From: Aerococcus suis
Lineage (GTDB): Bacteria > Bacillota > Bacilli > Lactobacillales > Aerococcaceae
Reading direction: 5' to 3'
Assembly (NCBI RefSeq): GCF_900176325.1
Contig: NZ_FWXK01000002.1
Coordinates: 248,001 to 312,000, forward strand
DNA: 64,000 nucleotides
The number at the start of each line of letters is the position of its first letter. Position 1 is the stretch's first letter. Below the pieces are notes generated by a model, which had not been told where the DNA came from, ran no database searches, and saw only the letters and a program-made list of their open reading frames with translations. The position numbers and the translations under genes were made by a program. Below are positions 1 to 64,000 of the stretch, in pieces.

Positions 1-557
1 ATTAAGAGTTGCCATTGTGACAACGGTAATTCATTGGCATGAGTCTGCAAATACGTGACAAGAGATTGTTGCTCCATTAATGATACCGGCTGGAAACTTA
101 ATAAACGGCCTAAGATAGTATAAAATTCGGTGTCAGAAATAGGAGATATTTCGCTATCTTCATTAAGTTCGTTAGATAAAATTGTTTCGATAACAACTTC
201 CGGAAGAATCGCTCCCTTTTCTTTGCTTAATAAAATATCACGTAGCTGATTCTTTTTATCTTGGCATTGGTTCGCAACTAATTCTTGGAATGAAAATTTT
301 TCTGAAGGTTCATCAACTTGAAGATGATGGAAGTGCCAGTCATCGGCTTTTTGACTTAAGTCAATGGCTTCGGAAACGAAATCATTCTCAAGTAATATCT
401 TAATCACATCACCGATAAACTCTCTATCATCTTGGCTCATAACCTTTGCTTGTTCTAGATATCCACAAGTTATTTCGAATTTCTCATTGTCGTAAGCTTC
501 AATCGCTTGACGAATTAACTTCTTATCTTGATTAGGAAATGGAATGGTTTGACTCAT
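1..557 (-). CDS. Partial hypothetical cytosolic protein (N-terminal 185 residues)
   Basis: An open frame begins with ATG at 557 and runs without a stop to the left edge, so only about 185 residues are visible. A good ribosome site (AAGGTGA) lies eight bases before the start. The protein starts MSQTIPFPNQDKKLIRQ and is acidic, helical-looking and without membrane segments or signal peptide. Repeated short helices with Asp/Glu/Leu patterns resemble TPR-like helical repeats, but I cannot assign a family. The function is unknown. Confidence 0.8.
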   Translation of the reverse strand, partial: MSQTIPFPNQDKKLIRQAIEAYDNEKFEITCGYLEQAKVMSQDDREFIGDVIKILLENDFVSEAIDLSQKADDWHFHHLQVDEPSEKFSFQELVANQCQDKKNQLRDILLSKEKGAILPEVVIETILSNELNEDSEISPISDTEFYTILGRLLSFQPVSLMEQQSLVTYLQTHANELPLSQWQLL

Positions 558-1255
558 ACGATCACCTTCTTTATAGATTGCTCTACTTATTTTCCATCTT
601 ATCATAATTTAAAGAAGATACAGAGGCGGCAGCCTTTAAATATCGTTATAGTTTATAAGGGGTTGGTTAAATTAACCTTTACACTAATTATTTAGAAAAG
701 TAAAAAAGTTGGATAGATATAATGCTTGTTAAGTTCACTACCTATCGATTAAAATACTTTTAAGGAGGAGAAATAGTTAGATACAGAAACTGTTGACGGA
801 AAACAACTTATTAATCGAACGTAAGCTAGACAACGTAAATGATCTAATATTAATTGTTTTGAATACTGAAAAACTGAATATTTCTATATTACTTATGTGT
901 ATCTAACACTTATTAAATGACAAAAGAAGCTATCTTTGTGTTTATGGTGCATATACTCGTGTTGTATGTTTTCAAAGTTGATTAAGATATATTATGCAGT
1001 AGTAGTATCAACTATTTAAATGAAATACTACCAGTGAATAAGAATGAGTAATGAATATTATTAGTACTAAGAAGAAAATTTTTAGAACTAAACATATCAG
1101 TCCCAATTAAAAAACAAATAGATTATGATCAAAAGTTACCCGTAAGATATTACGAGAAAAAGATTTTATTATGGTTTATATCATCACAGGATTTTTACTA
1201 TTAATTTATTTTTTTAAAATTAGAGATAATAAAAAATAATTGAATAATACTATTC
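558..1255. other. AT-rich intergenic stretch with degenerate coding remnants
   Basis: No intact gene is seen. A strong ribosome-binding sequence (AAGGAGGAG at about 771) is followed by only about 14 open codons with no start codon. Near 1080-1240 two overlapping frames encode pieces of a hydrophobic tail (one reads VYIITGFLLLIYFF) before a terminator. This looks like an eroded small membrane-protein gene on the plus strand. Confidence 0.4.
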
Positions 1256-1278
1256 GGGTAGTTTAAGCTACCCTTTTT
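1256..1278 (+). terminator. Rho-independent terminator
   Basis: GGGTAG (1256-1261) pairs with CTACCC (1268-1273) around the loop TTTAAG, followed by five T residues. It lies at the end of the degenerate plus-strand remnant. The same AGTTTAAGCTA core occurs in the minus-strand terminator at 3977-4005. Confidence 0.75.
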
Positions 1279-1405
1279 CAACATGCTCAATAGATTTTTA
1301 TCTTTAAAATCTCTAAGAATATTAAAATTTTCTCCAGTACTTATTTTTATTACTCTAGAATATCTACTAATCCCTGAAAGGAAAAAACTCTACACAAAGC
1401 TAAAA

Positions 1406-1684
1406 TTATTTAACTTTTAATATTACATTAATCAACAAAATATCACTTATGATTAATGTAAATAATCTTTTTTCATCCTTTATCATTCGTAATACTTCTT
1501 CTTCAGATAGTTCTTCATACATTTCAAAAGTATCTGATTCTGGCCAAAAATAGCGAATCATAATCCCTATGGGTTCCCAATTCTTACTTTTCTTATTATA
1601 ATAATGCTCTCTTCTATTCTCTTTGTTCTTCCTAATTATCATTCCACTATGGGAACAGTCTTTCAATTCATAATAGTAAAACAT
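1406..1684 (-). CDS. Hypothetical protein, 92 aa
   Basis: A 92-residue protein starting MFYYYELKDCSHSGM, with a modest ribosome site (GTAAGG) seven bases before the ATG. It is rich in Tyr, Lys and Glu and ends in a hydrophobic tail (LIISDILLINVILKV) that could be a membrane anchor or an altered C-terminus. It lies 27 bp downstream of a small membrane protein on the same strand, so the two probably share a transcript. I do not recognise a family. Confidence 0.5.
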   Translation of the reverse strand: MFYYYELKDCSHSGMIIRKNKENRREHYYNKKSKNWEPIGIMIRYFWPESDTFEMYEELSEEEVLRMIKDEKRLFTLIISDILLINVILKVK

Positions 1685-1711
1685 TTTTATACCTTACAGA
1701 ATCGATATTTA

Positions 1712-1990
1712 TTATACAAGTATATTTAATAATATCCCCAATGTGATAGATATTATTAAAGTTAAAGGTATGACTTTAATAATTAATGTATTTGAGGATA
1801 TATTGTCAAATCCTTTGTTGACTAAATAGTAAGAAGAAAAACTAGAAATTGTTATAACAGTTAAAAATAGACCTGTAAAAACAATATCGATATTTTTGAA
1901 AAAAGCACGAGAAAATAAAAAAATAAAAGTAGGAATATATAGATAACTAAGAGACCTAATGAAAGATATGTTCATATTTTCTTTGTCCAT
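1712..1990 (-). CDS. Small integral membrane protein, about 92 aa
   Basis: The start is placed at ATG 1990 because GAAAGGG lies directly upstream; an upstream ATG at 2020 has no such site. The product begins MDKENMNISFIRSLSYLYIP and has three predicted membrane segments (roughly residues 12-30, 35-57 and 70-90). No catalytic motif is visible. It heads a probable two-gene unit with the 92-aa protein at 1406-1684. Small three-helix proteins of this sort are common among bacteriocin-immunity and toxin-associated genes, but that role is only a guess. Confidence 0.5.
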   Translation of the reverse strand: MDKENMNISFIRSLSYLYIPTFIFLFSRAFFKNIDIVFTGLFLTVITISSFSSYYLVNKGFDNISSNTLIIKVIPLTLIISITLGILLNILV

Positions 1991-2304
1991 GGTAACCCTT
2001 TCATTAATAATCAAAAGCAATATTGTTACTTCTTATTTATCATACTTTCAAAATTGCAACTAATACATCATTTTATTTATAAGCGTTAAAGTTTTCTTTA
2101 TAAATTCCCAAAAATTGAAATCATTTTTGACAATAATCTCCTCCATAATTTAGGGGAAACTCGCCAATACGATATTTAGGACGATTATAAAGAATTGAAA
2201 TCTATTAAATAACTTGTTGCAAATGCTTCATTGTATTTTGTTATACTATAATCAAAATAATATTTTTAATATAAATCAAGAATCTATTAAAAACGGGAGT
2301 ATTT

Positions 2305-2914
2305 ATGTCATATACTAATAACCAAAATTATTTCAAAAGATCATTAAAAATATTTTCAATAGCAGTTGCTCTTTTCTTAATAAGTTTTATTTTATCAATC
2401 ATATTTAACCCATCAATTGATATTTTTACAAGTTTATCAAATTACGTGCCGTCTACTCTTAACAACTCTCAAGGATTGAACAAAGTATGGAAGTACATAA
2501 TGCATAATGGAGTTCAAATTCCTTGGCAGATGCTATTTCTTTTTCTAATACCTATACCATTTTTATATGCTTTAAATATGATTTTTACAAGTATTATTTC
2601 AGGTGTAGCATTTGGTTTCGCAATTCACCTCAGTTTTTATAAAGGCACTATTATGGTCATTTCTTCATTACCCCATACTTTACTGGAAATACTTGCCATG
2701 TGTTTTATAGTTAGTTGCTTATACAAATTAAATCGTGCAATCATCAGAAAAATATGTAATTTCTTTAGGAAATATAAAAAAAACAAATTATTCCTTTAGA
2801 CTTGCTTTAAGTAATTTATTTAAAGTATATTTTTCAATCGCGTTACCATTATTCGTAATTGCTGCATTTTTAGAAACCTATCTGACAGAACTAATATATA
2901 ACTTACTCACATAA
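2305..2914 (+). pseudogene. SpoIIM (DUF95)-family membrane protein, frameshifted at an A8 run
   Basis: The first open frame (2305-2799) encodes 164 residues with several membrane helices and the SpoIIM-like core (…WQMLFLFLIPIPFLYALN…), then stops at a TAG at 2797. Moving one base forward at the A8 run (2776-2783) opens a second frame up to a TAA at 2912, encoding a further helix ending IAAFLETYLTELIYNLL, which fits the family C-terminus. The joined product would be about 202 residues, the usual family length. A ribosome site GGGAG precedes the start. In non-spore-formers this family is often found beside bacteriocin or ABC-export genes; the role here is unknown. Either a one-base insertion has broken it or the run length is a sequencing error. 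Confidence 0.7.
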
Positions 2915-3137
2915 TCATACCTTCCGATGCATTTTAATTATTTTTCTATATTTAATGGATTTTCAAGTCACTGTCACAATATTTAATAAAATTTGTAGCG
3001 GCTAAATCCCATAACCATAAGGAATGGATCAATTGGTATAGTGATTCTACAATGATTTTGACGTAATCTAATTTGATGGTATATTGTACATTTAATTCTT
3101 ATTTCTGGATATAAAAAAGAAATAGCTAGACGAAATG
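2915..3137. other. Intergenic, unassigned open frame without start
   Basis: On the minus strand about 48 codons stay open between stops near 3105 and 2950 (reading …VKIIVESLYQLIHSLWLWDLA…) but without a plausible start codon or ribosome site. It could be a remnant or chance. No other feature is recognised. Confidence 0.3.
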
Positions 3138-3184
3138 CCTCCTTAAAACAGTTTTACTTTTTTCAAGTGCCTACTTTAAGGAGG
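3138..3184. repeat. Inverted repeat, 10-bp arms
   Basis: CCTCCTTAAA (3138-3147) and TTTAAGGAGG (3175-3184) form perfect arms around a 27-base spacer containing a T-run. It lies downstream of the small membrane peptide at 3220-3318. Because the right arm carries a Shine-Dalgarno-like AAGGAGG, it could also sequester a ribosome site. No clear T-tract follows it on either strand. Confidence 0.5.
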
Positions 3185-3219
3185 TTATTTCAATAATCAC
3201 TCTTTTTTATAAATTCGAA

Positions 3220-3318
3220 TCAGTTTAAAAAAATTGTTCGCCAAAACAAGCCAATCAATAAACCAATAATAAAAATAACAACCCAAATCATAATATTTTT
3301 TCTATTACTTTCTTTCAT
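3220..3318 (-). CDS. Small single-pass membrane peptide, 32 aa
   Basis: ATG at 3318 follows a strong ribosome site (GAGGTGA, five bases away) and opens a 32-residue frame ending with TGA at 3220. The peptide has a charged head (MKESNRKN), one hydrophobic helix (about residues 9-25, IMIWVVIFIIGLLIGLF) and a short WRTIFLN tail. The strong ribosome site and clean membrane-peptide architecture suggest a translated gene. It could be a small membrane regulator, an immunity peptide or a toxin-like peptide; nothing distinguishes these. It lies about 87 bp downstream of the frameshifted two-helix gene on the same strand. Confidence 0.55.
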   Translation of the reverse strand: MKESNRKNIMIWVVIFIIGLLIGLFWRTIFLN

Positions 3319-3404
3319 AGACTCACCTCAAATAATATAATTCTAGTACTATTGAAATTGATCAACCTCAAATCAATACCATCCGATATATAATCTCCTA
3401 CACT

Positions 3405-3754
3405 TTATCCTGATAGATTAGTGGCAACTCCATATACAACATACCCAACAAGAACACCACCTATGAAGACAACAGTACTACTAGCCAAACGGAGTGACAC
3501 AGTTGGTTCTTCATTATCAATATTACTATTGGTTGTATCTGCATGCTTTTGTAGATTTTCATAAGATCCAAAATCATGAACGTTATATCCTAGATGCTCG
3601 TAATATTCTTTTTCCGTCTTTTGATGTTTCTGTTCATTTTGTCAACAGACTTAGTAGTCTCTTTTACATATACAACAATATTTGTAACTCCCATTAATAG
3701 TATAGAGAAAATAGCTAACACTGCCATACTCTCAATAATTATTTTTTTAGTCAT
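3405..3754 (-). pseudogene. Two-helix membrane protein, frameshifted
   Basis: From ATG at 3754 the first frame gives about 54 residues: an N-terminal membrane helix (IIIESMAVLAIFSILLMG), then KETTKSVDKMN, ending at a TAG. Around 3620-3640 a different frame (offset by minus one) takes over and runs to a TAA at 3405. It encodes a hydrophilic linker (EKEYYEHLGYNVHDFGSYEN) and a Gly/Val-rich second helix (VVFIGGVLVGYVVYGVA). Joined, the product would be about 116 residues with both ends in the membrane. A single-base indel probably inactivated it. I do not recognise the family. Confidence 0.5.
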
Positions 3755-4180
3755 ATAAATCTTCTATGACTAAAAAATCCCAAACATTATGGTAAGCGAT
3801 TTCATTATTACGTTCACTTTATCATAGTTAAAGCATATGTCAAATTCATACCTTTTTATAAATTTTAAAAGAATAAATTAAATGAATTTTTTAGATAGCC
3901 TTCGCAATTTTTTAAATAACCAACTGGATGAATATAATTTTTATGATCAATGTAAGGTTTATGATTTATTACATATAAAAAAGGATTAGCTTAAACTATC
4001 CTACCATCTTATTTCTTCGTAACATATGTATAATATTCATCTCTTTTTTCTTTAAACGATTTCATATATAATCCATTATTTCCTCAACAATCATCTACTC
4101 CATAACCAATGGCATAGCCGTTAGCTTTTACTTTATAAACTTATTTTCAACAGATATTGTGATATACTGATGATAATTTT
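3755..4180. other. Intergenic region with a degenerate minus-strand remnant
   Basis: On the minus strand, from about 4140 to 4010, a frame reads VYKVKANGYAIGYGVDDC, an in-frame TGA, then GNNGLYMKSFKEKRDEYYTYVTKK and a stop, directly followed by a terminator. It looks like the C-terminal end of a small secreted or surface protein whose 5' part is gone. The rest (3755-3975) is featureless AT-rich sequence. Confidence 0.4.
3977..4005 (-). terminator. Rho-independent terminator (minus)
   Basis: On the minus strand GGATAG pairs with CTAATCC (one bulged A) around the loop TTTAAG, followed by six T residues (3982-3977). It ends the degenerate remnant upstream and shares its loop and flanks with the terminator at 1256-1278. 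Confidence 0.6.
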
Positions 4181-4198
4181 ACTATGGAGGTGGCTTTT

Positions 4199-4402
4199 AT
4201 GTATAACCCAATTAACGCTCAAGAATTCGCCTTGGCAGTCGGTTCTTCTCATAGATTTGAAGGGTCTAACGAAGAAATCGCAAAACAAAGCTTAGAGTTA
4301 TATCGAACTGCTTTTGATACTGCGAATACTTTTAATAAGAGCTTTACAAAAAATAAATCATCAAAAGAAAGTCATGGATCCGTGAATTCTTTTAACCCAT
4401 AA
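4199..4402 (+). CDS. Hypothetical protein, 67 aa
   Basis: The start is set at ATG 4199 because the strong ribosome site GGAGGTGG (4186-4193) lies just before it; an earlier in-frame ATG at 4184 overlaps that site. A TATACT -10-like element lies about 30 bases upstream. The product begins MYNPINAQEFALAV, is soluble, helical in its first half and ends in a polar Ser/Asn/Lys tail. The good expression signals support a real gene. The family is not recognised. Confidence 0.6.
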   Translation: MYNPINAQEFALAVGSSHRFEGSNEEIAKQSLELYRTAFDTANTFNKSFTKNKSSKESHGSVNSFNP

Positions 4403-4645
4403 TCAACCTTTTTGAGGCAATTAATTATTAAAAGCAATTGTACTCAATACGAATTTTTCATGCGACAGGAACCCCAACAGTATATGAAATGGTAACTAAA
4501 AATACTCACAAATAATTGTGACATTACTAATATAAAAGGTGTTGAAGAGGAATATACTAAAACTTTTATAACTTCAATGACTTTCAAAAAAATAAGCGCT
4601 CCATCATTATTTAAAAAATACAGAATTTACTTAGGAGGAATATAA
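4403..4645. other. Intergenic, degenerate coding traces
   Basis: Two short frames look like leftovers of coding sequence (for example GTPTVYEMVTKNTHK ending near 4514, and a following frame reading KGVEEEYTKTFITSMTFKK). Neither has a start with a ribosome site. The last bases carry the TAGGAGGA ribosome site of the next gene. Confidence 0.35.
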
Positions 4646-5008
4646 ATGCCACTTGAACATTTTGCAGATTGGATTTTTGACGAGGAAATTGAAACGCCTC
4701 AAGAAATTTTAGACAATCTAAGAGACGATGAATCAGCAATCAAATCTTATAAAACGATTCGAGATTCGGCGACATTCACAACTAAACGTCTCATTGTTAT
4801 TGATTCTCAAGGCTTAACAGGTAAAAAGAAAGAAATATATAGTCTTCCCTATAAAAGTATCCATATGTGGTCAACGGAAAATGCTGGAACTATTGATCTA
4901 ACCTCTGAAGTTCACTTATGGACAAAAGTCGGCGTTATCAAAATTAACTTAGAACGAAACGTTGACGTAAGAGAATTTGACCAATTATTACAAGAGGTTT
5001 GTCTGTAA
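4646..5008 (+). CDS. Bacterial PH-domain protein (bPH_1 / PF08000 type)
   Basis: A 120-residue soluble protein with a TAGGAGGA ribosome site before the ATG. The central part has the typical PH-like pattern of this family: SYKTIRDSATFTTKRLIVID, then GLTGKKKEIYSLPYKSIHMWS with strand-turn-strand alternation, and a C-terminal helix (VDVREFDQLLQEVCL). Family members are found across Firmicutes as stand-alone cytoplasmic proteins of uncertain function, possibly scaffolding. It appears monocistronic: degenerate sequence precedes it and a hairpin-rich locus follows. Confidence 0.8.
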   Translation: MPLEHFADWIFDEEIETPQEILDNLRDDESAIKSYKTIRDSATFTTKRLIVIDSQGLTGKKKEIYSLPYKSIHMWSTENAGTIDLTSEVHLWTKVGVIKINLERNVDVREFDQLLQEVCL

Positions 5009-5350
5009 CCTCTACTAGTATTAACAAAAAGGAAATGGAAAGGTTAAATTTCAAAAAAATCCCCTCACACATGGTAAACTGTTGTAGAGAGGTTAGGTTG
5101 TCCCCAACCCCTTAGATTTTATTTGAGAAGCGTTAATGCAATTTCTAGTATGATTTTTATCAGCTCAAGTAGGACAGTCACAAGAGCTAATTTTACTAGT
5201 CAATCGTTTTAACGTTTTTTATTATCCCCTAGCATTCTCTTATGCCTTTTTATGTGTGGCGAGATGCAGGGGAATTTTATTTTTTTGACTGTATTAGTAC
5301 ACATATGCAGATAAAGTTATAGTGCCTTTTTCTGCTTCGCTTGTGAAATT
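5009..5350. other. Hairpin-rich locus with convergent terminators; possible small-RNA or type I toxin-antitoxin relic
   Basis: Two terminator-like structures point at each other. On the minus strand CCTCTC pairs with GAGGGG before a T7 run (about 5092-5053). On the plus strand a CCCCTaGCAT…ATGCaGGGG hairpin (about 5226-5274) precedes a T-rich tract. Between them a minus-strand frame (5119-5181, GTG start) encodes a 20-residue hydrophobic helix (VTVLLELIKIILEIALTLLK), and GGTTG-TCCC-CAACC forms a further hairpin. The layout resembles overlapping RNAs of type I toxin-antitoxin loci, but no ribosome site or recognised toxin family was found. Confidence 0.35.
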
Positions 5351-5363
5351 TGACAATAAAAAA

Positions 5364-5390
5364 ACCGCCCTATCATTTAGGACGGCCCTC
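5364..5390 (-). terminator. Rho-independent terminator (minus), downstream of tmRNA
   Basis: On the minus strand CCGTCCTA and TAGGGCGG pair (one G-U) around AATGA, followed by seven T residues. It is the first strong minus-strand terminator after ssrA, about 160 bp beyond the mature 3' end, so it may end the tmRNA precursor or a decayed insert behind it. Confidence 0.7.
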
Positions 5391-5482
5391 ATCAATATGA
5401 TAATGGGCGTTAGATTTTTTGCTTAAATGTTGTATGTAATGTTGTATGTTCCGACATACAAAACTTCAAAATCGTTGAGTAT

Positions 5483-5499
5483 CGATTCTTGTGGAATCG
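5483..5499. repeat. Short inverted repeat behind tmRNA
   Basis: CGATTC (5483-5488) and GAATCG (5494-5499) flank TTGTG. The surrounding 5400-5550 interval holds repeated TTGTATGT units and an inverted ACATACAA copy but no gene I can support. Confidence 0.5.
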
Positions 5500-5550
5500 T
5501 TGTTATATCAACGTTTTTAACGCTTTTTGACACCCATTATAATGTCTCTA

Positions 5551-5910
5551 TGGAGGTGAGGGGATTTGAACCCCTGTCCAGACATGCCGGCTGTCCAACG
5601 TTTACTATTATAGTTTATTGCTCATCGAGCGCACTAGCGGTGAATAAACAAACACATCTAGATTGCCTGTCTGATTAAACTCTTTCCTTCGCTCCAGACG
5701 GAAGCTAGGGACGTATCCCACTTCAATAGGACCCGTTACTAATACATGGGCGATACTAGGCGGATCTTAGCTCGCTGTTTTTAGGCAGCTAAAGCTAAAG
5801 TTTGATTATCTTGTTTGTCAGTTAAGATTTACTGTGACATTTTTACGAAGCTGTCTCTTCGAATAGTAGTTGAACCCCGGGGAATGCCTGTCGAATCCAT
5901 GAACACCCCC
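5551..5910 (-). ncRNA. ssrA: tmRNA
   Basis: The 5' end GGGGGTG (5910-5904) pairs with CACCTCC near the 3' end, closing the alanyl-tRNA-like domain; the T-arm GGGGTTCAAATCCCC is intact and the final CCA is encoded. The messenger part reads GAC AAA CAA … GCC TAA (5819-5781), giving the tag DKQDNQTLALAA after the tRNA-borne Ala. The characteristic 5' sequence TGGATTCGACAGGC is present. tmRNA with SmpB (encoded at 11075) rescues stalled ribosomes and marks the nascent chain for proteolysis by proteases such as ClpXP. Length is 360 nt, normal for Firmicutes. Confidence 0.95.
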
Positions 5911-5928
5911 GAATTATGACTAACTATA

Positions 5929-5957
5929 AGTATACCGTGTTTTTATTATTAATGCAA
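5929..5957 (-). promoter_or_regulatory. ssrA promoter
   Basis: On the minus strand TTGCAT (5957-5952) and TATACT (5934-5929) are separated by 17 bp, with the tmRNA 5' end 19 bases further on. This is a good sigma-A promoter. Confidence 0.8.
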
Positions 5958-6096
5958 ATTTGAATCTGTATTATAACAAAATAGACTATTATATCACCAT
6001 TTCTCCTATGAAACGGTCTAAGTAAACTCTTTTCCTAATTTGTGCTATAATAGAGTTATGACATAAGACATTGATAATAAAGGGAGAGGAAATATA

Positions 6097-6438
6097 ATGG
6101 CAAGTCAGTTATCATCGAATACACAATCATTAGTTAAAACCGAATTACGTCGGGGCACTAGTAAATCTCGAATTGCCAACTTACTTGATTTATCATATAA
6201 CGAAGCGATTGAAGTGATTAATCAAGTTAAAGAATCTATTCGTCCTGAAATTGGTGATGAAATTCGCTTCACATTCAGAGAGCATGATATGCAAGGAATT
6301 ATTGAAAAACTATTAAATAATTCAGCCGTTGTCGATATCTATTGGGATTATTCTGATAACGAAATGCGAGAGATCTGTGAAGAAAAAACTATCGTTAATT
6401 TTAAAGATATTGATGAATATGTCCATATTTATAACTAA
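6097..6438 (+). CDS. DUF2187 (YkvS-like) family protein
   Basis: A 113-residue cytosolic protein preceded by GGGAGAGGAAAT. Residues 1-50 resemble a small helix-turn-helix-like segment (TELRRGTSKSRIANLLDLSY). Residues 52-110 carry the SH3-like DUF2187 pattern: GDEIRFTFREHDMQGIIEKL, a VDI strand and a closing IDEYV. The family is widespread in Firmicutes without an established function. The extra N-terminal part could bind nucleic acid. It is monocistronic with its own terminator. Confidence 0.75.
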   Translation: MASQLSSNTQSLVKTELRRGTSKSRIANLLDLSYNEAIEVINQVKESIRPEIGDEIRFTFREHDMQGIIEKLLNNSAVVDIYWDYSDNEMREICEEKTIVNFKDIDEYVHIYN

Positions 6439-6441
6439 TTC

Positions 6442-6467
6442 AAAGCAAGTTTTCACTTGCTTTTTTA
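6442..6467 (+). terminator. Rho-independent terminator
   Basis: AAAGCAAG (6442-6449) pairs with CTTGCTTT (6456-6463) around TTTTCA and continues into a T-run. Confidence 0.85.
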
Positions 6468-6641
6468 TTGTCTACCATTCAGACACAATTCTCATCTTTT
6501 TATTATTTGAAACCGCTTTTATAAACAAATCTTTATTTTTTCTTTAGAAATCACTTTGATTTTTCTCTTAACCTAGATTATGATGGAGGTAATCATTACG
6601 ATTTTAAGTGTTAGCTCGCTAACACTAGAGGAGGAAAAATT

Positions 6642-7316
6642 ATGAGTCCAGAAAGACTGGCAACTTATAAAAGTCTTGTTGCTTTTTTAGGTGAAGTCAT
6701 GGGTGAACAATTTGAAATTGTTCTACATGTCATCGAAGAAAAGAATGTGTGGATTGAAACAATTGTGAATGGCCAACTTAGTGGCCGGACAGAAAATTCA
6801 CCATTAACTAAATTCGCTCTTGAGTTAATTGAATCCAAAGATTATTTGGAAAAAGATTATGTTACCAGTTATAAAACAGTGACTAATACCGGTAAAATTT
6901 TACAAGGTGCTACTTTCTTTATTAAAACGGATAATCAATTAGAAGGAATGGTTTGTATTAATATGGACTATTCTGGACAACTTGAATTAGCTGAATCAAT
7001 GATTAAGATGCTGCATTTACCTAAAAAAATGATAGCCAAAGAATTACTAGGTCATTCTACTGAGAAAGAAACCGATGATTTTACCGAAATTTTATCTGAA
7101 AATGTTCAAGATATTATTCATGAATACATTGATCCGAGTCTAATCAATGATAATGTTTCTCTTACTCAGGAGGCTCGTTTAGAAATTATTCGAACATTGG
7201 AACGTAAAGGTGTTTTCCAATTAAAAGGTGCTGTTACGCAAGTCGCTAAAATTTTGAAAGTATCAGAGCCTACTATTTACCGTTATCGAAAAATTATTGA
7301 ACATAGCGATCATTAA
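6642..7316 (+). CDS. YheO/DauR-type transcriptional regulator (PAS plus HTH)
   Basis: A 224-residue protein behind a strong AGAGGAGGA ribosome site. The N-terminal half (about residues 6-115) matches the YheO-like PAS domain (SLVAFLGEVMGEQFEIVLHV, then GRTENSPLTKFALEL). The C-terminal 60 residues form the HTH_22 DNA-binding domain, ending ILKVSEPTIYRYRKI. The family senses an unknown small molecule and regulates nearby metabolic genes in some bacteria. Its only close neighbour is the convergent histidine phosphatase, separated by a shared terminator, so the target cannot be read from context. Confidence 0.85.
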   Translation: MSPERLATYKSLVAFLGEVMGEQFEIVLHVIEEKNVWIETIVNGQLSGRTENSPLTKFALELIESKDYLEKDYVTSYKTVTNTGKILQGATFFIKTDNQLEGMVCINMDYSGQLELAESMIKMLHLPKKMIAKELLGHSTEKETDDFTEILSENVQDIIHEYIDPSLINDNVSLTQEARLEIIRTLERKGVFQLKGAVTQVAKILKVSEPTIYRYRKIIEHSDH

Positions 7317-7319
7317 AGC

Positions 7320-7358
7320 AAAAAAACTTATCCCTTTTTACTAGGGATAAGTTTTTTT
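7320..7358. terminator. Bidirectional terminator
   Basis: A 15-bp perfect stem, AAAAAAACTTATCCC with GGGATAAGTTTTTTT, around a nine-base loop. A-run and T-run on both sides let it serve the regulator (plus) and the histidine phosphatase (minus). Confidence 0.9.
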
Positions 7359-8040
7359 AGTCTGTTTTGAAATGCTCTGTTTGGTTATAAGCTTCTAAAT
7401 GGTATTGTCCGTCTTCATAACGAACAATTGATACGCTGGCGTTATCTAGCAAACTATCAATTTGAAAATCAGGAATTAATTCATGAATCATATTCCGAAT
7501 TGTCATTCCATGGCTGACGATTAGAATCGTTTTATCTGATTCCCGATGTTTTGTAATCACATCAATCAATCCTAATTCAACACGCATCCAAAAATTCATA
7601 AAATCTTCCGCATCATGATAAGGATCTAAATCATGTAGAAAATTGAGTTCTCTTTTAACGGCGTCATCAGCAATTAAACCTGAATAACTATCTTCGTCAT
7701 TATTCACATTTTGACCGATTTGATTCCAAATGTCTGCAGCTGGCAACCCTTCTAAACTACCAAAGAATACTTCTCTAAATTCCGGTCTTTTTTCGATGCG
7801 TAAATTTTTATCAGCATAATGATTTTCTTCTAATACAATTTCAGCGGTTTGCACTGTTCGTTGTAAGTCACTCGTATATACTGCTTGAAAATCAACATCG
7901 GCAAGGCCACGTGCAGACTGGCGAACATCTTCTACTCCTTTGTCAGTCAACGGAGCGTCTGCCCATCCTTGCATTCGATTGTATTTATTCAAATAGGTTT
8001 GGGCATGGCGCATAAAGTAAATTGTGACACCTTTTGCCAT
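7357..8040 (-). CDS. Histidine phosphatase family protein (phosphoglycerate mutase-like)
   Basis: A 227-residue cytosolic protein with the branch-1 histidine phosphatase signature FMRHAQT (catalytic His12), an internal YTSDLQRTVQTAE arginine motif, an acid residue around residue 88 (REVFFGSLEG) and the second His in VSHGMTIRN. Such proteins dephosphorylate small phosphorylated metabolites or proteins; the substrate cannot be told from sequence, and the glycolytic mutase role is filled by gpmI at 24377. It lies 17 bp downstream of fbp on the same strand and is probably co-transcribed with it. A clear paralogue, truncated at its start, lies at 50747-51394. Confidence 0.85.
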   Translation of the reverse strand: MAKGVTIYFMRHAQTYLNKYNRMQGWADAPLTDKGVEDVRQSARGLADVDFQAVYTSDLQRTVQTAEIVLEENHYADKNLRIEKRPEFREVFFGSLEGLPAADIWNQIGQNVNNDEDSYSGLIADDAVKRELNFLHDLDPYHDAEDFMNFWMRVELGLIDVITKHRESDKTILIVSHGMTIRNMIHELIPDFQIDSLLDNASVSIVRYEDGQYHLEAYNQTEHFKTD

Positions 8041-8057
8041 GGTCTCACCCCTTTCTT

Positions 8058-10023
8058 TTATTTAATATACGGTTTTATTATACCATGTTCATACGCATTT
8101 AATAACTCTTTTAAATCAGCAACCTGTTTTTCTAATTCTACACCAACATCTGTCTGTCTAACGGTCATACGCTCAAGCTCTTGATCAACAACACGTCTAG
8201 TAGATACAATATCAATTTCTTCAGATACTGCTTCATCAATGTTTGTAAATGGTTGGTGTGTCACTAGTTGCATACCAAATGAATTATATAATAATGTATA
8301 TCCTGCTAATCCTGTCGTCGGTTGATAAGCTTTGCTGTACCCACCATCAATGACTAGCATTTTTCCATTAGCTTTAATTGGATTTTCGCCTTTACGTTCT
8401 TTCACTGGCGTATGTCCGTTGACAATATGCCCATGTTTTGGATCTACACCAAATTCCATTAAAATGCGTTCAACATATTTCTGTTCATTTCGATAGTCAT
8501 AATAAATATTTTTATATTCTTCATGAGTGGCTTTATCAGCTACATAGTATCGTTCAAAAGTCGTCATTTTTTCTTTTCCAAATAGAGAAGACCCTTCTCC
8601 TTGCCACAAATACCAGACATAATCGAGATAGCGATTTTCTTCTAATCCTCGGTTTCGATACGCCATACAGACAATCTGTTCAAATTTATCGAATAAAGCA
8701 CGCCCTGATAATACTTCTCCGTCAATGGCGACCTCCATAAAACTGCCATCAGAATTCATAGGCATACACCCATGATAAAGAAGGTTCTCATTATAGATTT
8801 TATATAAATTCCCCTTAGCAAATAAGAACGCAATATGTTTTTGTAAACGCTCTGAACCTAAAAAAGCCATTTGTAAACGATCGAGCACATATTCCTCTTC
8901 TTCGGTTAATTGATAAGGATTATCAGGATTAACTGTTGGGAATGAGGTGTTTTCTAAAGGATAATGTTTGCCATTAATTTCAACCGTTTTTTCTTTATAG
9001 TCAATATGGTCTAATAATAAGCGGTCTGACGTATTAAATTCTGGGTGACGATCAATAACTTGCTTTTCTAATTTGAATTGAATAATAGCTATTGCTTGAT
9101 GCATTCTAGCAATTTGCTTGGTTTCCTCTGGTAAGTGGTCCGTCTCAGGTGAGAGTTTAGGCATAAAACCCGTTAAATCAGAAGAGGCATATGCTTTTTT
9201 CCGCAAATGTCATTAAAGGACGTAGTGAAATACCATAAGCGTCTTCAATGATTTCTAAATTATCATAGCGTGCACAAATTCTTAAAACGTTCGCCATTAA
9301 TACCTTAGATCCACTCGCTGCTCCCATCCAAATAATATCGTGATTTCCCCATTGAATATCAAGCGATTTTTTTTGCATCAGTAAGTCAATAATTTTATCA
9401 GGAGCTGGACCACGATCATAAATATCTCCTAAAATATGGATATGATCGACAACTAATTCTTGAATTAATTCAGAAAAGGCACTAATTAATCGCTGTGAAG
9501 CATTTAATTGAATCACATTCTCAATAATATCACGATAATAATTTTCTTTATTCGTCAATATTGAATCTTTGAATAATAACTCTTCCATAATATAGGCCAT
9601 ATCTTGAGGCATTGCTTTACGAACTTTAGAGCGAGTATATTTAGAGACAACAAATTGTCCGAGTTCCACCAACTGAGCAATTGTTTGCCGTAAAAATTGT
9701 TTTTGCTGAATCGGATCGACCATTTCTCGAAGAATTAATTGCAGTTTTCTTTCTGGATAGTAAATAATCGTTGCTAAACGATTCATTTCCTCTTTAGTGA
9801 GTTGATTTTGAAAGACTTCCCGAATTTTTTCTTTAATATTTCCAGAGCCATTTCTTAAGACATGAGAAACGGCATCATACTCTCCATGTAAATCACTTAG
9901 AAAGTGTTCCGTTGCTTTCGGTAAAGCCATAATAGCTTCTAAATTAATTATTTCAGTAGTGACACTTGCGACATCAGGAAAATTTTGTGATAACAATTCT
10001 AAATATTTTAAATTATGATTCAT
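8058..10023 (-). pseudogene. fbp: Class III fructose-1,6-bisphosphatase, frameshifted at an A6 run
   Basis: The start is ATG 10023 with AAAGGAT upstream. The first frame carries the whole metallophosphatase core: [22 protein letters not shown] and WGNHD. It continues to PLMTFAEK, then leaves frame and stops at about 9178. The rest (HIVNGHTPVKE, VIDGGYSKAY and the C-terminal helices) continues from 9206 in a frame offset by one. With five instead of six As at 9195-9200 the frames join as FAEKAYASSD, giving about 654 residues, normal for FBPase class III. The enzyme makes fructose-6-phosphate in gluconeogenesis. Slippage to minus one at this run would not restore the frame, so a real one-base insertion or a sequencing error is likely. 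Confidence 0.85.
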
Positions 10024-10155
10024 TATTCTAATCCTTTCTCTGCCATAAGTCTCACTTATTATAAATGAAAACGGATTAATAAAAAAGATTAAACAATTAT
10101 CTTTAAAAATAATACAAAAATGTTCTTTCATTAATAATTTATACAATGGTTATGT

Positions 10156-10161
10156 TATAAT
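10156..10161 (+). promoter_or_regulatory. -10 element of the AraC-type regulator
   Basis: TATAAT with a TATG extension lies about 34 bases before the chosen start. No convincing -35 is seen. Confidence 0.45.
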
Positions 10162-10194
10162 TATTTAAAGCTTAGCGATGGAGTGGTGAGTGAT

Positions 10195-11019
10195 ATGGAT
10201 TCGTTAAATATTTCACGGAATGAAATTTTTCGTATGAATATTCATTTTGCAACGATTGAAATGTTCAAAAATTTTACTCAAAAACATCTAGCCGCCAATA
10301 AGTCGGAAAATAATTATCAAACCGTGTCTTTAATTTATATAACAGAAGGCTCAGTTTCTGTAAGCCAAAATGAGGCAAATACGAATTTAACAATCAACCA
10401 TTTTGCTTTTATTAATCGAGAAAATACTGCTTATGTTTCAGCTAATGGTCAAAATACCGAAGCGACTGTTTTAACTTTTGATATTAATAAGCGTTATCTT
10501 AATTTTCAATTCAATCAAGATTTATCAACCACTTCCCCACTGTTAAAAAACTATTTAACGGAATTAGTTGAAGAAAATGATCGCAATGATGCGGCAGTTT
10601 GCCAAATTTTAACCGCTTTAATTATTGTGAAATATTTCAATCAATCCGATTCGATATCTCCTCAACAACTCAATCAATCATCAACTAGCCAACATAAAGT
10701 CGAACGCACCATTGATTATATTCACAGTCATTATGAACAAAATATGACACTAGATAAATTAGCTGAAGTGGCTAATATTAATAAATATTATCTCGTTCAT
10801 ATGTTTAAAAATCATACAGGAATGTCTCCAATTGAATATTTAATCGCTTTTAGGATAAAGCAAGCGAAGTATTTATTAAGTCATTCAGACATTACAGTAG
10901 CAGAAATCTCACTTTCAGTTGGTTTTTCTTCTCAATCTTATTTTTCTAAAATCTTTAAACGGCATACCGGCTTAACGCCACTTAAATATCGTCAAATGCA
11001 TAACCATCATAAAGAATAA
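10195..11019 (+). CDS. AraC family transcriptional regulator
   Basis: The start is placed at ATG 10195, behind GGAGTGGTGAG; in-frame GTG codons at 10183 and 10186 lie inside this site. The product is about 274 residues. The N-terminal half has a cupin-like beta pattern (LIYITEGSVSVSQNE…). The C-terminal 100 residues form the double helix-turn-helix of AraC/XylS proteins (LDKLAEVANINKYYLVHMFK; then VAEISLSVGFSSQSYFSKIF). Such regulators usually respond to sugars or sugar phosphates. It diverges from fbp, so fbp control is an attractive but untested idea. Confidence 0.88.
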   Translation: MDSLNISRNEIFRMNIHFATIEMFKNFTQKHLAANKSENNYQTVSLIYITEGSVSVSQNEANTNLTINHFAFINRENTAYVSANGQNTEATVLTFDINKRYLNFQFNQDLSTTSPLLKNYLTELVEENDRNDAAVCQILTALIIVKYFNQSDSISPQQLNQSSTSQHKVERTIDYIHSHYEQNMTLDKLAEVANINKYYLVHMFKNHTGMSPIEYLIAFRIKQAKYLLSHSDITVAEISLSVGFSSQSYFSKIFKRHTGLTPLKYRQMHNHHKE

Positions 11020-11023
11020 AATG

Positions 11024-11076
11024 AAAGACGTTACAGTTAAATTTGGTTAAACCATTTTAACTGTAACGTCTTTTTT
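11024..11076. terminator. Bidirectional terminator
   Basis: GACGTTACAGTTAAA (11027-11041) pairs with TTTAACTGTAACGTC (11056-11070), with A and T runs outside. It serves the AraC regulator (plus) and the secG-est-rnr-smpB operon (minus). Confidence 0.9.
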
Positions 11077-11539
11077 AATAATGCATTGCTCGCTGTGCTT
11101 CACGTTTCATCGTTTTTTCTTTCAAGGCTTGTCGTTTATCATGTTGTTTTTTACCTTTAGCAATACCGATTAGAACTTTAGCGACTCCACGTTTGATATA
11201 TACTTTCAGTGGAACTAAAGTCACACCATCTTGTGTCACTTGTTTGGTCAATTTATTTATTTCGCGTTGTTTCAATAACAATTTACGTTGACGAAGCGGG
11301 TCATGATTGAAAATATTTCCTTCTTTAAAAGGACTGATATGGACATTATAAAGCCATACTTCACCTTTTTCGATTCGAGCAAAACCATCTTTTAAGTTCA
11401 TTCGTCCAGCTCTAATCGATTTAATTTCAGTTCCTTTTAATACTAATCCACATTCAATAGTATCTAAAATCGTATAATCATGATTTGCTTTTCGATTTCG
11501 CGCGAGGACATTTTGGTCTTTTTGTTTATGTTTGGCCAT
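11075..11539 (-). CDS. smpB: SsrA-binding protein SmpB
   Basis: A 154-residue basic protein, the usual length. It contains the family signatures [34 protein letters not shown] and the C-terminal basic tail [15 protein letters not shown] that mimics the missing anticodon arm. SmpB brings tmRNA to stalled ribosomes; the tmRNA gene lies 5 kb away at 5551-5910. It is the last gene of secG-est-rnr-smpB, an order conserved in Firmicutes, 14 bp after rnr, with AAGAAGGAT as ribosome site. Confidence 0.97.
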
Positions 11540-11553
11540 AATTATCCTTCTTT

Positions 11554-13881
11554 CTATTTTTTATGTTTTCTTTTACGATTCTTTTTACCATGCCCTTTTT
11601 GACGACGGTAATTAGATTGATATTTTCGTTGGCCTTTTTTATTTTTTCCACGTTTGCGTTGGTTATTCTTTTGCTGAGCTTTTCGCGGAGACTTTTTATG
11701 CCGTTTTTTAGTCTTTGTATCATCTTGAACTAATTCAAAATCAATTTCTCGAGTATCAACATCTGCTTTGACTAAGCGGACTTTTACCGAATCTCCAATA
11801 TGGAAAGTATTTCCTGTTCGTTCACCAATCAAGACCAATTGACGTTCGACATAATTATAATAGTCATCTTTAATGGTTGAAATATGTACAAGACCTTCAA
11901 CTGTATTATCTAATTCCACAAACATACCAAAACCTGTAATGGAGCTAACGTAACCATCAAATATCATGCCAATTTTATCTTGCATATATTCCGTTTTTTT
12001 CAGGCTATCTGTTTCACGTTCAGCATCGACACTGCGACGTTCCATCTCTGAAGAGTGGTCCGCAATTTCCGATAGTTTAGTTGTTTGTTTAGCTTCTTGT
12101 TTTTTACTTAATTGATGATTGCTATAATAATGAATTAAACGATGAACAATTAAGTCTGGGTAGCGACGAATAGGTGATGTAAAATGCGTATAATCCGTGG
12201 CTGCTAAACCATAGTGTCCAATAGGCGTCACATCATATTTAGCTTGTTGCATGCTACGTAATAACATCATTTTTACTACTGGTGCATAGGTTTCATCTTC
12301 GACTGTTTGAAGAATTTGTTGTAAATATTTCGGTTTCATTTCATCTTTAGTCCCTTTAGCAACAATTCCGAAAGTCGTAATAAACTCTAGAAACCGTTGT
12401 AACCGGTCAGTATCAGGATGCTCATGAACACGGTAAATAAAAGGAACGAGTTCTTCGGTATAATGACGCGCAACCGTTTCATTGGCTAATAGCATAAAAG
12501 ATTCAATCATCCGCTCACCAACTCCACGTTCACGAACATGAATGGCTACCGGTTTTCCTTGTTCATCGACTTCAATTTCCGCTTCGTTCGTATCGAAATT
12601 AATTGCACCTCTCGCTTCTCTCAAATGATAAAGCGTATGATGTAATTTTTCCATTTTTTGAAGCATTGGATAAATATCTTGATATTTAGCAATCAATTGT
12701 TCGTCATTATTTTCTAGCATAGCATTCACATCATGATAGGTCATACGATAGTCCGAATTAATAACGGTTGGTTTGATTTGATGATTAATGACTTGGCCAT
12801 CCCTAGTCACTTCCATCAAGCAGCTTAATGTTAATCGATCGACATTAGGATGTAGTGAACAAATTCCATTTGACAGTCTTTGAGGTAACATTGGAACTAC
12901 CCGATCCGTTAAATAAACACTGGTTCCTCGTTCATAGGCTTCTTTATCTAAAGGTGACCCTTCCGTCACATAATGAGAAACATCGGCAATATGTACACCT
13001 AGTTCCATATTGCCTGAAGGAAGTTCTGTTAATGAAATGGCATCATCCAAATCCTTGGCGTCGTCACCATCAATGGTAATCGTTAATAGTTGACGTAAGT
13101 CTTCTCTAGATGACATATCATCATCAGAAATGGTTTCAGGTACTCGGTCTGCAGCCTCTTTGACTTCTTGAGGAAATTCATGAGGAATATCAAACATATT
13201 TAAAATAGCTAAAATATCGACACCAGGTTCATCCTTATGGCCAATTTGTTGGACGACATTAGCGATAACTTGTTGCGGTTTATCCTCTGTAGGATATTGA
13301 CTAATTTCAGCCACAACAATTTCACCTGTTACTGGGTGTAAGCCATCTTCTGAAATAAAGCAAGTTAAATTATCAAATCCTTTATTTTGCGGTTTTAAGC
13401 CACCATAATAACCGGTTTCTTTTTTTAATTTATCATCAAAAGCAGTAAACTCACCCGTCAATCGTGTCACTTGGCGTTCAACAACATCAATAATGATACC
13501 TTCTGCAGACTTATCCGCCCATGGAACTTCAGGTTTAGTTATTTTTACCTTCACGACATCGCCATTTAACGCACTATTTGTTTTTCCTCGGGGAATAAAG
13601 ATATCATGATTTTCGTTGTCGCGACGAACAAAACCAAACCCTTTATCATTTTGTGAAAAAGTGCCTTCGACTACTGTTTCTTCAATAGCGAGTTGAATAA
13701 CCCCATTATCATTAATTTTAATTTGCTTATCTTGTTCTAAATGTGCAATCATTTTGACTAATTTAGCAAATTGTTTTCCTGAATGATAACCAAGGATTTG
13801 ACTCAACTGTTGAGAGGTTTTTCCTTCAGGATATGATTCTAAAACAGATAGAATCTCTTCAGCAATTCTCGGTTGATTCAT
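11554..13881 (-). CDS. rnr: Ribonuclease R
   Basis: A 775-residue 3'-5' exoribonuclease. Order: an N-terminal winged-helix-like segment, cold-shock domains with [17 protein letters not shown], the RNB catalytic domain with its acidic cluster [11 protein letters not shown] (about residues 275-285), an S1 domain near 620-700 ([17 protein letters not shown]), and a very basic Lys/Arg tail of about 65 residues. RNase R degrades structured RNA and takes part in trans-translation, matching its position directly before smpB. GGAAGTGA precedes the ATG, and the gene begins 4 bp after est. Confidence 0.97.
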
Positions 13882-13885
13882 AATC

Positions 13886-14629
13886 TCACTTCCAATCTAA
13901 TTGATCTAAAAATCGAATAATTGATGTTTCTAACTCATGATGTTGTTTATCGACTGTTACGACATGTCCACTTTTTTCAAATGAATTTAAATCTACAGGT
14001 GTTTCCGTTAAATAATCTCGTAAGTTTTTCCCTGCATTAGGACTAACCATTTGATCTAAACCAGCTTCAGCGATGTAATAAGGCTTTTGAAAATTTTTTA
14101 ACTCTTTACGAATATCCACAGTTAGGTCATTCAGAGATGCCATTGTGGCTTGTACTTTCGGTTCAAGTTGATGTAGTAAGTCGTTCACATTATCTCTTTT
14201 CTGATAGGTTAAAACTTGCTTGGCAAATTGATAAAATTCATAAGGAACATTGGTTTTTTTCATATTTGATTCCATAATAGGAGAACATAGTGACCCCACA
14301 CCAATCACTTCTCGTTCTAATGCCACTTTAGGAGCTATAATTCCGCCTAAAGATAACCCAATCGGGACAATCTGTTGATACCCTTTCTGTTTAAGAAAGT
14401 CGTAAGCGGCTAATCCATCTGAAACCCAATCTGTTGCTTCTGTTGGTGACACCAGATCAAAAACATTACCTGTGGCATGACCTGTAAATTGCGGACAATA
14501 GACAGTGTAGTTTGCACGTTGTAACGCACGTCCTAACATTCGCATATCATTTGAGCTGCCGGTATAAGCATGAAAAAGGATGACAGCACGGGGTCCTTCC
14601 TCAAAGAAAAATGGTTCTGGTAACTTCAT
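13886..14629 (-). CDS. est: Carboxylesterase (Est30-like alpha/beta hydrolase)
   Basis: The start is set at ATG 14629, directly behind CAGGAGGTTAA; the longer frame from 14665 lacks a ribosome site. The product is 247 residues, the length of Est30-type esterases. The nucleophile elbow GLSLGG places the catalytic Ser at residue 93, HAYTGSS (residues 20-26) forms the oxyanion loop, and the His lies in SGHVVT near the end. It hydrolyses short-chain esters; the natural substrate is unknown. It lies between secG and rnr in the conserved cluster. Confidence 0.9.
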   Translation of the reverse strand: MKLPEPFFFEEGPRAVILFHAYTGSSNDMRMLGRALQRANYTVYCPQFTGHATGNVFDLVSPTEATDWVSDGLAAYDFLKQKGYQQIVPIGLSLGGIIAPKVALEREVIGVGSLCSPIMESNMKKTNVPYEFYQFAKQVLTYQKRDNVNDLLHQLEPKVQATMASLNDLTVDIRKELKNFQKPYYIAEAGLDQMVSPNAGKNLRDYLTETPVDLNSFEKSGHVVTVDKQHHELETSIIRFLDQLDWK

Positions 14630-14690
14630 TTTAACCTCCTGAATAATGTTAAAAAAGCGGTCCACTGGGTGAACACGCTTCTTTGCTTTA

Positions 14691-14924
14691 TTAAGATGAC
14701 AGTTTAGCTAACGCTAACGCTAAAACCATAAAAATAAAACCTAATATAATCGTCATTTTATTTAACACCGCTTCAAAACCACGAGCTTTTTTATTTTTAC
14801 CAAATAATGTCTCAGCACCACCTGTTAAATTACTAGCCGCATTATTTTTTGAGGGTTGAACAACGACGATTAAAATCAAGAGAATAGCGACAATTATTAT
14901 AGCTGTTAATAATGTATTATACAC
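14691..14924 (-). CDS. secG: Preprotein translocase subunit SecG
   Basis: A 77-residue protein with two membrane helices (about residues 3-22 and 52-74) joined by the conserved cytoplasmic loop with GGAETLFGK. The start is GTG 14924, because GGAGG lies eight bases before it and the protein then has the standard length; an upstream ATG at 14960 has no ribosome site. SecG assists SecYE/SecA-driven protein export. First gene of secG-est-rnr-smpB. Confidence 0.93.
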   Translation of the reverse strand: MYNTLLTAIIIVAILLILIVVVQPSKNNAASNLTGGAETLFGKNKKARGFEAVLNKMTIILGFIFMVLALALAKLSS

Positions 14925-15004
14925 GTTGATTGCCTCCAAAATTAAATTCCACTTAATCATAACATACTCAATGCATAGTCACAATTTTTCCATCGTCTCT
15001 AAAT

Positions 15005-15036
15005 AAAAAAATCCACTTTTATAGTGGACTTTTTTA
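15005..15036. terminator. Terminator of the opp operon
   Basis: TCCACT (15012-15017) pairs with AGTGGA (15023-15028); A7 on the left gives a T-run on the minus strand and T6 lies on the right, so it can work both ways. oppF ends a few bases before it. Confidence 0.85.
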
Positions 15037-15039
15037 TAT

Positions 15040-15990
15040 TTATTCTTTTTCAATTCCTTTGCTTGCGGCTTTTTTGTATTGGGCCACTTCATTTTCACTA
15101 CAATATATGTAATGACCTGGTGCAATTTCATGCATAGTTTCATCACCTTTAAAAGGCGCATGATTATAAGCTATACGTTGACGTTTCCGCTCATACATCG
15201 GATCAGGTAATGGAATAGCAGATAATAGACTCTTCGTATAAGGGTGTTGTCCATTAAAATAAATCTCATCTGCATCGCCTAGCTCAACGATTTTTCCATG
15301 ATACATAACGGCAATACGATCACTGATATATTTCACCATTGATAAGTCATGGGCAATGAAGAGATAGGTTAAATTAAATTCCTCTTGTAATTCTTCCAAT
15401 AAATTCACGACTTGAGCTTGAATAGAGACGTCAAGTGCAGAAATTGGTTCGTCAGCTACAATCATCTTAGGATTAACTGCTAGCGCTCTAGCGATACCTA
15501 TCCGTTGACGTTGCCCACCAGAGAATTCATGCGGATAGCGAGACGCATGATTAGGATTTAATCCTACTTTTTCAAGTAATTCTTTAACACGCGCTTCTTT
15601 CTCTTTTTCATTATTTACTAGCTTATGAATAGTCAAACCTTCTGCAATAATATCACGAACTTTCATTCGTGGGTTAAGAGAGGCATATGGATCTTGGAAA
15701 ATCATTTGAATATCTTTTCGGAAATCAAGCATTTCATGACGACTTTTTAATGCAGCAATATCTTTGTCTTCAAAAATAATTTCACCATCTGTTGGATCAT
15801 ATAGACGAATGATTGCCCGACCTGTCGTTGTTTTACCAGAACCTGATTCACCAACTAAACCAAATGTTTCACCAGGATAGATGTCAAATGACACATCATC
15901 AATTGCTCGAACCTCTTGTTTGCTACCTTCATTAAAGTATTGTTTTAAATGATGCACTTGCAACAAAGGATGTCTTACTTCTTTAGTCAT
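15040..15990 (-). CDS. oppF: Oligopeptide ABC transporter ATP-binding protein OppF
   Basis: A 316-residue ATPase of the Opp/Dpp family. Walker [13 protein letters not shown] (about residues 45-56), signature SGGQRQR and Walker [12 protein letters not shown] are all intact, followed by the family C-terminal segment [16 protein letters not shown]. With OppD it powers peptide import through OppB/OppC. It is the last gene of oppBCDF and overlaps the oppD end by 8 bp. The Cys-containing C-terminal tail ending at about residue 316 is typical of the oligopeptide_HPY extension. Confidence 0.95.
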
Positions 15991-17212
15991 TGAAATCCTC
16001 CTCTTCTAATGATTGATGAACAGCGGGATCCATATCCGTTGCTGCAACTTGTTTTTCATAGCTATCATTTGTAACAGCTTTTTCTTCGCTTACTAGATTC
16101 TCTTGATCATTTCCCGTCATCACCGGATTTTGTTTTGAATCTGCCTCAGATACTTCACGGTTCGCATGTACGTTAGCACCTTGTTGAATTTGTTCGTAAA
16201 TACCATAACGGCGTTTGATTTCTTCAGGCGGATTAACAGCTGGGGCATCAGGATGAAGTAACCATGTTTTGGCATGATGAGTTGGTGTTACTTCAAACAT
16301 TGGTGGATTCTCTTCGAAATCAATAGCCATTGCATAGTCAGAACGAATAGCAAAAGCATCTCCTTTTGGTGGATCTAGTAAATCCGGAGGTGTTCCTGGA
16401 ATTGAAATCAATTCTCCTTCTGTATCCAATGTAGGCATTGACCCAATTAATCCCCAAGTATATGGATGTTGAGGGTGATAGAAAATTTCATCGACATCCC
16501 CTTCTTCAACAATTTCACCAGCATACATTACGGCAACACGATCAGCAACATTCGCTACAACACCTAAATCATGAGTAATGAAAATAATAGATGTTTCAAT
16601 CTTTTCTTGCAGCTCTTTCATTAACTCTAAAATTTGAGCTTGAATCGTAACGTCAAGTGCCGTTGTAGGTTCATCAGCAATCAAAATTTTAGGGTTGCAA
16701 GCTAGTGCAATCGCAATTACAATCCGTTGACGTTGCCCACCAGAAAATTGGTGAGGATAATCATTCATTCGTTTTTCAGCATTTGGAATACCAACTAAAT
16801 CAAGTATTTCCGCAGCCCGTTGATAGGCTTCAGATTTCGTTTTATCTTGGTGCAATATAATCGGCTCAGCAATTTGTTTTCCAATTTTGATAACTGGATT
16901 CAATGATGTCATTGGATCTTGGAAAATCATTGCGATATCTTTACCACGAATTTTTTGTATTTGCTTATCAGATTGTTCGAGAATATTTTTTCCGTCGAAA
17001 TTGATTTCGCCACCTTTGATTAAGGCATTGTTCGCTAACAATTTCATTAAAGAACGAACGGTAACTGATTTTCCAGAACCAGATTCCCCTACAATTGCTA
17101 AAGTTTCTCCTTTACGTAAGTCAAAGTTAACGCCACGAATAGCTTGAACTTCACCTGAGTAGGTTTGGAAGCTTACACGTAGGTCTTTCACTTCTAAAAT
17201 TTTATCACGCAT
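15983..17212 (-). CDS. oppD: Oligopeptide ABC transporter ATP-binding protein OppD, with long C-terminal extension
   Basis: A 409-residue ATPase; OppD proteins are usually about 330-360 residues. Walker A GESGSGKS, signature SGGQRQR and Walker B LIADEPTTALD are intact, followed by the peptide-transporter segment HPYTWGLIGSMP and the HPDAPAVNPPEEIKRRYG region. The last 70 or so residues are an acidic, low-complexity extension rich in Glu, Asp, Gln and Val, without recognisable domain. It pairs with OppF and is 15 bp downstream of oppC. Confidence 0.94.
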   Translation of the reverse strand: MRDKILEVKDLRVSFQTYSGEVQAIRGVNFDLRKGETLAIVGESGSGKSVTVRSLMKLLANNALIKGGEINFDGKNILEQSDKQIQKIRGKDIAMIFQDPMTSLNPVIKIGKQIAEPIILHQDKTKSEAYQRAAEILDLVGIPNAEKRMNDYPHQFSGGQRQRIVIAIALACNPKILIADEPTTALDVTIQAQILELMKELQEKIETSIIFITHDLGVVANVADRVAVMYAGEIVEEGDVDEIFYHPQHPYTWGLIGSMPTLDTEGELISIPGTPPDLLDPPKGDAFAIRSDYAMAIDFEENPPMFEVTPTHHAKTWLLHPDAPAVNPPEEIKRRYGIYEQIQQGANVHANREVSEADSKQNPVMTGNDQENLVSEEKAVTNDSYEKQVAATDMDPAVHQSLEEEDFND

Positions 17213-17226
17213 ATTAAAGCTCCCTT

Positions 17227-18270
17227 CTAATCGTTAGTTTTTGGATCAAGTGCATCCCGTAATCCATTAGCTAACATGTTAAATGCCACCATAACGACAC
17301 AAATAACGCCAGCTGGATACCACATTAGGTGTGGTAAGAAACGGAATGTTTTGTAACCATCATTAATTAAAGTACCAAGTGAAGCTGACGGTGCTGGAAT
17401 ACCTAAACCGATGAAGCTTAAGAACGCTTCGAAGAAGATAGCAGACGGAATTGAGAATACCGTTTGAATAATAATCATTCCTGATAGGTTAGGTAAAATA
17501 TGTTTAAATGCTATTTTTAAAGGTGATTCCCCTAAGCTTCGTGCGGCTAAAATATATTCTTGGTTTTTCAATTTTAAGGTTTGCGCCCGAATAATCCGCG
17601 CCATAGAAATCCATTCAGTTAATGCAAGCGCAATGATGATTGATCCAATACCAGGTTTTAAGATTAATAGCATTAAAATAACAACTACTAAGTTTGGAAC
17701 TCCTGATAACACTTCAAGAATACGCATCATCACATTATCAATACGACCGCCACACCAGCCTGAGATAATACCATAAGGAACCCCAATCACTAGATTAAAT
17801 AACGCAGCGATAAAACCAATAAATAGCGAAACTCGTGTCCCATATAAAATTCGAGATAATAAGTCACGTCCTAAAGCATCAGTACCTAAATAGAAGTATT
17901 GCCCTTCAGGGACACCTGCTTGAGCATATTTATCAATAGCTGTTGTACCGCCAGCCGTTGTTTCCATACCGTCAAACCAAGATAGATTTTCTAGTCCTGG
18001 AATTTTAGGTGGTAGATTAGCGAATTGCGTATTTTGAGCAGCGTAATCGTGTGGTGCTAATACTGGTGCTAATAAAGCAATAATAGCCACAATAATTAAA
18101 ATGGCTAGTGAGACAATAGCCACTTTATTTTTTTTCAATCGACGCCACGCATCTTGCATAAAGGTTAGAGATTCACCAGAAATCTGTTCCCGTTCTTTAG
18201 TATCTTTTACGGTAACTGGTTGAAATTTATCAGCAGCAATGGCTGGATAGTTTTGATTCATTTCTGCCAT
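17227..18270 (-). CDS. oppC: Oligopeptide ABC transporter permease OppC
   Basis: A 347-residue permease with a cytosolic N-terminus, a first helix at about 50-72 and five further helices in the binding-protein-dependent transport domain. The EAA-loop motif is visible as EYILAARSLGESPLKIAFKH. The large external loop between helices 1 and 2 (residues about 75-135) is typical of OppC. GGGGGAAATTAAG, containing the oppB stop, supplies the ribosome site; the gene begins 1 bp after oppB. Confidence 0.95.
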   Translation of the reverse strand: MAEMNQNYPAIAADKFQPVTVKDTKEREQISGESLTFMQDAWRRLKKNKVAIVSLAILIIVAIIALLAPVLAPHDYAAQNTQFANLPPKIPGLENLSWFDGMETTAGGTTAIDKYAQAGVPEGQYFYLGTDALGRDLLSRILYGTRVSLFIGFIAALFNLVIGVPYGIISGWCGGRIDNVMMRILEVLSGVPNLVVVILMLLILKPGIGSIIIALALTEWISMARIIRAQTLKLKNQEYILAARSLGESPLKIAFKHILPNLSGMIIIQTVFSIPSAIFFEAFLSFIGLGIPAPSASLGTLINDGYKTFRFLPHLMWYPAGVICVVMVAFNMLANGLRDALDPKTND

Positions 18271-18271
18271 C

Positions 18272-19216
18272 TTAATTTCCCCCTTCTGAGTTCACACGGA
18301 TACGTGGGTCAACAATTCCGTATAAAATATCAACCACTAATAACATTGCGCAAAGTAAGAATGAATACATAATCGTAATTCCCATGATGGTTGGATAATC
18401 ATTCGTTTGAATTGATTTAACAAACTGTTCACCAATTCCAGGAATCGCAAAGATATTTTCGACAACCATTGATCCAGTCATTAACCCAACTAACAATGGA
18501 CCTAAAATCGTTAATAACGGAATCAAGGCATTACGTACTCCGTGTTTAAAAGCAACCGCTGTCTTACTTAATCCTTTAGCACGAGCGAGTTCAATATAGT
18601 CAGCGTTTAGTACATCCACCATCTCTGTCCGTACAAATCGACTCGCATCTGATATTGGTGAAATCATTAACGCCACAGTAGGTAAAACTGTTGCCATAAT
18701 GGTTCCATCCCATAAAGCAATTGGGAACCAATTTAATTGCACCGCAAATACTAATTGTAATAAAACAGCAAATACGAAAGAAGGAATTGACCGACCAATA
18801 ATGGCGACGAAAGTAGCTGTTGAGTCGACCCAAGTATTTTTAAACATCGCAGCAACAACACCTAAGATAATCCCTAAAATCGTTCCGAAGAACATCGCTT
18901 GGAAACCTAATTGGAAAGATGGACCAATTCGATTACCTAACAGTTGACTAACAGGTGTATTATTGAATTGGAAGGATACACCGAAGTCTCCTGTTAACAA
19001 TCCTAGAATATAACGCCCGAATTGAACGATGACAGGATCGTTTAATCCATATTTTTCATTCATAATATAAATTTGATCTGGAGACAATTTGTCTTCATTA
19101 GTAAATGGCGTACCTGGTAATAATTTCATTAGAAAGAATGTTATTGTCGCAATTAAGAATAGTGTAATGGCCATATACAGAACACGTTTTGCTAAATATT
19201 TGCCATATGATTTCAT
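18272..19216 (-). CDS. oppB: Oligopeptide ABC transporter permease OppB
   Basis: The start is set at ATG 19216 (MKSYGKYLAKRVLYM); the ATG at 19234 is part of the ribosome site GGAGGTGA itself. The 314-residue product has six membrane helices, an N-terminal helix and the EAA motif DYIELARAKGLSKTAVAFKH. It forms the channel with OppC. First gene of oppBCDF; oppA is not adjacent in frame order because a plus-strand gene (19278-19637) lies between them. Confidence 0.95.
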   Translation of the reverse strand: MKSYGKYLAKRVLYMAITLFLIATITFFLMKLLPGTPFTNEDKLSPDQIYIMNEKYGLNDPVIVQFGRYILGLLTGDFGVSFQFNNTPVSQLLGNRIGPSFQLGFQAMFFGTILGIILGVVAAMFKNTWVDSTATFVAIIGRSIPSFVFAVLLQLVFAVQLNWFPIALWDGTIMATVLPTVALMISPISDASRFVRTEMVDVLNADYIELARAKGLSKTAVAFKHGVRNALIPLLTILGPLLVGLMTGSMVVENIFAIPGIGEQFVKSIQTNDYPTIMGITIMYSFLLCAMLLVVDILYGIVDPRIRVNSEGGN

Positions 19217-19277
19217 AAATTGCTTCACCTCCATAAGTATGATAATTTATTAAAGACTAAGTATAAGGACTGATTTT

Positions 19278-19637
19278 ATGACAAAACCTTTTTATAAAAT
19301 TCTTTTAGCTATTGGTATTTTAATTCCAATCATCTGGGCGTTTATTCAAGATAATTTAGCGATAACCCATGCGTTAAGTAATGCCTACTTTTATTTATGC
19401 GTGCCACTACTTATCATTGGTTTATTCACTGCGGTTTTAAAAGCGGGAACATTCGATTTATTTGCATCAAGCTTTAAAAAGTATGGTCCGTTCAAAAAAA
19501 ATGACTATACCATCGATAAATCAGCAACACCGAATGAATTATCACGAAAGGTGACTTGGAGCCCTCGACCATTTCTTATGATTGGTAGCTTATTCCTCCT
19601 TTTGTCTCTAATATTTCTCTTATTTTACTATATTTAG
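19278..19637 (+). CDS. DUF3899 family membrane protein
   Basis: A 119-residue protein with three membrane helices (about residues 8-24, 38-58 and 99-118). The IGLFTAVLKAGTFDLFASSF stretch is characteristic of DUF3899, a Firmicutes family of unknown function. It is on the plus strand between the minus-strand oppA and oppB. Any transcript running from oppA into oppB would be antisense to it, so its presence suggests that oppBCDF has its own promoter. The start follows AAGGACTG. Confidence 0.75.
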   Translation: MTKPFYKILLAIGILIPIIWAFIQDNLAITHALSNAYFYLCVPLLIIGLFTAVLKAGTFDLFASSFKKYGPFKKNDYTIDKSATPNELSRKVTWSPRPFLMIGSLFLLLSLIFLLFYYI

Positions 19638-19725
19638 GTTATTAATTATTGTAAATTGCTTATAAAAAATGGCATTTTTCTTAACCAAGTATGTAATAAG
19701 AGCGTTATCAATTTTTATAATAGAT

Positions 19726-19756
19726 AAAAGGGCTGGACTGTTTGGTCCGCCCTTTT
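19726..19756. terminator. Bidirectional terminator behind oppA
   Basis: AAAAGGGC and GGAC (19726-19738) pair with GTCC and GCCCTTTT (19745-19756) with one bulged T. It ends oppA on the minus strand and the DUF3899 gene on the plus strand. Confidence 0.85.
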
Positions 19757-19769
19757 ATTCGGGTGTTTA

Positions 19770-21419
19770 CTATTCTTTTGTTACCCATTTGAAACCTTCA
19801 TTAGCTCCAACTTGGTTACGAGCAACATCTTTAACGCTTGGGTTTTGTAAGTATGCTTGAGACCGTTGATATAACGGAGCAATTGCTGCATCATCAAGCA
19901 ACATTTTTTCTGCTTCTTTTAAGTTGTCCCAACGTTCATCTAGTTTTTCCGTTTCATTCAATGATGCTTTAATTAATTCATCATATTGTGGGTTAGAATA
20001 ACCAGACTTATTGTTTGGTCCATCTGTTTGGAATAATTCTAGATAGTTAATTGGGTCTGCATAGTCAGCGCTCCAAAGAGCAATTTGTAAATCATAATCT
20101 TGTTTATCATCAGCAGCAATACGTGATTTAAATGGTACAGCTTTAATTTCAACATTTAAGCCATCAAGATTTTCTTGTAACTGACCTTGTAAGTATTCAG
20201 CACTACGTTTTGCGCCTTCAGTATCGTCTGTTAATAATTCTAGAGAAATGTTGTCTTCCCCAATTTCTTCTAAACCTTGTTTAAAGGCTTCTTGAGCGGC
20301 TTCTAAATCATAAGGTAATAAATCACTACCATTTTCTTTACGGAAGTCTTCACCACCATTAGGATCACTTGCTAAATCTTTTGGAACAAAGTAGTCAGCT
20401 TTTACTGATCCATTTTGAAGAACATCATCTACATAAGAATCTTTGTCAATAGCTTGAGCGATACCGTGGCGAATATTTTTATTTGCTAATGGTGTTTCTT
20501 TACCATCACGTTCTTGATTCATTTTAATGTAAGCAATTGTTGATTCAGGAGAACTTGCTAAGTTTGGATCGTCTTGACGTGTTTGTGCGTATTCACCACC
20601 AACTGTTGTATAATCAATTTCTCCAGAGTCAAATAAGTTTAGAGCTGTTGAGTTCTCTTTAATAACTTGCCAATTGATCACATCTGTTTTAACAGCATCT
20701 TTATCCCAATATTGATCATTTTTCTTCATTGTCCAGTTAAGATTTGTGCCATCCCAACCTTCTAATACATATGGGCCATTGTATAAAACATTTTCAGCAG
20801 TTGTTCCGTAAGCATCGCCCTTTTCGTTAACGTATTTTTCATTTAACGGATATAACGGAGCCATTGCTAACAATCCTTCAATATAAGGAACTGGCTTAGC
20901 ATATTTAACTTCTAATGTGTGATCATCAATGGCTTTAACACCTAATTCACTAGGATCTTTATCTCCGGCAATAATTTCGCTCGCATTTTCAACAATTCCA
21001 TCTAATAAATAAGAATATGTTGCCCCTTGGTCAGGGTTAACTAACCGTTGCCATGCAAAAACAAAATCGTTAGCAGTGATAGGATCTCCATTGGACCATA
21101 CCGCATTATCTTTCAGTTTATAAGTATATGTATTCCCATCTTCGGAGATTTCAGGTTCTTCAGCAAGAAGTGCTAATTCGTATTCTCCTTCTTGGGTTTG
21201 ACGATATAATCCTTCATTTACGGCTTCCATTGCTGTGAAGCTGATATTATCAGTTGCCATTGTTGTATCCATTGTTGGTAATTCACCTGATGTTGTCCAA
21301 TTTAATGTTGTTCCTTCATTACTTCCACCTTCACCATTACCTGAGTTTCCACAAGCAGCTAATAGAAATGCTGAAAGTCCAACCACAGCAGTCGTTTTTA
21401 ATAAGTAACCTTTCTTCAT
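19770..21419 (-). CDS. oppA: Oligopeptide-binding lipoprotein OppA
   Basis: A 549-residue extracellular solute-binding protein. The lipoprotein signal peptide ends in LLAAC with Cys23 as the lipid-attached residue, followed by a Gly/Ser/Asn linker. The family 5 solute-binding core contains the typical TYTYKLKDNAVWSNGDPITANDFVFAW block. It captures peptides outside the membrane and delivers them to OppBC. GGAGGGA precedes the ATG. It has its own promoter and terminator, which usually gives the binding protein higher expression than the transporter. Confidence 0.95.
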   Translation of the reverse strand: MKKGYLLKTTAVVGLSAFLLAACGNSGNGEGGSNEGTTLNWTTSGELPTMDTTMATDNISFTAMEAVNEGLYRQTQEGEYELALLAEEPEISEDGNTYTYKLKDNAVWSNGDPITANDFVFAWQRLVNPDQGATYSYLLDGIVENASEIIAGDKDPSELGVKAIDDHTLEVKYAKPVPYIEGLLAMAPLYPLNEKYVNEKGDAYGTTAENVLYNGPYVLEGWDGTNLNWTMKKNDQYWDKDAVKTDVINWQVIKENSTALNLFDSGEIDYTTVGGEYAQTRQDDPNLASSPESTIAYIKMNQERDGKETPLANKNIRHGIAQAIDKDSYVDDVLQNGSVKADYFVPKDLASDPNGGEDFRKENGSDLLPYDLEAAQEAFKQGLEEIGEDNISLELLTDDTEGAKRSAEYLQGQLQENLDGLNVEIKAVPFKSRIAADDKQDYDLQIALWSADYADPINYLELFQTDGPNNKSGYSNPQYDELIKASLNETEKLDERWDNLKEAEKMLLDDAAIAPLYQRSQAYLQNPSVKDVARNQVGANEGFKWVTKE

Positions 21420-21461
21420 GAGAATCCCTCCTGCTTTTTTAATAATTTCTAGCTTATTAAG

Positions 21462-21490
21462 ATTCTATAAGAATAAATATCAGGTGTCAA
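21462..21490 (-). promoter_or_regulatory. oppA promoter
   Basis: TTGACA (21490-21485) and TAGAAT (21467-21462) with a 17-bp spacer on the minus strand, about 42 bases before the oppA start. Confidence 0.8.
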
Positions 21491-21493
21491 TAT

Positions 21494-21508
21494 AATTATG
21501 GGAAAATT
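21494..21508. promoter_or_regulatory. CodY-box-like sequence upstream of oppA
   Basis: On the minus strand AATTTTCCCATAATT matches the CodY consensus AATTTTCWGAAAATT at 12 of 15 positions and ends four bases before the oppA -35. CodY represses peptide transport genes in related bacteria, so repression in amino-acid excess is plausible. Confidence 0.45.
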
Positions 21509-21644
21509 CTCATTTTTATCATTTTAATTTAAATATAGTAGCTATAGGGATACATGCGTATTCATCTAATGATAACTTTTTATTACCAGTTGATAAAATT
21601 AGTAAATGATGATAATTAATATTCTCTATATGATAATTAATTAT

Positions 21645-21672
21645 CAAAAAAGACTAGGTCTTAAATCTAGTC
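21645..21672 (-). terminator. Rho-independent terminator of the DMT gene
   Basis: GACTAG and CTAGTC pair around a nine-base loop with T7 following on the minus strand. Confidence 0.75.
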
Positions 21673-21685
21673 TCATTTAGTTTAT

Positions 21686-22429
21686 TCAATTTAAAGCAGT
21701 TATTCTTTTTAATGGCTGTAATTCAACTGCTAAAATTCCTAAGAAGATTAATATTCCACCAATTACCATCGTTGGTAAAACAGGTTCATTTAATAGGAGA
21801 ATAGCTGCAATCATACCAAAGAACGCTTCAGTAGATAAAATAACCGCTGATTGACCACTCGTTGTATGTTTTTGAGAAGCTGTTTGAATACCATATCCGA
21901 CTAAAGTCGCGATAATACCGATATATAAAATTGGTAACAATGCTTCAAAACTAAAGTCAAATTGTGTTTCCCCGGTAAATAGAACGGCAATCCAACTTAA
22001 TAAGGCTGCTACCCCCATTTGAATAACCATGACCATGCAGTTTTCCATTTTACCTCCATAATGGTCTGTGTAGAAAATGTGTGCCCCAAAGAAGATGGCA
22101 CCAACTAAAGAAATCTCATCACCAATGTTAAATGCTAACTGTCCACTAGCATCTGACCCAGCAAACGACGTAAAGGCAATCCCTAATAACGAAATAAATG
22201 CTCCTAATAAAGTATTTTTAGATAATGGCTTTTTGATAATGATCCATGAGATAAATGGAACCAACACCACATTTACAGCTGTTAAGAAAGAGTTTTTCGA
22301 AGTCGTCGTAAACTCTAAACCAGTTGTTTGCAAGAAGTACGCCAGGAATAAAATTGCTCCAATAACGCTCCCTTTAAACAAATGTGTTGGCTTAATTTCT
22401 TTCAATCGTTTGGCATTCAAAGCCATCAA
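21686..22429 (-). pseudogene. EamA/DMT-family permease, N-terminally truncated
   Basis: The readable part is 247 residues with about eight membrane helices and the EamA hallmarks FLAYFLQTTGLEFTT and LSTEAFFGMIAAILLLNEP. Complete family members have ten helices and about 290-300 residues. In-frame coding continues upstream of the ATG/TTG (reading LYERFCYSIAFIIL) to a TAA near 22466, so the first helix or more is missing and no ribosome site is present. These permeases export metabolites or drugs. A 5' deletion is the likely cause, next to another remnant (22565-22722). Confidence 0.7.
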
Positions 22430-22564
22430 AATAATAAAGGCAATTGAATAACAAAACCTTTCATATAAACCGTTTACTTAAAAAATTATTAGATAATCTA
22501 AAAAGGCTATCTAATAAGTTGGAAGACATCAGATGTGTATTCGTTTACTATTAAGTCAACCATT

Positions 22565-22722
22565 TTAACACATGAATTGAATCTCTCGTTCATTGTATCC
22601 TAATTCAGTCATTCATCTGTATGTTCACCTATATAAGGAGTGAGCTTCCAGTCCGGCAATTCATCATGAAATTGCACAGATGTAGTCACAACTTTAACCT
22701 CTCGTCCTGTAGGGTAACGGAT
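22565..22722 (-). pseudogene. C-terminal remnant of a CaiB/BaiF-type CoA-transferase
   Basis: The minus-strand frame from 22722 reads RYPTGREVKVVTTSVQFHD, then ELPDWKLTPYIGEHTDE and a stop; a shifted frame then reads ELGYNEREIQFM. The GEHTDE…ELGY pattern is the typical C-terminal end of class III (CaiB/BaiF) CoA-transferases. The rest of the gene is absent; upstream sequence to 22940 shows only scattered open pieces. It is a decayed fragment. Confidence 0.6.
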
Positions 22723-22944
22723 TACTCTTAAAATTCGCTATCAAACGCTTAAAACAAGTTGACAGGTACATATATCCTTTTATATGGGTTTACGAGCTCA
22801 TAAAGCCTTCACAGGACTAATATGGTGTTATATCATACTCAGGTCACCAATTTTCAGATCTTGTTCCCATGTGACATCACAATCGGAAATGGTAACCATT
22901 AGAAACTTTAAAAAAATAGCTATTGCTTCGAAAAATATAGAAAT

Positions 22945-22973
22945 AAAAAAGCGGTCCGTTTTAAACGGACCGC
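22945..22973 (-). terminator. Terminator of the glycolytic operon (after eno)
   Basis: GCGGTCCGTTT (22951-22961) and AAACGGACCGC (22963-22973) form a strong hairpin followed by T6 on the minus strand, about 42 bp past eno. Confidence 0.9.
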
Positions 22974-23014
22974 CTGAGCGATTAAACCTAGAATTCTTCT
23001 AGTTTTTTATATTC

Positions 23015-24349
<1,335 letters not shown>

Positions 24350-24376
24350 TTAAATTATTTATTAACTAATTTAACA

Positions 24377-25906
24377 CTATTTAATTAAACTATTTCCTGT
24401 CATTTCTTCAGGTTTGTCAATATTTAATAAATCTAGCATTGTTGGCGCAACATCAGCTAAACGGCCATCTGTACGTAAAGTAACACCTTTTTTCGTTACA
24501 ATGACTGGAACTGGAACCGTTGTATGAGCTGTGTTAGGTGAACCATCTTCATTTAACTCAGTATCAGCATTACCATGGTCGGCAAAAATAATCGCATGAC
24601 CATCTTTTTCGGTAATCGCATCAACGACACGACCTAGACATTCATCTACGGCTTCAATAGCTTTAATTGTTGCATCTAAGTCACCAGAATGACCAACCAT
24701 ATCCGGGTTAGCGAAGTTCAAAATAATCGCATCTTGACGATCGTTTTCAATTTCATCAACTAACGCATCAGTTACTTCGTATGCTGACATTTCTGGTTTT
24801 AAGTCATAAGTAGCGACTTTAGGTGAATTAATTAAAATACGTTTTTCACCAGTAAATTCAGTATTGCTACCACCATTCATAAAGAACGTAACATGTGGAT
24901 ATTTTTCAGTTTCAGCAATACGTAATTGATTTAAACCAGCATTTGAAAGAACTTCACCAATAACGTTTTTCAATGGTAGTGGTGGGAATGCAATTTCAGC
25001 TGGAATATCATCATTATATTTTGTCATCGTTACAAATTTAATATTTTCAGGAACACTTTGACGATCAAAATTATCCCAATCGATGGCTGTTGTAGCTGAT
25101 GATAATTGAATAGCACGGTCTGGACGGAAGTTAGCAAAAATAATGGCATCATTATCTTGAACGAGTCCAACTTCTTCGCCTTCTTCATTTGTTATAACGG
25201 CAGGAATAACAAATTCATCAGTGACGCCGTCAGCATAGCTATCTTCCACAACTTTTTGTGCAGATAAAGCTGTTTTACCTTTACCATTAAAGATAACATC
25301 ATAAGCTTTTTCAACACGTTCCCAACGATTGTCACGGTCCATAGCGTAATAACGACCAGATACAGAAGCGATTTGACCTAAGCCAACTTCTTCCATCGTA
25401 TTTTCGACATCTTCAATATATCCTGGAGCAGCATGTGGGTCAACGTCACGACCATCTAAGAAAGCATGTAAGAATAATTTTCTAACACCTTTTTTCTTAG
25501 CATCACGAATAATCGCTTTAATATGGTTGATATGTGAGTGAACCCCTCCATCAGATAATAAACCAAAAATGTGTAATGCTGATTGATTATCTAATGTATG
25601 ATTATAAGCAGAGTTTAACGCTTCATTTTCTAAGAAATCACCATCAGCAATTGCTTTGTCAATACGTGTTAAACTTTGATAAACGATTCGTCCAGCACCA
25701 ATATTGGTATGTCCAACTTCTGAGTTACCCATTTGACCGTCTGGTAATCCGACATCTAATCCAGATGCTTTCATTGTGGCATGTGGAAATTCGTTCCAAT
25801 AACGATCAAAATTTGGTTTCTTCGCTTGGTTTACTGCGTTACCATAGTTTTCTTTACGCCAACCAAAACCATCAAGAATGATGATAGCAACAGGTGACTT
25901 TTTCAT
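24377..25906 (-). CDS. gpmI: 2,3-bisphosphoglycerate-independent phosphoglycerate mutase
   Basis: A 509-residue alkaline-phosphatase-superfamily enzyme interconverting 3- and 2-phosphoglycerate with Mn2+. The metal/nucleophile motifs IILDGFGWR at the start, [17 protein letters not shown] (nucleophilic Ser) and [10 protein letters not shown] are intact. The ATG follows the tpiA stop directly, using GGAGGCGC at the tpiA end as ribosome site. Its dependence on Mn2+ makes the manganese riboswitch at 56118 physiologically relevant to this organism. Confidence 0.97.
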
Positions 25907-26662
25907 TTATTTTGCGCCTCCAGTTAATAATCCAATATATGAATCGACTTCTAAGCTTGCGCCACCAACTAAAGCACCGTCAATATTTTCTTTTTCTAAT
26001 AATTCAGCTACATTAGCAGGTTTTACAGAACCACCGTATAAAATACGGATAGCTTGGCTAGCTTCTTCACCAACAGCTTCGAATAAAATGTCACGAATAT
26101 GTGCAATCATTTTTTCAGCATCGTCTGCTGAAGCTGTTTTACCGGTACCGATTGCCCAGATTGGTTCATAAGCAATAACCACTTTTGCAGCGTCTTCACT
26201 TGATAAATCTTTAAGTGCCGCTTTAACTTGTCCAGCAACCCATTCTTGGTCTTTTCCTTCTTCACGAGTTTCTAGACTTTCACCAACACAGATAATAGGT
26301 GTCATTCCATGATCTAAGATAGCTTTAGCTTTTTTATTAACATCTTCGTCAGTTTCATGGAAAATTTCACGACGTTCAGAGTGTCCGATAATAACATAAG
26401 GTACACCCATCGCACTTAATGTTTCAGGACTAATTTCTCCTGTGAATGCACCGCTGTTTTCAAAGTGGGAGTTTTGAGCCCCAATTTGAATATCTGAACC
26501 TTTAGCTGCAACTTGCATAGGTTGGATTCCTACAGCAGTTGGAGTAATTAGTACTTCTGCGTCAGTTTCTGGGAAATTAGCTTTTAATTCATTGATAAAG
26601 TCCACACCTTCATCTGGTGTTTTATTCATTTTCCAGTTACCGGCAATTAATGTTTGACGCAT
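25907..26662 (-). CDS. tpiA: Triosephosphate isomerase
   Basis: A 251-residue TIM-barrel enzyme. Catalytic Lys is in AGNWKMNK (residue 12), His in IIGHSERR and Glu in IAYEPIWAIGTGKTA; the phosphate loop GALVGGASL is at the end. It interconverts dihydroxyacetone phosphate and glyceraldehyde 3-phosphate. It lies 27 bp after pgk in the glycolytic operon. Confidence 0.98.
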   Translation of the reverse strand: MRQTLIAGNWKMNKTPDEGVDFINELKANFPETDAEVLITPTAVGIQPMQVAAKGSDIQIGAQNSHFENSGAFTGEISPETLSAMGVPYVIIGHSERREIFHETDEDVNKKAKAILDHGMTPIICVGESLETREEGKDQEWVAGQVKAALKDLSSEDAAKVVIAYEPIWAIGTGKTASADDAEKMIAHIRDILFEAVGEEASQAIRILYGGSVKPANVAELLEKENIDGALVGGASLEVDSYIGLLTGGAK

Positions 26663-26689
26663 CTTCTCATCCTTTCAAAAAAATATAAA

Positions 26690-27877
26690 TTATTTATTAT
26701 CTAAAGCAGCAACTGCTGGCAATTCATTTCCTTCTAAGAATTCTAATGAAGCACCGCCACCTGTAGAGATATGGCTGAATTTATCACCATAACCTAAGCT
26801 TTGAGCGGCTGCAGCAGAGTCACCACCACCGATGATTGTTGTCGCACCGTCGATATTAGCGATAGCTTCACATACACCGATAGTTCCTTTGGCAAAGTTT
26901 TCAAATTCGAAAACGCCCATAGGACCGTTCCAAACAACAGTTTTAGCTTTTTCAAGTTCTTTAGCATATTTTTCAACTGTCGCTGGACCTACGTCGAGAC
27001 CTTCCCAACCATCTGGGATTTCGTCAGCTGGGACAACTTTAGAGTTAGCATCGTTAGAAAAGTCGTCAGCAACCACATTATCAACTGGTAATAATAATTT
27101 ATCTCCAGCTTCTTCCATTAAGTTTTTAGCTAATTCAACGCGGTCTTCTTCAAGTAAAGAATTACCAACGTTATATCCTTTTGCTTTATAGAATGTATAA
27201 GCCATTCCGCCACCAATAAGAACTTTATCAGCTTTGCTTAATAATGATTTGATAACATTAATTTTATCAGAAACTTTTGCGCCACCTAAGATAGCAACAA
27301 ATGGACGTTCTGGATCATTTACAGCATCGCCTAAGAATTTAAGTTCTTTTTCAAGTAAGTAACCAGCAACAGCTTCTAAGTTAGCTGAAATACCAACGTT
27401 AGATGCGTGTGAACGGTGAGCTGTACCAAAAGCGTCATTAACGAAGACATCACCTAATGATGCCCAGTATTTACCTAATTCAGGGTCATTTTTACTTTCT
27501 TTTTTACCATCTAAATCTTCGAAACGAGTGTTTTCGAATAATAAGACTTCTCCTGGATTTAACGCTTTGATTGCTGATTCTAATTTTTCACCACGTGTTT
27601 CAGGAACAAAAGTAACTTCTTGTCCTAATAATTCAGTCAAACGTTCAGCAACAGGGCGTAACGTTAATTTTTCTTTATCGGCTTCTTCTTTTACTTTTCC
27701 TAAATGTGAGAAAAGAACTAATTTTCCACCTTCAGATAAAATATATTTAATTGTTGGAAGTGCTTGTACAATACGGTTATCGTCTGTAATTTCACCATCT
27801 TTTAATGGGACGTTGAAGTCAGCACGCATTAAAACCGTTTGATCTTTAATTTGAATATCTTCAACAGTTTTTTTCAT
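26690..27877 (-). CDS. pgk: Phosphoglycerate kinase
   Basis: A 395-residue two-lobe kinase making ATP from 1,3-bisphosphoglycerate. The signature [16 protein letters not shown] (about residues 15-30), the substrate loop FSHLGK, and the nucleotide motifs [11 protein letters not shown] and [13 protein letters not shown] are intact. A terminator-like hairpin separates it from gap, so its mRNA level may differ from that of gap. Confidence 0.98.
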
Positions 27878-27906
27878 ATGTAAACATCTCCTTAATAGGC
27901 GCTTTT

Positions 27907-27940
27907 AAAAAAATTGGCGAGAAGCGCGAAGCTTCCCGCC
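27907..27940 (-). terminator. Intra-operon terminator between gap and pgk
   Basis: On the minus strand GGCGGGAAGC pairs with GCTTCTCGCC (one G-U) around TTCGC and is followed by AATTTTTTT. It can reduce transcription into pgk or serve as an mRNA stabilising end after cleavage. Confidence 0.8.
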
Positions 27941-27971
27941 CGTTATTACAGATTAAGCTGTCTATTTAAAA

Positions 27972-28979
27972 TTATAGTGCAGCAAATTTTTCTAATAAGC
28001 GAACCATGTTACCAACGAAACCAGATTCGTTATCGTACCATGCAACAGTTTTAACTAATTGAGATCCATCTTCAGCTTCTTGGATTTCAGTTAATGTTGC
28101 ATCAAAGATTGAACCTGATGGGTATCCAATGATGTCAGATGAAACGATTTCGTCTTCATTGTAAGCAAATGAATCAGTTGAAGCGTCTTTCATTGCTTTG
28201 TTGATTTCTTCAACAGAAGTGTTTTTGTTTAATAATGAGTACATAATTGTGTGAGAACCTGTAACTGTTGGTACACGTAATGCACTACCATCTAATAAAC
28301 CATTAACTTCAGGTACAACGCGACCGATAGCTTTTGCAGCACCAGTTGAAGCTGGGATAATGTTTTGACCAGCAGCACGTCCTGAACGGAATGATTTAGC
28401 ATTTGGTGAGTCTTGAGTTGATTGAGTTGCAGTGTAAGCATGAACTGTTACCATGTTACCAGTTTTAATACCAAAGTTGTCTTGTAATACTTTAACTACA
28501 GGAGCTAAAGAGTTTGTTGTACAAGATGCAGCTGAAATAATTTTGTCGTCAGCTGAAATAGTATCTTCGTTTACACCGTAAACAACCATTTTAGTATCAG
28601 CATCTTTAGCAGGTGCAGAAATTAATACACGTTTGGCACCAGCATCAATGTGTGCTTGAGATTTTTCACCAGAAGTGTAGAAACCAGTACATTCTAGAAC
28701 GATATCGATATCTAATTCGCCCCATGGTAATTTGCTAGCATCTTTTTCTTCATAAGATTTAATTTCTTTACCATCTACTACGAATCCGTTGTCGCTTAAC
28801 TCTACTGAGTAAGGGAAACGTCCGTGTGCAGTATCATATTTTAATAAGTACGCTAAGTTTTCGTTATCTGTTAAGTCGTTAACTGCTACAACCTCTAATT
28901 CAGAATTTGTATCTAAGATACGACGTAATGCTAAACGTCCGATACGTCCAAAACCATTGATTGCTACTTTTACTGCCAT
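27972..28979 (-). CDS. gap: Glyceraldehyde-3-phosphate dehydrogenase
   Basis: A 335-residue NAD-dependent enzyme. The N-terminal [10 protein letters not shown]-like motif ([16 protein letters not shown]), the catalytic Cys in [12 protein letters not shown] and the His in [12 protein letters not shown] are intact, as is the C-terminal WYDNESGF. It follows cggR by about 37 bp and is followed by a terminator, which suits the high demand for this enzyme. Confidence 0.98.
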
Positions 28980-29016
28980 TTAAAAATTCCTCCTTATGGA
29001 ATATAAAAAATTTATT

Positions 29017-30054
29017 TTAATGGGATTCCCCATATAAAACCTTAGTTGAGGCACCTTTATCAGTAAATAATACTAATTGTTTAGGTGCAAGTTTCGCAAA
29101 AGCTTTAATTGCTTCTGCTTTCGACGCGCCTCCTGCAATTAATATTGGAAGTTCAATATGCTCTAAATCTTTTAATTGCATTCCAATACGAGGTAAGCGA
29201 TAAACAATTTCTCCTTCTTCATTATAGAAGCAACCGAATGCTTCACCAACTGCTTTGCCTTCACGAATTTGATTAATCTCATTATCATCTAATCCACGAC
29301 GTTTTGCCATCGTCAACGCATCACCAACACTGAATAATAAGACATCAGCCTGATTAAGTGCTGTTAACGTTTCTTGAATAGAAGGTTCTGTCAACAACAA
29401 ACGATACGTTTCTTCACTAACCTTTTCAGGCGTATATAATGACATATTAGCGCCATTTAATTGATGAGCTAAGATATCGGAAATCGTGTTTGCTTGAGCA
29501 GCAAGCTGATCACCAAATCCACCACGAGCAGCTACCACTGTAAAGTGTCGACCATGAGATAACCCTTTAGAAAAGTTTTTCGCAATATCTAGCATGGTCG
29601 TACCACCAGTAATAGCAATTATATGATGACCCAAGTCTAACTGTTGATTTAAATAATTTGAGACTTGAAGTCCCATTTCATGGCTTCGATAATCACTATA
29701 ATCCGCATTACCAGAAACTATTTTTGCTTCCTTAATACTTAGAGTTTGTTTTAAGAGCATCTCTTGTTCATAAACAGACGTTTGTTTTTTCCAAATGGCT
29801 TGAGCGTTTAGTAACGCTTCTTCTCCTTTTGGGGTCAATTTCATTCCACTTGACGTAGAATAGATAAATTGCTGACGTTTTAAAAACTCTGACTCTGTTC
29901 GTAACGGACGCTCCGTCATATTTAATTTTTCTGCCAATTGTTTACGACCAATTGGACCTTTGCAATGAATCCAATGCAATATATCAATGCGTCGTAAATA
30001 GATAGGAAGTAACTCCGGAACCACTTCACTAATTTGTTCTAATGTGTGATCCAT
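29017..30054 (-). CDS. cggR: Central glycolytic genes regulator CggR
   Basis: A 345-residue SorC/DeoR-family repressor. The start is ATG 30054 behind AAGGGAGTG; the longer frame from 30084 has no ribosome site. Residues about 20-85 form the helix-turn-helix; the remainder is the sugar-phosphate-binding domain (AITGGTTMLDIAKNF, VVAARGGFGDQ, LLFSVGDALTMAKRRGL). In Bacillus, CggR represses gap and the downstream genes and is released by fructose-1,6-bisphosphate. It heads the glycolytic operon here and faces a matching operator at 30075-30110. Confidence 0.95.
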   Translation of the reverse strand: MDHTLEQISEVVPELLPIYLRRIDILHWIHCKGPIGRKQLAEKLNMTERPLRTESEFLKRQQFIYSTSSGMKLTPKGEEALLNAQAIWKKQTSVYEQEMLLKQTLSIKEAKIVSGNADYSDYRSHEMGLQVSNYLNQQLDLGHHIIAITGGTTMLDIAKNFSKGLSHGRHFTVVAARGGFGDQLAAQANTISDILAHQLNGANMSLYTPEKVSEETYRLLLTEPSIQETLTALNQADVLLFSVGDALTMAKRRGLDDNEINQIREGKAVGEAFGCFYNEEGEIVYRLPRIGMQLKDLEHIELPILIAGGASKAEAIKAFAKLAPKQLVLFTDKGASTKVLYGESH

Positions 30055-30074
30055 GATTACACTCCCTTGCATCT

Positions 30075-30110
30075 GGACGTTCATTGTCCAATGTGTCTAA
30101 AAACGACCAC
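30075..30110. promoter_or_regulatory. Candidate CggR operator
   Basis: Between the promoter and the cggR start lie GGACGTTCATTGTCC (30075-30089, GGAC…GTCC arms) and a second half TGTCTAAAAACGACCA. Bacillus CggR binds paired GGGAC…GTCC-type sites placed downstream of the start site, which fits this position. Confidence 0.55.
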
Positions 30111-30154
30111 CTGATGGTAAAAAAATATAAAATCAATATTTCCTTACAATTTGT

Positions 30155-30183
30155 ATTATAGCAGGTTCGATAACTTACTGCAA
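30155..30183 (-). promoter_or_regulatory. Promoter of the cggR-gap operon
   Basis: On the minus strand TTGCAG (30183-30178) and TATAAT (30160-30155) with a 17-bp spacer, about 100 bp before the cggR start. Confidence 0.8.
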
Positions 30184-30252
30184 ATGTAATCTCCTTTTCT
30201 TGTGAAATGATTCCTTAAATTGCATCTATTTGCATGTTTTTACTTATTCGAA

Positions 30253-30304
30253 ATAAAAAAGTCATAGTACAAGGAATGCTTTCATTCCTATCATACTATG
30301 ACTT
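30253..30304 (-). terminator. Terminator after clpP
   Basis: GTCATAGTA/TACTATGAC arms with an inner GGAATG/CATTCC stem, followed by T6 on the minus strand. Confidence 0.85.
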
Positions 30305-30313
30305 ATTAACTAT

Positions 30314-30910
30314 CTATTGATTTAAGTCTTTACTTGACACCATTACTTCATCAATTAATCCGTATTCTTTTGCTTCTTCTGCTGTCATGTAATTATCACG
30401 GTCCGTATCTTTTTCAATGACTTCTAGTGGTTGACCGGTACGTTCAGATAAAATTTGATTTAATTTTTCTTTCGTTTTCAAAATATGACGAGCAGCAATT
30501 TCAATTTCTGTGGCTTGACCTTGAGCACCGCCTAATGGTTGGTGAATCATTATTTCAGCATTTGGTAAAGCAAAACGTTTCCCTTTAGTCCCAGCTGTGG
30601 CTAAGAATGAACCCATTGATGCAGCCATACCCATTACAATAGTTTGGACATCCGCTTTGACAAAGTTCATTGTGTCGTAAATAGCCATTCCGGCTGTAAC
30701 TGATCCACCTGGAGAATTAACATAGATAAAAATATCTTTCTCTGGATCTTGGGCGTCAAGAAACAGTAATTGCGAAATTACTGAATTAGCAACTTCATCA
30801 TTAATTTGACCGCTTAACATAATAATACGATCTTTTAACAGACGAGAATAAATATCATAAGCACGTTCCCCACGTGCAGATTGTTCGATTACAGTTGGTA
30901 CTAAGTTCAT
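30314..30910 (-). CDS. clpP: ATP-dependent Clp protease proteolytic subunit
   Basis: A 198-residue serine peptidase. The catalytic Ser is in [12 protein letters not shown] (about residue 98), His in [13 protein letters not shown] (about 123) and Asp near residue 172 ([10 protein letters not shown]). Fourteen subunits form the chamber fed by ClpX, ClpC or ClpE; it degrades damaged and SsrA-tagged proteins, including those marked by the tmRNA of this window. A GGAGG-type ribosome site precedes the ATG. It is monocistronic with a CtsR box in its promoter. Confidence 0.98.
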
Positions 30911-30938
30911 TCAATTTCCTCCTTTTAGCTACAAAGTG

Positions 30939-30967
30939 ATAATACCATCAAGGTCAGACATGGTCAA
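30939..30967 (-). promoter_or_regulatory. clpP promoter
   Basis: On the minus strand TTGACC (30967-30962) and TATTAT (30944-30939) with a 17-bp spacer. Confidence 0.8.
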
Positions 30968-30968
30968 A
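30952..30968. promoter_or_regulatory. CtsR operator in the clpP promoter
   Basis: GGTCAGA-CAT-GGTCAAA is the tandem heptad repeat with three-base spacing recognised by CtsR. It covers the -35 and the spacer of the clpP promoter, so heat-shock derepression is expected. Confidence 0.85.
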
Positions 30969-30999
30969 TACAACCTCTTAGATAATACTAAAATCACTC

Positions 31000-31028
31000 T
31001 TGATTCATTAAGTAAAATTCGCTATAAT
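31000..31028 (+). promoter_or_regulatory. tRNA-Arg promoter
   Basis: TTGATT (31000-31005) and TATAAT (31023-31028) separated by 17 bp, 17 bases upstream of the tRNA. Confidence 0.8.
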
Positions 31029-31045
31029 ATTCGTATTGATTACTT

Positions 31046-31117
31046 GCACCCGTAGTGTAATGGATATCACATAAGATTCCGGTTCTTATAATGGGGGTTC
31101 GATTCCCTCCGGGTGTA
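31046..31117 (+). tRNA. tRNA-Arg (anticodon CCG)
   Basis: Acceptor GCACCCG/CGGGTGT, D-arm GTG…CAC, anticodon stem TAAGA/TCTTA with loop TTCCGGT (anticodon CCG) and T-arm GGGGG-TTCGATT-CCCTC fold into a cloverleaf with A as discriminator. CCA is not encoded. It reads CGG codons, rare in this AT-rich genome. Confidence 0.92.
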
Positions 31118-31433
31118 TTTTACCATATCAAGCGTAATAAAAACACTTATAAATGTTGATTTATTAGGGTTTTTAAAAAACTTGAGAATTGTTGAGACTA
31201 ATATGAGCAAAATAAATCTAATGACTTTGTTATAAGAGACAACTAAAATATTGTGTGCTCCCATACTTTAAGCGAGAGAATTAAACTACTAGCTATTAGC
31301 GACAATCTGCTAATAGCTTTTTTGCTATCTATTTCAGACTTCGTCAAATCATTTTTGATAAATAAATCCCCCAAAAGCTTATTATAAAAGAATAACTTTT
31401 GGGGGTTAGTATAATGTCCATTGCATACGCTTT
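31118..31433. other. Intergenic with two hairpins, no gene
   Basis: AGCTATTAGC (31291-31300) pairs with GCTAATAGCT (31309-31318) before a T6 run: a plus-strand terminator that may end the tRNA-Arg transcript. A second stem lies at 31368-31405. Open frames here are artefacts of translating tRNA and hairpins. Confidence 0.7.
31368..31405. repeat. Strong inverted repeat
   Basis: CCCCCAAAAG (31368-31377) and CTTTTGGGGG (31396-31405), extended inwards by TTATT/AATAA with one bulge. No T-run follows, so it is not a standard terminator. It lies downstream of epuA. Confidence 0.7.
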
Positions 31434-31655
31434 TTATACAAAAATAAATTGGAAAATATGACGCCATTTCACTGGATTTAAAATATGAAAAAATGGTTCA
31501 TCACTACTTTGGCTATAGCCAATAAATAATCCGATAATAAATAAAAAGAATAAAGCAATAACTATCACTAATATTTTTTGCCATGTCTTCCATTGGCTAA
31601 CCGTTGTCGTGACATAATCGGTACTAGTTCTCCATGATTGTTGCAATTTCTTCAT
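31434..31655 (-). CDS. epuA: EpuA-like small membrane protein (annotated as RNA polymerase subunit beta family, DUF/PF11772)
   Basis: A 73-residue protein with a basic N-terminus, one membrane helix (about residues 28-46, [19 protein letters not shown]) and the conserved tail GYSQ…[15 protein letters not shown] that defines the EpuA family. It starts inside the last codons of murA (32-bp overlap), an arrangement conserved in streptococci and relatives. The protein is sometimes labelled as an RNA polymerase subunit for historical reasons; its role is unknown, though linkage to murA points to the cell envelope. Confidence 0.8.
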
Positions 31656-32931
31656 CTGATTTACCTTCTACGTCTATTCGTTTCACATTTGCTCCGAGAG
31701 CGACTAGTTTATCTTCAAAATGATGATATCCGCGGTCTAAATACTCAAGACGCCCAACTTTCGTAACTCCTTTAGCGACAAGACCGGCAATAATCAAAGC
31801 GGCTGCTGCGCGTAAGTCTGTTCCTTGGACGGCTGCACCTTGTAAATCGGCAGGTCCTGTAATAGATGCCGTATCTCCAGCGATCGTAAACTGAGCATTC
31901 ATCCGTCTCAATTCTTCTAAATGCATAAATCGATTTTCAAATACCGTTTCTTCCATCTCAGAGGTACCTTCCGCTAATACTTGCGCAACTGTAAATTGAG
32001 CTTGCATATCAGTTGGAAAACCTGGATAAGGTAGTGTTCGCACATTAGTAGCTAACAATTGTTTTGGTCCAATGACATGGAGGCCATCATCTTCTTCATT
32101 AATCTCTACACCCATTTCTTTTAATTTAGAAATTAATGGTAAATTATGCTCAGGCAAAGCATCTTTTATTAACACATCACCTTGAGTAACGGCTGCTGCA
32201 ACCATAAATGTTCCTGCTTCAATGCGGTCTGGGATGACATAATGGTCAGTAGCAATCAGTTTATCGACACCTTTAATTTTAATTGTATCAGTTCCTGCTC
32301 CTAGTACATTAGCTCCCATTCGATTTAAAAAGTTTGCCAAATCGACAATTTCAGGTTCTCTAGCAACATTTTCGATGACTGTTGTTCCTTCAGCTAGTAC
32401 AGCTGCCATCATAATATTTTGGGTTGCACCAACACTAGGGAAATCCATGTAAATATGAGCACCTTTAAGTTGGCTAGCCGTTGCTTCAACATAACCTGCT
32501 GTCGTAACTACTTCAGCCCCTAAAGCTTCAAAACCTTTAATATGTAAATCAATAGGTCGAGAGCCAATTGCACAACCTCCTGGCATCGCAACTTTGACAT
32601 GCCCAAAACGTGCTAATAATGGCCCCATAACAACGACTGAAGCACGCATTTTACTCACTAATTCAAAAGGTGCTTCTGTTAATAGGTCACCACTTGCATC
32701 AATGATAATTTCATTTTCAGATTCGGAAAAATCCACAGATGCGCGAAAATGACGTAAGACATCATTCATCGTATAGACATCTGATAACAGTGGAGCATTC
32801 GTCACCTTGCTTGTTCCTTCACTGGCTAAAAGTGTTGCTGCTAAAATGGGAAGCACCGCATTTTTAGCGCCATCAACTTGGACAGCCCCTTTTAAAGGAG
32901 TGCCACCTTTAACCACCATATTTTCAATCAT
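31624..32931 (-). CDS. murA: UDP-N-acetylglucosamine 1-carboxyvinyltransferase MurA
   Basis: A 435-residue enzyme that adds enolpyruvate to UDP-GlcNAc, the first committed step of peptidoglycan synthesis. The substrate loop [20 protein letters not shown] near the start and the catalytic loop [14 protein letters not shown] (nucleophilic Cys, so fosfomycin-sensitive type) are intact. Length and the C-terminal [14 protein letters not shown] segment are standard. GAGGTGA lies 12 bases before the ATG. Confidence 0.97.
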
Positions 32932-32956
32932 TTTTTGTGATCACCTCTTATTTTTC

Positions 32957-33592
32957 TTATAGCGTTCCGAATAAACGGTCTCCTGCATCCCCTAATCCAG
33001 GAACAATATAACTATCTTCATTTAATCCTTCATCTAAAGCTGCTGTATAAATATCAATTTGTGGGTAAGCTTCTTCAAGAGCTTTCACACCTTCAGGACA
33101 AGAAACTAAGCAAACAAATTTAATATGTTCTGGGTCTACTCCACGTTTAACTAATGAGTCAATTGCCATCATAGCAGATCCACCTGTTGCTAACATTGGA
33201 TCCACAACGATAACTTGACGTTCACTAATATCTGTAGGCATTTTAAAGAAATATTCTTGTGGTTCTAATGTTTCGTGGTCACGATACATTCCAATGTGTC
33301 CAACACGAGCGGCAGGAATTAAACGTAACATTCCATCAACCATACCTAAACCAGCACGTAAAATTGGCGCAATTGCTAACTTTTTACCAGTAATCATTTT
33401 TTGTTTAGCTTTACCCATTGGTGTTTCAATTTCAACTTCTTCTTGTGGTAAATCTCTTGTGACTTCGTATCCTAAAAAGACCGTAATTTCGTTAACTAAA
33501 TCGCGAAAATCTTTAGTTCCTAAGTTTTTGTCTCTTAACATAGCCATTTTATGTTGTACTAGTGGATGATCGATAACATGTAAATTACTCAT
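32957..33592 (-). CDS. upp: Uracil phosphoribosyltransferase
   Basis: A 211-residue type I phosphoribosyltransferase that makes UMP from uracil and PRPP. The PRPP-binding motif [14 protein letters not shown] (about residues 128-141) and the C-terminal [13 protein letters not shown] uracil-binding segment are intact. AAAAGGAG precedes the ATG. It lies 25 bp before murA and may be co-transcribed with it. Confidence 0.97.
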
Positions 33593-33712
33593 AATAAACT
33601 CCTTTTCTTTGCCTAATTTGCGTTGATTTCATTGTATCTAATGTCAGCTATTTGAGCAAATATTCTTTTAGCTCTTTTTATCTTAGCACAAACGATTCCA
33701 AAGTGTGACCAC

Positions 33713-34729
33713 CTATTTTTCAATTGTTTGTGAACTAGCTTTCAATAATCGATTACGATAAGCGCCATTTTCTGATGCGTCTGGATACAATTCAACCACA
33801 ATTTTATCAATTTCAGGATTGCTATCAAAATACCGCAACGCTTCAAATAAGTGATGCATTGCTGATTGAATATCATTTCCTAATTTAAAGGTATGGCAAT
33901 TGTCCGGAAGATTCTCTAGTAGTTTATCGTTTGCTGCTACTCCAATTTGCTCGTCCGTATGATGTTTAACATAATCTAATAGCTGATCTTTTTCAATCGC
34001 GATAACGGGTTGATTAGGACTATAATGACGATATTTCATTCCCGGCGATTTTGGCCGCTCACTAGTTTCTAAATCTGTTAATGACACTTGAGAAACCCTT
34101 AGATTAGGAATCGCTGATTCTAACATTTCACGTGTCACGTATCCTGGACGCAAAATTTGCACATGATGAGGATCACTGACATCAAGAACTGTAGACTCAA
34201 CACCAATTTGACTAGGTTCAGAATCAAGCACACCAGCAATTTCACCATCAAAATCATGTAAGACATGATCGACACTTGTCGGACTAGGTTTTCCAGATTT
34301 GTTAGCTGAAGGTCCAACTAATGGAAATCCCGTTTCTGTAATCAATTTTTGGGTAAAACGATGATTAGGCAAGCGAATACCAACTGTATTCAATCCTCCA
34401 GTCACTACGTCAGGAAAAATCCCTGGTTTAACCGGGACGACTAAAGTTAATGGCCCTGGCCAAAAAGCTTTAATGATTTGATTGATAAGTTGCTTTTGCT
34501 CCTCTGTGAGTTCAGCAAAATTAAAGATTGCCTCAGGATAACTAATATGAACAATGAGCGGATTATCACTTGGTCTCCCTTTCACTTCATAAACTTTTTT
34601 GACAGCTTCAGCATTATTCGCAATTGCGCCTAACCCAAAAACCGTTTCAGTTGGAAAAGCGATAAGTTCTCCAGACTGTAGCAACTCAGCTGCTTTTTTT
34701 AATGTTTTTAACGTAAATGTTTCAGTCAT
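33713..34729 (-). CDS. ywlC: L-threonylcarbamoyladenylate synthase (Sua5/YwlC type)
   Basis: The start is ATG 34729 behind GGAGGAAGAG; the frame from 34801 has no such signal. The product is 338 residues: an N-terminal YrdC domain (about 10-200; FPTETVFGLGA, KGRPSDNPLIVH, VGPSANKSG) and a C-terminal Sua5 domain. It makes the threonylcarbamoyl-AMP needed for t6A37 in ANN-decoding tRNAs. It overlaps the prmC end by 8 bp in the conserved tdk-prfA-prmC-ywlC cluster. Confidence 0.94.
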   Translation of the reverse strand: MTETFTLKTLKKAAELLQSGELIAFPTETVFGLGAIANNAEAVKKVYEVKGRPSDNPLIVHISYPEAIFNFAELTEEQKQLINQIIKAFWPGPLTLVVPVKPGIFPDVVTGGLNTVGIRLPNHRFTQKLITETGFPLVGPSANKSGKPSPTSVDHVLHDFDGEIAGVLDSEPSQIGVESTVLDVSDPHHVQILRPGYVTREMLESAIPNLRVSQVSLTDLETSERPKSPGMKYRHYSPNQPVIAIEKDQLLDYVKHHTDEQIGVAANDKLLENLPDNCHTFKLGNDIQSAMHHLFEALRYFDSNPEIDKIVVELYPDASENGAYRNRLLKASSQTIEK

Positions 34730-35594
34730 TCTCTTCCTCCTTGTTGTGAACAACGAGTATTCGATCATTTCCAGTATAATCTTTCCTAATAGAGATATCA
34801 CTATTTGGCATGGCTTCTGTAAAGATCCGTTTTACATCTTCTCCTTGTTGAAATCCAATTTCAGCAAGGAACCATCCATCTGCTGACAAGTAATCCGTTA
34901 AATTTGCACTAACCTTTTCATAAAAGGCCAGCCCATTATGATCAGCAAATAAGGCTGTCTGTGGTTCATAGCGTTTCACATCTTCTCCCATCAAGTGTCG
35001 TTCGGTTTGAGAAATATAAGGCGGATTGGTCACAATTAAATCAAACTTCTGAGTAGGAATTTGAGCCCATAAATCGCTATGCCACCATTCAATATTCGTA
35101 TCATAATTAGCCGCATTTTTTTGAGCAATAGAAAGGGCTTCCTGGGAAATGTCACTAGCATGTATCTTTATATGAGAGTTTTCAAGGGCCAATGTAATGG
35201 CGATAATCCCGCTACCAGTCCCAATATCTAAAACTTTATTTAATTCGTGTTTCCGAATAAGATGATTTGCTAATTGGACTAAATCTTCTGTTTCCTGTCT
35301 GGGAATTAGGGTCGCTTCATCAACATAAAACTGACGTCCATAAAACCACGCTGAATGAACTAAATATTGCCAAGGGTAATGATCCAGAGCTATCCGCTTT
35401 ATCCCCTGACAATATACCTTTTGTTGTTCTTCGGGCATTAGCTTCTGTGCGTATGTCATCCAATCCGTTAACGTCCATTGGTTCATGTCCCATAAATAGA
35501 ATTTAGCAATTTCGGCATCTTTATCATACTTAGTCAAAAAATAAGAAGCTCGATCAAGAGCTTCTTTGTAGGTGATATTAGATATTTGATTCAT
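34722..35594 (-). CDS. prmC: Release factor glutamine methyltransferase
   Basis: A 290-residue SAM-dependent methyltransferase. The N-terminal helical release-factor-binding domain is followed by motif [17 protein letters not shown] and the catalytic TNPPYIS. It methylates the Gln of the GGQ loop in RF1 and RF2. It overlaps prfA by 17 bp, which fits since RF1 is its substrate. Confidence 0.95.
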
Positions 35595-36660
35595 TTAGTT
35601 CCTCAAGTCTTTCTGCTTGATCAGCTAATAATAAAGCATCAATTACTTCATCTAATTCTCCACTAATAATGCGATCTAATTTTTGAATCGTTAAATTAAT
35701 CCGATGATCAGTTACACGATTTTGTGGATAGTTATAAGTACGAATCCGTTCTGATCGGTCACCAGTACCGACTAGATTTTTCCGTTTACTATCATATTCG
35801 CTTTGTTGTTCAGCTTGTAATTTTTCATAAACACGTGAACGTAAAATCATCATTGCTTTTTCTCGGTTTTGTTGTTGTGACCGTTGATCTTGCATAGCAA
35901 CAACAACGCCTGTCGGTTCATGGGTCATGCGAACGGCTGATGCTGTTTTATTGACGTGCTGACCACCAGCACCAGAAGCATGATAAATATCTACGCGAAT
36001 ATCAGATTCATCAATTTGAAAATCCAAATCTTCAAGTTCAGGCATCACCCCAACTGTTGCTGTTGACGTATGGACACGACCTTGAGACTCTGTTTCAGGC
36101 ACACGTTGAACACGATGCGCTCCAGATTCAAATTTCAATTTTGAGTACACATTTTCTCCAGAAATTTGTAAAATAATTTCTTTATATCCGCCAATATCAT
36201 TAGCACTTGCTTCAACAACTTCTGTTTTCCATCCTTGAGATTCTGCATAATGGCTATACATGTTGTATAAATCGCCAGCAAATAATTGCGCCTCGTCACC
36301 ACCGGCAGCTCCACGAATTTCCATAATGATATTTTTATCATCATTAGGATCTTTGGGAATCATTAATACACGAATTTCTTCTTCAAGATTTTCTTTCTCT
36401 TCTTTAAGCTCACGAAGCTCTTCTTTCGCCAATTCTTCCATTTCAGCATCATCAGTTTCATTTAAAACCTCTTCTGCCTCTTCAATATTCGATGTCACAT
36501 TTAAGTATTTTTTAAAGGCGTCTACTTTTAGACGTAAATCGGCTTCTTCTTTAGATAATTCTCGGAATCGCCGATTATCATTAATTACTTCAGGATCGCT
36601 CATCATTTCCGCCACTTCTTCATAACGGGCAATGAACGTTTCCGCTTGATCAAATATCAT
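35578..36660 (-). CDS. prfA: Peptide chain release factor 1
   Basis: A 360-residue class I release factor reading UAA and UAG. The codon-recognition PxT motif is in [18 protein letters not shown] (PET), and the peptidyl-transfer loop is [17 protein letters not shown]. The N-terminal acidic coiled region (about residues 30-105) is standard. 14 bp separate it from tdk. Confidence 0.97.
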
Positions 36661-36674
36661 GTCATCCCTCTTTC

Positions 36675-37271
36675 TTATCGGTCAATGTAAATTTGGTTGT
36701 CTTTTAAAGGTGGGTGATGGTAATGTTTGCGGCAAACTGGAAAATAAGCTTCATTCCCACCCACTTGAATTTGTTCACCATCATAAACAGGTTGTCCTTC
36801 ATGAACCCGCAAATTCATAATTGCTTTTTTATCACAGAACCAACAAATTGTTTTTACTTCTTCAATTTTATCGGCTAAAAGTAATAGATATTTAGAACCT
36901 TCGAATAAGTGATTTTGAAAATCGTTTTTTAGCCCAAATGCCATAACTGGAATGTTTAATTCATCAACCACTTGAGCTAACTGATAAATATGATGACGTT
37001 TTAGAAACTGTGCTTCATCTACTAATACACAATAAAGTCGTTTCTTAACTCCAGCAACAAGATCATAAATATTCATTTCTTCATCGATGGGAATTGCATC
37101 ACGACGTTCTCCTACTCGACTGGTCACATTTCCAACCCCATCGCGATCATCCGTTGCGGATGTCAATACGAGAACATCTTTATTTTGTTCTTCATAATTA
37201 TGAGCAACTTTAATGATTTCAAATGATTTACCACTATTCATTGCCCCATATCGAAAAAATAATTGGGCCAT
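36675..37271 (-). CDS. tdk: Thymidine kinase
   Basis: The start is ATG 37271 behind GTAGGAGAAG, giving 198 residues; the ATG at 37289 has no ribosome site. The P-loop is [12 protein letters not shown] near the start, the Walker B-like [12 protein letters not shown] follows, and Zn ligands lie in CWFCDKKA and CRKHYHH. It phosphorylates salvaged thymidine. First gene of tdk-prfA-prmC-ywlC, divergent from murT. Confidence 0.95.
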
Positions 37272-37476
37272 ATCGCTTCTCCTACACATTTGTTGTTACA
37301 TGAATATCACAATAATCTATTTTACGTTTTATCCTATAGTAAGTCAATCAGAGGCCCAGGTTTTACAATTGTTACAAATTTTTTTATAATTATCAGCACG
37401 ATTAAATGAGAAAAACCATTTTTATGTTAAACTATTAACGATAAAAAACGATATTTTTGATGAAAGAGGTTTCAGT

Positions 37477-38838
37477 ATGACGTTGAAAACATCATTGGCT
37501 ACTCAAGTTGGCCGAGCCACTCAAAACATCCTTAAACGAACGACCAGTGGAGGCACTAGCCTACCAGGAAAATTAGCTCAACGTTTCGATCCCCAATTAC
37601 TCACTAATCTGTCTAAAGATTATGATGTGATTATCATTACGGGGACAAATGGTAAATCCGTGACAACTGCTTTAACAGTAAACATCTTAAAACAGGCTTA
37701 CCCTCATGTAATGACGAATGATTCTGGTTCAAATATGTTACAAGGAATCATCTCAAGTTTCATTTCTGACTATCGTGATGCCAAAAAACATAACGGTAAA
37801 AAACTAGCTGTTCTTGAGGTTGATGAAGCTAGTTTACGTCATGTTACAGAACACATTAAACCGTTAGCTATCCTAACAACGAATATCTTCCGTGATCAAA
37901 TGGATCGATATGGAGAAATCTATACCACTTATAACTTTATTTTAGAAGGAGCTAAAAAATCACCTAAAACGGTTCTACTAATGAATGGTGATGCGCCGAT
38001 TTTCTCTTCTAAACCATTATCTAATCCAGTGAAATATTTTGGCTTTTATAATGATGATCAAACCACTGATAAATTAGCTGAGAATAATACCGATGGCGTT
38101 ATTTGCCCAGAATGTGAGCATATTCTGCATTATCATTCCATTACATATAGCAATTTAGGAGACTTTTTCTGTCCTAATTGTGGCTTTAAACGACCAAAAC
38201 TAGACTATGGAGTTAACCAATTACTTGAGTTGACGCCTGAATCTGCTCAATTCCAAATGGATGGCTATACCTATGATATTCCAGTTGCCGGTTTATATAA
38301 TATTTATAATGCATTAGCTGCCTATACTATTGGTCGCTTTATGAATGTTAGTCAAGAAGATATCTATAAAGGCCTTAAAGGTGCTCAAAGAATGTTTGGT
38401 CGTCAAGAAGCATTGACTATTGACCAACATGATGTGCGTATTAACTTAATTAAAAATCCTGTTGGTTTAAACCAAGTCATTGATTTAGTCGCTTTGGAAA
38501 AAGAAGACTTCACGTTAATTACGATTTTGAATGATCGTCCCGCTGACGGACAAGATATTAGTTGGATCTGGGATGGTAACTTTGAAGAATTAGCTGAACT
38601 TTCAAATATAAAAAATGGTTTCGTTTCTGGATTACGAGTAAACGACTTGAAAAAACGAATGTCTGTTGCCGGATTTAGCGATGAGCAATTAATTCCATTG
38701 GATACGATTCCAAAAATAATTGAAGCTATTCGACAATCACCTCAAGAAAAAGTATATATTTTAGCGACTTATACCGCTTTACTTAATATTCGTAAAGAGC
38801 TAGCTAATCAAGGATATGTAAAGGAAAGAATGCAATAA
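37477..38838 (+). CDS. murT: Lipid II isoglutaminyl synthase subunit MurT
   Basis: A 453-residue Mur-ligase-like protein. The ATP loop [15 protein letters not shown] lies at about 50-64, followed by the Mur central domain ([11 protein letters not shown]), a zinc-ribbon insert with CPEC…CPNCG (about 205-235) and a C-terminal DUF1727 domain with [16 protein letters not shown]. With GatD it amidates the D-Glu of lipid II, a modification important for crosslinking in Gram-positive cocci. Its stop overlaps the gatD start by one base. Confidence 0.95.
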
Positions 38839-39503
38839 TGACACAAGAAATTAAGATTGCGCATTTATACGGAAATTTAATGAATACATATGGCGATAAT
38901 GGAAATCTTTTAATGTTCCAATATTTAGCCAAAGAACTAGGTTATCAAACAACCACAGAGCTTGTTTCAATTGATGATACATTTGATCCAACAGCTTATG
39001 ATTTTGTCTTATTCGGTGGCGGGCAAGACTATGAGCAAAAATTGGTAGCTAAAGATTTAGCCACTAAAAAAAGTGCTCTCGCTCAATATATCGAAAATGA
39101 TGGTGTTTTACTGGGTGTTTGTGGCGGATTTCAACTACTAGGAAAATATTACATTAATGCGAGTGGAGAACGTCTAGAAGGACTAGGAATTCTAGATCAT
39201 TACACCTTAAATCAAGAAAATTCTCGCTTTATTGGAGATATCGAATTGCATAATGAGCGTTTTAACCAAACTTATTATGGTTATGAAAATCATAACGGTC
39301 GTACTTTTTTAGGTGAAAATACTGACCCATTAGGTATTGTAGCGAATGGATTTGGTAATAACGGTGAGGACAAAACAGAAGGTGTCATGTATAAAAATAC
39401 GTTTGGAACTTACTTACACGGTCCTGCGCTCGTTCGAAATGATCATTTTGGTAAAACTTTAGTTAATTTAGCTATTAAAAATCAGCAAAAACGTATCAAT
39501 TAA
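38838..39503 (+). CDS. gatD: Lipid II isoglutaminyl synthase glutaminase subunit GatD
   Basis: A 221-residue class I glutamine amidotransferase of the CobB/CobQ type. The nucleophile is in [12 protein letters not shown] (about residue 94), the oxyanion stretch is [11 protein letters not shown], and the catalytic His is in [11 protein letters not shown]. It supplies ammonia to MurT; the two overlap by one base and act as a heterodimer in the cytosol. Confidence 0.95.
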
Positions 39504-39509
39504 TAAAGT

Positions 39510-39539
39510 AAACGGTCGCGACAACAATCGCGACCGTTT
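39510..39539. terminator. Terminator after gatD
   Basis: AAACGGTCGCGA pairs with TCGCGACCGTTT around six bases, flanked by short A and T runs. It lies between convergent gatD and the alcohol dehydrogenase. Confidence 0.8.
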
Positions 39540-39541
39540 CT

Positions 39542-40723
39542 TTAATTTAGAGCCGTCTCATAAATTTTTCTTGAAATATCTAAGGTCTGTTGATTATTTT
39601 CTCCTAGCGCTGTATCATCATGTTTTTCTAATTGCGTCACTAAATAATCAATATCTGCTTCTTTTACACCGATTTCTTCAAGAGTTGTTGGCATTTCAAT
39701 TGATTGGAAGAATTCTGCTGTTTTATCAATAGCTAATGTGATTTTTTCCTCATCATTTGCTTCAGTAATTCCCCAAACATTTTCAGCATATTGAATTAAT
39801 TTTTCGTATTTTTCTTCTTTACGAACTTTCATCGTCGCTAGCATGACAGGCGTTAAAGTCCGAGCATGATCCGTATTATTAAAAGCGGTAATTTCGTGGC
39901 CTAATTCATGAGTCGCCCAATCGGTTGGTACACCTGGTCGTAAAATATTATTAAGTCCGTTCGTGCAAATCCACATATAATTTGCTCGCACACTATAATC
40001 ATAATTGTCAGCATTTAATTCAGGTGCTAACTTAATGATTTCACGTAATGATGCTTCAGACCACGCATCTTGTAACCGCGCATCAACTGGATACGTTAGA
40101 TAATCTTCAAGTAAATGAATGAATGTATCTGTTAAACCATTACGTAATTGACGATCAGGTAGCGTATAAGTAATTTCTGGCTCTAAAACAGAAAACTTAG
40201 GGAATGTTTTTTCAGAACTGAAGCTTACTTTAGCTTTTAGTTCTTCAAAAGTAATAACTGCCCCGCTATTCATTTCAGATGATGTCGCTGGTAAGGTTAA
40301 AACCGTTCCGAAAGGTAGTGCCTCTTCAATTGGTTTTCCGGCCCCAATTCCTTGCCCAAAGATGTCAATTGGATCACCAGGAAACACTGAAGCAGCAGCA
40401 ATAAATTTGGTCCCATCAATGACAGATCCTCCACCGACTGCAATAATAAAGTCAAAATTTTCTTCTTTCACTTTTTCGACTGCTTGCATTAGTGTTTCAA
40501 AATGAGGATTAGCTTCAATGCCACTAAAGGTATCCCATTTCCGATTACCTAATGCCTCAACGACACGATCAATCGTTCCAAATCGTTTAGCACTTCCTCC
40601 ACCGTATGTTATAAGTACCTTAGCATTTTGTGGAATATAAGCATCCATCGCTTCAATTTGATTTTTCCCAAATAGAATACGAGTAGGATTATAAAAATTA
40701 AAATTAGCAATTTCTGTTTGCAT
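39542..40723 (-). CDS. Iron-containing alcohol dehydrogenase (YqhD/butanol dehydrogenase type)
   Basis: The start is ATG 40723 behind GAGGAGGTATA, giving 393 residues. The nucleotide loop is AVGGGSVIDGTKF, and metal ligands are in TDTFIHLLEDYL and the HELGH / TDHARTL region. Such enzymes use NADPH to reduce aldehydes such as butanal or methylglyoxal, a detoxification or fermentation role; the substrate is not fixed by sequence. It has its own ribosome site and appears monocistronic. Confidence 0.9.
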   Translation of the reverse strand: MQTEIANFNFYNPTRILFGKNQIEAMDAYIPQNAKVLITYGGGSAKRFGTIDRVVEALGNRKWDTFSGIEANPHFETLMQAVEKVKEENFDFIIAVGGGSVIDGTKFIAAASVFPGDPIDIFGQGIGAGKPIEEALPFGTVLTLPATSSEMNSGAVITFEELKAKVSFSSEKTFPKFSVLEPEITYTLPDRQLRNGLTDTFIHLLEDYLTYPVDARLQDAWSEASLREIIKLAPELNADNYDYSVRANYMWICTNGLNNILRPGVPTDWATHELGHEITAFNNTDHARTLTPVMLATMKVRKEEKYEKLIQYAENVWGITEANDEEKITLAIDKTAEFFQSIEMPTTLEEIGVKEADIDYLVTQLEKHDDTALGENNQQTLDISRKIYETALN

Positions 40724-40779
40724 AATATACCTCCTCAATCTAATACTTATTTTATCATGTCAACAATTTATAAGCTAAG

Positions 40780-40816
40780 AAATAGGAGGGAAGCTAATCG
40801 CACTTCCCTCCTATTT
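40780..40816. terminator. Terminator of the ABC exporter operon
   Basis: A 14-bp perfect stem AAATAGGAGGGAAG / CTTCCCTCCTATTT around nine bases, between the exporter (minus) and the dehydrogenase upstream region. Confidence 0.75.
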
Positions 40817-40825
40817 ATCACAACG

Positions 40826-42670
40826 TTATTCACTTGCATTAGAAAATTGAGACTGATAGAGATCGTAATAAAATCCTTGTTGATTTAATAAACTTTCATG
40901 TGTTCCCGTTTCTAAAACTTCGCCATGCGACAACACAATAATTTGATCCGCATCTTTAATCGTACTTAATCGATGGGCAACCACAAAACTTGTCCGACCA
41001 TGACGTAACTTCGCCATCGCTCGTTGAATAAGGATTTCCGTCCGTGTATCAATACTTGAGGTAGCTTCATCTAAAATTAAGATTTCAGGATCAGAGATAA
41101 ACGCCCGAGTAATCGTTAATAACTGACGTTGCCCTTGGGAAATATTCGATGCGTCTTCATTAATAATGGTGTCATAGCCATGTGGTAATTTACGAATAAA
41201 TGTATCGGCATGAGCTAACTGAGCTGCCTCAACCATTTCTTTATCGTTAACCTCTCTATGAGCACCATATTTAATATTTTCGCGAATCGTTCCTTTAAAT
41301 AGCCAAGTATCTTGTAGCACCATTCCCATTCGATTACGTAACGTTTCTTTATCATAATCACGAATGTCTTTCCCCTCTAATTTAATACTTCCACCTGATA
41401 CTTCATAGAATCGCTCAATTAAATTGATTAATGTTGATTTTCCAGCCCCGGTAGGACCAACGATTGCAATCATTTCCCCTGGCTTAACTTTTAAATTAAA
41501 ATCAGTCATTAATAGATTTTCTTCTCCAGGTTCATAACCAAATTGAACATGATCAAACGTCATCTTATCATCCGTATCTAGTACAGGTAATTGTGAAGAT
41601 GGATTTTCCATTTCATCCATATCTAAAAATGCAAAGATGCGTTCAGCACTTGTTGTCATCCGTTGAATTTGGTTCACCATTTGAGCTGTTTGTTTTAATG
41701 GCTGAGAAAGCATATTGGCGTATTGTAACATAGCTTGGACGTCCCCTAATGGTAAACTCCCATTGGCTACTTTAATCCCACCTACTACAGCAACAAGAAC
41801 ATAACCGATACTTTTAGCAACATTCATAAGCGGCGTTAATAATCCGGATAACAATTGTGCTTTCCAAGAAGCTTCATAATATTCTTGTGATTTATCTTTA
41901 AAGATAGCTAATTTGGCTTCTTCTTGATTAAATGCTTTGTTTTCTAATTGTCCCGCATAATTTTCCTCGATATAACCATTCAATTGGCCTTGTAGTTTCT
42001 GTTGCAAAGCAAACTGTTTTTGTGATTTAGGCGTAATAACTGCAATTATTACAAAACCTAGTAGTGCGGATGAAATACCTAATACAGATAATAATGGACT
42101 AATTGAAAACATCATATAAACGGTCCCAATAAAAATAGTGGTACTCATTAACAATTGAGCAATTGTCTGTTGCAAAGACATCGCAACGTTTTCCATATCA
42201 TTGACTGCTCGACTTAGTATTTCGCCATTTGGAATACGATCAACCGTTTTAATAGATAAACGATTTAATTTATCACGCATGTCCTGTCTAATATCACGAA
42301 TCACACGAGCAGCTAATTTGCTCAAAAAGAATCCTTGTAAATAGCGAAAAGTAGCACTCACAATATACATCACAACCACTATCATAATCACTCTTTTTAA
42401 AGCGTCGAAATCAATCGGATAACGCATTTGTCCATTAACTAATTGACGTCCTTGATTGATACCTTCGTAAATAATGGTCGTTGCTTGACCTAATACTTGG
42501 GGAGATAGTGTCTGAAAAATAGTTGCCGTAATTGAAACAAAGGCAACAAGTAAAAATCCCCATTTTCGATAAGACAAATAGATGCCTAAACGTTTAATGG
42601 TTCCCCAAAAGTCATCGACTTTATAATGACCCGTATGTGAAGCGGTTTTAACTTTTTCCTCCTTAGCCAA
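40826..42670 (-). CDS. Heterodimeric ABC exporter subunit, consensus ATPase (LmrD/EfrD/BmrD-like)
   Basis: TTG at 42670 is chosen as start because GGAAGGTGA lies just before it and it follows the previous stop by 1 bp; upstream in-frame ATGs lie inside the previous gene. The 614-residue product has a polar N-terminal leader, six membrane helices and a nucleotide-binding domain with Walker A VGPTGAGKST, signature ISQGQRQLL and Walker B ILDEATSSID, including the catalytic Glu. It pairs with the subunit encoded at 42672-44387, likely exporting drugs or lipids. Confidence 0.9.
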   Translation of the reverse strand: MAKEEKVKTASHTGHYKVDDFWGTIKRLGIYLSYRKWGFLLVAFVSITATIFQTLSPQVLGQATTIIYEGINQGRQLVNGQMRYPIDFDALKRVIMIVVVMYIVSATFRYLQGFFLSKLAARVIRDIRQDMRDKLNRLSIKTVDRIPNGEILSRAVNDMENVAMSLQQTIAQLLMSTTIFIGTVYMMFSISPLLSVLGISSALLGFVIIAVITPKSQKQFALQQKLQGQLNGYIEENYAGQLENKAFNQEEAKLAIFKDKSQEYYEASWKAQLLSGLLTPLMNVAKSIGYVLVAVVGGIKVANGSLPLGDVQAMLQYANMLSQPLKQTAQMVNQIQRMTTSAERIFAFLDMDEMENPSSQLPVLDTDDKMTFDHVQFGYEPGEENLLMTDFNLKVKPGEMIAIVGPTGAGKSTLINLIERFYEVSGGSIKLEGKDIRDYDKETLRNRMGMVLQDTWLFKGTIRENIKYGAHREVNDKEMVEAAQLAHADTFIRKLPHGYDTIINEDASNISQGQRQLLTITRAFISDPEILILDEATSSIDTRTEILIQRAMAKLRHGRTSFVVAHRLSTIKDADQIIVLSHGEVLETGTHESLLNQQGFYYDLYQSQFSNASE

Positions 42671-42671
42671 T

Positions 42672-44387
42672 CTATTCACCTTCCTTCGTTTGTGATTCAG
42701 CAATTTCTCTATACACTTTATTATCAAGCAGTTCATCATGAGTACCAACACCGACAATTTTTCCATCATCAAGAACGATAATGCGATCAGCATCACGAAT
42801 CGTATTGACACGCTGAGCAATAATTAGAGTAGCTGCTTGTTCAGTAATAGGTTGTAATGCTTGTCTTAATTTAGCATCAGTCGCATAATCCAATGCTGAA
42901 AAAGAATCATCAAAAATATAAATATTGGCTTGCTTCATAATGGCTCGTGCAATAGATAAGCGTTGTTTTTGTCCTCCAGAGAAATTATTTCCCCCTTTTT
43001 CGACGCGACCATCAAGACCGCCGTGTAATTCATGGATAAAATCATCTGCTTGAGCAATTTCTAAAGCACGCCACATTTCTTCATCACTTGCATCCTTATT
43101 CCCATATCGTAAATTATCTCGAACAGTACCTTGAAACAAATTAGCTTTTTGTGGCACGTATCCAATTAGATCCCGTAAATTGGCTAACGAGATAGCTCGA
43201 ATATCAACTCCATTAATTTTAATTTCGCCAGATGTGACATCGTATAATCGCATAATTAAATGAGCAATAGTCGACTTACCAACACCTGTTCCCCCAATTA
43301 TGGCTACTGTTTCACCAGGATGAATGGCAAAGCTAATATCTGTCAGTACTTCTTTCTCAGCTCCGGCAAATTGATAGCTTACATTATTTAAAACGACTTC
43401 GCCTGTTCCGAGGTTCTCTACTAATGTTGGATTTTCAGGATTCTTGATAGTATTTTCAGCATCCATCACTTCATTAATACGGTTTGCTGAAACTTGCGCT
43501 CTAGGAATCATAATAAAAATAAAAGTAAAAATAATAAATGAGAACATGATAATTGACGAATAGTTCACAAATGAAACGATAACTCCAACCTGAATTGTTC
43601 CGTTTGCGACTAATTGTGCACCAAACCAATTAGACAACACATTCGTTAAGCTTAAAACAATCACCATAATAGGCATTAACGCTGCCATGGTGACATTAAT
43701 CTTGATTGAGGTGTTGGTATAATCATGATTGGCTTCAGCAAAACGATTCGCCTCATAATCACTACGATTAAAGGCACGAATCACTCGAATACCGGTTAAT
43801 CCTTCTCTAAAAATTAAATTTAATTTATCTACTTTTTTCTGCATTGATTGGAATAATGGCGTTACCCGTTTTAAAATTAGACCGATAGCAATAATTAATA
43901 TTGGTGTCGTTGCTAGAAAAATCGTACTTAGATGAGGACTGGTTATGACAGCCATAACTACAGCTGTCGTTAACATCGCAGGTGATAAAATAACAATTCG
44001 CAGTACCATCATAATAGCTACTTCCAATTGAACAATGTCACTTGAACTTCTAGTAATCAACGATGCTGCTCCAAATTCATCCATCACATCTTTTGAAAAA
44101 TAGAGAACTTTTTCGTAAATTTGATTTCTTAATTGCCGCCCTAAATTATGACTGGCTTTGGCTGCTACATAGGCATTCCCAAAAGCCACTAGTAGCACTA
44201 ACAAAGTTGCTCCCATCATTAAGGCGCCAATTGATAAAATCGCCTGAATATTACCTTGAGCCACTCCTTCGTTAACAATACGAGCAGTCATAGTTGGTAA
44301 CATTAATTCACCAAACGCCTGTAATACAACAAACACTACACATAATAGAATTTGTCGTTTAGGAATTTGTTTTATGATTCGTAACAT
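42672..44387 (-). CDS. Heterodimeric ABC exporter subunit, degenerate ATPase site (LmrC/EfrC/BmrC-like)
   Basis: The start is ATG 44387, six bases after AAGGAG. The 571-residue protein has six membrane helices and a nucleotide-binding domain with Walker A GGTGVGKST and signature FSGGQKQRL. Walker B reads IFDDSFSALD: the catalytic Glu is replaced by Asp, as in the degenerate partner of heterodimeric exporters. With the next gene it forms one asymmetric transporter. GC content and codons match neighbours. Confidence 0.9.
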   Translation of the reverse strand: MLRIIKQIPKRQILLCVVFVVLQAFGELMLPTMTARIVNEGVAQGNIQAILSIGALMMGATLLVLLVAFGNAYVAAKASHNLGRQLRNQIYEKVLYFSKDVMDEFGAASLITRSSSDIVQLEVAIMMVLRIVILSPAMLTTAVVMAVITSPHLSTIFLATTPILIIAIGLILKRVTPLFQSMQKKVDKLNLIFREGLTGIRVIRAFNRSDYEANRFAEANHDYTNTSIKINVTMAALMPIMVIVLSLTNVLSNWFGAQLVANGTIQVGVIVSFVNYSSIIMFSFIIFTFIFIMIPRAQVSANRINEVMDAENTIKNPENPTLVENLGTGEVVLNNVSYQFAGAEKEVLTDISFAIHPGETVAIIGGTGVGKSTIAHLIMRLYDVTSGEIKINGVDIRAISLANLRDLIGYVPQKANLFQGTVRDNLRYGNKDASDEEMWRALEIAQADDFIHELHGGLDGRVEKGGNNFSGGQKQRLSIARAIMKQANIYIFDDSFSALDYATDAKLRQALQPITEQAATLIIAQRVNTIRDADRIIVLDDGKIVGVGTHDELLDNKVYREIAESQTKEGE

Positions 44388-44415
44388 ATGCATCTCCTTC
44401 TCTTAATAATAAAAA

Positions 44416-44460
44416 TTAAAGATTCCTATTATAAAGTCTCACTTTGCTTTATAATAGGAA
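44416..44460. terminator. Terminator after the AI-2E family gene
   Basis: CCTATTATAAAG (44425-44436) and CTTTATAATAGG (44447-44458) form a 12-bp stem; T-rich sequence follows on the minus strand. Confidence 0.75.
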
Positions 44461-44479
44461 ATCTTTATCTAGATATGAT

Positions 44480-45649
44480 TTAATTGTCTTTATTACTTTC
44501 TGGTAAAATATCCGCTTCATCGTATAGACCTGATACTCGTTGATACCATTCAAATAAATGAATAAAAATCACTTTTAACACGGCGTAAACTGGAATAATC
44601 ACAATTACGCCAAGTACTCCGAACATATTACCTCCTGTAATTAAGAGTAGCATAATAGTAATCGGATGAATCTCTAAATTACTTCCTAAAATTTGTGGAG
44701 AAATCACTCGGCTCTCAATTGTTTGCTCGATTGCAAAAACAATCGCTACTTTTAAAATCATACTTGGTCCAGATACAATCGCAATAATAATGGCTGGAAT
44801 CATTCCAAGAAATGATCCTAAATAAGGAATAATATTTAAAAATCCTGCAGCAACCCCAATCACGGCTCCATACTGAAGGCCAATAATGTTATAACCAATC
44901 ACAAACATAATGGCGACAGAAATAGCGACTAGAATTTGGCCACGAATATATTGACTAATCTGCTCGTTCATTTCAGTCAGTAACGTTAACGATTTTTGAC
45001 GTACTTTTATCGGTAAAAAGCTAGCAATTTTTGCAGGTAATTTGTCGCCTTCTTTTAACATATAAAATAAAATAATTGGTGCAGTAAAAATCGCAATAAT
45101 AATTCGCGATAATACCCCAACAAAAGATCCGATACTATTCACCGTACGATTAAGAATACTTTGCCAATTAAAATTTTCTAACTGATAATTATGCATAAAA
45201 TCATTCACGAATGATTGCACTTCAGACTGCCACCCAGTCGGCAAGAATTGATTCACTTCTTCACGATAAGCTTGCCAAATTGTTTGCCAGTCTCTAATAA
45301 AGCTCTGTCCTTGATCAATCAAGTCAGGAATTAATAACGAAAGCAGAAACAGAATTAAAGCAATAAATAGCAGGACAATCCATGCCCCATAAAGACGTCG
45401 AATTCCTTTATTACACAACCAATTGACTAATGGAATCGTTAAATAATAAAAAACAGCTGCCAAAATGATAGGTAAGGAGACAATTTGTATAAATGTCCAA
45501 ACTGGTTTAAAAATTGGCGAAATAACAGCAAACAAAAAAATAAGAACGGCAACTATTATTAAGATATATAAAATATTAATATATTTATTATCAACCATTA
45601 AGTGATAAAACCAAGAATTCTTGAGTTTATTCTTTGATTCTTGCGACAT
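44480..45649 (-). CDS. AI-2E family transporter (PerM/YdiK type)
   Basis: A 389-residue membrane protein with about eight helices: two N-terminal pairs, a long amphipathic external region (about 120-180) and a C-terminal cluster containing GAVIGVAAGFLNIIPYLGSF and LEIHPITIMLLLITGGNMFG, both typical of the family. Members export the signal AI-2 or act as Na+/H+ antiporters in different bacteria, so the substrate is open. Single gene between an ABC exporter and a lactonase. Confidence 0.88.
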   Translation of the reverse strand: MSQESKNKLKNSWFYHLMVDNKYINILYILIIVAVLIFLFAVISPIFKPVWTFIQIVSLPIILAAVFYYLTIPLVNWLCNKGIRRLYGAWIVLLFIALILFLLSLLIPDLIDQGQSFIRDWQTIWQAYREEVNQFLPTGWQSEVQSFVNDFMHNYQLENFNWQSILNRTVNSIGSFVGVLSRIIIAIFTAPIILFYMLKEGDKLPAKIASFLPIKVRQKSLTLLTEMNEQISQYIRGQILVAISVAIMFVIGYNIIGLQYGAVIGVAAGFLNIIPYLGSFLGMIPAIIIAIVSGPSMILKVAIVFAIEQTIESRVISPQILGSNLEIHPITIMLLLITGGNMFGVLGVIVIIPVYAVLKVIFIHLFEWYQRVSGLYDEADILPESNKDN

Positions 45650-45760
45650 AACATCACCTCTCTATTATTTTAGCATAAGTCGATTTATTTACTGATAAAT
45701 TGTTTCATTTCAAATATAATATAGAATAGAAATAACTAATGATTTGGAAAGGATGATTAA

Positions 45761-46789
45761 ATGAGTCAGATGCTTTTGGGAGGATATACTCGTCAATCAA
45801 ATCGAGGATTACATATCGTAACCATTGATGAAGATACTCAACAAATTATCGATAATTATCAATTAATTGAAGAAAAAAATCCCACTTATTTTGCCTTAAG
45901 TCGTGATAATCACCATCTCTACACCTTATCAGAAGCTCACGGAGAGCCTGGTGTCAGCCATTATCGATTGGAAAATGGTCAGGCAGAACTTAAACAACAT
46001 CTTCCTGTCTTCCCTGGGAATGGTTGTTATATTTCTTATGATGAAGATAATAATAACCTTTATTTATCAGACTATCATCATGGTAAAGTGGCAGTTGTGA
46101 CTTTAGACGAGAATGGCATGATGTCATTAACTGACATTGTTACCCATGAAGGAAGTGGACCTCATGAAAATCAGGATCAAGCCCATGCGCACTTTATAAA
46201 AAAAGCCCCAACAACAGATTATATTTATTCTTGTGATTTAGGGACTGATGAGGTACATACTTATCAACTAACAAATGATAATACATTAGAAGAAGTCGCT
46301 GTCCTTCATGCAGCACCAGGAACTGGACCTAGACATTTAGCGTTTCACCCTTCCCTTCCTATCGCTTATTTAGTAGGAGAACTCGACTATTCAGTGACAG
46401 TATTACAGTTAAATGAAGATGGAACGATTACTGCTGGTAATTCTCAAATCACTATTCCGACTGATTATGAAGAATTTAACTCAAGTTCAGCCATTCGCCT
46501 AACTAAAGATGCTCGTCATCTTTATGTCTCTAATCGCGGGCATAACTCTATTAGTAGTTATCGTATTTCTAATGATGGATTAACCCTTTACCCCATTGAA
46601 ACAGTAGCAACCCATGCTGATTTTCCTCGTGATTTTAATTTTTCACAGGATGAAACCTTTATTCTAGTTGGTCACCAAAAAGAAAATAAAGTTACTCTAT
46701 TTCAACGAAATAAAGAAACAGGCCGTCTTAACTATATTGATGAAGCCCCTATTGATGAAATTGTTTGCGTGGAACCTTTAAATGGATAA
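45761..46789 (+). CDS. Lactonase family protein (6-phosphogluconolactonase-like, seven-bladed propeller)
   Basis: A 342-residue cytosolic protein made of repeating propeller blades. Typical motifs are the N-terminal GGYTRQSNRGLHI, the HAHF…CDLGTDEVHTY block at about 145-165, TGPRHLAFHPSLPIAYLV, and the C-terminal DFPRDFNFSQDETFILVGHQ. Members of the YkgB/Pgl group hydrolyse 6-phosphogluconolactone in the pentose phosphate pathway. AAAGGATG precedes the ATG. Confidence 0.88.
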   Translation: MSQMLLGGYTRQSNRGLHIVTIDEDTQQIIDNYQLIEEKNPTYFALSRDNHHLYTLSEAHGEPGVSHYRLENGQAELKQHLPVFPGNGCYISYDEDNNNLYLSDYHHGKVAVVTLDENGMMSLTDIVTHEGSGPHENQDQAHAHFIKKAPTTDYIYSCDLGTDEVHTYQLTNDNTLEEVAVLHAAPGTGPRHLAFHPSLPIAYLVGELDYSVTVLQLNEDGTITAGNSQITIPTDYEEFNSSSAIRLTKDARHLYVSNRGHNSISSYRISNDGLTLYPIETVATHADFPRDFNFSQDETFILVGHQKENKVTLFQRNKETGRLNYIDEAPIDEIVCVEPLNG

Positions 46790-46794
46790 ATGAA

Positions 46795-46828
46795 AAGAGA
46801 GGCCGGATAACTATCCGACCTCTTAATT
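46795..46828. terminator. Bidirectional terminator
   Basis: GAGGCCGGATA and TATCCGACCTC-like arms (46797-46824, with one bulge) flanked by A- and T-rich ends, between the lactonase (plus) and PTS EIIA (minus). Confidence 0.75.
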
Positions 46829-46841
46829 TCTTAATACAGGA

Positions 46842-47360
46842 TTATTGATTTGCAGAAACTGTTCCTACTTTATCCCCAGCAGCTACTTTCCCTTCTGCTG
46901 TAAAAGATAATTCAGAAACATCATTCATATTAGTAAAGATAACGACAATAGTTGTTTCTTTATCTGCTTCTTTTAATGCATCTAAATCAACATGAGCAAT
47001 TTTATCGCCTTTACCGACTTGTTGGCCTTCTTCAACTTCAATTGAGAATGGCGCACCTTCCAGTTCCACCGTATCAATTCCCATATGAACGAGAACTTCT
47101 AAGTCAGAATCCGTTTTAATGTAAACAGCATGTTTTGTTGGGAAGATACTCATAACTGTCCCAGCAATTGGTGCATAAATTTCACCCGTTTCAGGGTCAA
47201 CACCAAATCCATCTCCCATCATTTTTTGAGAGAAAACAGGATCATTAATCATATCAATTGCAACAAAATCACCGTTAGCTACAGCATAGACATCTTGTTT
47301 TGGTGCATCTGCACTAACTGTTTCTTCCTCTTTTTTCTTACGTTTTAAGAAATCAAACAT
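46842..47360 (-). CDS. crr: PTS glucose-type EIIA component
   Basis: A 172-residue cytosolic PTS protein. A charged leader (MFDFLKRKKKEEE) precedes the EIIA-Glc fold with IYAPIAGTVM, the HAVYIKT stretch and the phosphorylated His in VLVHMGIDTVEL. It relays phosphate from HPr to an EIIB domain and can regulate non-PTS permeases. It stands alone with its own ribosome site (AAGGATGG), so it must serve EIIBC partners encoded elsewhere. Confidence 0.93.
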   Translation of the reverse strand: MFDFLKRKKKEEETVSADAPKQDVYAVANGDFVAIDMINDPVFSQKMMGDGFGVDPETGEIYAPIAGTVMSIFPTKHAVYIKTDSDLEVLVHMGIDTVELEGAPFSIEVEEGQQVGKGDKIAHVDLDALKEADKETTIVVIFTNMNDVSELSFTAEGKVAAGDKVGTVSANQ

Positions 47361-47571
47361 TATTTCACCATCCTTAGCTACGTCTATATTATCACAGTTC
47401 TTGGAACTGTAAAGTAAGAGATTTTAAAATTTATAGATAATTGTTTTTACCTGACTTTTTATTTTTTCTTAAAATCTCAGGTCAGCAAATAAAATAATCT
47501 TCAATAACTATATTTCAACCATACTTTAGGCTATAATATGTACTAGTTTACTTTTAGAGAGGAATGAATGG

Positions 47572-48399
47572 ATGATTGAAATTTTAAAAATCATATTCAT
47601 TGGTATCATTGAAGGAATTACAGAATGGTTACCTATCAGTAGTACTGGTCATATGATTTTAGTAGAAGAATTTATGCAATTAAACTTAAGACAAGACTTT
47701 TGGGATATCTTTTTGGTTGTCATCCAACTTGGAGCAATCTTAGCGGTTATCTGGATTTATTTTGATCGTTTAAATCCGTTTAGTCCCAAAAAGTCCTCCC
47801 AAGAAAAAACACAAACTTGGAATACTTGGTTTAAAGTTGCTGTAGGTTGTGTCCCAGCTGCGATCTTTGGATTACTATTAGATGATTGGATGGAAGCCCA
47901 TTTAATGAATTGGTTTGTAGTAGCAGTTGCTCTTATCGTTTATGGGATTGCTTTCATTGTCGTAGAAAATCGTAATGAACATCGGACTCCGAGTACACAT
48001 TCAATGCAAGAGTTAACTTATAAAAAAGCGTTATATATTGGTTTATTCCAAACGTTATCTCTTGTGCCAGGAACATCCCGTTCTGGATCTTCTATTTTAG
48101 GTGCAACAATCTTAGGAACATCTCGACCAGTTGCCGCTGACTTTAGCTTCTTTATGAGTATTCCAATTATGTTTGGAGCTAGCGGATTAAAATTAGTTAA
48201 AGCCTTAATGGATGGTTTCCGTTTTACAGGGTATGAATACTTCATTCTATTCTTAGGTATGTTAGTTGCCTTTGTTGTTTCAGTCATAACAATTAAACTA
48301 TTGTTACGTTATATCCAACAAAATGACTTTAAAGTGTTTGGATGGTATCGAATTATTTTAGGAATTATCGTTATCATCGCCTTCGGTTTCATTCGCTAG
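47572..48399 (+). CDS. uppP: Undecaprenyl-diphosphatase UppP
   Basis: A 275-residue membrane phosphatase with about eight helices. The active-site motifs [18 protein letters not shown] (Glu-rich helix) and [10 protein letters not shown] are intact. It recycles undecaprenyl pyrophosphate to the phosphate carrier used for lipid II; loss or overexpression alters bacitracin sensitivity. A TATAAT lies about 40 bases upstream and AGAGAGGA serves as ribosome site. It is monocistronic. Confidence 0.96.
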
Positions 48400-48407
48400 A
48401 TAAGTTA

Positions 48408-48436
48408 AAGCAAGCAAATAATTGCTTGCTTTTTTA
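48408..48436 (+). terminator. Terminator after uppP
   Basis: AAGCAAGCAA pairs with TTGCTTGCTT, followed by a T-run. Confidence 0.88.
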
Positions 48437-48441
48437 TATAC

Positions 48442-48613
48442 AAAAAAAACGACTAAGAACTAAATCTTAGTCGTTCCCTAGACAATGGGCCTTCGCTATT
48501 CACATTAGCAACCGGCCAAGTATCCACTTCCTGTGTTGACAATTAAATGTCTGATACTCTCTATTTCCACTACACAGACTTATTTGATGCTGTGTATGTC
48601 GCCTCATCGCATA
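48442..48613 (-). ncRNA. Free-standing structured RNA candidate (family unassigned, 6S-like size)
   Basis: A minus-strand transcript of about 170 nt is implied by a good promoter (48620-48648) and a strong terminator (AACGACTAAGA/TCTTAGTCGTT plus T8, 48442-48475), without any open frame. Hairpins inside include ACACAG…CTGTGT, GACA-TTTAAT-TGTC nested within AGTATC…GATACT, and GGCCgGTTGCTA…TAGCGAAGGCC. The downstream gene uppP is convergent, so a riboswitch role is unlikely. Size and isolation would suit 6S RNA, but I cannot confirm the family. Confidence 0.6.
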
Positions 48614-48619
48614 ACAGCT

Positions 48620-48648
48620 ATTCTAGCATACTTGTTTTTAAGAAACAA
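48620..48648 (-). promoter_or_regulatory. Promoter of the structured RNA
   Basis: On the minus strand TTGTTT (48648-48643) and TAGAAT (48625-48620) with a 17-bp spacer. Confidence 0.65.
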
Positions 48649-48692
48649 TAAAAAACTCACCACAAATTGTGGTGAGTAACATTTAAAATCGT

Positions 48693-49067
48693 TTATTTTT
48701 CCCGGATAACTTCAATTTTATAACCATCAGGGTCGATAGCAAAATAGTAATGAGGATCTTCTCCTGGTAATCCTTTTAATTCTGTCACATTAAGCCCTTT
48801 AGCTTCTTGTTCTTTATGAAGTTTTTCAAGATCATCAACTGCGATAGCAATATGACCATAACCATCACCAATTTCATATGGTCCGTGATTATAATTGTAT
48901 GTTAATTCTAATTGAACACCACCACTAGGTAATTCCATATACACAAGAGTAAACTCATCATCTGGATAATCTTTCTTTTCAGCTACTTCATAACCAAAAG
49001 CTTCATTATAAAATTTCATTGATTCATCTAAATCTTGAACACGAATACAAACATGATCTAAACGCAT
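48693..49067 (-). CDS. gloA: Lactoylglutathione lyase (glyoxalase I)
   Basis: A 124-residue vicinal oxygen chelate protein of standard length. Metal ligands are expected at His5 (MRLDHVCIRV), Glu in VQLELTYN, His in YGHIAIAVDDL and the terminal Glu in GYKIEVIRE; all are present. It isomerises the methylglyoxal-thiol adduct and thus detoxifies methylglyoxal produced by overflow glycolysis. AAGGAGGAA precedes the ATG. Confidence 0.92.
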   Translation of the reverse strand: MRLDHVCIRVQDLDESMKFYNEAFGYEVAEKKDYPDDEFTLVYMELPSGGVQLELTYNYNHGPYEIGDGYGHIAIAVDDLEKLHKEQEAKGLNVTELKGLPGEDPHYYFAIDPDGYKIEVIREK

Positions 49068-49243
49068 GTTTCATTCCTCCTTTTCTTCCTATTATACTTA
49101 TTATAACGGATGAAGAATCACTTAACAAAAGCTTTGATTAAATTACTCTAAAAAACCTTGAATTATCAATTATTCTTAGCTATGCTTACTATTGGCTTAT
49201 GATTTTTCATGAGCATTATTATATAGAGAGAAGGTTTGACAAC

Positions 49244-49960
49244 ATGCGTCAAAGTAAATCATGGTTTACTTGGGTTAAAAAGCGTCCTCAAAAAGAGGTA
49301 AAAGAAAACGAACCAGTTACCCAACGCCGAGGTCAAAAAAAGCACTACACTAAAAATTATTTTTCAAGATACTTAAGCTATGTTAAGGCATATTTAAAAC
49401 AACCTTTCCCTGAATTTGCTCATCCACAAGCGAATAATTCTTTTCATGGGTTAACAACTATCCTATTGATTAGTTTGTTTAATACCATTAGTTTAACCGC
49501 AGTTGCGAATTATTTTGTTTCTCGTTACGATTGGTTTGCCAACATTTCCATATTACCAAATGTGTCGTTTACATTCACACCTTGGTTATTTGCTATCAAA
49601 ACATTCTTTTTCTTAGTGATTTCATTATGGTTGTTACCGGTTGTTATTCATTGTTTTAAAAAAATTATTTATAAAGAAGAGACTGATTCGGCTATTTGGT
49701 TAAGCGAATTTATGGGGATGAACGTATTCAGTTTAACCTTAAGTTTTATCGGCTTATTAATGGCATTATTAGCACCGCTATTATTTTTTGTCGTTATTCT
49801 ATTCTTATTAATTATTCAACTTGTCATCCTTAATATGGCGGCTGTCGTAAGTTTTACACCATATTCAAATCAACGCGTTATTCCATTATTTTATATAATA
49901 CTTGGCGCATTTTTTACTAATGTATTAATTGAATTTATTCTCTTTAGTCTTATTTTCTAA
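49244..49960 (+). CDS. Integral membrane protein of unknown function
   Basis: The start is ATG 49244 behind AGAGAGAAGG; a longer frame from 49199 lacks a ribosome site. The 238-residue product has a basic, polar N-terminus (about 70 residues, rich in Lys, Arg and Gln) and five membrane helices from about residue 72 onward. It resembles YIP1-like or DUF6574-type proteins, but no signature is decisive. Cytosolic charged head and several helices suggest a membrane scaffold. Confidence 0.7.
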   Translation: MRQSKSWFTWVKKRPQKEVKENEPVTQRRGQKKHYTKNYFSRYLSYVKAYLKQPFPEFAHPQANNSFHGLTTILLISLFNTISLTAVANYFVSRYDWFANISILPNVSFTFTPWLFAIKTFFFLVISLWLLPVVIHCFKKIIYKEETDSAIWLSEFMGMNVFSLTLSFIGLLMALLAPLLFFVVILFLLIIQLVILNMAAVVSFTPYSNQRVIPLFYIILGAFFTNVLIEFILFSLIF

Positions 49961-49963
49961 CGA

Positions 49964-49992
49964 TTGACAAATTTATTTATTTAGCATATGAT
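49964..49992 (+). promoter_or_regulatory. tRNA-Leu promoter
   Basis: TTGACA (49964-49969) and TATGAT (49987-49992) with a 17-bp spacer, starting 4 bp after the preceding stop codon. Confidence 0.85.
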
Positions 49993-50009
49993 AATTCTTA
50001 TGAAAATAA

Positions 50010-50093
50010 GCGAGCATGGCGGAATCGGCAGACGCGCTATCTTGAGGGGGTAGTGAGAGAAATCTCGTGTGGGTTCAAGTCCCACTGTTCGCA
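50010..50093 (+). tRNA. tRNA-Leu (anticodon GAG)
   Basis: Acceptor GCGAGCA/TGTTCGC, anticodon stem CTATC/GGTAG with loop TTGAGGG (anticodon GAG), a long variable arm (TGAGAGAAATCTCG) and T-arm GTGGGTTCAAGTCCCAC. It is a class II tRNA reading CUC/CUU Leu codons. CCA is not encoded. Confidence 0.95.
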
Positions 50094-50179
50094 TTGAACC
50101 ATTTCATTAAGAATCGCTAGTCTTTAAAAAGTAACAATGCTTACTGTTTTGAGAAAAATAACTTATCAATTGATTTACT

Positions 50180-50209
50180 AGGATATCCAATTATAGGATA
50201 TCCTTTTTT
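50180..50209 (+). terminator. Terminator after tRNA-Leu
   Basis: AGGATATCC (50180-50188) pairs with GGATATCCT (50196-50204), followed by a T-run. Confidence 0.85.
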
Positions 50210-50290
50210 CTTACAAAATTTTCAAACTTTTTCTAGTGGCTTATTCATTGATTGCCAATGTGAAACGATAGATTGAAAAATCAATGAATG

Positions 50291-50736
50291 CTATTCCAAA
50301 TTTCTTAAGTACGGAATAATCAAAATCAACGAGATGATAAAAGCTATTCCATCTGCAACAGGTGTTGCCCACGCAATGCCGAATATCCCGAATATACTAT
50401 TAAACAAGACCATAAAAAAGACATCCAAAGTCCCTTTTCTAAGTAATGACAGAATGATAGGTTGTCTTTTTCCCCCCGTAGCTTGAAAAATCGTAATAAC
50501 CATAAAATTAATCACCGTAGTGATACAAGCAAGACAGATAATTCTTAGAAATGTCTGTCCAAACTGTACAGTTTGTGGATCCTTGATAAAAACTGAACTA
50601 TTGGTGCAGCACCAAATAGTAAAAGTATTGTTCCGCATATAGCAACACTAATGCTGTAAACGACCGATGTTTGAATAGCTTGCTTCATTCTATCGATATT
50701 TCGAGAGGAATAATTATATCCAATCAAAGGTGTCAA
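50291..50736 (-). pseudogene. MATE-family efflux protein, truncated and frameshifted
   Basis: The minus-strand frame from 50736 reads TPLIGYNYSSRN, a MATE mid-protein motif, and continues to FGAAPIVQFLS before going out of frame. The C-terminal part resumes as FIKDPQTVQFGQTFLR and continues with helices up to about 50291. A T5 run at 50588-50592 that would need to be T6 explains the break. The N-terminal half (about 250 residues) is missing: the fragment abuts the histidine phosphatase fragment at 50723. MATE proteins are Na+- or H+-driven drug exporters; this one is dead. Confidence 0.75.
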
Positions 50737-51394
50737 ATTATATTTTATGCGTCACGGTGAAACGATTTTAAATCGTTATAACCGCATGCAAGGATGGTCA
50801 GATGCGTTACTAACAGAAGAAGGGAAAACATCTCTCGAACAAACAAGGCAAGCACTCAAAAATGTTCCATTTTCTGCAGTGTACACAAGTGATTTGAGCC
50901 GAACAGTAGAGACCGCTAAAATCATTCTAGCGCAAAATCAACAGACGGATCCAAATATTGAAATTACTAAATTACCAGCATTCCGAGAAGAATATTTCGG
51001 TAGTTTAGAAGGACTTGATGCCATGTCTATTTGGAATGATATGGCTATATTTGCCAAAGAACATTTTGATGAAGCGACCATGACTGATAATGAGCGTGTG
51101 AGACGCCAAGTGGATGCATTCCACGCATTAGATCCAGAACATGAAGCTGAAGATTTCTTGAGTTTCTGGACACGCGTTGAACAAGGGCTTATTAAAGTGA
51201 CACAACGTCATCGTGAGTCAGATCAAAATGTATTAATTGTTAGTCATGGGATGACCATTCGCAATATGCTTCATGAATTGATTCCGGAATTTTCACTGAA
51301 TACATTCTTAGATAAGGGTAGCGTCTCTATCGTCCGTTACCAGGATGGTCACTATCACTTAGATAGTTTTAATCAATTAGATGACTTTGATTAA
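50723..51394 (+). pseudogene. Histidine phosphatase paralogue lacking its start
   Basis: In-frame coding starts at about 50723 with IKGVKLYFMRHGET, which matches the N-terminus of the paralogue at 7357-8040 (KGVTIYFMRHAQT). The original start and ribosome site are gone, because the MATE fragment begins here on the other strand. The first ATG (50747) would omit the first beta-strand and has no ribosome site. The remaining 215 codons are intact: catalytic His in MRHGET, YTSDLSRTVETAK and VSHGMTIRN. It is probably untranslated or defective since a deletion joined it to the MATE gene. Confidence 0.7.
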
Positions 51395-51401
51395 TGATAA
51401 T

Positions 51402-51426
51402 AGCAGCATGTCAGTGCTGCTTTTTT
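51402..51426 (+). terminator. Terminator after the phosphatase paralogue
   Basis: AGCAGCA (51402-51408) pairs with TGCTGCT (51415-51421), followed by T residues. Confidence 0.85.
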
Positions 51427-51448
51427 ATTTGCCTTTTATCAAAGACAT

Positions 51449-51474
51449 AAAAAAGGGGCACCATACAGTGCCCT
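51449..51474 (-). terminator. Terminator after the FAD oxidoreductase
   Basis: GGGCAC and GTGCCC pair around TGTATG and are followed by C and T6 on the minus strand, about 40 bp past the stop at 51513. Confidence 0.85.
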
Positions 51475-51512
51475 TGAGGTATAAATTAAAGTGAAACAGT
51501 GTTAAATAATTT

Positions 51513-52847
51513 TTAATCCTCAGTGTATGTTACACCGGGGTTGAAAATGCCTTTAGGATCCAAAGCGTTTTTGATCGCTGTTAATGCACGATCGTAAGCT
51601 TCGTTGTGGAAACGCTTGAAGTAAGGTTTCTTCTCACGTCCGATACCATGTTCAGCAGAAGGTAAACCACCGAAATCACGAATCATGTCGTAGAGACGGT
51701 CTTCATATTTTTCAAGTAATTCTTCCCATTCATCATCAGCGTAGTCATTTTGAAGCACACAGATATGAATGTTACCATCCCCAGCATGTCCAAAGTATGC
51801 GCTATCGATGTTGAGCTCTTCACCGAGTTTCTTGGATTCAGCCACTAAATCTGTAAAGTGGTTAGTCGGTACACATGGGTCGTACATCTTCCAACTTGCA
51901 GCAGCATCGATACCGTTTAAGATATTATCACGTACTTTCCACGTTCTGACGTGTTCTTCCTCTTCAAGTACTTTGTGTTCAAGCGCATGGTTCTTCCGAG
52001 CAATTGAGAGTAATTCTTCAATCTGCGCTGCGAGGTCATGCTCGTTATTTCCGGCAAGTGTCACTAATAAATGTGCGTTACCAGGGACTTCAGGAACAGT
52101 TTCTTTTACTAACTGTTCAGAAAGTTCCACACCTTTTTTCTCGAGTAATTCAAGCGCAACAGGACGAAGTGTTGATTTCAAGATGTTGCCGACTGTCGGT
52201 GCTAACTCTGTGACGTTTTCATAACCAATCAAGATGGATTTTTCGAGACGTGGACGTGGGGTAATCTTTAATTGGAAGTTAGTAATAATACCTAAAGTAC
52301 CTTCTGCGCCGATGAATAAATCTTTTAAGTCGTAACCAGAAGCATCTTTGTTGTTTAAACTACCACAGTGGATAGCGTCACCATTAGCTAATACCACATC
52401 AAAACCGCGAATGTTATCACGTGTCACCCCATAACGGATCGCACGCATACCACCAGCGTTTGTGCTAGCTGTACCAGCGACAGTTGCTGTTTTTTCACCA
52501 GGGTCAGGTGCGTAGAAGTAAGGTGTGTCTTCTAAGTATTCAATGATATCGATCAAACGCACACCGGGTTCAACATTTAACGTTAATATTTCTTCGTCCA
52601 TTGAAATAATTTTGTTCATTTCTTTGGTACTAACGAGCCATGCTTCGTCTTTAGGGTAGGCTGCACTCGTTAAGCCTGTCTGGGTACCGATTGGCACGAT
52701 GTGGACGCCTTCTTCATTCGCGCGTTTAACAATTTCTTGTACATCTTCGGTGGATTCAGGGAAGGCGATTAACCCAGCTTTCCCGAGGACTTTTTCACCA
52801 GCACGAGATGTTAAATAGCTTTCAGGAACATTTTGTTCAATTTTCAT
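51513..52847 (-). CDS. FAD-binding oxidoreductase (GlcD / D-lactate dehydrogenase type)
   Basis: The start is ATG 52847 behind AACGGAGGC; the longer frame from 52895 lacks a ribosome site. The 444-residue protein has the FAD_binding_4 domain (about 30-205; VPIGTQTGLTSAAYP, PDPGEKTATVAGTASTNAGG, DLFIGAEGTLGIIT) and the C-terminal FAD-oxidase domain with YFGHAGDGNIHICVL and EHGIGREKKPYF. Such enzymes oxidise D-lactate, glycolate or related 2-hydroxy acids. Upstream lies a TetR remnant whose promoter may now drive it. Several G/C-ending codons set it apart slightly from neighbours. Confidence 0.9.
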   Translation of the reverse strand: MKIEQNVPESYLTSRAGEKVLGKAGLIAFPESTEDVQEIVKRANEEGVHIVPIGTQTGLTSAAYPKDEAWLVSTKEMNKIISMDEEILTLNVEPGVRLIDIIEYLEDTPYFYAPDPGEKTATVAGTASTNAGGMRAIRYGVTRDNIRGFDVVLANGDAIHCGSLNNKDASGYDLKDLFIGAEGTLGIITNFQLKITPRPRLEKSILIGYENVTELAPTVGNILKSTLRPVALELLEKKGVELSEQLVKETVPEVPGNAHLLVTLAGNNEHDLAAQIEELLSIARKNHALEHKVLEEEEHVRTWKVRDNILNGIDAAASWKMYDPCVPTNHFTDLVAESKKLGEELNIDSAYFGHAGDGNIHICVLQNDYADDEWEELLEKYEDRLYDMIRDFGGLPSAEHGIGREKKPYFKRFHNEAYDRALTAIKNALDPKGIFNPGVTYTED

Positions 52848-52920
52848 TTTACTAGAGCCTCCGTTTTCTGTTTTTCGTGTAAGCTTTTTCATCATAACTC
52901 ATTATAATAGAAAAATTCTC

Positions 52921-52992
52921 CTATCCATTCGCTTCGATGATGTCCACCACTGCATTAATGATGACTTCTTTGTTTAATCCTTTACGTCCCAT
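52921..52992 (-). pseudogene. TetR-family regulator remnant (23 codons)
   Basis: ATG 52992, behind GTGAGGAG, opens the start of a TetR helix-turn-helix (MGRKGLNKEVIINAVVDIIE, then ANG) and stops at TAG 52921. Beyond the stop the frame reads ENFSI, the expected TetR continuation, so the TAG probably replaced a Leu codon. The rest of the gene, about 160 codons, is missing and the sequence runs into the FAD oxidoreductase leader. Promoter and operators are intact. Confidence 0.7.
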
Positions 52993-53008
52993 AGTTTTCT
53001 CCTCACTT

Positions 53009-53055
53009 CCTAATGCTGTTAGGTTTATTTTATCCTAACAGTGTTAGGAATTCAA
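53009..53055 (-). promoter_or_regulatory. Promoter with twin TetR-type operators
   Basis: On the minus strand TTGAAT (53055-53050) and TAAAAT (53032-53027) are 17 bp apart. The palindrome CCTAACA-C-TGTTAGG (53034-53048) fills the spacer, and a related palindrome CCTAACAGCATTAGG (53009-53023) follows the -10. This is the classic layout for TetR autorepression. Confidence 0.75.
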
Positions 53056-53378
53056 AAAAGTAAAAATACTCTTTACAAACTATTGATTTTTTAATTTCTA
53101 TACCCCTTAGAAAAGCCTCTAGAGCCACGTAGCATGTTCGGCATTAAAAATCTCTCTTATTTTTGAATTCATTTAATTCTCAAAATTGGGATTTATAATT
53201 TGCTGCTATTTGATTAACGCAAATGAATCTCGTATCATGTTTATTTTATATTCTTTCTTTTCACCTATATCAAAAAAGACTTCTGTAAAGCAGAATGTAT
53301 CTGCTCTACAGAAGCCATTATTGCCAATAGATGTATTTATCTATTTTAGACTTGAAACCACCTTCATATAAACCTTTA
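53056..53378. other. Intergenic; terminator of tex-sprT, otherwise nothing recognised
   Basis: CTTCTGTA…AGCAGA and TCTGCT…TACAGAAG (about 53279-53314) form a long stem with T6 on the minus strand, ending the tex-sprT transcript. The rest is AT-rich sequence without an open frame of note. Confidence 0.7.
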
Positions 53379-53834
53379 TTAATCACGATTCCTTTTATAA
53401 ATTAATTCAAAATGGTGATGACATTTTTTACAAATATATTTGTGCGTATCTAATTGTCGTTGTCGATAAACTTTTATGCCGCATCCCTTACATTGATAAA
53501 TTAACCGATAATTGGTATCAGAAAATCGTGGGCAATAGCGTAATCCGTTTACTTTCTTCAATAGCATTTTAAAGTCCTTATCTTTATGCTGATACCCTTT
53601 ACCACTCAGATGTAAGTGATAATGACATAATTCATGTTTGATAATACCTATTAAAATATCGTTATCAAAATCGTGTAATAGTTTGGGATTAAAATCTAAA
53701 TTATGCGTTTTTAAATGATAACGTCCGCCAGTGGTTCGCAAACGCGAATTCCATTGTGCTTTGTGCCGAAATGGTAACTGAAAATAGTTCTGAGAAATGT
53801 TTTCAACTAGGCTTTGTAATTCTTTATTTGTCAT
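53379..53834 (-). CDS. SprT-like zinc metalloprotein
   Basis: A 151-residue protein. The zincin-like motif IKHELCHYHLH is near residue 70 and a C-terminal zinc ribbon is formed by YQCKGCGIKVYRQR and YICKKCHHHF. The SprT/Spartan-like domain suggests a protease acting on DNA-bound or other protein substrates, but bacterial members have no proven function. Its ATG overlaps the tex stop, so the two are translationally coupled; this gene pair is widespread in Firmicutes. Confidence 0.9.
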   Translation of the reverse strand: MTNKELQSLVENISQNYFQLPFRHKAQWNSRLRTTGGRYHLKTHNLDFNPKLLHDFDNDILIGIIKHELCHYHLHLSGKGYQHKDKDFKMLLKKVNGLRYCPRFSDTNYRLIYQCKGCGIKVYRQRQLDTHKYICKKCHHHFELIYKRNRD

Positions 53835-55984
53835 TATTCACCTAACGGAATCATACTTAAACCAATTCGTCCTCGCTCTTTATCGACTTCTTGCACCCAA
53901 ACATCAATAATGTCACCTACTGAAACAATATCTAATGGATTTTTGACAAATTTACGACTCATTCGCGAAATATGCACTAATCCATCTTGCTTAACGCCAA
54001 TATCAACAAAGGCACCAAAGTCAACAACATTTCGAACAGTTCCTTGTAATTGCATGCCTTCTTTTAAATCACTAATCGCTAAGACATCAGATCTTAAAAC
54101 TGGACTAGCAACTTCATCACGTGGATCTCGTCCTGGTGCCATTAAACTAGATAAAATATCGGAAACTGTTTCTTCACCAACACCATATTTTTGAGCAACT
54201 TCTGAGTGATTTAATTGTTTCAACGTTGCAATATTTTCTTCAGAATTCACATCACTAATATTAATCTCTAAATCGTTTAGTAGTTGTTTAACAAATTCAT
54301 AATTTTCTGGGTGAATTCCCGTATTATCTAAAATATTGTCCCCTTTTGGCACTCTTAAAAACCCGGCTGATTGTTCATATTTTTTCGGTCCCATTTGTTT
54401 TACTTTTTTTAGTTGATCTCTAGAAGTAAATTGGCCATTTTCATTACGGTATAAAACAATATTCTTAGCTACTGTTTTCGTTAACCCCGCAATATGTTCT
54501 AATAAAGGTGCACTGGCTGTGTTTATATCAACACCTACACGGTTTACTACCGTTTCAACAGTAAAGTCTAATCGGTTGCTTAATTGTTTTTGCGAAACAT
54601 CATGTTGGTATTGGCCAACTCCAATCGCTTTAGGTTCAATTTTAACCAGTTCCGCTAAAGGATCTTGTAAGCGTCGAGCGATACTTACAGCAGAACGTTC
54701 TTCCACGTTATAATCAGGAAATTCTTCCCGGGCAATGGCACTAGCTGAATAGACAGAGGCCCCTGATTCATTAACAATACTATACGCTAAATCCATTTGA
54801 TCTTCTTGGATTAAATCAGCAATAAAACGTTCTGATTCTCGACTAGCGGTCCCATTTCCAATAGCGACTAAATCAATTGAAAATTCATTAACTAAGTCAC
54901 GAACAATTGTCTTCGCTTGGTCAACTTTATTCACCGGTTGATGCGGATAAATCACTGTTTTAGTTAACACCTGTCCAGTTTCATCGACTACTGCTAATTT
55001 ACATCCTGTTCGGAAAGCAGGATCTAGTCCAAGAACTGTTTTCCCTTTGACAGGAGGTTGCATTAATAGGTGTCCTAAGTTATCAGCAAAATTGGCAATA
55101 GCATGAGCTTCCGCTTCTTCAGTTAATTCGGAATGAATGTCTCGACTCGCTGCCGGAATTAAAAACCGATTTAATGAATCTTGGATAGCATCTTGAATTT
55201 GTTTGACACTAATCGGATGACCTTCTATATAGCGATTCACAAAATGAGTAAGCACATCGAACTCGTCATATTGAACTTTAGTTGTCAGTACCTTTTGCTT
55301 CACCCCACGGTTAATAGCTAAAACTTGATAAGGCTTTAACTGCTTCATAGGTAGTGAAAAGTCATAATATATTTTATAGATACCTTTATCATCTTCAGCT
55401 TTCGCACGTTTTGACGTTTCTAATTTTCCATTTTGATAAAGATATTGTCTTAACCATTCTCGGTTAGACGCATCATCAGCTAACCATTCACACATAATTT
55501 CGTGAGCTCCAGCTAACGCTTCATTTACATTCGCAATATCATCATTTATATAGTTAGCGGCCTCTTTTTTGACGTTACCTGTTTTTGGTCCTGAAAACAA
55601 CCATGTGGCTAATGGTTCTAATCCATTTTCTTTTGCAATTGTGGCTTTTGTCCGTCTTTTTTGTTTGTACGGTGCATAAAGGTCTTCCACTCTTTGCATA
55701 ACAGTCGCTGATTTAATGTCTTTTTCTAACTCAGGAGTTAGTTTGTCTTGTTCCGCAATGGCATTCAAAACCGTTTCTTTACGCTCTTCTAAATTATTAG
55801 TGTAGTCATACGTTTCTTGAATTTCACGAATTTGAAGCTCATCCAAAGACCCCGTCATTTCTTTACGATATCGTGCAATAAAGGGAACCGTATTTCCTTC
55901 CTCTAATAAATTTAAAACCGTCGTCAACTGCTTCGTTGAATAGGTTAACTGTTGGCTAATTTGATCAATCAATTCTTTATTCAA
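53834..55984 (-). CDS. tex: Tex family transcriptional accessory/S1 RNA-binding protein
   Basis: TTG 55984 is favoured as start because AAAGGATGA lies before it; the ATG at 55993 overlaps that site. The product is about 716 residues: an N-terminal Tex domain with VPFIARYRKEMTGSLDE, a YqgF-like RNase H fold (VLGLDPAFRTGCKLAVVDE), helix-hairpin-helix motifs (DINTASAPLLEHIAGL, KKVKQMGPKKYEQSAGFLRV) and a C-terminal S1 domain (GTVRNVVDFGAFVDIGV). It binds RNA and affects transcription of virulence genes in some species. Confidence 0.95.
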   Translation of the reverse strand: MNKELIDQISQQLTYSTKQLTTVLNLLEEGNTVPFIARYRKEMTGSLDELQIREIQETYDYTNNLEERKETVLNAIAEQDKLTPELEKDIKSATVMQRVEDLYAPYKQKRRTKATIAKENGLEPLATWLFSGPKTGNVKKEAANYINDDIANVNEALAGAHEIMCEWLADDASNREWLRQYLYQNGKLETSKRAKAEDDKGIYKIYYDFSLPMKQLKPYQVLAINRGVKQKVLTTKVQYDEFDVLTHFVNRYIEGHPISVKQIQDAIQDSLNRFLIPAASRDIHSELTEEAEAHAIANFADNLGHLLMQPPVKGKTVLGLDPAFRTGCKLAVVDETGQVLTKTVIYPHQPVNKVDQAKTIVRDLVNEFSIDLVAIGNGTASRESERFIADLIQEDQMDLAYSIVNESGASVYSASAIAREEFPDYNVEERSAVSIARRLQDPLAELVKIEPKAIGVGQYQHDVSQKQLSNRLDFTVETVVNRVGVDINTASAPLLEHIAGLTKTVAKNIVLYRNENGQFTSRDQLKKVKQMGPKKYEQSAGFLRVPKGDNILDNTGIHPENYEFVKQLLNDLEINISDVNSEENIATLKQLNHSEVAQKYGVGEETVSDILSSLMAPGRDPRDEVASPVLRSDVLAISDLKEGMQLQGTVRNVVDFGAFVDIGVKQDGLVHISRMSRKFVKNPLDIVSVGDIIDVWVQEVDKERGRIGLSMIPLGE

Positions 55985-56067
55985 ACTTGTCATCCTTTCT
56001 TAGATATTAAATATACTATATTCCTCCATAAAGTGTCCAATTTGATTAGAAATATATATCGAATAAG

Positions 56068-56096
56068 TTGCTTTAAAAATTATTCTTCGCTATAAT
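56068..56096 (+). promoter_or_regulatory. Promoter of the riboswitch-ATPase unit
   Basis: TTGCTT (56068-56073) and TATAAT (56091-56096) with a 17-bp spacer, just before the riboswitch. Confidence 0.8.
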
Positions 56097-56117
56097 TAGC
56101 TTATCGAAATTCGTTTT

Positions 56118-56247
56118 CCATAAGGGAGTAATCAGCGGCTCTAGTCGTGATAGTATCAACAGACAGGTAGACGATAGCTACTGGTACTATTTGAAATGGT
56201 GAGACTTATGGCTACTGTTCTTCTATAGTAGTCATAAGTCTTTTTTT
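56118..56247 (+). promoter_or_regulatory. yybP-ykoY (manganese) riboswitch with terminator
   Basis: The leader carries P1 arms CCATAAG (56118-56124) and CTTATGG (56205-56211), enclosing the conserved GGGAGTA after the 5' arm and GGTGAGAC before the 3' arm, and internal hairpins of the yybP-ykoY class. The terminator stem GACTTATGGCTACT (56203-56216) with AGTAGTCATAAGTC (56227-56240) and T7 competes with P1 for the same bases. Mn2+ binding should stabilise P1 and allow read-through, an ON switch. The regulated gene is the P-type ATPase behind it. Confidence 0.85.
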
Positions 56248-56289
56248 ATGAAAACGAACGGAGAAAAATTATTAAAAGGAGTGAATAGA

Positions 56290-59001
56290 ATGTCTGATTT
56301 AAATCAGCAAAAGTTTTTTGCTCAAGACATTGATTCTGTTAAACAAACGCTAGATTCCTCTGAGCAAGGATTATCAGCGCAAGAAGCAAAACAACGTCTT
56401 GATAAATACGGAGCAAATGAAATCCGTGAAGGCGAACAAAAATCGACGCTTCAAAAATTCATTGATCAGTTTAAAGACCTAATGATTATTATTCTTCTAA
56501 TTGCAGCAGGTCTATCTGTTGCCTTAGAAGGTAGCGAAGGTTTAGTTGACGCTATTATTATTCTTGCTGTTGTATTAATTAATGCCATTTTAGGGGTTAT
56601 TCAAGAAAATAAAGCCGAAGACGCTATCAACGCATTAAAAGAAATGTCTTCACCAAAAGCAACGGTTATCCGTGATGGTGAACAGGTGGCAATTGATTCC
56701 AGAGAAATTGTCCCAGGAGATGTCGTTGTTCTTGAAGCCGGAGATGTGGTCCCAGCTGACCTTCGTTTATTTAAAGCAACTTCATTACAAATCGAAGAAG
56801 CTGCCCTTACCGGTGAATCAGTTCCTGTTACTAAAGAACTAGATTTAGTTGCTGAAGATGCAGGTATTGGTGACCGTACAAATATGGCTTTTTCAAGTAC
56901 TAATGTGACTTACGGTCGTGGTCAAGGGATTGTCACTGGTACAGGAATGGATACCGAAGTTGGTAATATTGCCGAAATGCTAGAAGGAGCAGAAGGTAAA
57001 ACCACTCCACTTCAAGAAAACTTAGACAGTTTAACGAAATTCTTAACTTACGCGATCGTTGCGATTGCCGTCTTTATTTTTGTGATTGGTTTATTTAATG
57101 GACGTGAGTGGGTTGAAATGCTATTAACAGCTATTTCAATTGCTGTTGCTGCGCTTCCTGAAGGTCTACCTGCTATTACGACTATTATTTTAGCTCTAGG
57201 GACACAAAAAATGTCTGACAGAAATGCATTGGTACGTAAATTACCTGCTGTCGAAACACTAGGTGGTACTGAAGTTATTTGTTCTGATAAAACAGGGACA
57301 CTAACTCAAAACAAAATGACCATTGAAAAAGTTTTCTACAACGGTGAAATGCATGATGCCGCTGAAGATATTGATTTCAATGAACCAGTCTTTAGAATTA
57401 TGAACATGGCAAATGACACAAACATTAATTCTAACGGTGAATTAGCTGGTGATCCAACTGAGACAGCTATGATTCAATTTGGATTTGATAAAGGATTTGA
57501 TGTCCGTGAAGTCTTGGAAACTCAACCACGTTTAGGGGAAGTTCCATTCGACTCTACTCGTAAAATGTCATCTACGTTCCATCCAACTTCTGAAGCATTT
57601 AAAGATCAAGCTCCTTATGTGTCAATGACTAAAGGTGCTCCTGATGTTTTAATTTCAAACTGTAACTACTATTATGATAACGGTGAAATTAAAGAATTAA
57701 CGGAAGATGTCCGCGAAAAATTACTTGATACTAACCATTCTATGGCGACACAAGCACTTCGCGTTTTAGCAATGGCATTCAAATATTATGATGAAGAACC
57801 TGCTAATTATGATTCAGAAACCTTGGAAAATGATTTAGTATTTGCTGGACTTATTGGTGAAATCGACCCTGAACGTCCAGAAGCTAAAGAAGCGATTACT
57901 AAAGCAAAAGGTGCTGGAATCCGTACAGTTATGATTACTGGTGACCACAAAGATACCGCAGCCGCAATTGCCGCTCGTTTAGGTATTATTGACGAAGGCG
58001 ACGATTCTTCAGTAACCACTGGTGCTCATTTAGATGAGTTATCTGATGAAGAATTAGCTGAAAAAGTTGAACATTATTCTGTTTATGCTCGTGTATCCCC
58101 ACAACATAAAGTGCGCATTGTTGAAGCTTGGCAATCACATGATAAAGTTGTTGCGATGACTGGTGATGGGGTTAACGACGCTCCTTCATTAAAACAATCA
58201 GATATCGGTATTGGTATGGGAATTACTGGTACAGAAGTATCTAAAGGTGCTTCAGACATGGTATTAGCAGATGATAACTTTGCAACTATCGTTACAGCTG
58301 TTGAAGAAGGTCGTAAAGTCTTCTCAAATATTCAAAAAGCTGTTCAATTCTTGCTTTCTGCTAACTTAGGTGAAGTAATGACCTTATTCTTCGCTACAAT
58401 GTTAGACTGGCAGATTTTAGAACCTATTCATATTTTATGGATTAACCTAGTAACAGATACTTTCCCTGCTATTGCGTTAGGTCTTGAAGACGCAGAATCT
58501 GATGTTATGGAACATGATCCACGTGGTCGTAAAACTGACTTACTTTCTGGTGGTGTCCTCGCATCAATCATTTATCAAGGGTTATATGAAGGTGGCATTA
58601 CCTTATTCGTTTATTGGTATGCACAACATATCATGCAAGTCGAACATGTTGATGCTGAAGCTATGGCATTCTTAACCTTAGCCTTCATCCAATTGTTCCA
58701 CGCATACAACTCTAAGTCTGTCTTCAAATCACTATTTGCAACGAATCCATTTGGTAACAAATGGTTAAATATTGGAGTGTTAGCTTCAACCGTCTTAATG
58801 TTAATTACTGTCTTTGTTCCAGGATTAAATAACGCCTTTGGTACCAACCACTTAGTAGGCGATCCTAACTCTGTGACGATGTGGACAGTCGTTATCTTAG
58901 CTGCCGCTTCAATTATTGTTTACACCGAAATTATTAAAGCTATTTTACGCGCTACTGGTTATGCTGAAAAAGCTCAATCAAAAACGAAAAGTAAAAAATA
59001 A
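56290..59001 (+). CDS. P-type cation-transporting ATPase, probable Mn2+ (or Ca2+) exporter
   Basis: The start is ATG 56290 behind AAAAGGAGTG; the ATG at 56248 directly follows the terminator and lacks a ribosome site. The 903-residue product is a type II P-ATPase: N-terminal cation domain, actuator motif LTGESVP (about residue 165), phosphorylation site ICSDKTGTLTQNK (about 330), hinge MTGDGVNDAPSLK (about 620) and ten membrane helices. Its control by the manganese riboswitch and similarity in layout to Lactococcus YoaB support Mn2+ export; sequence alone would also allow Ca2+. Confidence 0.9.
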   Translation: MSDLNQQKFFAQDIDSVKQTLDSSEQGLSAQEAKQRLDKYGANEIREGEQKSTLQKFIDQFKDLMIIILLIAAGLSVALEGSEGLVDAIIILAVVLINAILGVIQENKAEDAINALKEMSSPKATVIRDGEQVAIDSREIVPGDVVVLEAGDVVPADLRLFKATSLQIEEAALTGESVPVTKELDLVAEDAGIGDRTNMAFSSTNVTYGRGQGIVTGTGMDTEVGNIAEMLEGAEGKTTPLQENLDSLTKFLTYAIVAIAVFIFVIGLFNGREWVEMLLTAISIAVAALPEGLPAITTIILALGTQKMSDRNALVRKLPAVETLGGTEVICSDKTGTLTQNKMTIEKVFYNGEMHDAAEDIDFNEPVFRIMNMANDTNINSNGELAGDPTETAMIQFGFDKGFDVREVLETQPRLGEVPFDSTRKMSSTFHPTSEAFKDQAPYVSMTKGAPDVLISNCNYYYDNGEIKELTEDVREKLLDTNHSMATQALRVLAMAFKYYDEEPANYDSETLENDLVFAGLIGEIDPERPEAKEAITKAKGAGIRTVMITGDHKDTAAAIAARLGIIDEGDDSSVTTGAHLDELSDEELAEKVEHYSVYARVSPQHKVRIVEAWQSHDKVVAMTGDGVNDAPSLKQSDIGIGMGITGTEVSKGASDMVLADDNFATIVTAVEEGRKVFSNIQKAVQFLLSANLGEVMTLFFATMLDWQILEPIHILWINLVTDTFPAIALGLEDAESDVMEHDPRGRKTDLLSGGVLASIIYQGLYEGGITLFVYWYAQHIMQVEHVDAEAMAFLTLAFIQLFHAYNSKSVFKSLFATNPFGNKWLNIGVLASTVLMLITVFVPGLNNAFGTNHLVGDPNSVTMWTVVILAAASIIVYTEIIKAILRATGYAEKAQSKTKSKK

Positions 59002-59017
59002 TTTCAGAGGATAAAGT

Positions 59018-59050
59018 AAAACGAGCGAGTTTGAACTCGCTCGTTTTTTT
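59018..59050. terminator. Bidirectional terminator
   Basis: ACGAGCGAGTT (59021-59031) pairs with AACTCGCTCGT (59034-59044) with A and T7 flanks, between the ATPase and gor. Confidence 0.88.
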
Positions 59051-59072
59051 ATCTCTTCATTTAAAAATACAC

Positions 59073-60422
59073 TTATTTCATCGTGACAAACTCTTCAGCA
59101 CCAGTCGGGTGAATCGCAATTGTTTGATCAAATTGTGCTTTAGTTGCTCCCATATTAATAGCAACTGCAAATCCTTGTAAGATTTCATCCATACCAAAGC
59201 CGATACCATGTAAACCGACAACACGCTCTTCATCGCCAACAACAACTAATTTCATTTTAACTGTTCGCCGATTAGAGGTAGCAGCTGAATACATGTCAGC
59301 AAAACTTGATTCATAGGTTTTTACTTTGTCTGCTCCAAATTTTTCTTTGGCTTGAGCTTCTGTATACCCCATCACGCCAATTGGTGGATGACTAAAGATA
59401 ACAGTCGGAATCATATCATAATCGATATAAAATTTATCTGCTCCATTAAATAGATGATCACTTAACGTACGCCCTGCTTTGATAGCTACAGGGGTCAATT
59501 CTACCTTACCAATAACATCTCCGAAAGCATAAACGCCTGGTACATTCGTTTCATGATAGTCGTTAACTTTAATGAAACCTTTATCGTCTAACGCAATATC
59601 TGTATTCTCAATGGCCAATTTATCAGTATTAGGTTCACGTCCAATCGCATAAATCACTTTTTCAGCCGTTAGACTATCGCCTTCTTGGAAATTAACCGTT
59701 AATTGGTCATCATTGTTCTTAACAATTTCAGCTACATTATGATGCGTTAAAATTTTCACACCTGCTGCTTGCATTTCTTCAGTTAAGGCATCGATGATTG
59801 TCGGTTCATAATCACGTAATGGGCGTTCTTTACGAACAGCTAGGGTAGTTTCAACACCTAATCCGTTTAAAACACCCGCTAGCTCAACAGCGATATAACC
59901 TGCTCCGATTAATACAACTGATTTAGGTAACGTTTCCCAAGCAAAAAAATCATCAGAAACATCCACATGTTCGATACCTGGAATGTCCAATAAACGAGCA
60001 CGTCCACCAGTAACTACTGCAATATGCTCACCGTAGTATTGTTCCCCATTCACTTCGACGATATGATTATCGATAAAATTAGCATGACCTTCGACAAAAT
60101 CTGTTCCCCGGCTTTCAAATCCTGAAAAGTATGAGTTATGAACACGATCAATATACGCTTCACGACTTTTGCGTAATGTTTCAAAGTCTAATGTTTGATT
60201 ATCAACTTGAATTCCGTATTCTGGACCAAACCGTTTAATATCTTCATTCAGTTGAGAGCCATACCACATTATTTTTTTAGGAACACAACCGACATTAACA
60301 CAAGTACCTCCAACAGCCTTTTCTTCGATGATCAATGCTTTTTTTCCGTATTCTGCTGCTCGGTTAGCGCTAGCAATACCAGCACTTCCGCCACCTATAG
60401 CTATAAAATCGTATGTTTGCAT
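59073..60422 (-). CDS. gor: Glutathione-disulfide reductase
   Basis: A 449-residue flavoprotein. FAD motif IGGGSAGIASANRAAEYGKK, redox pair C41-C46 in GGTCVNVGCVPKK, NADP-binding IGAGYIAVELAGVL with Arg in AVRKERPLRDYEPT (NADPH preference) and the active-site His in IAIHPTGAEEFVTM are all present. It keeps glutathione reduced in the cytosol. It lies 14 bp downstream of the peptidase-like gene on the same strand. Presence of Gor together with GloA implies glutathione use in this organism. Confidence 0.95.
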   Translation of the reverse strand: MQTYDFIAIGGGSAGIASANRAAEYGKKALIIEEKAVGGTCVNVGCVPKKIMWYGSQLNEDIKRFGPEYGIQVDNQTLDFETLRKSREAYIDRVHNSYFSGFESRGTDFVEGHANFIDNHIVEVNGEQYYGEHIAVVTGGRARLLDIPGIEHVDVSDDFFAWETLPKSVVLIGAGYIAVELAGVLNGLGVETTLAVRKERPLRDYEPTIIDALTEEMQAAGVKILTHHNVAEIVKNNDDQLTVNFQEGDSLTAEKVIYAIGREPNTDKLAIENTDIALDDKGFIKVNDYHETNVPGVYAFGDVIGKVELTPVAIKAGRTLSDHLFNGADKFYIDYDMIPTVIFSHPPIGVMGYTEAQAKEKFGADKVKTYESSFADMYSAATSNRRTVKMKLVVVGDEERVVGLHGIGFGMDEILQGFAVAINMGATKAQFDQTIAIHPTGAEEFVTMK

Positions 60423-60435
60423 AACGTCCCTCTTT

Positions 60436-61056
60436 CTATTTTTTTGATGGTGCTACAAATTGTGAATTCATAACAAAATGAACAGGTTCCTGTTTAATTG
60501 TCGTTACCGGAATTTGTGACCGTTGGGTTGTGTCTGAAATAATTTCACTAACATATACATAGCCAATGGTTTCTTTAGCTGGGATTATCGCTTGATATTT
60601 TCCATGATTATCGTACGCATGGTAATATAAATTACCCTCTTCGTCATAAGCATACGCATAAACCAGCACCCAGTGATTACCGTAAGCTGATCCTAAGATA
60701 CTTGTTGTTCCGACAATTACCGGTCCTTTGCCTGCTTTAATTAATTCCGGTACTTTCTTTTCAGTCAGTAGACCATAATGTGCTTGATAGCCTGCAGGTT
60801 TTAATAAATAATTTAAACTGAACGACAAATTCCACACATAAGAGCCTTTATGTAGTGGCCAATGATCAATTGGACCTTTTAATCCCTTTAACAAGGTTGA
60901 AAGGGATAAATCATTATTAGTATCACGTTTTACCAAATAATGAGCAAGTACCGCACTAACATAGGAACCACATTCTCCGACTGACCCGGTATTTTTCCAA
61001 TGTTGATAAGGTCTAAATGTCTGTGCATCCAGGCCTATCCATTTTAAATCCTTCAT
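60436..61056 (-). CDS. Papain-like (C39-type) cysteine peptidase candidate
   Basis: A 206-residue soluble protein without signal peptide. A GECGSYVSAVLAHYL motif near residue 30 offers a nucleophilic Cys; GNHWVLVYAYAY supplies a His and NHG follows the Asp in HAYDNHG, so a Cys-His-Asp/Asn triad can be drawn. The layout resembles peptidase C39-like enzymes and bacterial transglutaminase-like folds. Possible roles are proteolysis or an amidase; no substrate can be inferred. It precedes gor by 14 bp and may be co-transcribed. Confidence 0.65.
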   Translation of the reverse strand: MKDLKWIGLDAQTFRPYQHWKNTGSVGECGSYVSAVLAHYLVKRDTNNDLSLSTLLKGLKGPIDHWPLHKGSYVWNLSFSLNYLLKPAGYQAHYGLLTEKKVPELIKAGKGPVIVGTTSILGSAYGNHWVLVYAYAYDEEGNLYYHAYDNHGKYQAIIPAKETIGYVYVSEIISDTTQRSQIPVTTIKQEPVHFVMNSQFVAPSKK

Positions 61057-61216
61057 AACACCACTCCTTATAGCTTTATTATATCATGCCCCTATTTTAG
61101 CCTCTAAATTTATGCTTGATTCTAAATTTCTCATAAATTTTTTAGAGATATAGCGTTTTCTCATCAGATTATTGCTATAATGATAAAAGACATATTGAAT
61201 AATGGGAGGATCCCCT

Positions 61217-62428
61217 TTGACTGAAGAAAATCAATTAATGGATGTGACTTGGCATTTAAATCGTACATTATTGGCGATTTTATTTGTCAGTAATTTTTTT
61301 CCATTTTATATAACAGTGATCGTATTTATCGTTGAATGCATTATTCTTGCTTCTTTAGGAGCGTTTCGTCGCATCGATAGCCGACAGAATGCTTCCCCCT
61401 ATTTATGGGTATTTGTTGCTTACTCTATATTAATTTCAATCATTTACCAAAATTATGTAGGAATAGGCATTAGTTTTGCATTTATTTTACTTATTTTTTA
61501 TTTCTATTATTATCAAACAACCATTAAACCCTATTACTTTGAAGAATTACTAAATATCGCTTTAATTAGCTCGTTTGTAGTTTTTATTTTTGCTTTTTTA
61601 GAACATTTTAATTATATTCCTGAATGGGATTATACCTTTATTTCAAAAGCAATGGGACGTATGCACCGCAATCGCGTCGAAGCAACCTTTTTTAATCCTA
61701 ACTACTACGCCATGATGTTAGAATTTTTTATTATGATTGGATTTTATAAATTTTTTAAAACATCAAAATGGCGAAAACGACTCGCTTTTATATTTATTAC
61801 TTTATGTAATTTAACGGCATTATTCTTTACTGGGAGTCGTACAGCATTGCTAGTTGTCGTAGCTGCAGTGTTTGTCTTCCTTTATGTTGATGGTTTTAAA
61901 CAAACGGCCATTTATTCATTTTTAGGTGCCTGTGTCCTACTCACCATCTTATATTTTTTAAATTTATTACCTCGTATGGATGATATTTTATATGCCTTTG
62001 AGGATCGATTTGTTATTTGGGATGTTGCTGTGAAAGGTCTTAAAGATAATATTTGGTTTGGACAAGGCCCATTAACATTTATGAATATTTGGCAGGACTA
62101 TGGTGAAAAATATACTCAGCATGCTCATAATATTGTTCTTGATACGTTATTAAGTTATGGCATTATTGGTTCAGGATTATTAACTGTCGCCTTTTATCCT
62201 TTTGCTAAAATACTTAACAAAATGCGTCAATTTCCTCAATTACGCAGACGATTAGCTTTAATTTGTAGTTTTATTGCTGTCGTATTAGTCCATGGATTAA
62301 CTGATTTACCTATCTTTTGGATTCAAACAGCTTTTCTATTTTTATTTATCATTCTTAGTGCTAAAAATATGCTTCATGAAGCAGAATTAGGGATTTATCG
62401 TCCACAAGACACAAAAAAAAGGAGTTAG
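61217..62428 (+). CDS. O-antigen ligase/Wzy-like membrane protein
   Basis: TTG 61217 is preferred as start: GGGAGG lies seven bases before it, while the ATG at 61202 overlaps that site. The product is about 403 residues with about ten membrane helices and the Wzy_C-type segment: FTGSRTALLVVV, then a periplasmic-loop-like region with WDVAVKGLKDNIWFGQGPLTFMN and the HAHNIVLDTLLSYG motif. Such proteins polymerise or ligate surface polysaccharide; no other polysaccharide genes are in the window. It is monocistronic. Confidence 0.82.
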   Translation: MTEENQLMDVTWHLNRTLLAILFVSNFFPFYITVIVFIVECIILASLGAFRRIDSRQNASPYLWVFVAYSILISIIYQNYVGIGISFAFILLIFYFYYYQTTIKPYYFEELLNIALISSFVVFIFAFLEHFNYIPEWDYTFISKAMGRMHRNRVEATFFNPNYYAMMLEFFIMIGFYKFFKTSKWRKRLAFIFITLCNLTALFFTGSRTALLVVVAAVFVFLYVDGFKQTAIYSFLGACVLLTILYFLNLLPRMDDILYAFEDRFVIWDVAVKGLKDNIWFGQGPLTFMNIWQDYGEKYTQHAHNIVLDTLLSYGIIGSGLLTVAFYPFAKILNKMRQFPQLRRRLALICSFIAVVLVHGLTDLPIFWIQTAFLFLFIILSAKNMLHEAELGIYRPQDTKKRS

Positions 62429-62452
62429 TTTTAAAACTAACTCCTTTTTATC
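62414..62452. terminator. Bidirectional terminator
   Basis: AAGGAGTTAGTTTT pairs with AAAACTAACTCCTT, flanked by A7 and T5. Shared by the O-antigen-ligase-like gene and argS. Confidence 0.9.
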
Positions 62453-62458
62453 TGTCAA

Positions 62459-64000
62459 TTACATTTCTTGAGGTGCTTCAACACCTAGTAATGCTAAACC
62501 TTCTTCTAATACTTTTGTAACCGCATAGACTAATGATAAACGAGATTGTAATTCGCTATCTTCATTTAAAATACGTGTATGTGCATAGTAACGGTTAAAG
62601 CTTTGAGCTAAACCAATCACATATTTAGCAATAACTGAAGGTTCATAAGTCATGTATGCTTTCTCAACAATACTTGGGAATTGATTCAATTCTTTAACTA
62701 CTGAGAATGCTACATCATCAGTTAATTTAAATTCTTGGTTATCAGTTGCTTTGCTGCCATCGAAACCAGCTTTACGTAAAATAGAATGTGCACGGGCATT
62801 AGCATATTGAACGTAAGGACCCGTTTCCCCTTCAAATTGAACAACTTCTTCAAGAACGAAGTCAAAAGTATTTAGACGATCATTTTTCAAGTCATGGAAA
62901 ATAACCGCACCGACACCAACTTGATGAGCTACTTCATCTTTATTTGGTAAGTCAGGGTTTTTACTTTCAATTTGTTCTTTAGCTAGTTCAACGGCATCAT
63001 TAAGCACGTCTTCAAGTAAAATAACATTACCTTTACGTGTCGATAATTTTTTACCACCTGCAGTGATTAAACCGAATGGAATATGGTGCATTTGTTCTTG
63101 CCAATCATGACCTGCACGTTGTAATACAGCTTTCAATTGTTTAAAGTGATAGCTTTGTTCATTACCAACTGCATAGATAGATTCGGCAAAATCAAATGTT
63201 TCTTTACGATATTCAGCTGTAGCTAAATCACGCGTAATATATAGAGAAGCACCATCAGATTTTAAGATTAATGCTGGATTTAAATCAAATTCATCCAAGT
63301 TAACAATAGTAGCTCCTTGGTTTTTCTCTAATAGGCCTTTTTCATCTAATTCATCTACGATTCCTTGAAGTCTATCATTATAGAAAGCTTCACCAGTATA
63401 ATAGTCAAATTTAACCCCCAATTTATCATAAATACGGTTAAATTCTTTTAAGGATTCATCTTTAAACCATTTCCATAATTTGACGGCTTCTGGATCGCCA
63501 TCTTCCAATTTTTTAAACCAATGACGACCTTCATCGTTTAATGAATCATCTTTGTCAGCTTCTTCATGGAATTTAACGTAATATTCAAGTAATGAAGCAA
63601 TTGGATCAGCTTTAACGGCTTCTTCACTACCCCAACGTTTATAGGCAACAATTAATTTACCAAATTGTGTTCCCCAGTCACCTAAGTGGTTAATACGGAT
63701 AGGATTGAAACCAACTTTTGCTTCAATATTCGCAATCGCATTACCAATAACAGTAGAACGAAGATGTCCCATTGACATTGGTTTCGCAATATTCGGACTA
63801 GACATATCGATTGTAACGTTTTCACCTTTACCAATATGTAGTTGACCGAATTCATCACCTTGAGAATAAATTTCTTTTAAGATATCTTCTGTTACTAATT
63901 CTTGATCTAAGAAGAAGTTAATGTAAGGTCCAGCAACTTCTACTGAGCCAATACCTTCACCAGAAATATTTTCTGCTAATTCTTCAGCAATCGCATTTGG
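62459..64000 (-). CDS. argS: Arginyl-tRNA synthetase (5' end beyond the window)
   Basis: The frame continues from the visible MSSPNIAKP through to 64000 without a stop (upstream residues …GPYINFFLDQELV…GKGENVTID), so about 513 C-terminal residues are seen and the N-terminal Add-1 domain is partly outside. The catalytic HIGH-type motif is PNIAKPMSMGHLRST, the KMSKS-like loop is KKLSTRKGN, and the C-terminal anticodon-binding DALR domain ends at 62459. It charges tRNA-Arg, including the CCG isoacceptor at 31046. Confidence 0.97.
   Translation of the reverse strand, partial: PNAIAEELAENISGEGIGSVEVAGPYINFFLDQELVTEDILKEIYSQGDEFGQLHIGKGENVTIDMSSPNIAKPMSMGHLRSTVIGNAIANIEAKVGFNPIRINHLGDWGTQFGKLIVAYKRWGSEEAVKADPIASLLEYYVKFHEEADKDDSLNDEGRHWFKKLEDGDPEAVKLWKWFKDESLKEFNRIYDKLGVKFDYYTGEAFYNDRLQGIVDELDEKGLLEKNQGATIVNLDEFDLNPALILKSDGASLYITRDLATAEYRKETFDFAESIYAVGNEQSYHFKQLKAVLQRAGHDWQEQMHHIPFGLITAGGKKLSTRKGNVILLEDVLNDAVELAKEQIESKNPDLPNKDEVAHQVGVGAVIFHDLKNDRLNTFDFVLEEVVQFEGETGPYVQYANARAHSILRKAGFDGSKATDNQEFKLTDDVAFSVVKELNQFPSIVEKAYMTYEPSVIAKYVIGLAQSFNRYYAHTRILNEDSELQSRLSLVYAVTKVLEEGLALLGVEAPQEM

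Follow-up and report, generated by a model that had tools for sequence, protein, structure and literature searches.

A leader upstream of a P-type ATPase gene in Aerococcus suis is very probably a three-way-junction riboswitch of the yybP-ykoY family

In Aerococcus suis, a gene for a P-type cation ATPase is preceded by a structured leader with an intrinsic terminator, raising the question of whether this leader is a manganese riboswitch that senses a metal ion and thereby controls the gene behind it. A first-pass annotation of the locus had proposed a yybP-ykoY riboswitch arranged as in Lactococcus yoaB. The locus lies in a 64,000-nt stretch of contig NZ_FWXK01000002.1 (positions 248,001 to 312,000), here called the window and numbered from its first letter; all features described below are on the forward strand. 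We concluded that the leader very probably belongs to the yybP-ykoY (manganese) riboswitch superfamily, here in a three-way form of the Lactobacillales, and that it would activate transcription and induce efflux in response to Mn2+ or possibly Ca2+.

The leader, consisting of P1, L1, a side hairpin and P3 with L3, spans 56118–56247 and ends 42 nt 5' of the ATPase gene. Comparative alignment and the fold of the aptamer alone placed the 5' arm of P1 (CCATAAG) at 56118–56124 and the 5' arm of P2 at 56131–56133, with its partner at 56198–56200. Between them lies the 5' side of L1 (GGGAGUA, 56124–56130), the first G of which doubles as a P1-paired base. The alignment also yielded a side hairpin of five pairs (56135–56148) within the three-way junction. 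The 5' arm of P3 (56149–56158) ends with A56158, which pairs with U56182, and is followed by the L3 segment ACA (56159–56161), the site of putative metal contacts, which was located by an L3 scan. The 3' arm of P3 (56182–56191) starts with UGG, and C56181 just before it completes the motif CUGG. The 3' side of L1 (GAGAC, 56201–56205) ends in a P1-paired C and the 3' arm of P1 (CTTATGG) occupies 56205–56211, so that in the window sequence GGGAGUA stands opposite AGAC above P1. Folded alone and without constraint, 56118–56211 adopted the comparative structure including P1 at -22.4 kcal/mol, and the folding z-score of 56100–56250 was -4.0, with 1 of 200 shuffles equally good. In alignment A1, which comprises 35 of 52 motif-matched leaders and a structure drawn by hand from the same sequences, 17 of 21 pairs were changed on both sides, as were 5 of 5 pairs of the side hairpin, and 98.4% of the cells pair. 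Nine duplicates or near-duplicates, one leader with a long insert (L031) and seven outgroup leaders (L043–L047, L052, L053) were left out of A1. RNAalifold on alignment A3 gave the same architecture independently of the hand-drawn structure. As the A1 leaders were chosen by the GGGAGUA motif, its constancy in those 35 is no evidence; the motif was also constant in 39 of 39 leaders from other families, which were chosen from model hits.

The terminator (56201–56247) consists of an 18-pair stem at 56201–56242 with a 6-nt loop and a run of seven T at 56241–56247. The terminator search found one terminator versus 0.1 expected in shuffles, and its stability by itself was -24.6 kcal/mol. The sequence confirmed the earlier proposal that the 3' arm of P1 (56205–56211) lies inside the left arm of the terminator, and this shared strand bears out that the two structures are mutually exclusive; the left arm given then (56203–56216) is real but forms only part of that of the 56201–56242 stem. 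In the full leader, the terminator fold (-42.7 kcal/mol) was favoured over the P1 state (-29.5 kcal/mol, evaluated directly on that structure). Over 121 distinct leaders, 699 of 726 P1 pairs were kept (shuffled mean 624, maximum 639), and so were 1181 of 1210 terminator pairs (shuffled mean 1051, maximum 1071), the latter count being biased upward by the use of the best downstream placement. Of 46 leaders with an altered middle strand, 41 lost no more than one of the 6 P1 pairs and 45 no more than one of the 10 terminator pairs. At the level of sequence, the fold and the sharing of the strand are thus established. A probable promoter is located at 56068–56096 (TTGCTT at 56068–56073, a spacer of 17 nt and TATAAT at 56091–56096), scoring 9 of 12 matches with a perfect -10 box. 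It was absent from our consensus scan, which asks for 4 of 6 matches in the -35 box. The best promoter score averaged 9.4 over the 121 leaders versus 8.2 in shuffles.

The gene behind the leader (56290–59001) encodes a type II P-type cation ATPase of 903 aa, an assignment already made in the first-pass annotation and confirmed by protein family and structure comparison. The open frame starts at ATG 56248; translation probably begins at ATG 56290, which is preceded by a ribosome-binding site (GGAG, 56278–56281) recognized by eye. The nearest solved structures are the Listeria Ca2+-ATPase lmo0841, followed by SERCA and SPCA1. The protein reached the curated cut-off of neither Ca2+-ATPase equivalog, and its ion is therefore left unfixed by the sequence. 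It is of the cation-exporter type and is predicted to mediate export. GpmI, brought in earlier as a manganese-dependent enzyme, is indeed encoded in the window (24377–25906) but lies 30 kb off and adds nothing as evidence.

The predicted match to the Rfam yybP-ykoY model was absent: RF00080 did not match the window at the gathering score or at E 10. The best Rfam score in the window came from RF02617 ('SSRC10') with 35.3 bits (E 3.5e-5), under the cut-off of 56; searched against the whole genome, this model, built by others, gave E 3.6e-5 for the window leader. Weak matches of BTnc201, snoR21, bglG, mir-14 and PART1_2 were dismissed as chance. Among 246 sampled genomes of the order, 34 had an RF00080 match above the cut-off, and these 34 belong to a single family; at E 0.1, none of the probable Streptococcus-group genomes was matched, even though a riboswitch of this type has been published for mgtA of S. 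pneumoniae. A Lactococcus lactis control genome gave no RF00080 match at E 0.1, appearing only at E 10. Two RF00080 matches, in G030 and G135 (L210, L211), are located within long ORFs and probably spurious. Because the model also misses the probable Streptococcus group and the L. lactis control, we read its miss as a limit of the model and this check as not decisive in this order; the class is therefore decided by cross-matches of other models.

We used two such models, R1, made from relatives of the window leader, and R2, made from 39 sequences to which R1 had led, all from families other than that of the window. On the whole genome, R2 matched the window with 74.8 bits (E 6.4e-17), the next best match having E 5.25. 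R1 matched 195 of the 246 genomes of the order; a second place in the A. suis genome (C3:166526, E 2.76) was rejected, and a weak match at L207 is probably false. All 16 RF00080-over-cut-off loci given to R2, which come from 30 fetched, were matched in one place each on the same strand (105 kb searched; E-values between 1.3e-7 and 0.03). Outside this over-cut-off group, 18 of 20 RF00080 matches coincided with R1 or R2 (15 with R1 in genome searches, 2 on locus search, 1 with R2) and 2 did not. Among 299 sampled genomes of the class, R1 had only two matches outside the order, before genes for MntP and TerC, which are classical yybP-ykoY targets, and R2 also matched both of these leaders. Taken together with L1 and the ATPase, the cross-matches with RF00080-positive loci bear out the proposed yybP-ykoY class, and sequence comparison thus establishes kinship with canonical leaders as well as the gene linkage described below. 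With 34 genomes matched by RF00080 versus 195 of 246 by the relatives' model, RF00080 overlooks most manganese riboswitches of lactic acid bacteria; the window leader, in a compact three-way form common in these bacteria, escapes the standard database model.

An ATPase homologue follows the leader at 29 of 30 RF02617 loci, the window included; the exception, L001, has no ATPase match. The L001 leader stands before a CNNM/CorC gene instead. CNNM as a general target was rejected, as 1 of 17 CNNM loci (12 genomes) has the leader, at L001 only. A protein search gave 29 ATPase relatives, six of which lack such a leader (L048, L049, L050, L056, L057, L058). In two further relatives, the leader is located 1.9 kb (L047) and 1.0 kb (L053) upstream of the ATPase. 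Such leaders also stand before KUP potassium transporters in several lineages, which suggests that the sensing of divalent metals may be coupled to the uptake of potassium.

Metal contacts of yybP-ykoY riboswitches sit at L3 positions 39–41, and the canonical L3 consensus is UCGUCA opposite CCGG. The window has UCAACA opposite CUGG. We take A56158 to be position 38 and ACA (56159–56161) to be positions 39–41, where the canonical sequence is UCA; in this register, A-U stands in place of the G-C closing pair and A in place of U39, and the CA dinucleotide is kept. Over the 121 leaders, the closing pair is A38-U in 106, G38-C in 15 and mixed in none, with the register fixed by requiring a pyrimidine (C or U) to face the last G (without this rule, 44 of 121 leaders are ambiguous). 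The scan requires GGGAGTA, C40, A41, a paired P3 and AGAC and cannot show conservation of those; the Fisher test across the 121 leaders ignores their kinship. G38-C to A38-U is a compensated change, and U39 is not kept. The putative metal-touching adenine is missing in 2 of 35 A1 leaders, L001 (U) and L004 (G), both outside the scan set. The change beside the metal site offers a natural test of what determines metal choice. It is conceivable, if rather doubtful, that most Lactobacillales possess a distinct manganese-riboswitch subclass (three-way; L3 A-U; position 39 A or C) with another ion mix, e.g. Ca2+ over Mn2+, controlling the ATPase and, in several lineages, KUP, and so tying metal sensing to potassium uptake; the U of L001 may have retuned one copy for CNNM/CorC.

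By analogy with known systems, we infer the ligand, the docking, the ON direction and the direction of transport. Without metal, the terminator would take the P1 3' strand and transcripts would stop at about 56247. At high cytosolic Mn2+ (possibly Ca2+), a metal ion between L1 and L3 would dock both legs, P1 would stay closed and the terminator could not form; read-through would then lead to synthesis of the ATPase and export of the ion. The ligand may be both Mn2+ and Ca2+, as for mgtA of Streptococcus pneumoniae. Another or an indirect signal is possible, since the yybP-ykoY leader of Streptococcus agalactiae responds to pH/acid according to excerpts of PMC4448216. The same RNA and switch might even respond mainly to Ca2+ (alternatively to a different divalent ion, or to pH via the leader), with the pump as a Ca2+ exporter. 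This would suit the acid response of the S. agalactiae leader, the proximity of the ATPase to lmo0841 and the alteration of L3 beside the metal site, and the mgtA leader binds Ca2+ more tightly; however, Mn2+ activates mgtA transcription more (excerpts of PMC11434433 and PMC9495176), R1 and R2 also match the leaders of the manganese genes mntP and terC, and the CA dinucleotide of L3 is kept. We regard a mainly Ca2+-driven switch as unlikely.

The match to RF02617 suggests, at face value, an independent trans-acting small RNA with a terminator rather than a riboswitch of the ATPase gene. According to PMC3675131, Streptococcus pyogenes SSRC10 is supported by Northern blots and by RACE ends at the terminator, and its probe puts it on the strand complementary to the reference, with both neighbouring genes drawn one way. 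A terminated riboswitch would yield an identical Northern and RACE picture, however, and RF02617 has the same orientation as the ATPase gene, with the same-strand ATPase linkage given above; all 12 loci fetched from the 32 over the RF02617 cut-off also lie before a same-strand ATPase homologue (54–58% identical to the window ATPase). Furthermore, the strand common to P1 and terminator covaries on both sides, and excerpts of PMC6431027 list S. pyogenes separately with one yybp-ykoY 5' UTR. An independent sRNA is thus very improbable, and SSRC10 is most likely the terminated form of a yybP-ykoY riboswitch; an Rfam 'sRNA' entry would then most likely be a terminated manganese riboswitch. That the terminator arose from chance pairing and senses nothing could draw on its great stability alone, but is refuted by the covarying, conserved aptamer and the model matches in 195 genomes, and we give it practically no credence. 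The window leader is an ordinary, well-supported riboswitch of a known family.

The riboswitch of L. lactis yoaB is a four-way junction. The window leader shares with RF00080 and yoaB (the latter named in PMC9495176) the L1 motif GGGAGUA/AGAC, the CA of L3 with its adjoining pairs, a P1 common to the terminator and a cation exporter, but differs in its three-way junction, the A-U closing pair of L3 and A39, and is missed by RF00080. The proposed likeness to yoaB therefore holds for the P1/terminator arrangement and the exporter-type gene, while the three-way form of S. pneumoniae mgtA is closer. The latter, described as a three-way Mn2+/Ca2+ riboswitch (Martin et al. 2019, as reported in excerpts of PMC11434433 and PMC9495176), has in common with the window a three-way yybP-ykoY aptamer, a P-type ATPase behind it and transcription activation, which is predicted for the window; in contrast, the streptococcal leaders analysed here have the canonical UCGUCA/CCGG where the window has UCAACA/CUGG. 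In S. agalactiae, a Ca2+/Mg2+ ATPase gene is preceded by a yybP-ykoY leader within which transcription terminates, as RNA-seq shows (excerpts of PMC4448216). SSRC10 of S. pyogenes resembles the window in RNA shape and in the P-type ATPase homologue behind it, but is filed as a trans-acting sRNA.

The leader (56118-56247) contains the P1 5' arm CCATAAG (56118-56124, plus strand), which can pair with the 3' arm CTTATGG (56205-56211, plus strand). A probable promoter (TTGCTT, 17 nt, TATAAT) lies on the same strand 22 nt upstream of P1, and the likely start of the ATPase gene is the ATG at 56290 (plus strand). When RNA 56118-56211 was folded alone and unconstrained, P1, P2, a side hairpin and P3 formed (-22.4 kcal/mol); with the downstream part included, the terminator was preferred (-42.7 versus -29.5 kcal/mol, fold energies of the whole leader). 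The terminator consists of an 18-pair stem (56201-56242, plus strand) followed by a T run to 56247, and the P1 3' arm lies inside this stem, as the first-pass annotation had claimed. The gene behind the leader, there called a P-type ATPase, indeed encodes a protein with all P-type domains. Its best solved relative was Listeria lmo0841 (E 3.3e-217), followed by SERCA and SPCA1, and its scores for the PMR1 and SERCA equivalogs fall short of their curated cut-offs. Elsewhere in the window, two overlapping minus-strand ORFs (8058-10146) look by eye like two halves of a single class III fructose-1,6-bisphosphatase gene, pointing to a frameshift or sequencing error, and a 115-aa ORF (50291-50638, minus strand) resembles by eye a C-terminal remnant of a MATE-type transporter.

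The same annotation had predicted that cmscan would match the leader to the Rfam yybP-ykoY model, RF00080. At gathering score, the window yielded a tmRNA and two tRNAs and nothing else. At E 10, the leader region matched RF02617 (SSRC10, filed as an sRNA; 35.3 bits, E 3.5e-5, cut-off 56); RF00080 had no match in this region at E 10 nor anywhere in the whole genome, so the proposed Rfam test fails as worded. As a control, RF00080 at E 0.1 matched no genome of family f4 (probably Streptococcus) in the order sample and also missed Lactococcus lactis, which it matched only at E 10; a canonical-looking Caloramator leader (L045) was missed at E 1. Among the 246 genomes of the order sample, R1, a covariance model whose sequences came mostly from the family of the window, matched 195 (57 of 64 genera; E 0.1), RF02617 matched 155 (32 over cut-off) and RF00080 matched 52 (34 over cut-off). 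All 34 belong to one family, f7, by inference probably Listeriaceae; in nine f7 examples examined, the leader precedes a TerC-like gene, an assignment that Pfam confirmed for one of them. R1 had no match among the f7 genomes listed (E 0.1) and matched five of five f7 loci, weakly, when these were searched directly; the large genome searches used stricter filters, by which weak matches are lost.

Within the window's family, RF02617 matched 47 of 60 genomes searched (E 10), with no score over cut-off. An ATPase homologue lay directly behind, on the same strand, at 29 of the 30 loci recovered, the window among them; 25 of these ATPases are 51-100% identical to that of the window (itself 100%), and four (L006, L007, L008, L019) are a paralogue near 40%. 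This second P-type ATPase, about 40% identical to the window's, is also preceded by a leader at L204-L206, and in G004, for example, each of the two pumps has its own leader (L007, L073). A search of a named genome collection with the window ATPase gave 29 loci, with Aerococcus kribbianus as best match (84%); judged by this comparison, the window is an Aerococcus relative. A leader was present at 23 of these loci (22 by motif, L040 by RF02617), 21 of them 30-268 nt from the ATPase match and two 1.9 and 1.0 kb upstream (L047, L053); none was found at L048, L049, L050, L056, L057 and L058. In A1, an alignment of 35 leaders, 98.4% of cells pair (slid controls 21.5-44.0%), and 17 of 21 pairs show changes on both sides (10.4 in shuffles).

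A held-out model, R2, was built from A3, a set of 39 leaders that all belong to families of the order other than the window's own; these had come via R1 or RF02617, so that their selection was not blind. RNAalifold on A3 gave the same architecture with 25 pairs, 96.5% of cells paired and both-side changes in 18 pairs. R2 scored the window leader at 74.8 bits (genome-wide E 6.4e-17; next place E 5.25).

Across 121 distinct leaders, the strand behind AGAC has two pairing partners, the P1 5' arm (699/726 pairs) and a downstream arm (1181/1210 pairs) with 6-11 T in the 12 nt after it. Where this middle strand is changed (46 leaders), at least 5/6 P1 pairs are kept in 41, and at least 9/10 terminator pairs in 45, as in CTTACG with CGTAGG and GCGTAAG, CGCATA with TATGCG and GTATGTG, or CCTAAG with CTTAGG and TCTTAGG; P1 is weaker (4-5/6 pairs) in the seven streptococcal leaders of this set. 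Such double pairing with co-change is a requirement of a metal-ON terminator switch with a putative ligand, in which the P1 3' strand would go either to P1 or to the terminator.

Several results bear on the yybP-ykoY class that had been proposed for the leader. R2 matched, at the same place and strand, all 16 RF00080-over-cut-off loci given to it (taken from 30 fetched; E from 1.3e-7 to 0.03, for 105 kb searched); none of the 30 sources covered by this R2 scan showed a second place. Outside this group, RF00080 had 20 matches in the order (E 0.1): 15 coincide with R1 matches from genome searches, two with R1 on direct locus search (L169, weak at 21.8 bits, and L170) and one with R2 (L212); the remaining two sit in long ORFs. 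At E 0.01, R1 matched 27 of 299 genomes of the class; two of these lie outside the order, and there the leaders precede an MntP (PF02659) and a TerC (PF03741) gene, respectively. Of the 121 leaders, 15 close L3 with G-C and 106 with A-U, with no mixed combination, a pattern that links the canonical L3 to the variant. Related leaders appear in the available parts of published work: a yybP-ykoY leader with termination before a Ca2+/Mg2+ ATPase gene in Streptococcus agalactiae RNA-seq (PMC4448216), one yybP-ykoY 5' UTR named in S. pyogenes RNA-seq (PMC6431027) and the mgtA riboswitch of S. pneumoniae, for which a yybP-ykoY identity and a three-way junction are described (PMC11434433, PMC9495176). 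On this comparative evidence, the window leader is a real riboswitch of known kind and arrangement with a putative metal ligand, and the first-pass annotation was correct apart from its Rfam prediction and some details. Its interest is modest for the window itself and higher for the family-wide points.

According to the available part of Tesorero et al. (PMC3675131), SSRC10 lies between SPyM3_0439 and the putative calcium transporter gene SPyM3_0440, and its RACE ends fall at a terminator; a terminated riboswitch leader explains both. SSRC10 was detected there by a probe for the strand complementary to the reference sequence, which, as the Rfam model is in the ATPase sense, counts against the leader reading unless strand labels differ. 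The term 'yybP' is absent from that paper, and a literature search for SSRC10 gave, beyond it, only an unrelated paper. Most likely, the RF02617 'sRNA' is the terminated form of the streptococcal Mn2+/Ca2+ riboswitch.

An ATPase gene followed at 30/30 further loci (L060-L089, several being the same places as RF02617 loci), 12/12 fetched RF02617 over-cut-off loci and 36/40 fetched places (the other four KUP), while 39 further loci gave 25 ATPase, nine KUP, one MntP-like and one TerC-like gene and three places inside ORFs; these lists overlap and their counts are not additive. KUP potassium transporters were preceded by such leaders in three families of the order (L163, identified by Pfam K_trans, L170, L171, L172, L195-L197, L199-L203, L212, L226, L229, L239), and a metal riboswitch ahead of a potassium importer is unexpected. 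By eye, a sequence resembling a promoter is present in the four KUP leaders examined, which also have an overlapping terminator, and R2 confirmed 10/10 given to it. In 40 genomes, among which known leader carriers are over-represented, KUP had 31 matches in 29; a leader lay within about 600 nt at 13/30 fetched loci by a motif scan that missed at least one, in G096, where R1 matches before KUP. 'yybP-ykoY' and a word beginning 'kup' occur together in four papers; in the one examined, the word was an author name.

The thirtieth RF02617 locus, L001, had no ATPase match; its leader (1498-1629; R2 56.8 bits) precedes a CNNM/CorC_HlyC gene (1707-3110) and carries U at the position where an adenine would be expected to contact the metal, possibly a natural retuning of the sensor. 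Of 17 CNNM loci across 12 genomes, L001 is the only one with a leader. For L3, we take the numbering of positions and their metal contacts as assumed. At position 39, 15/15 G-C leaders have U; the 106 A-U leaders have A (64), C (41) or, once, U. The window leader forms a three-way junction and, compared with the canonical L3, carries the A-U type (UCAACA/CUGG), a difference that may bear on ion choice.
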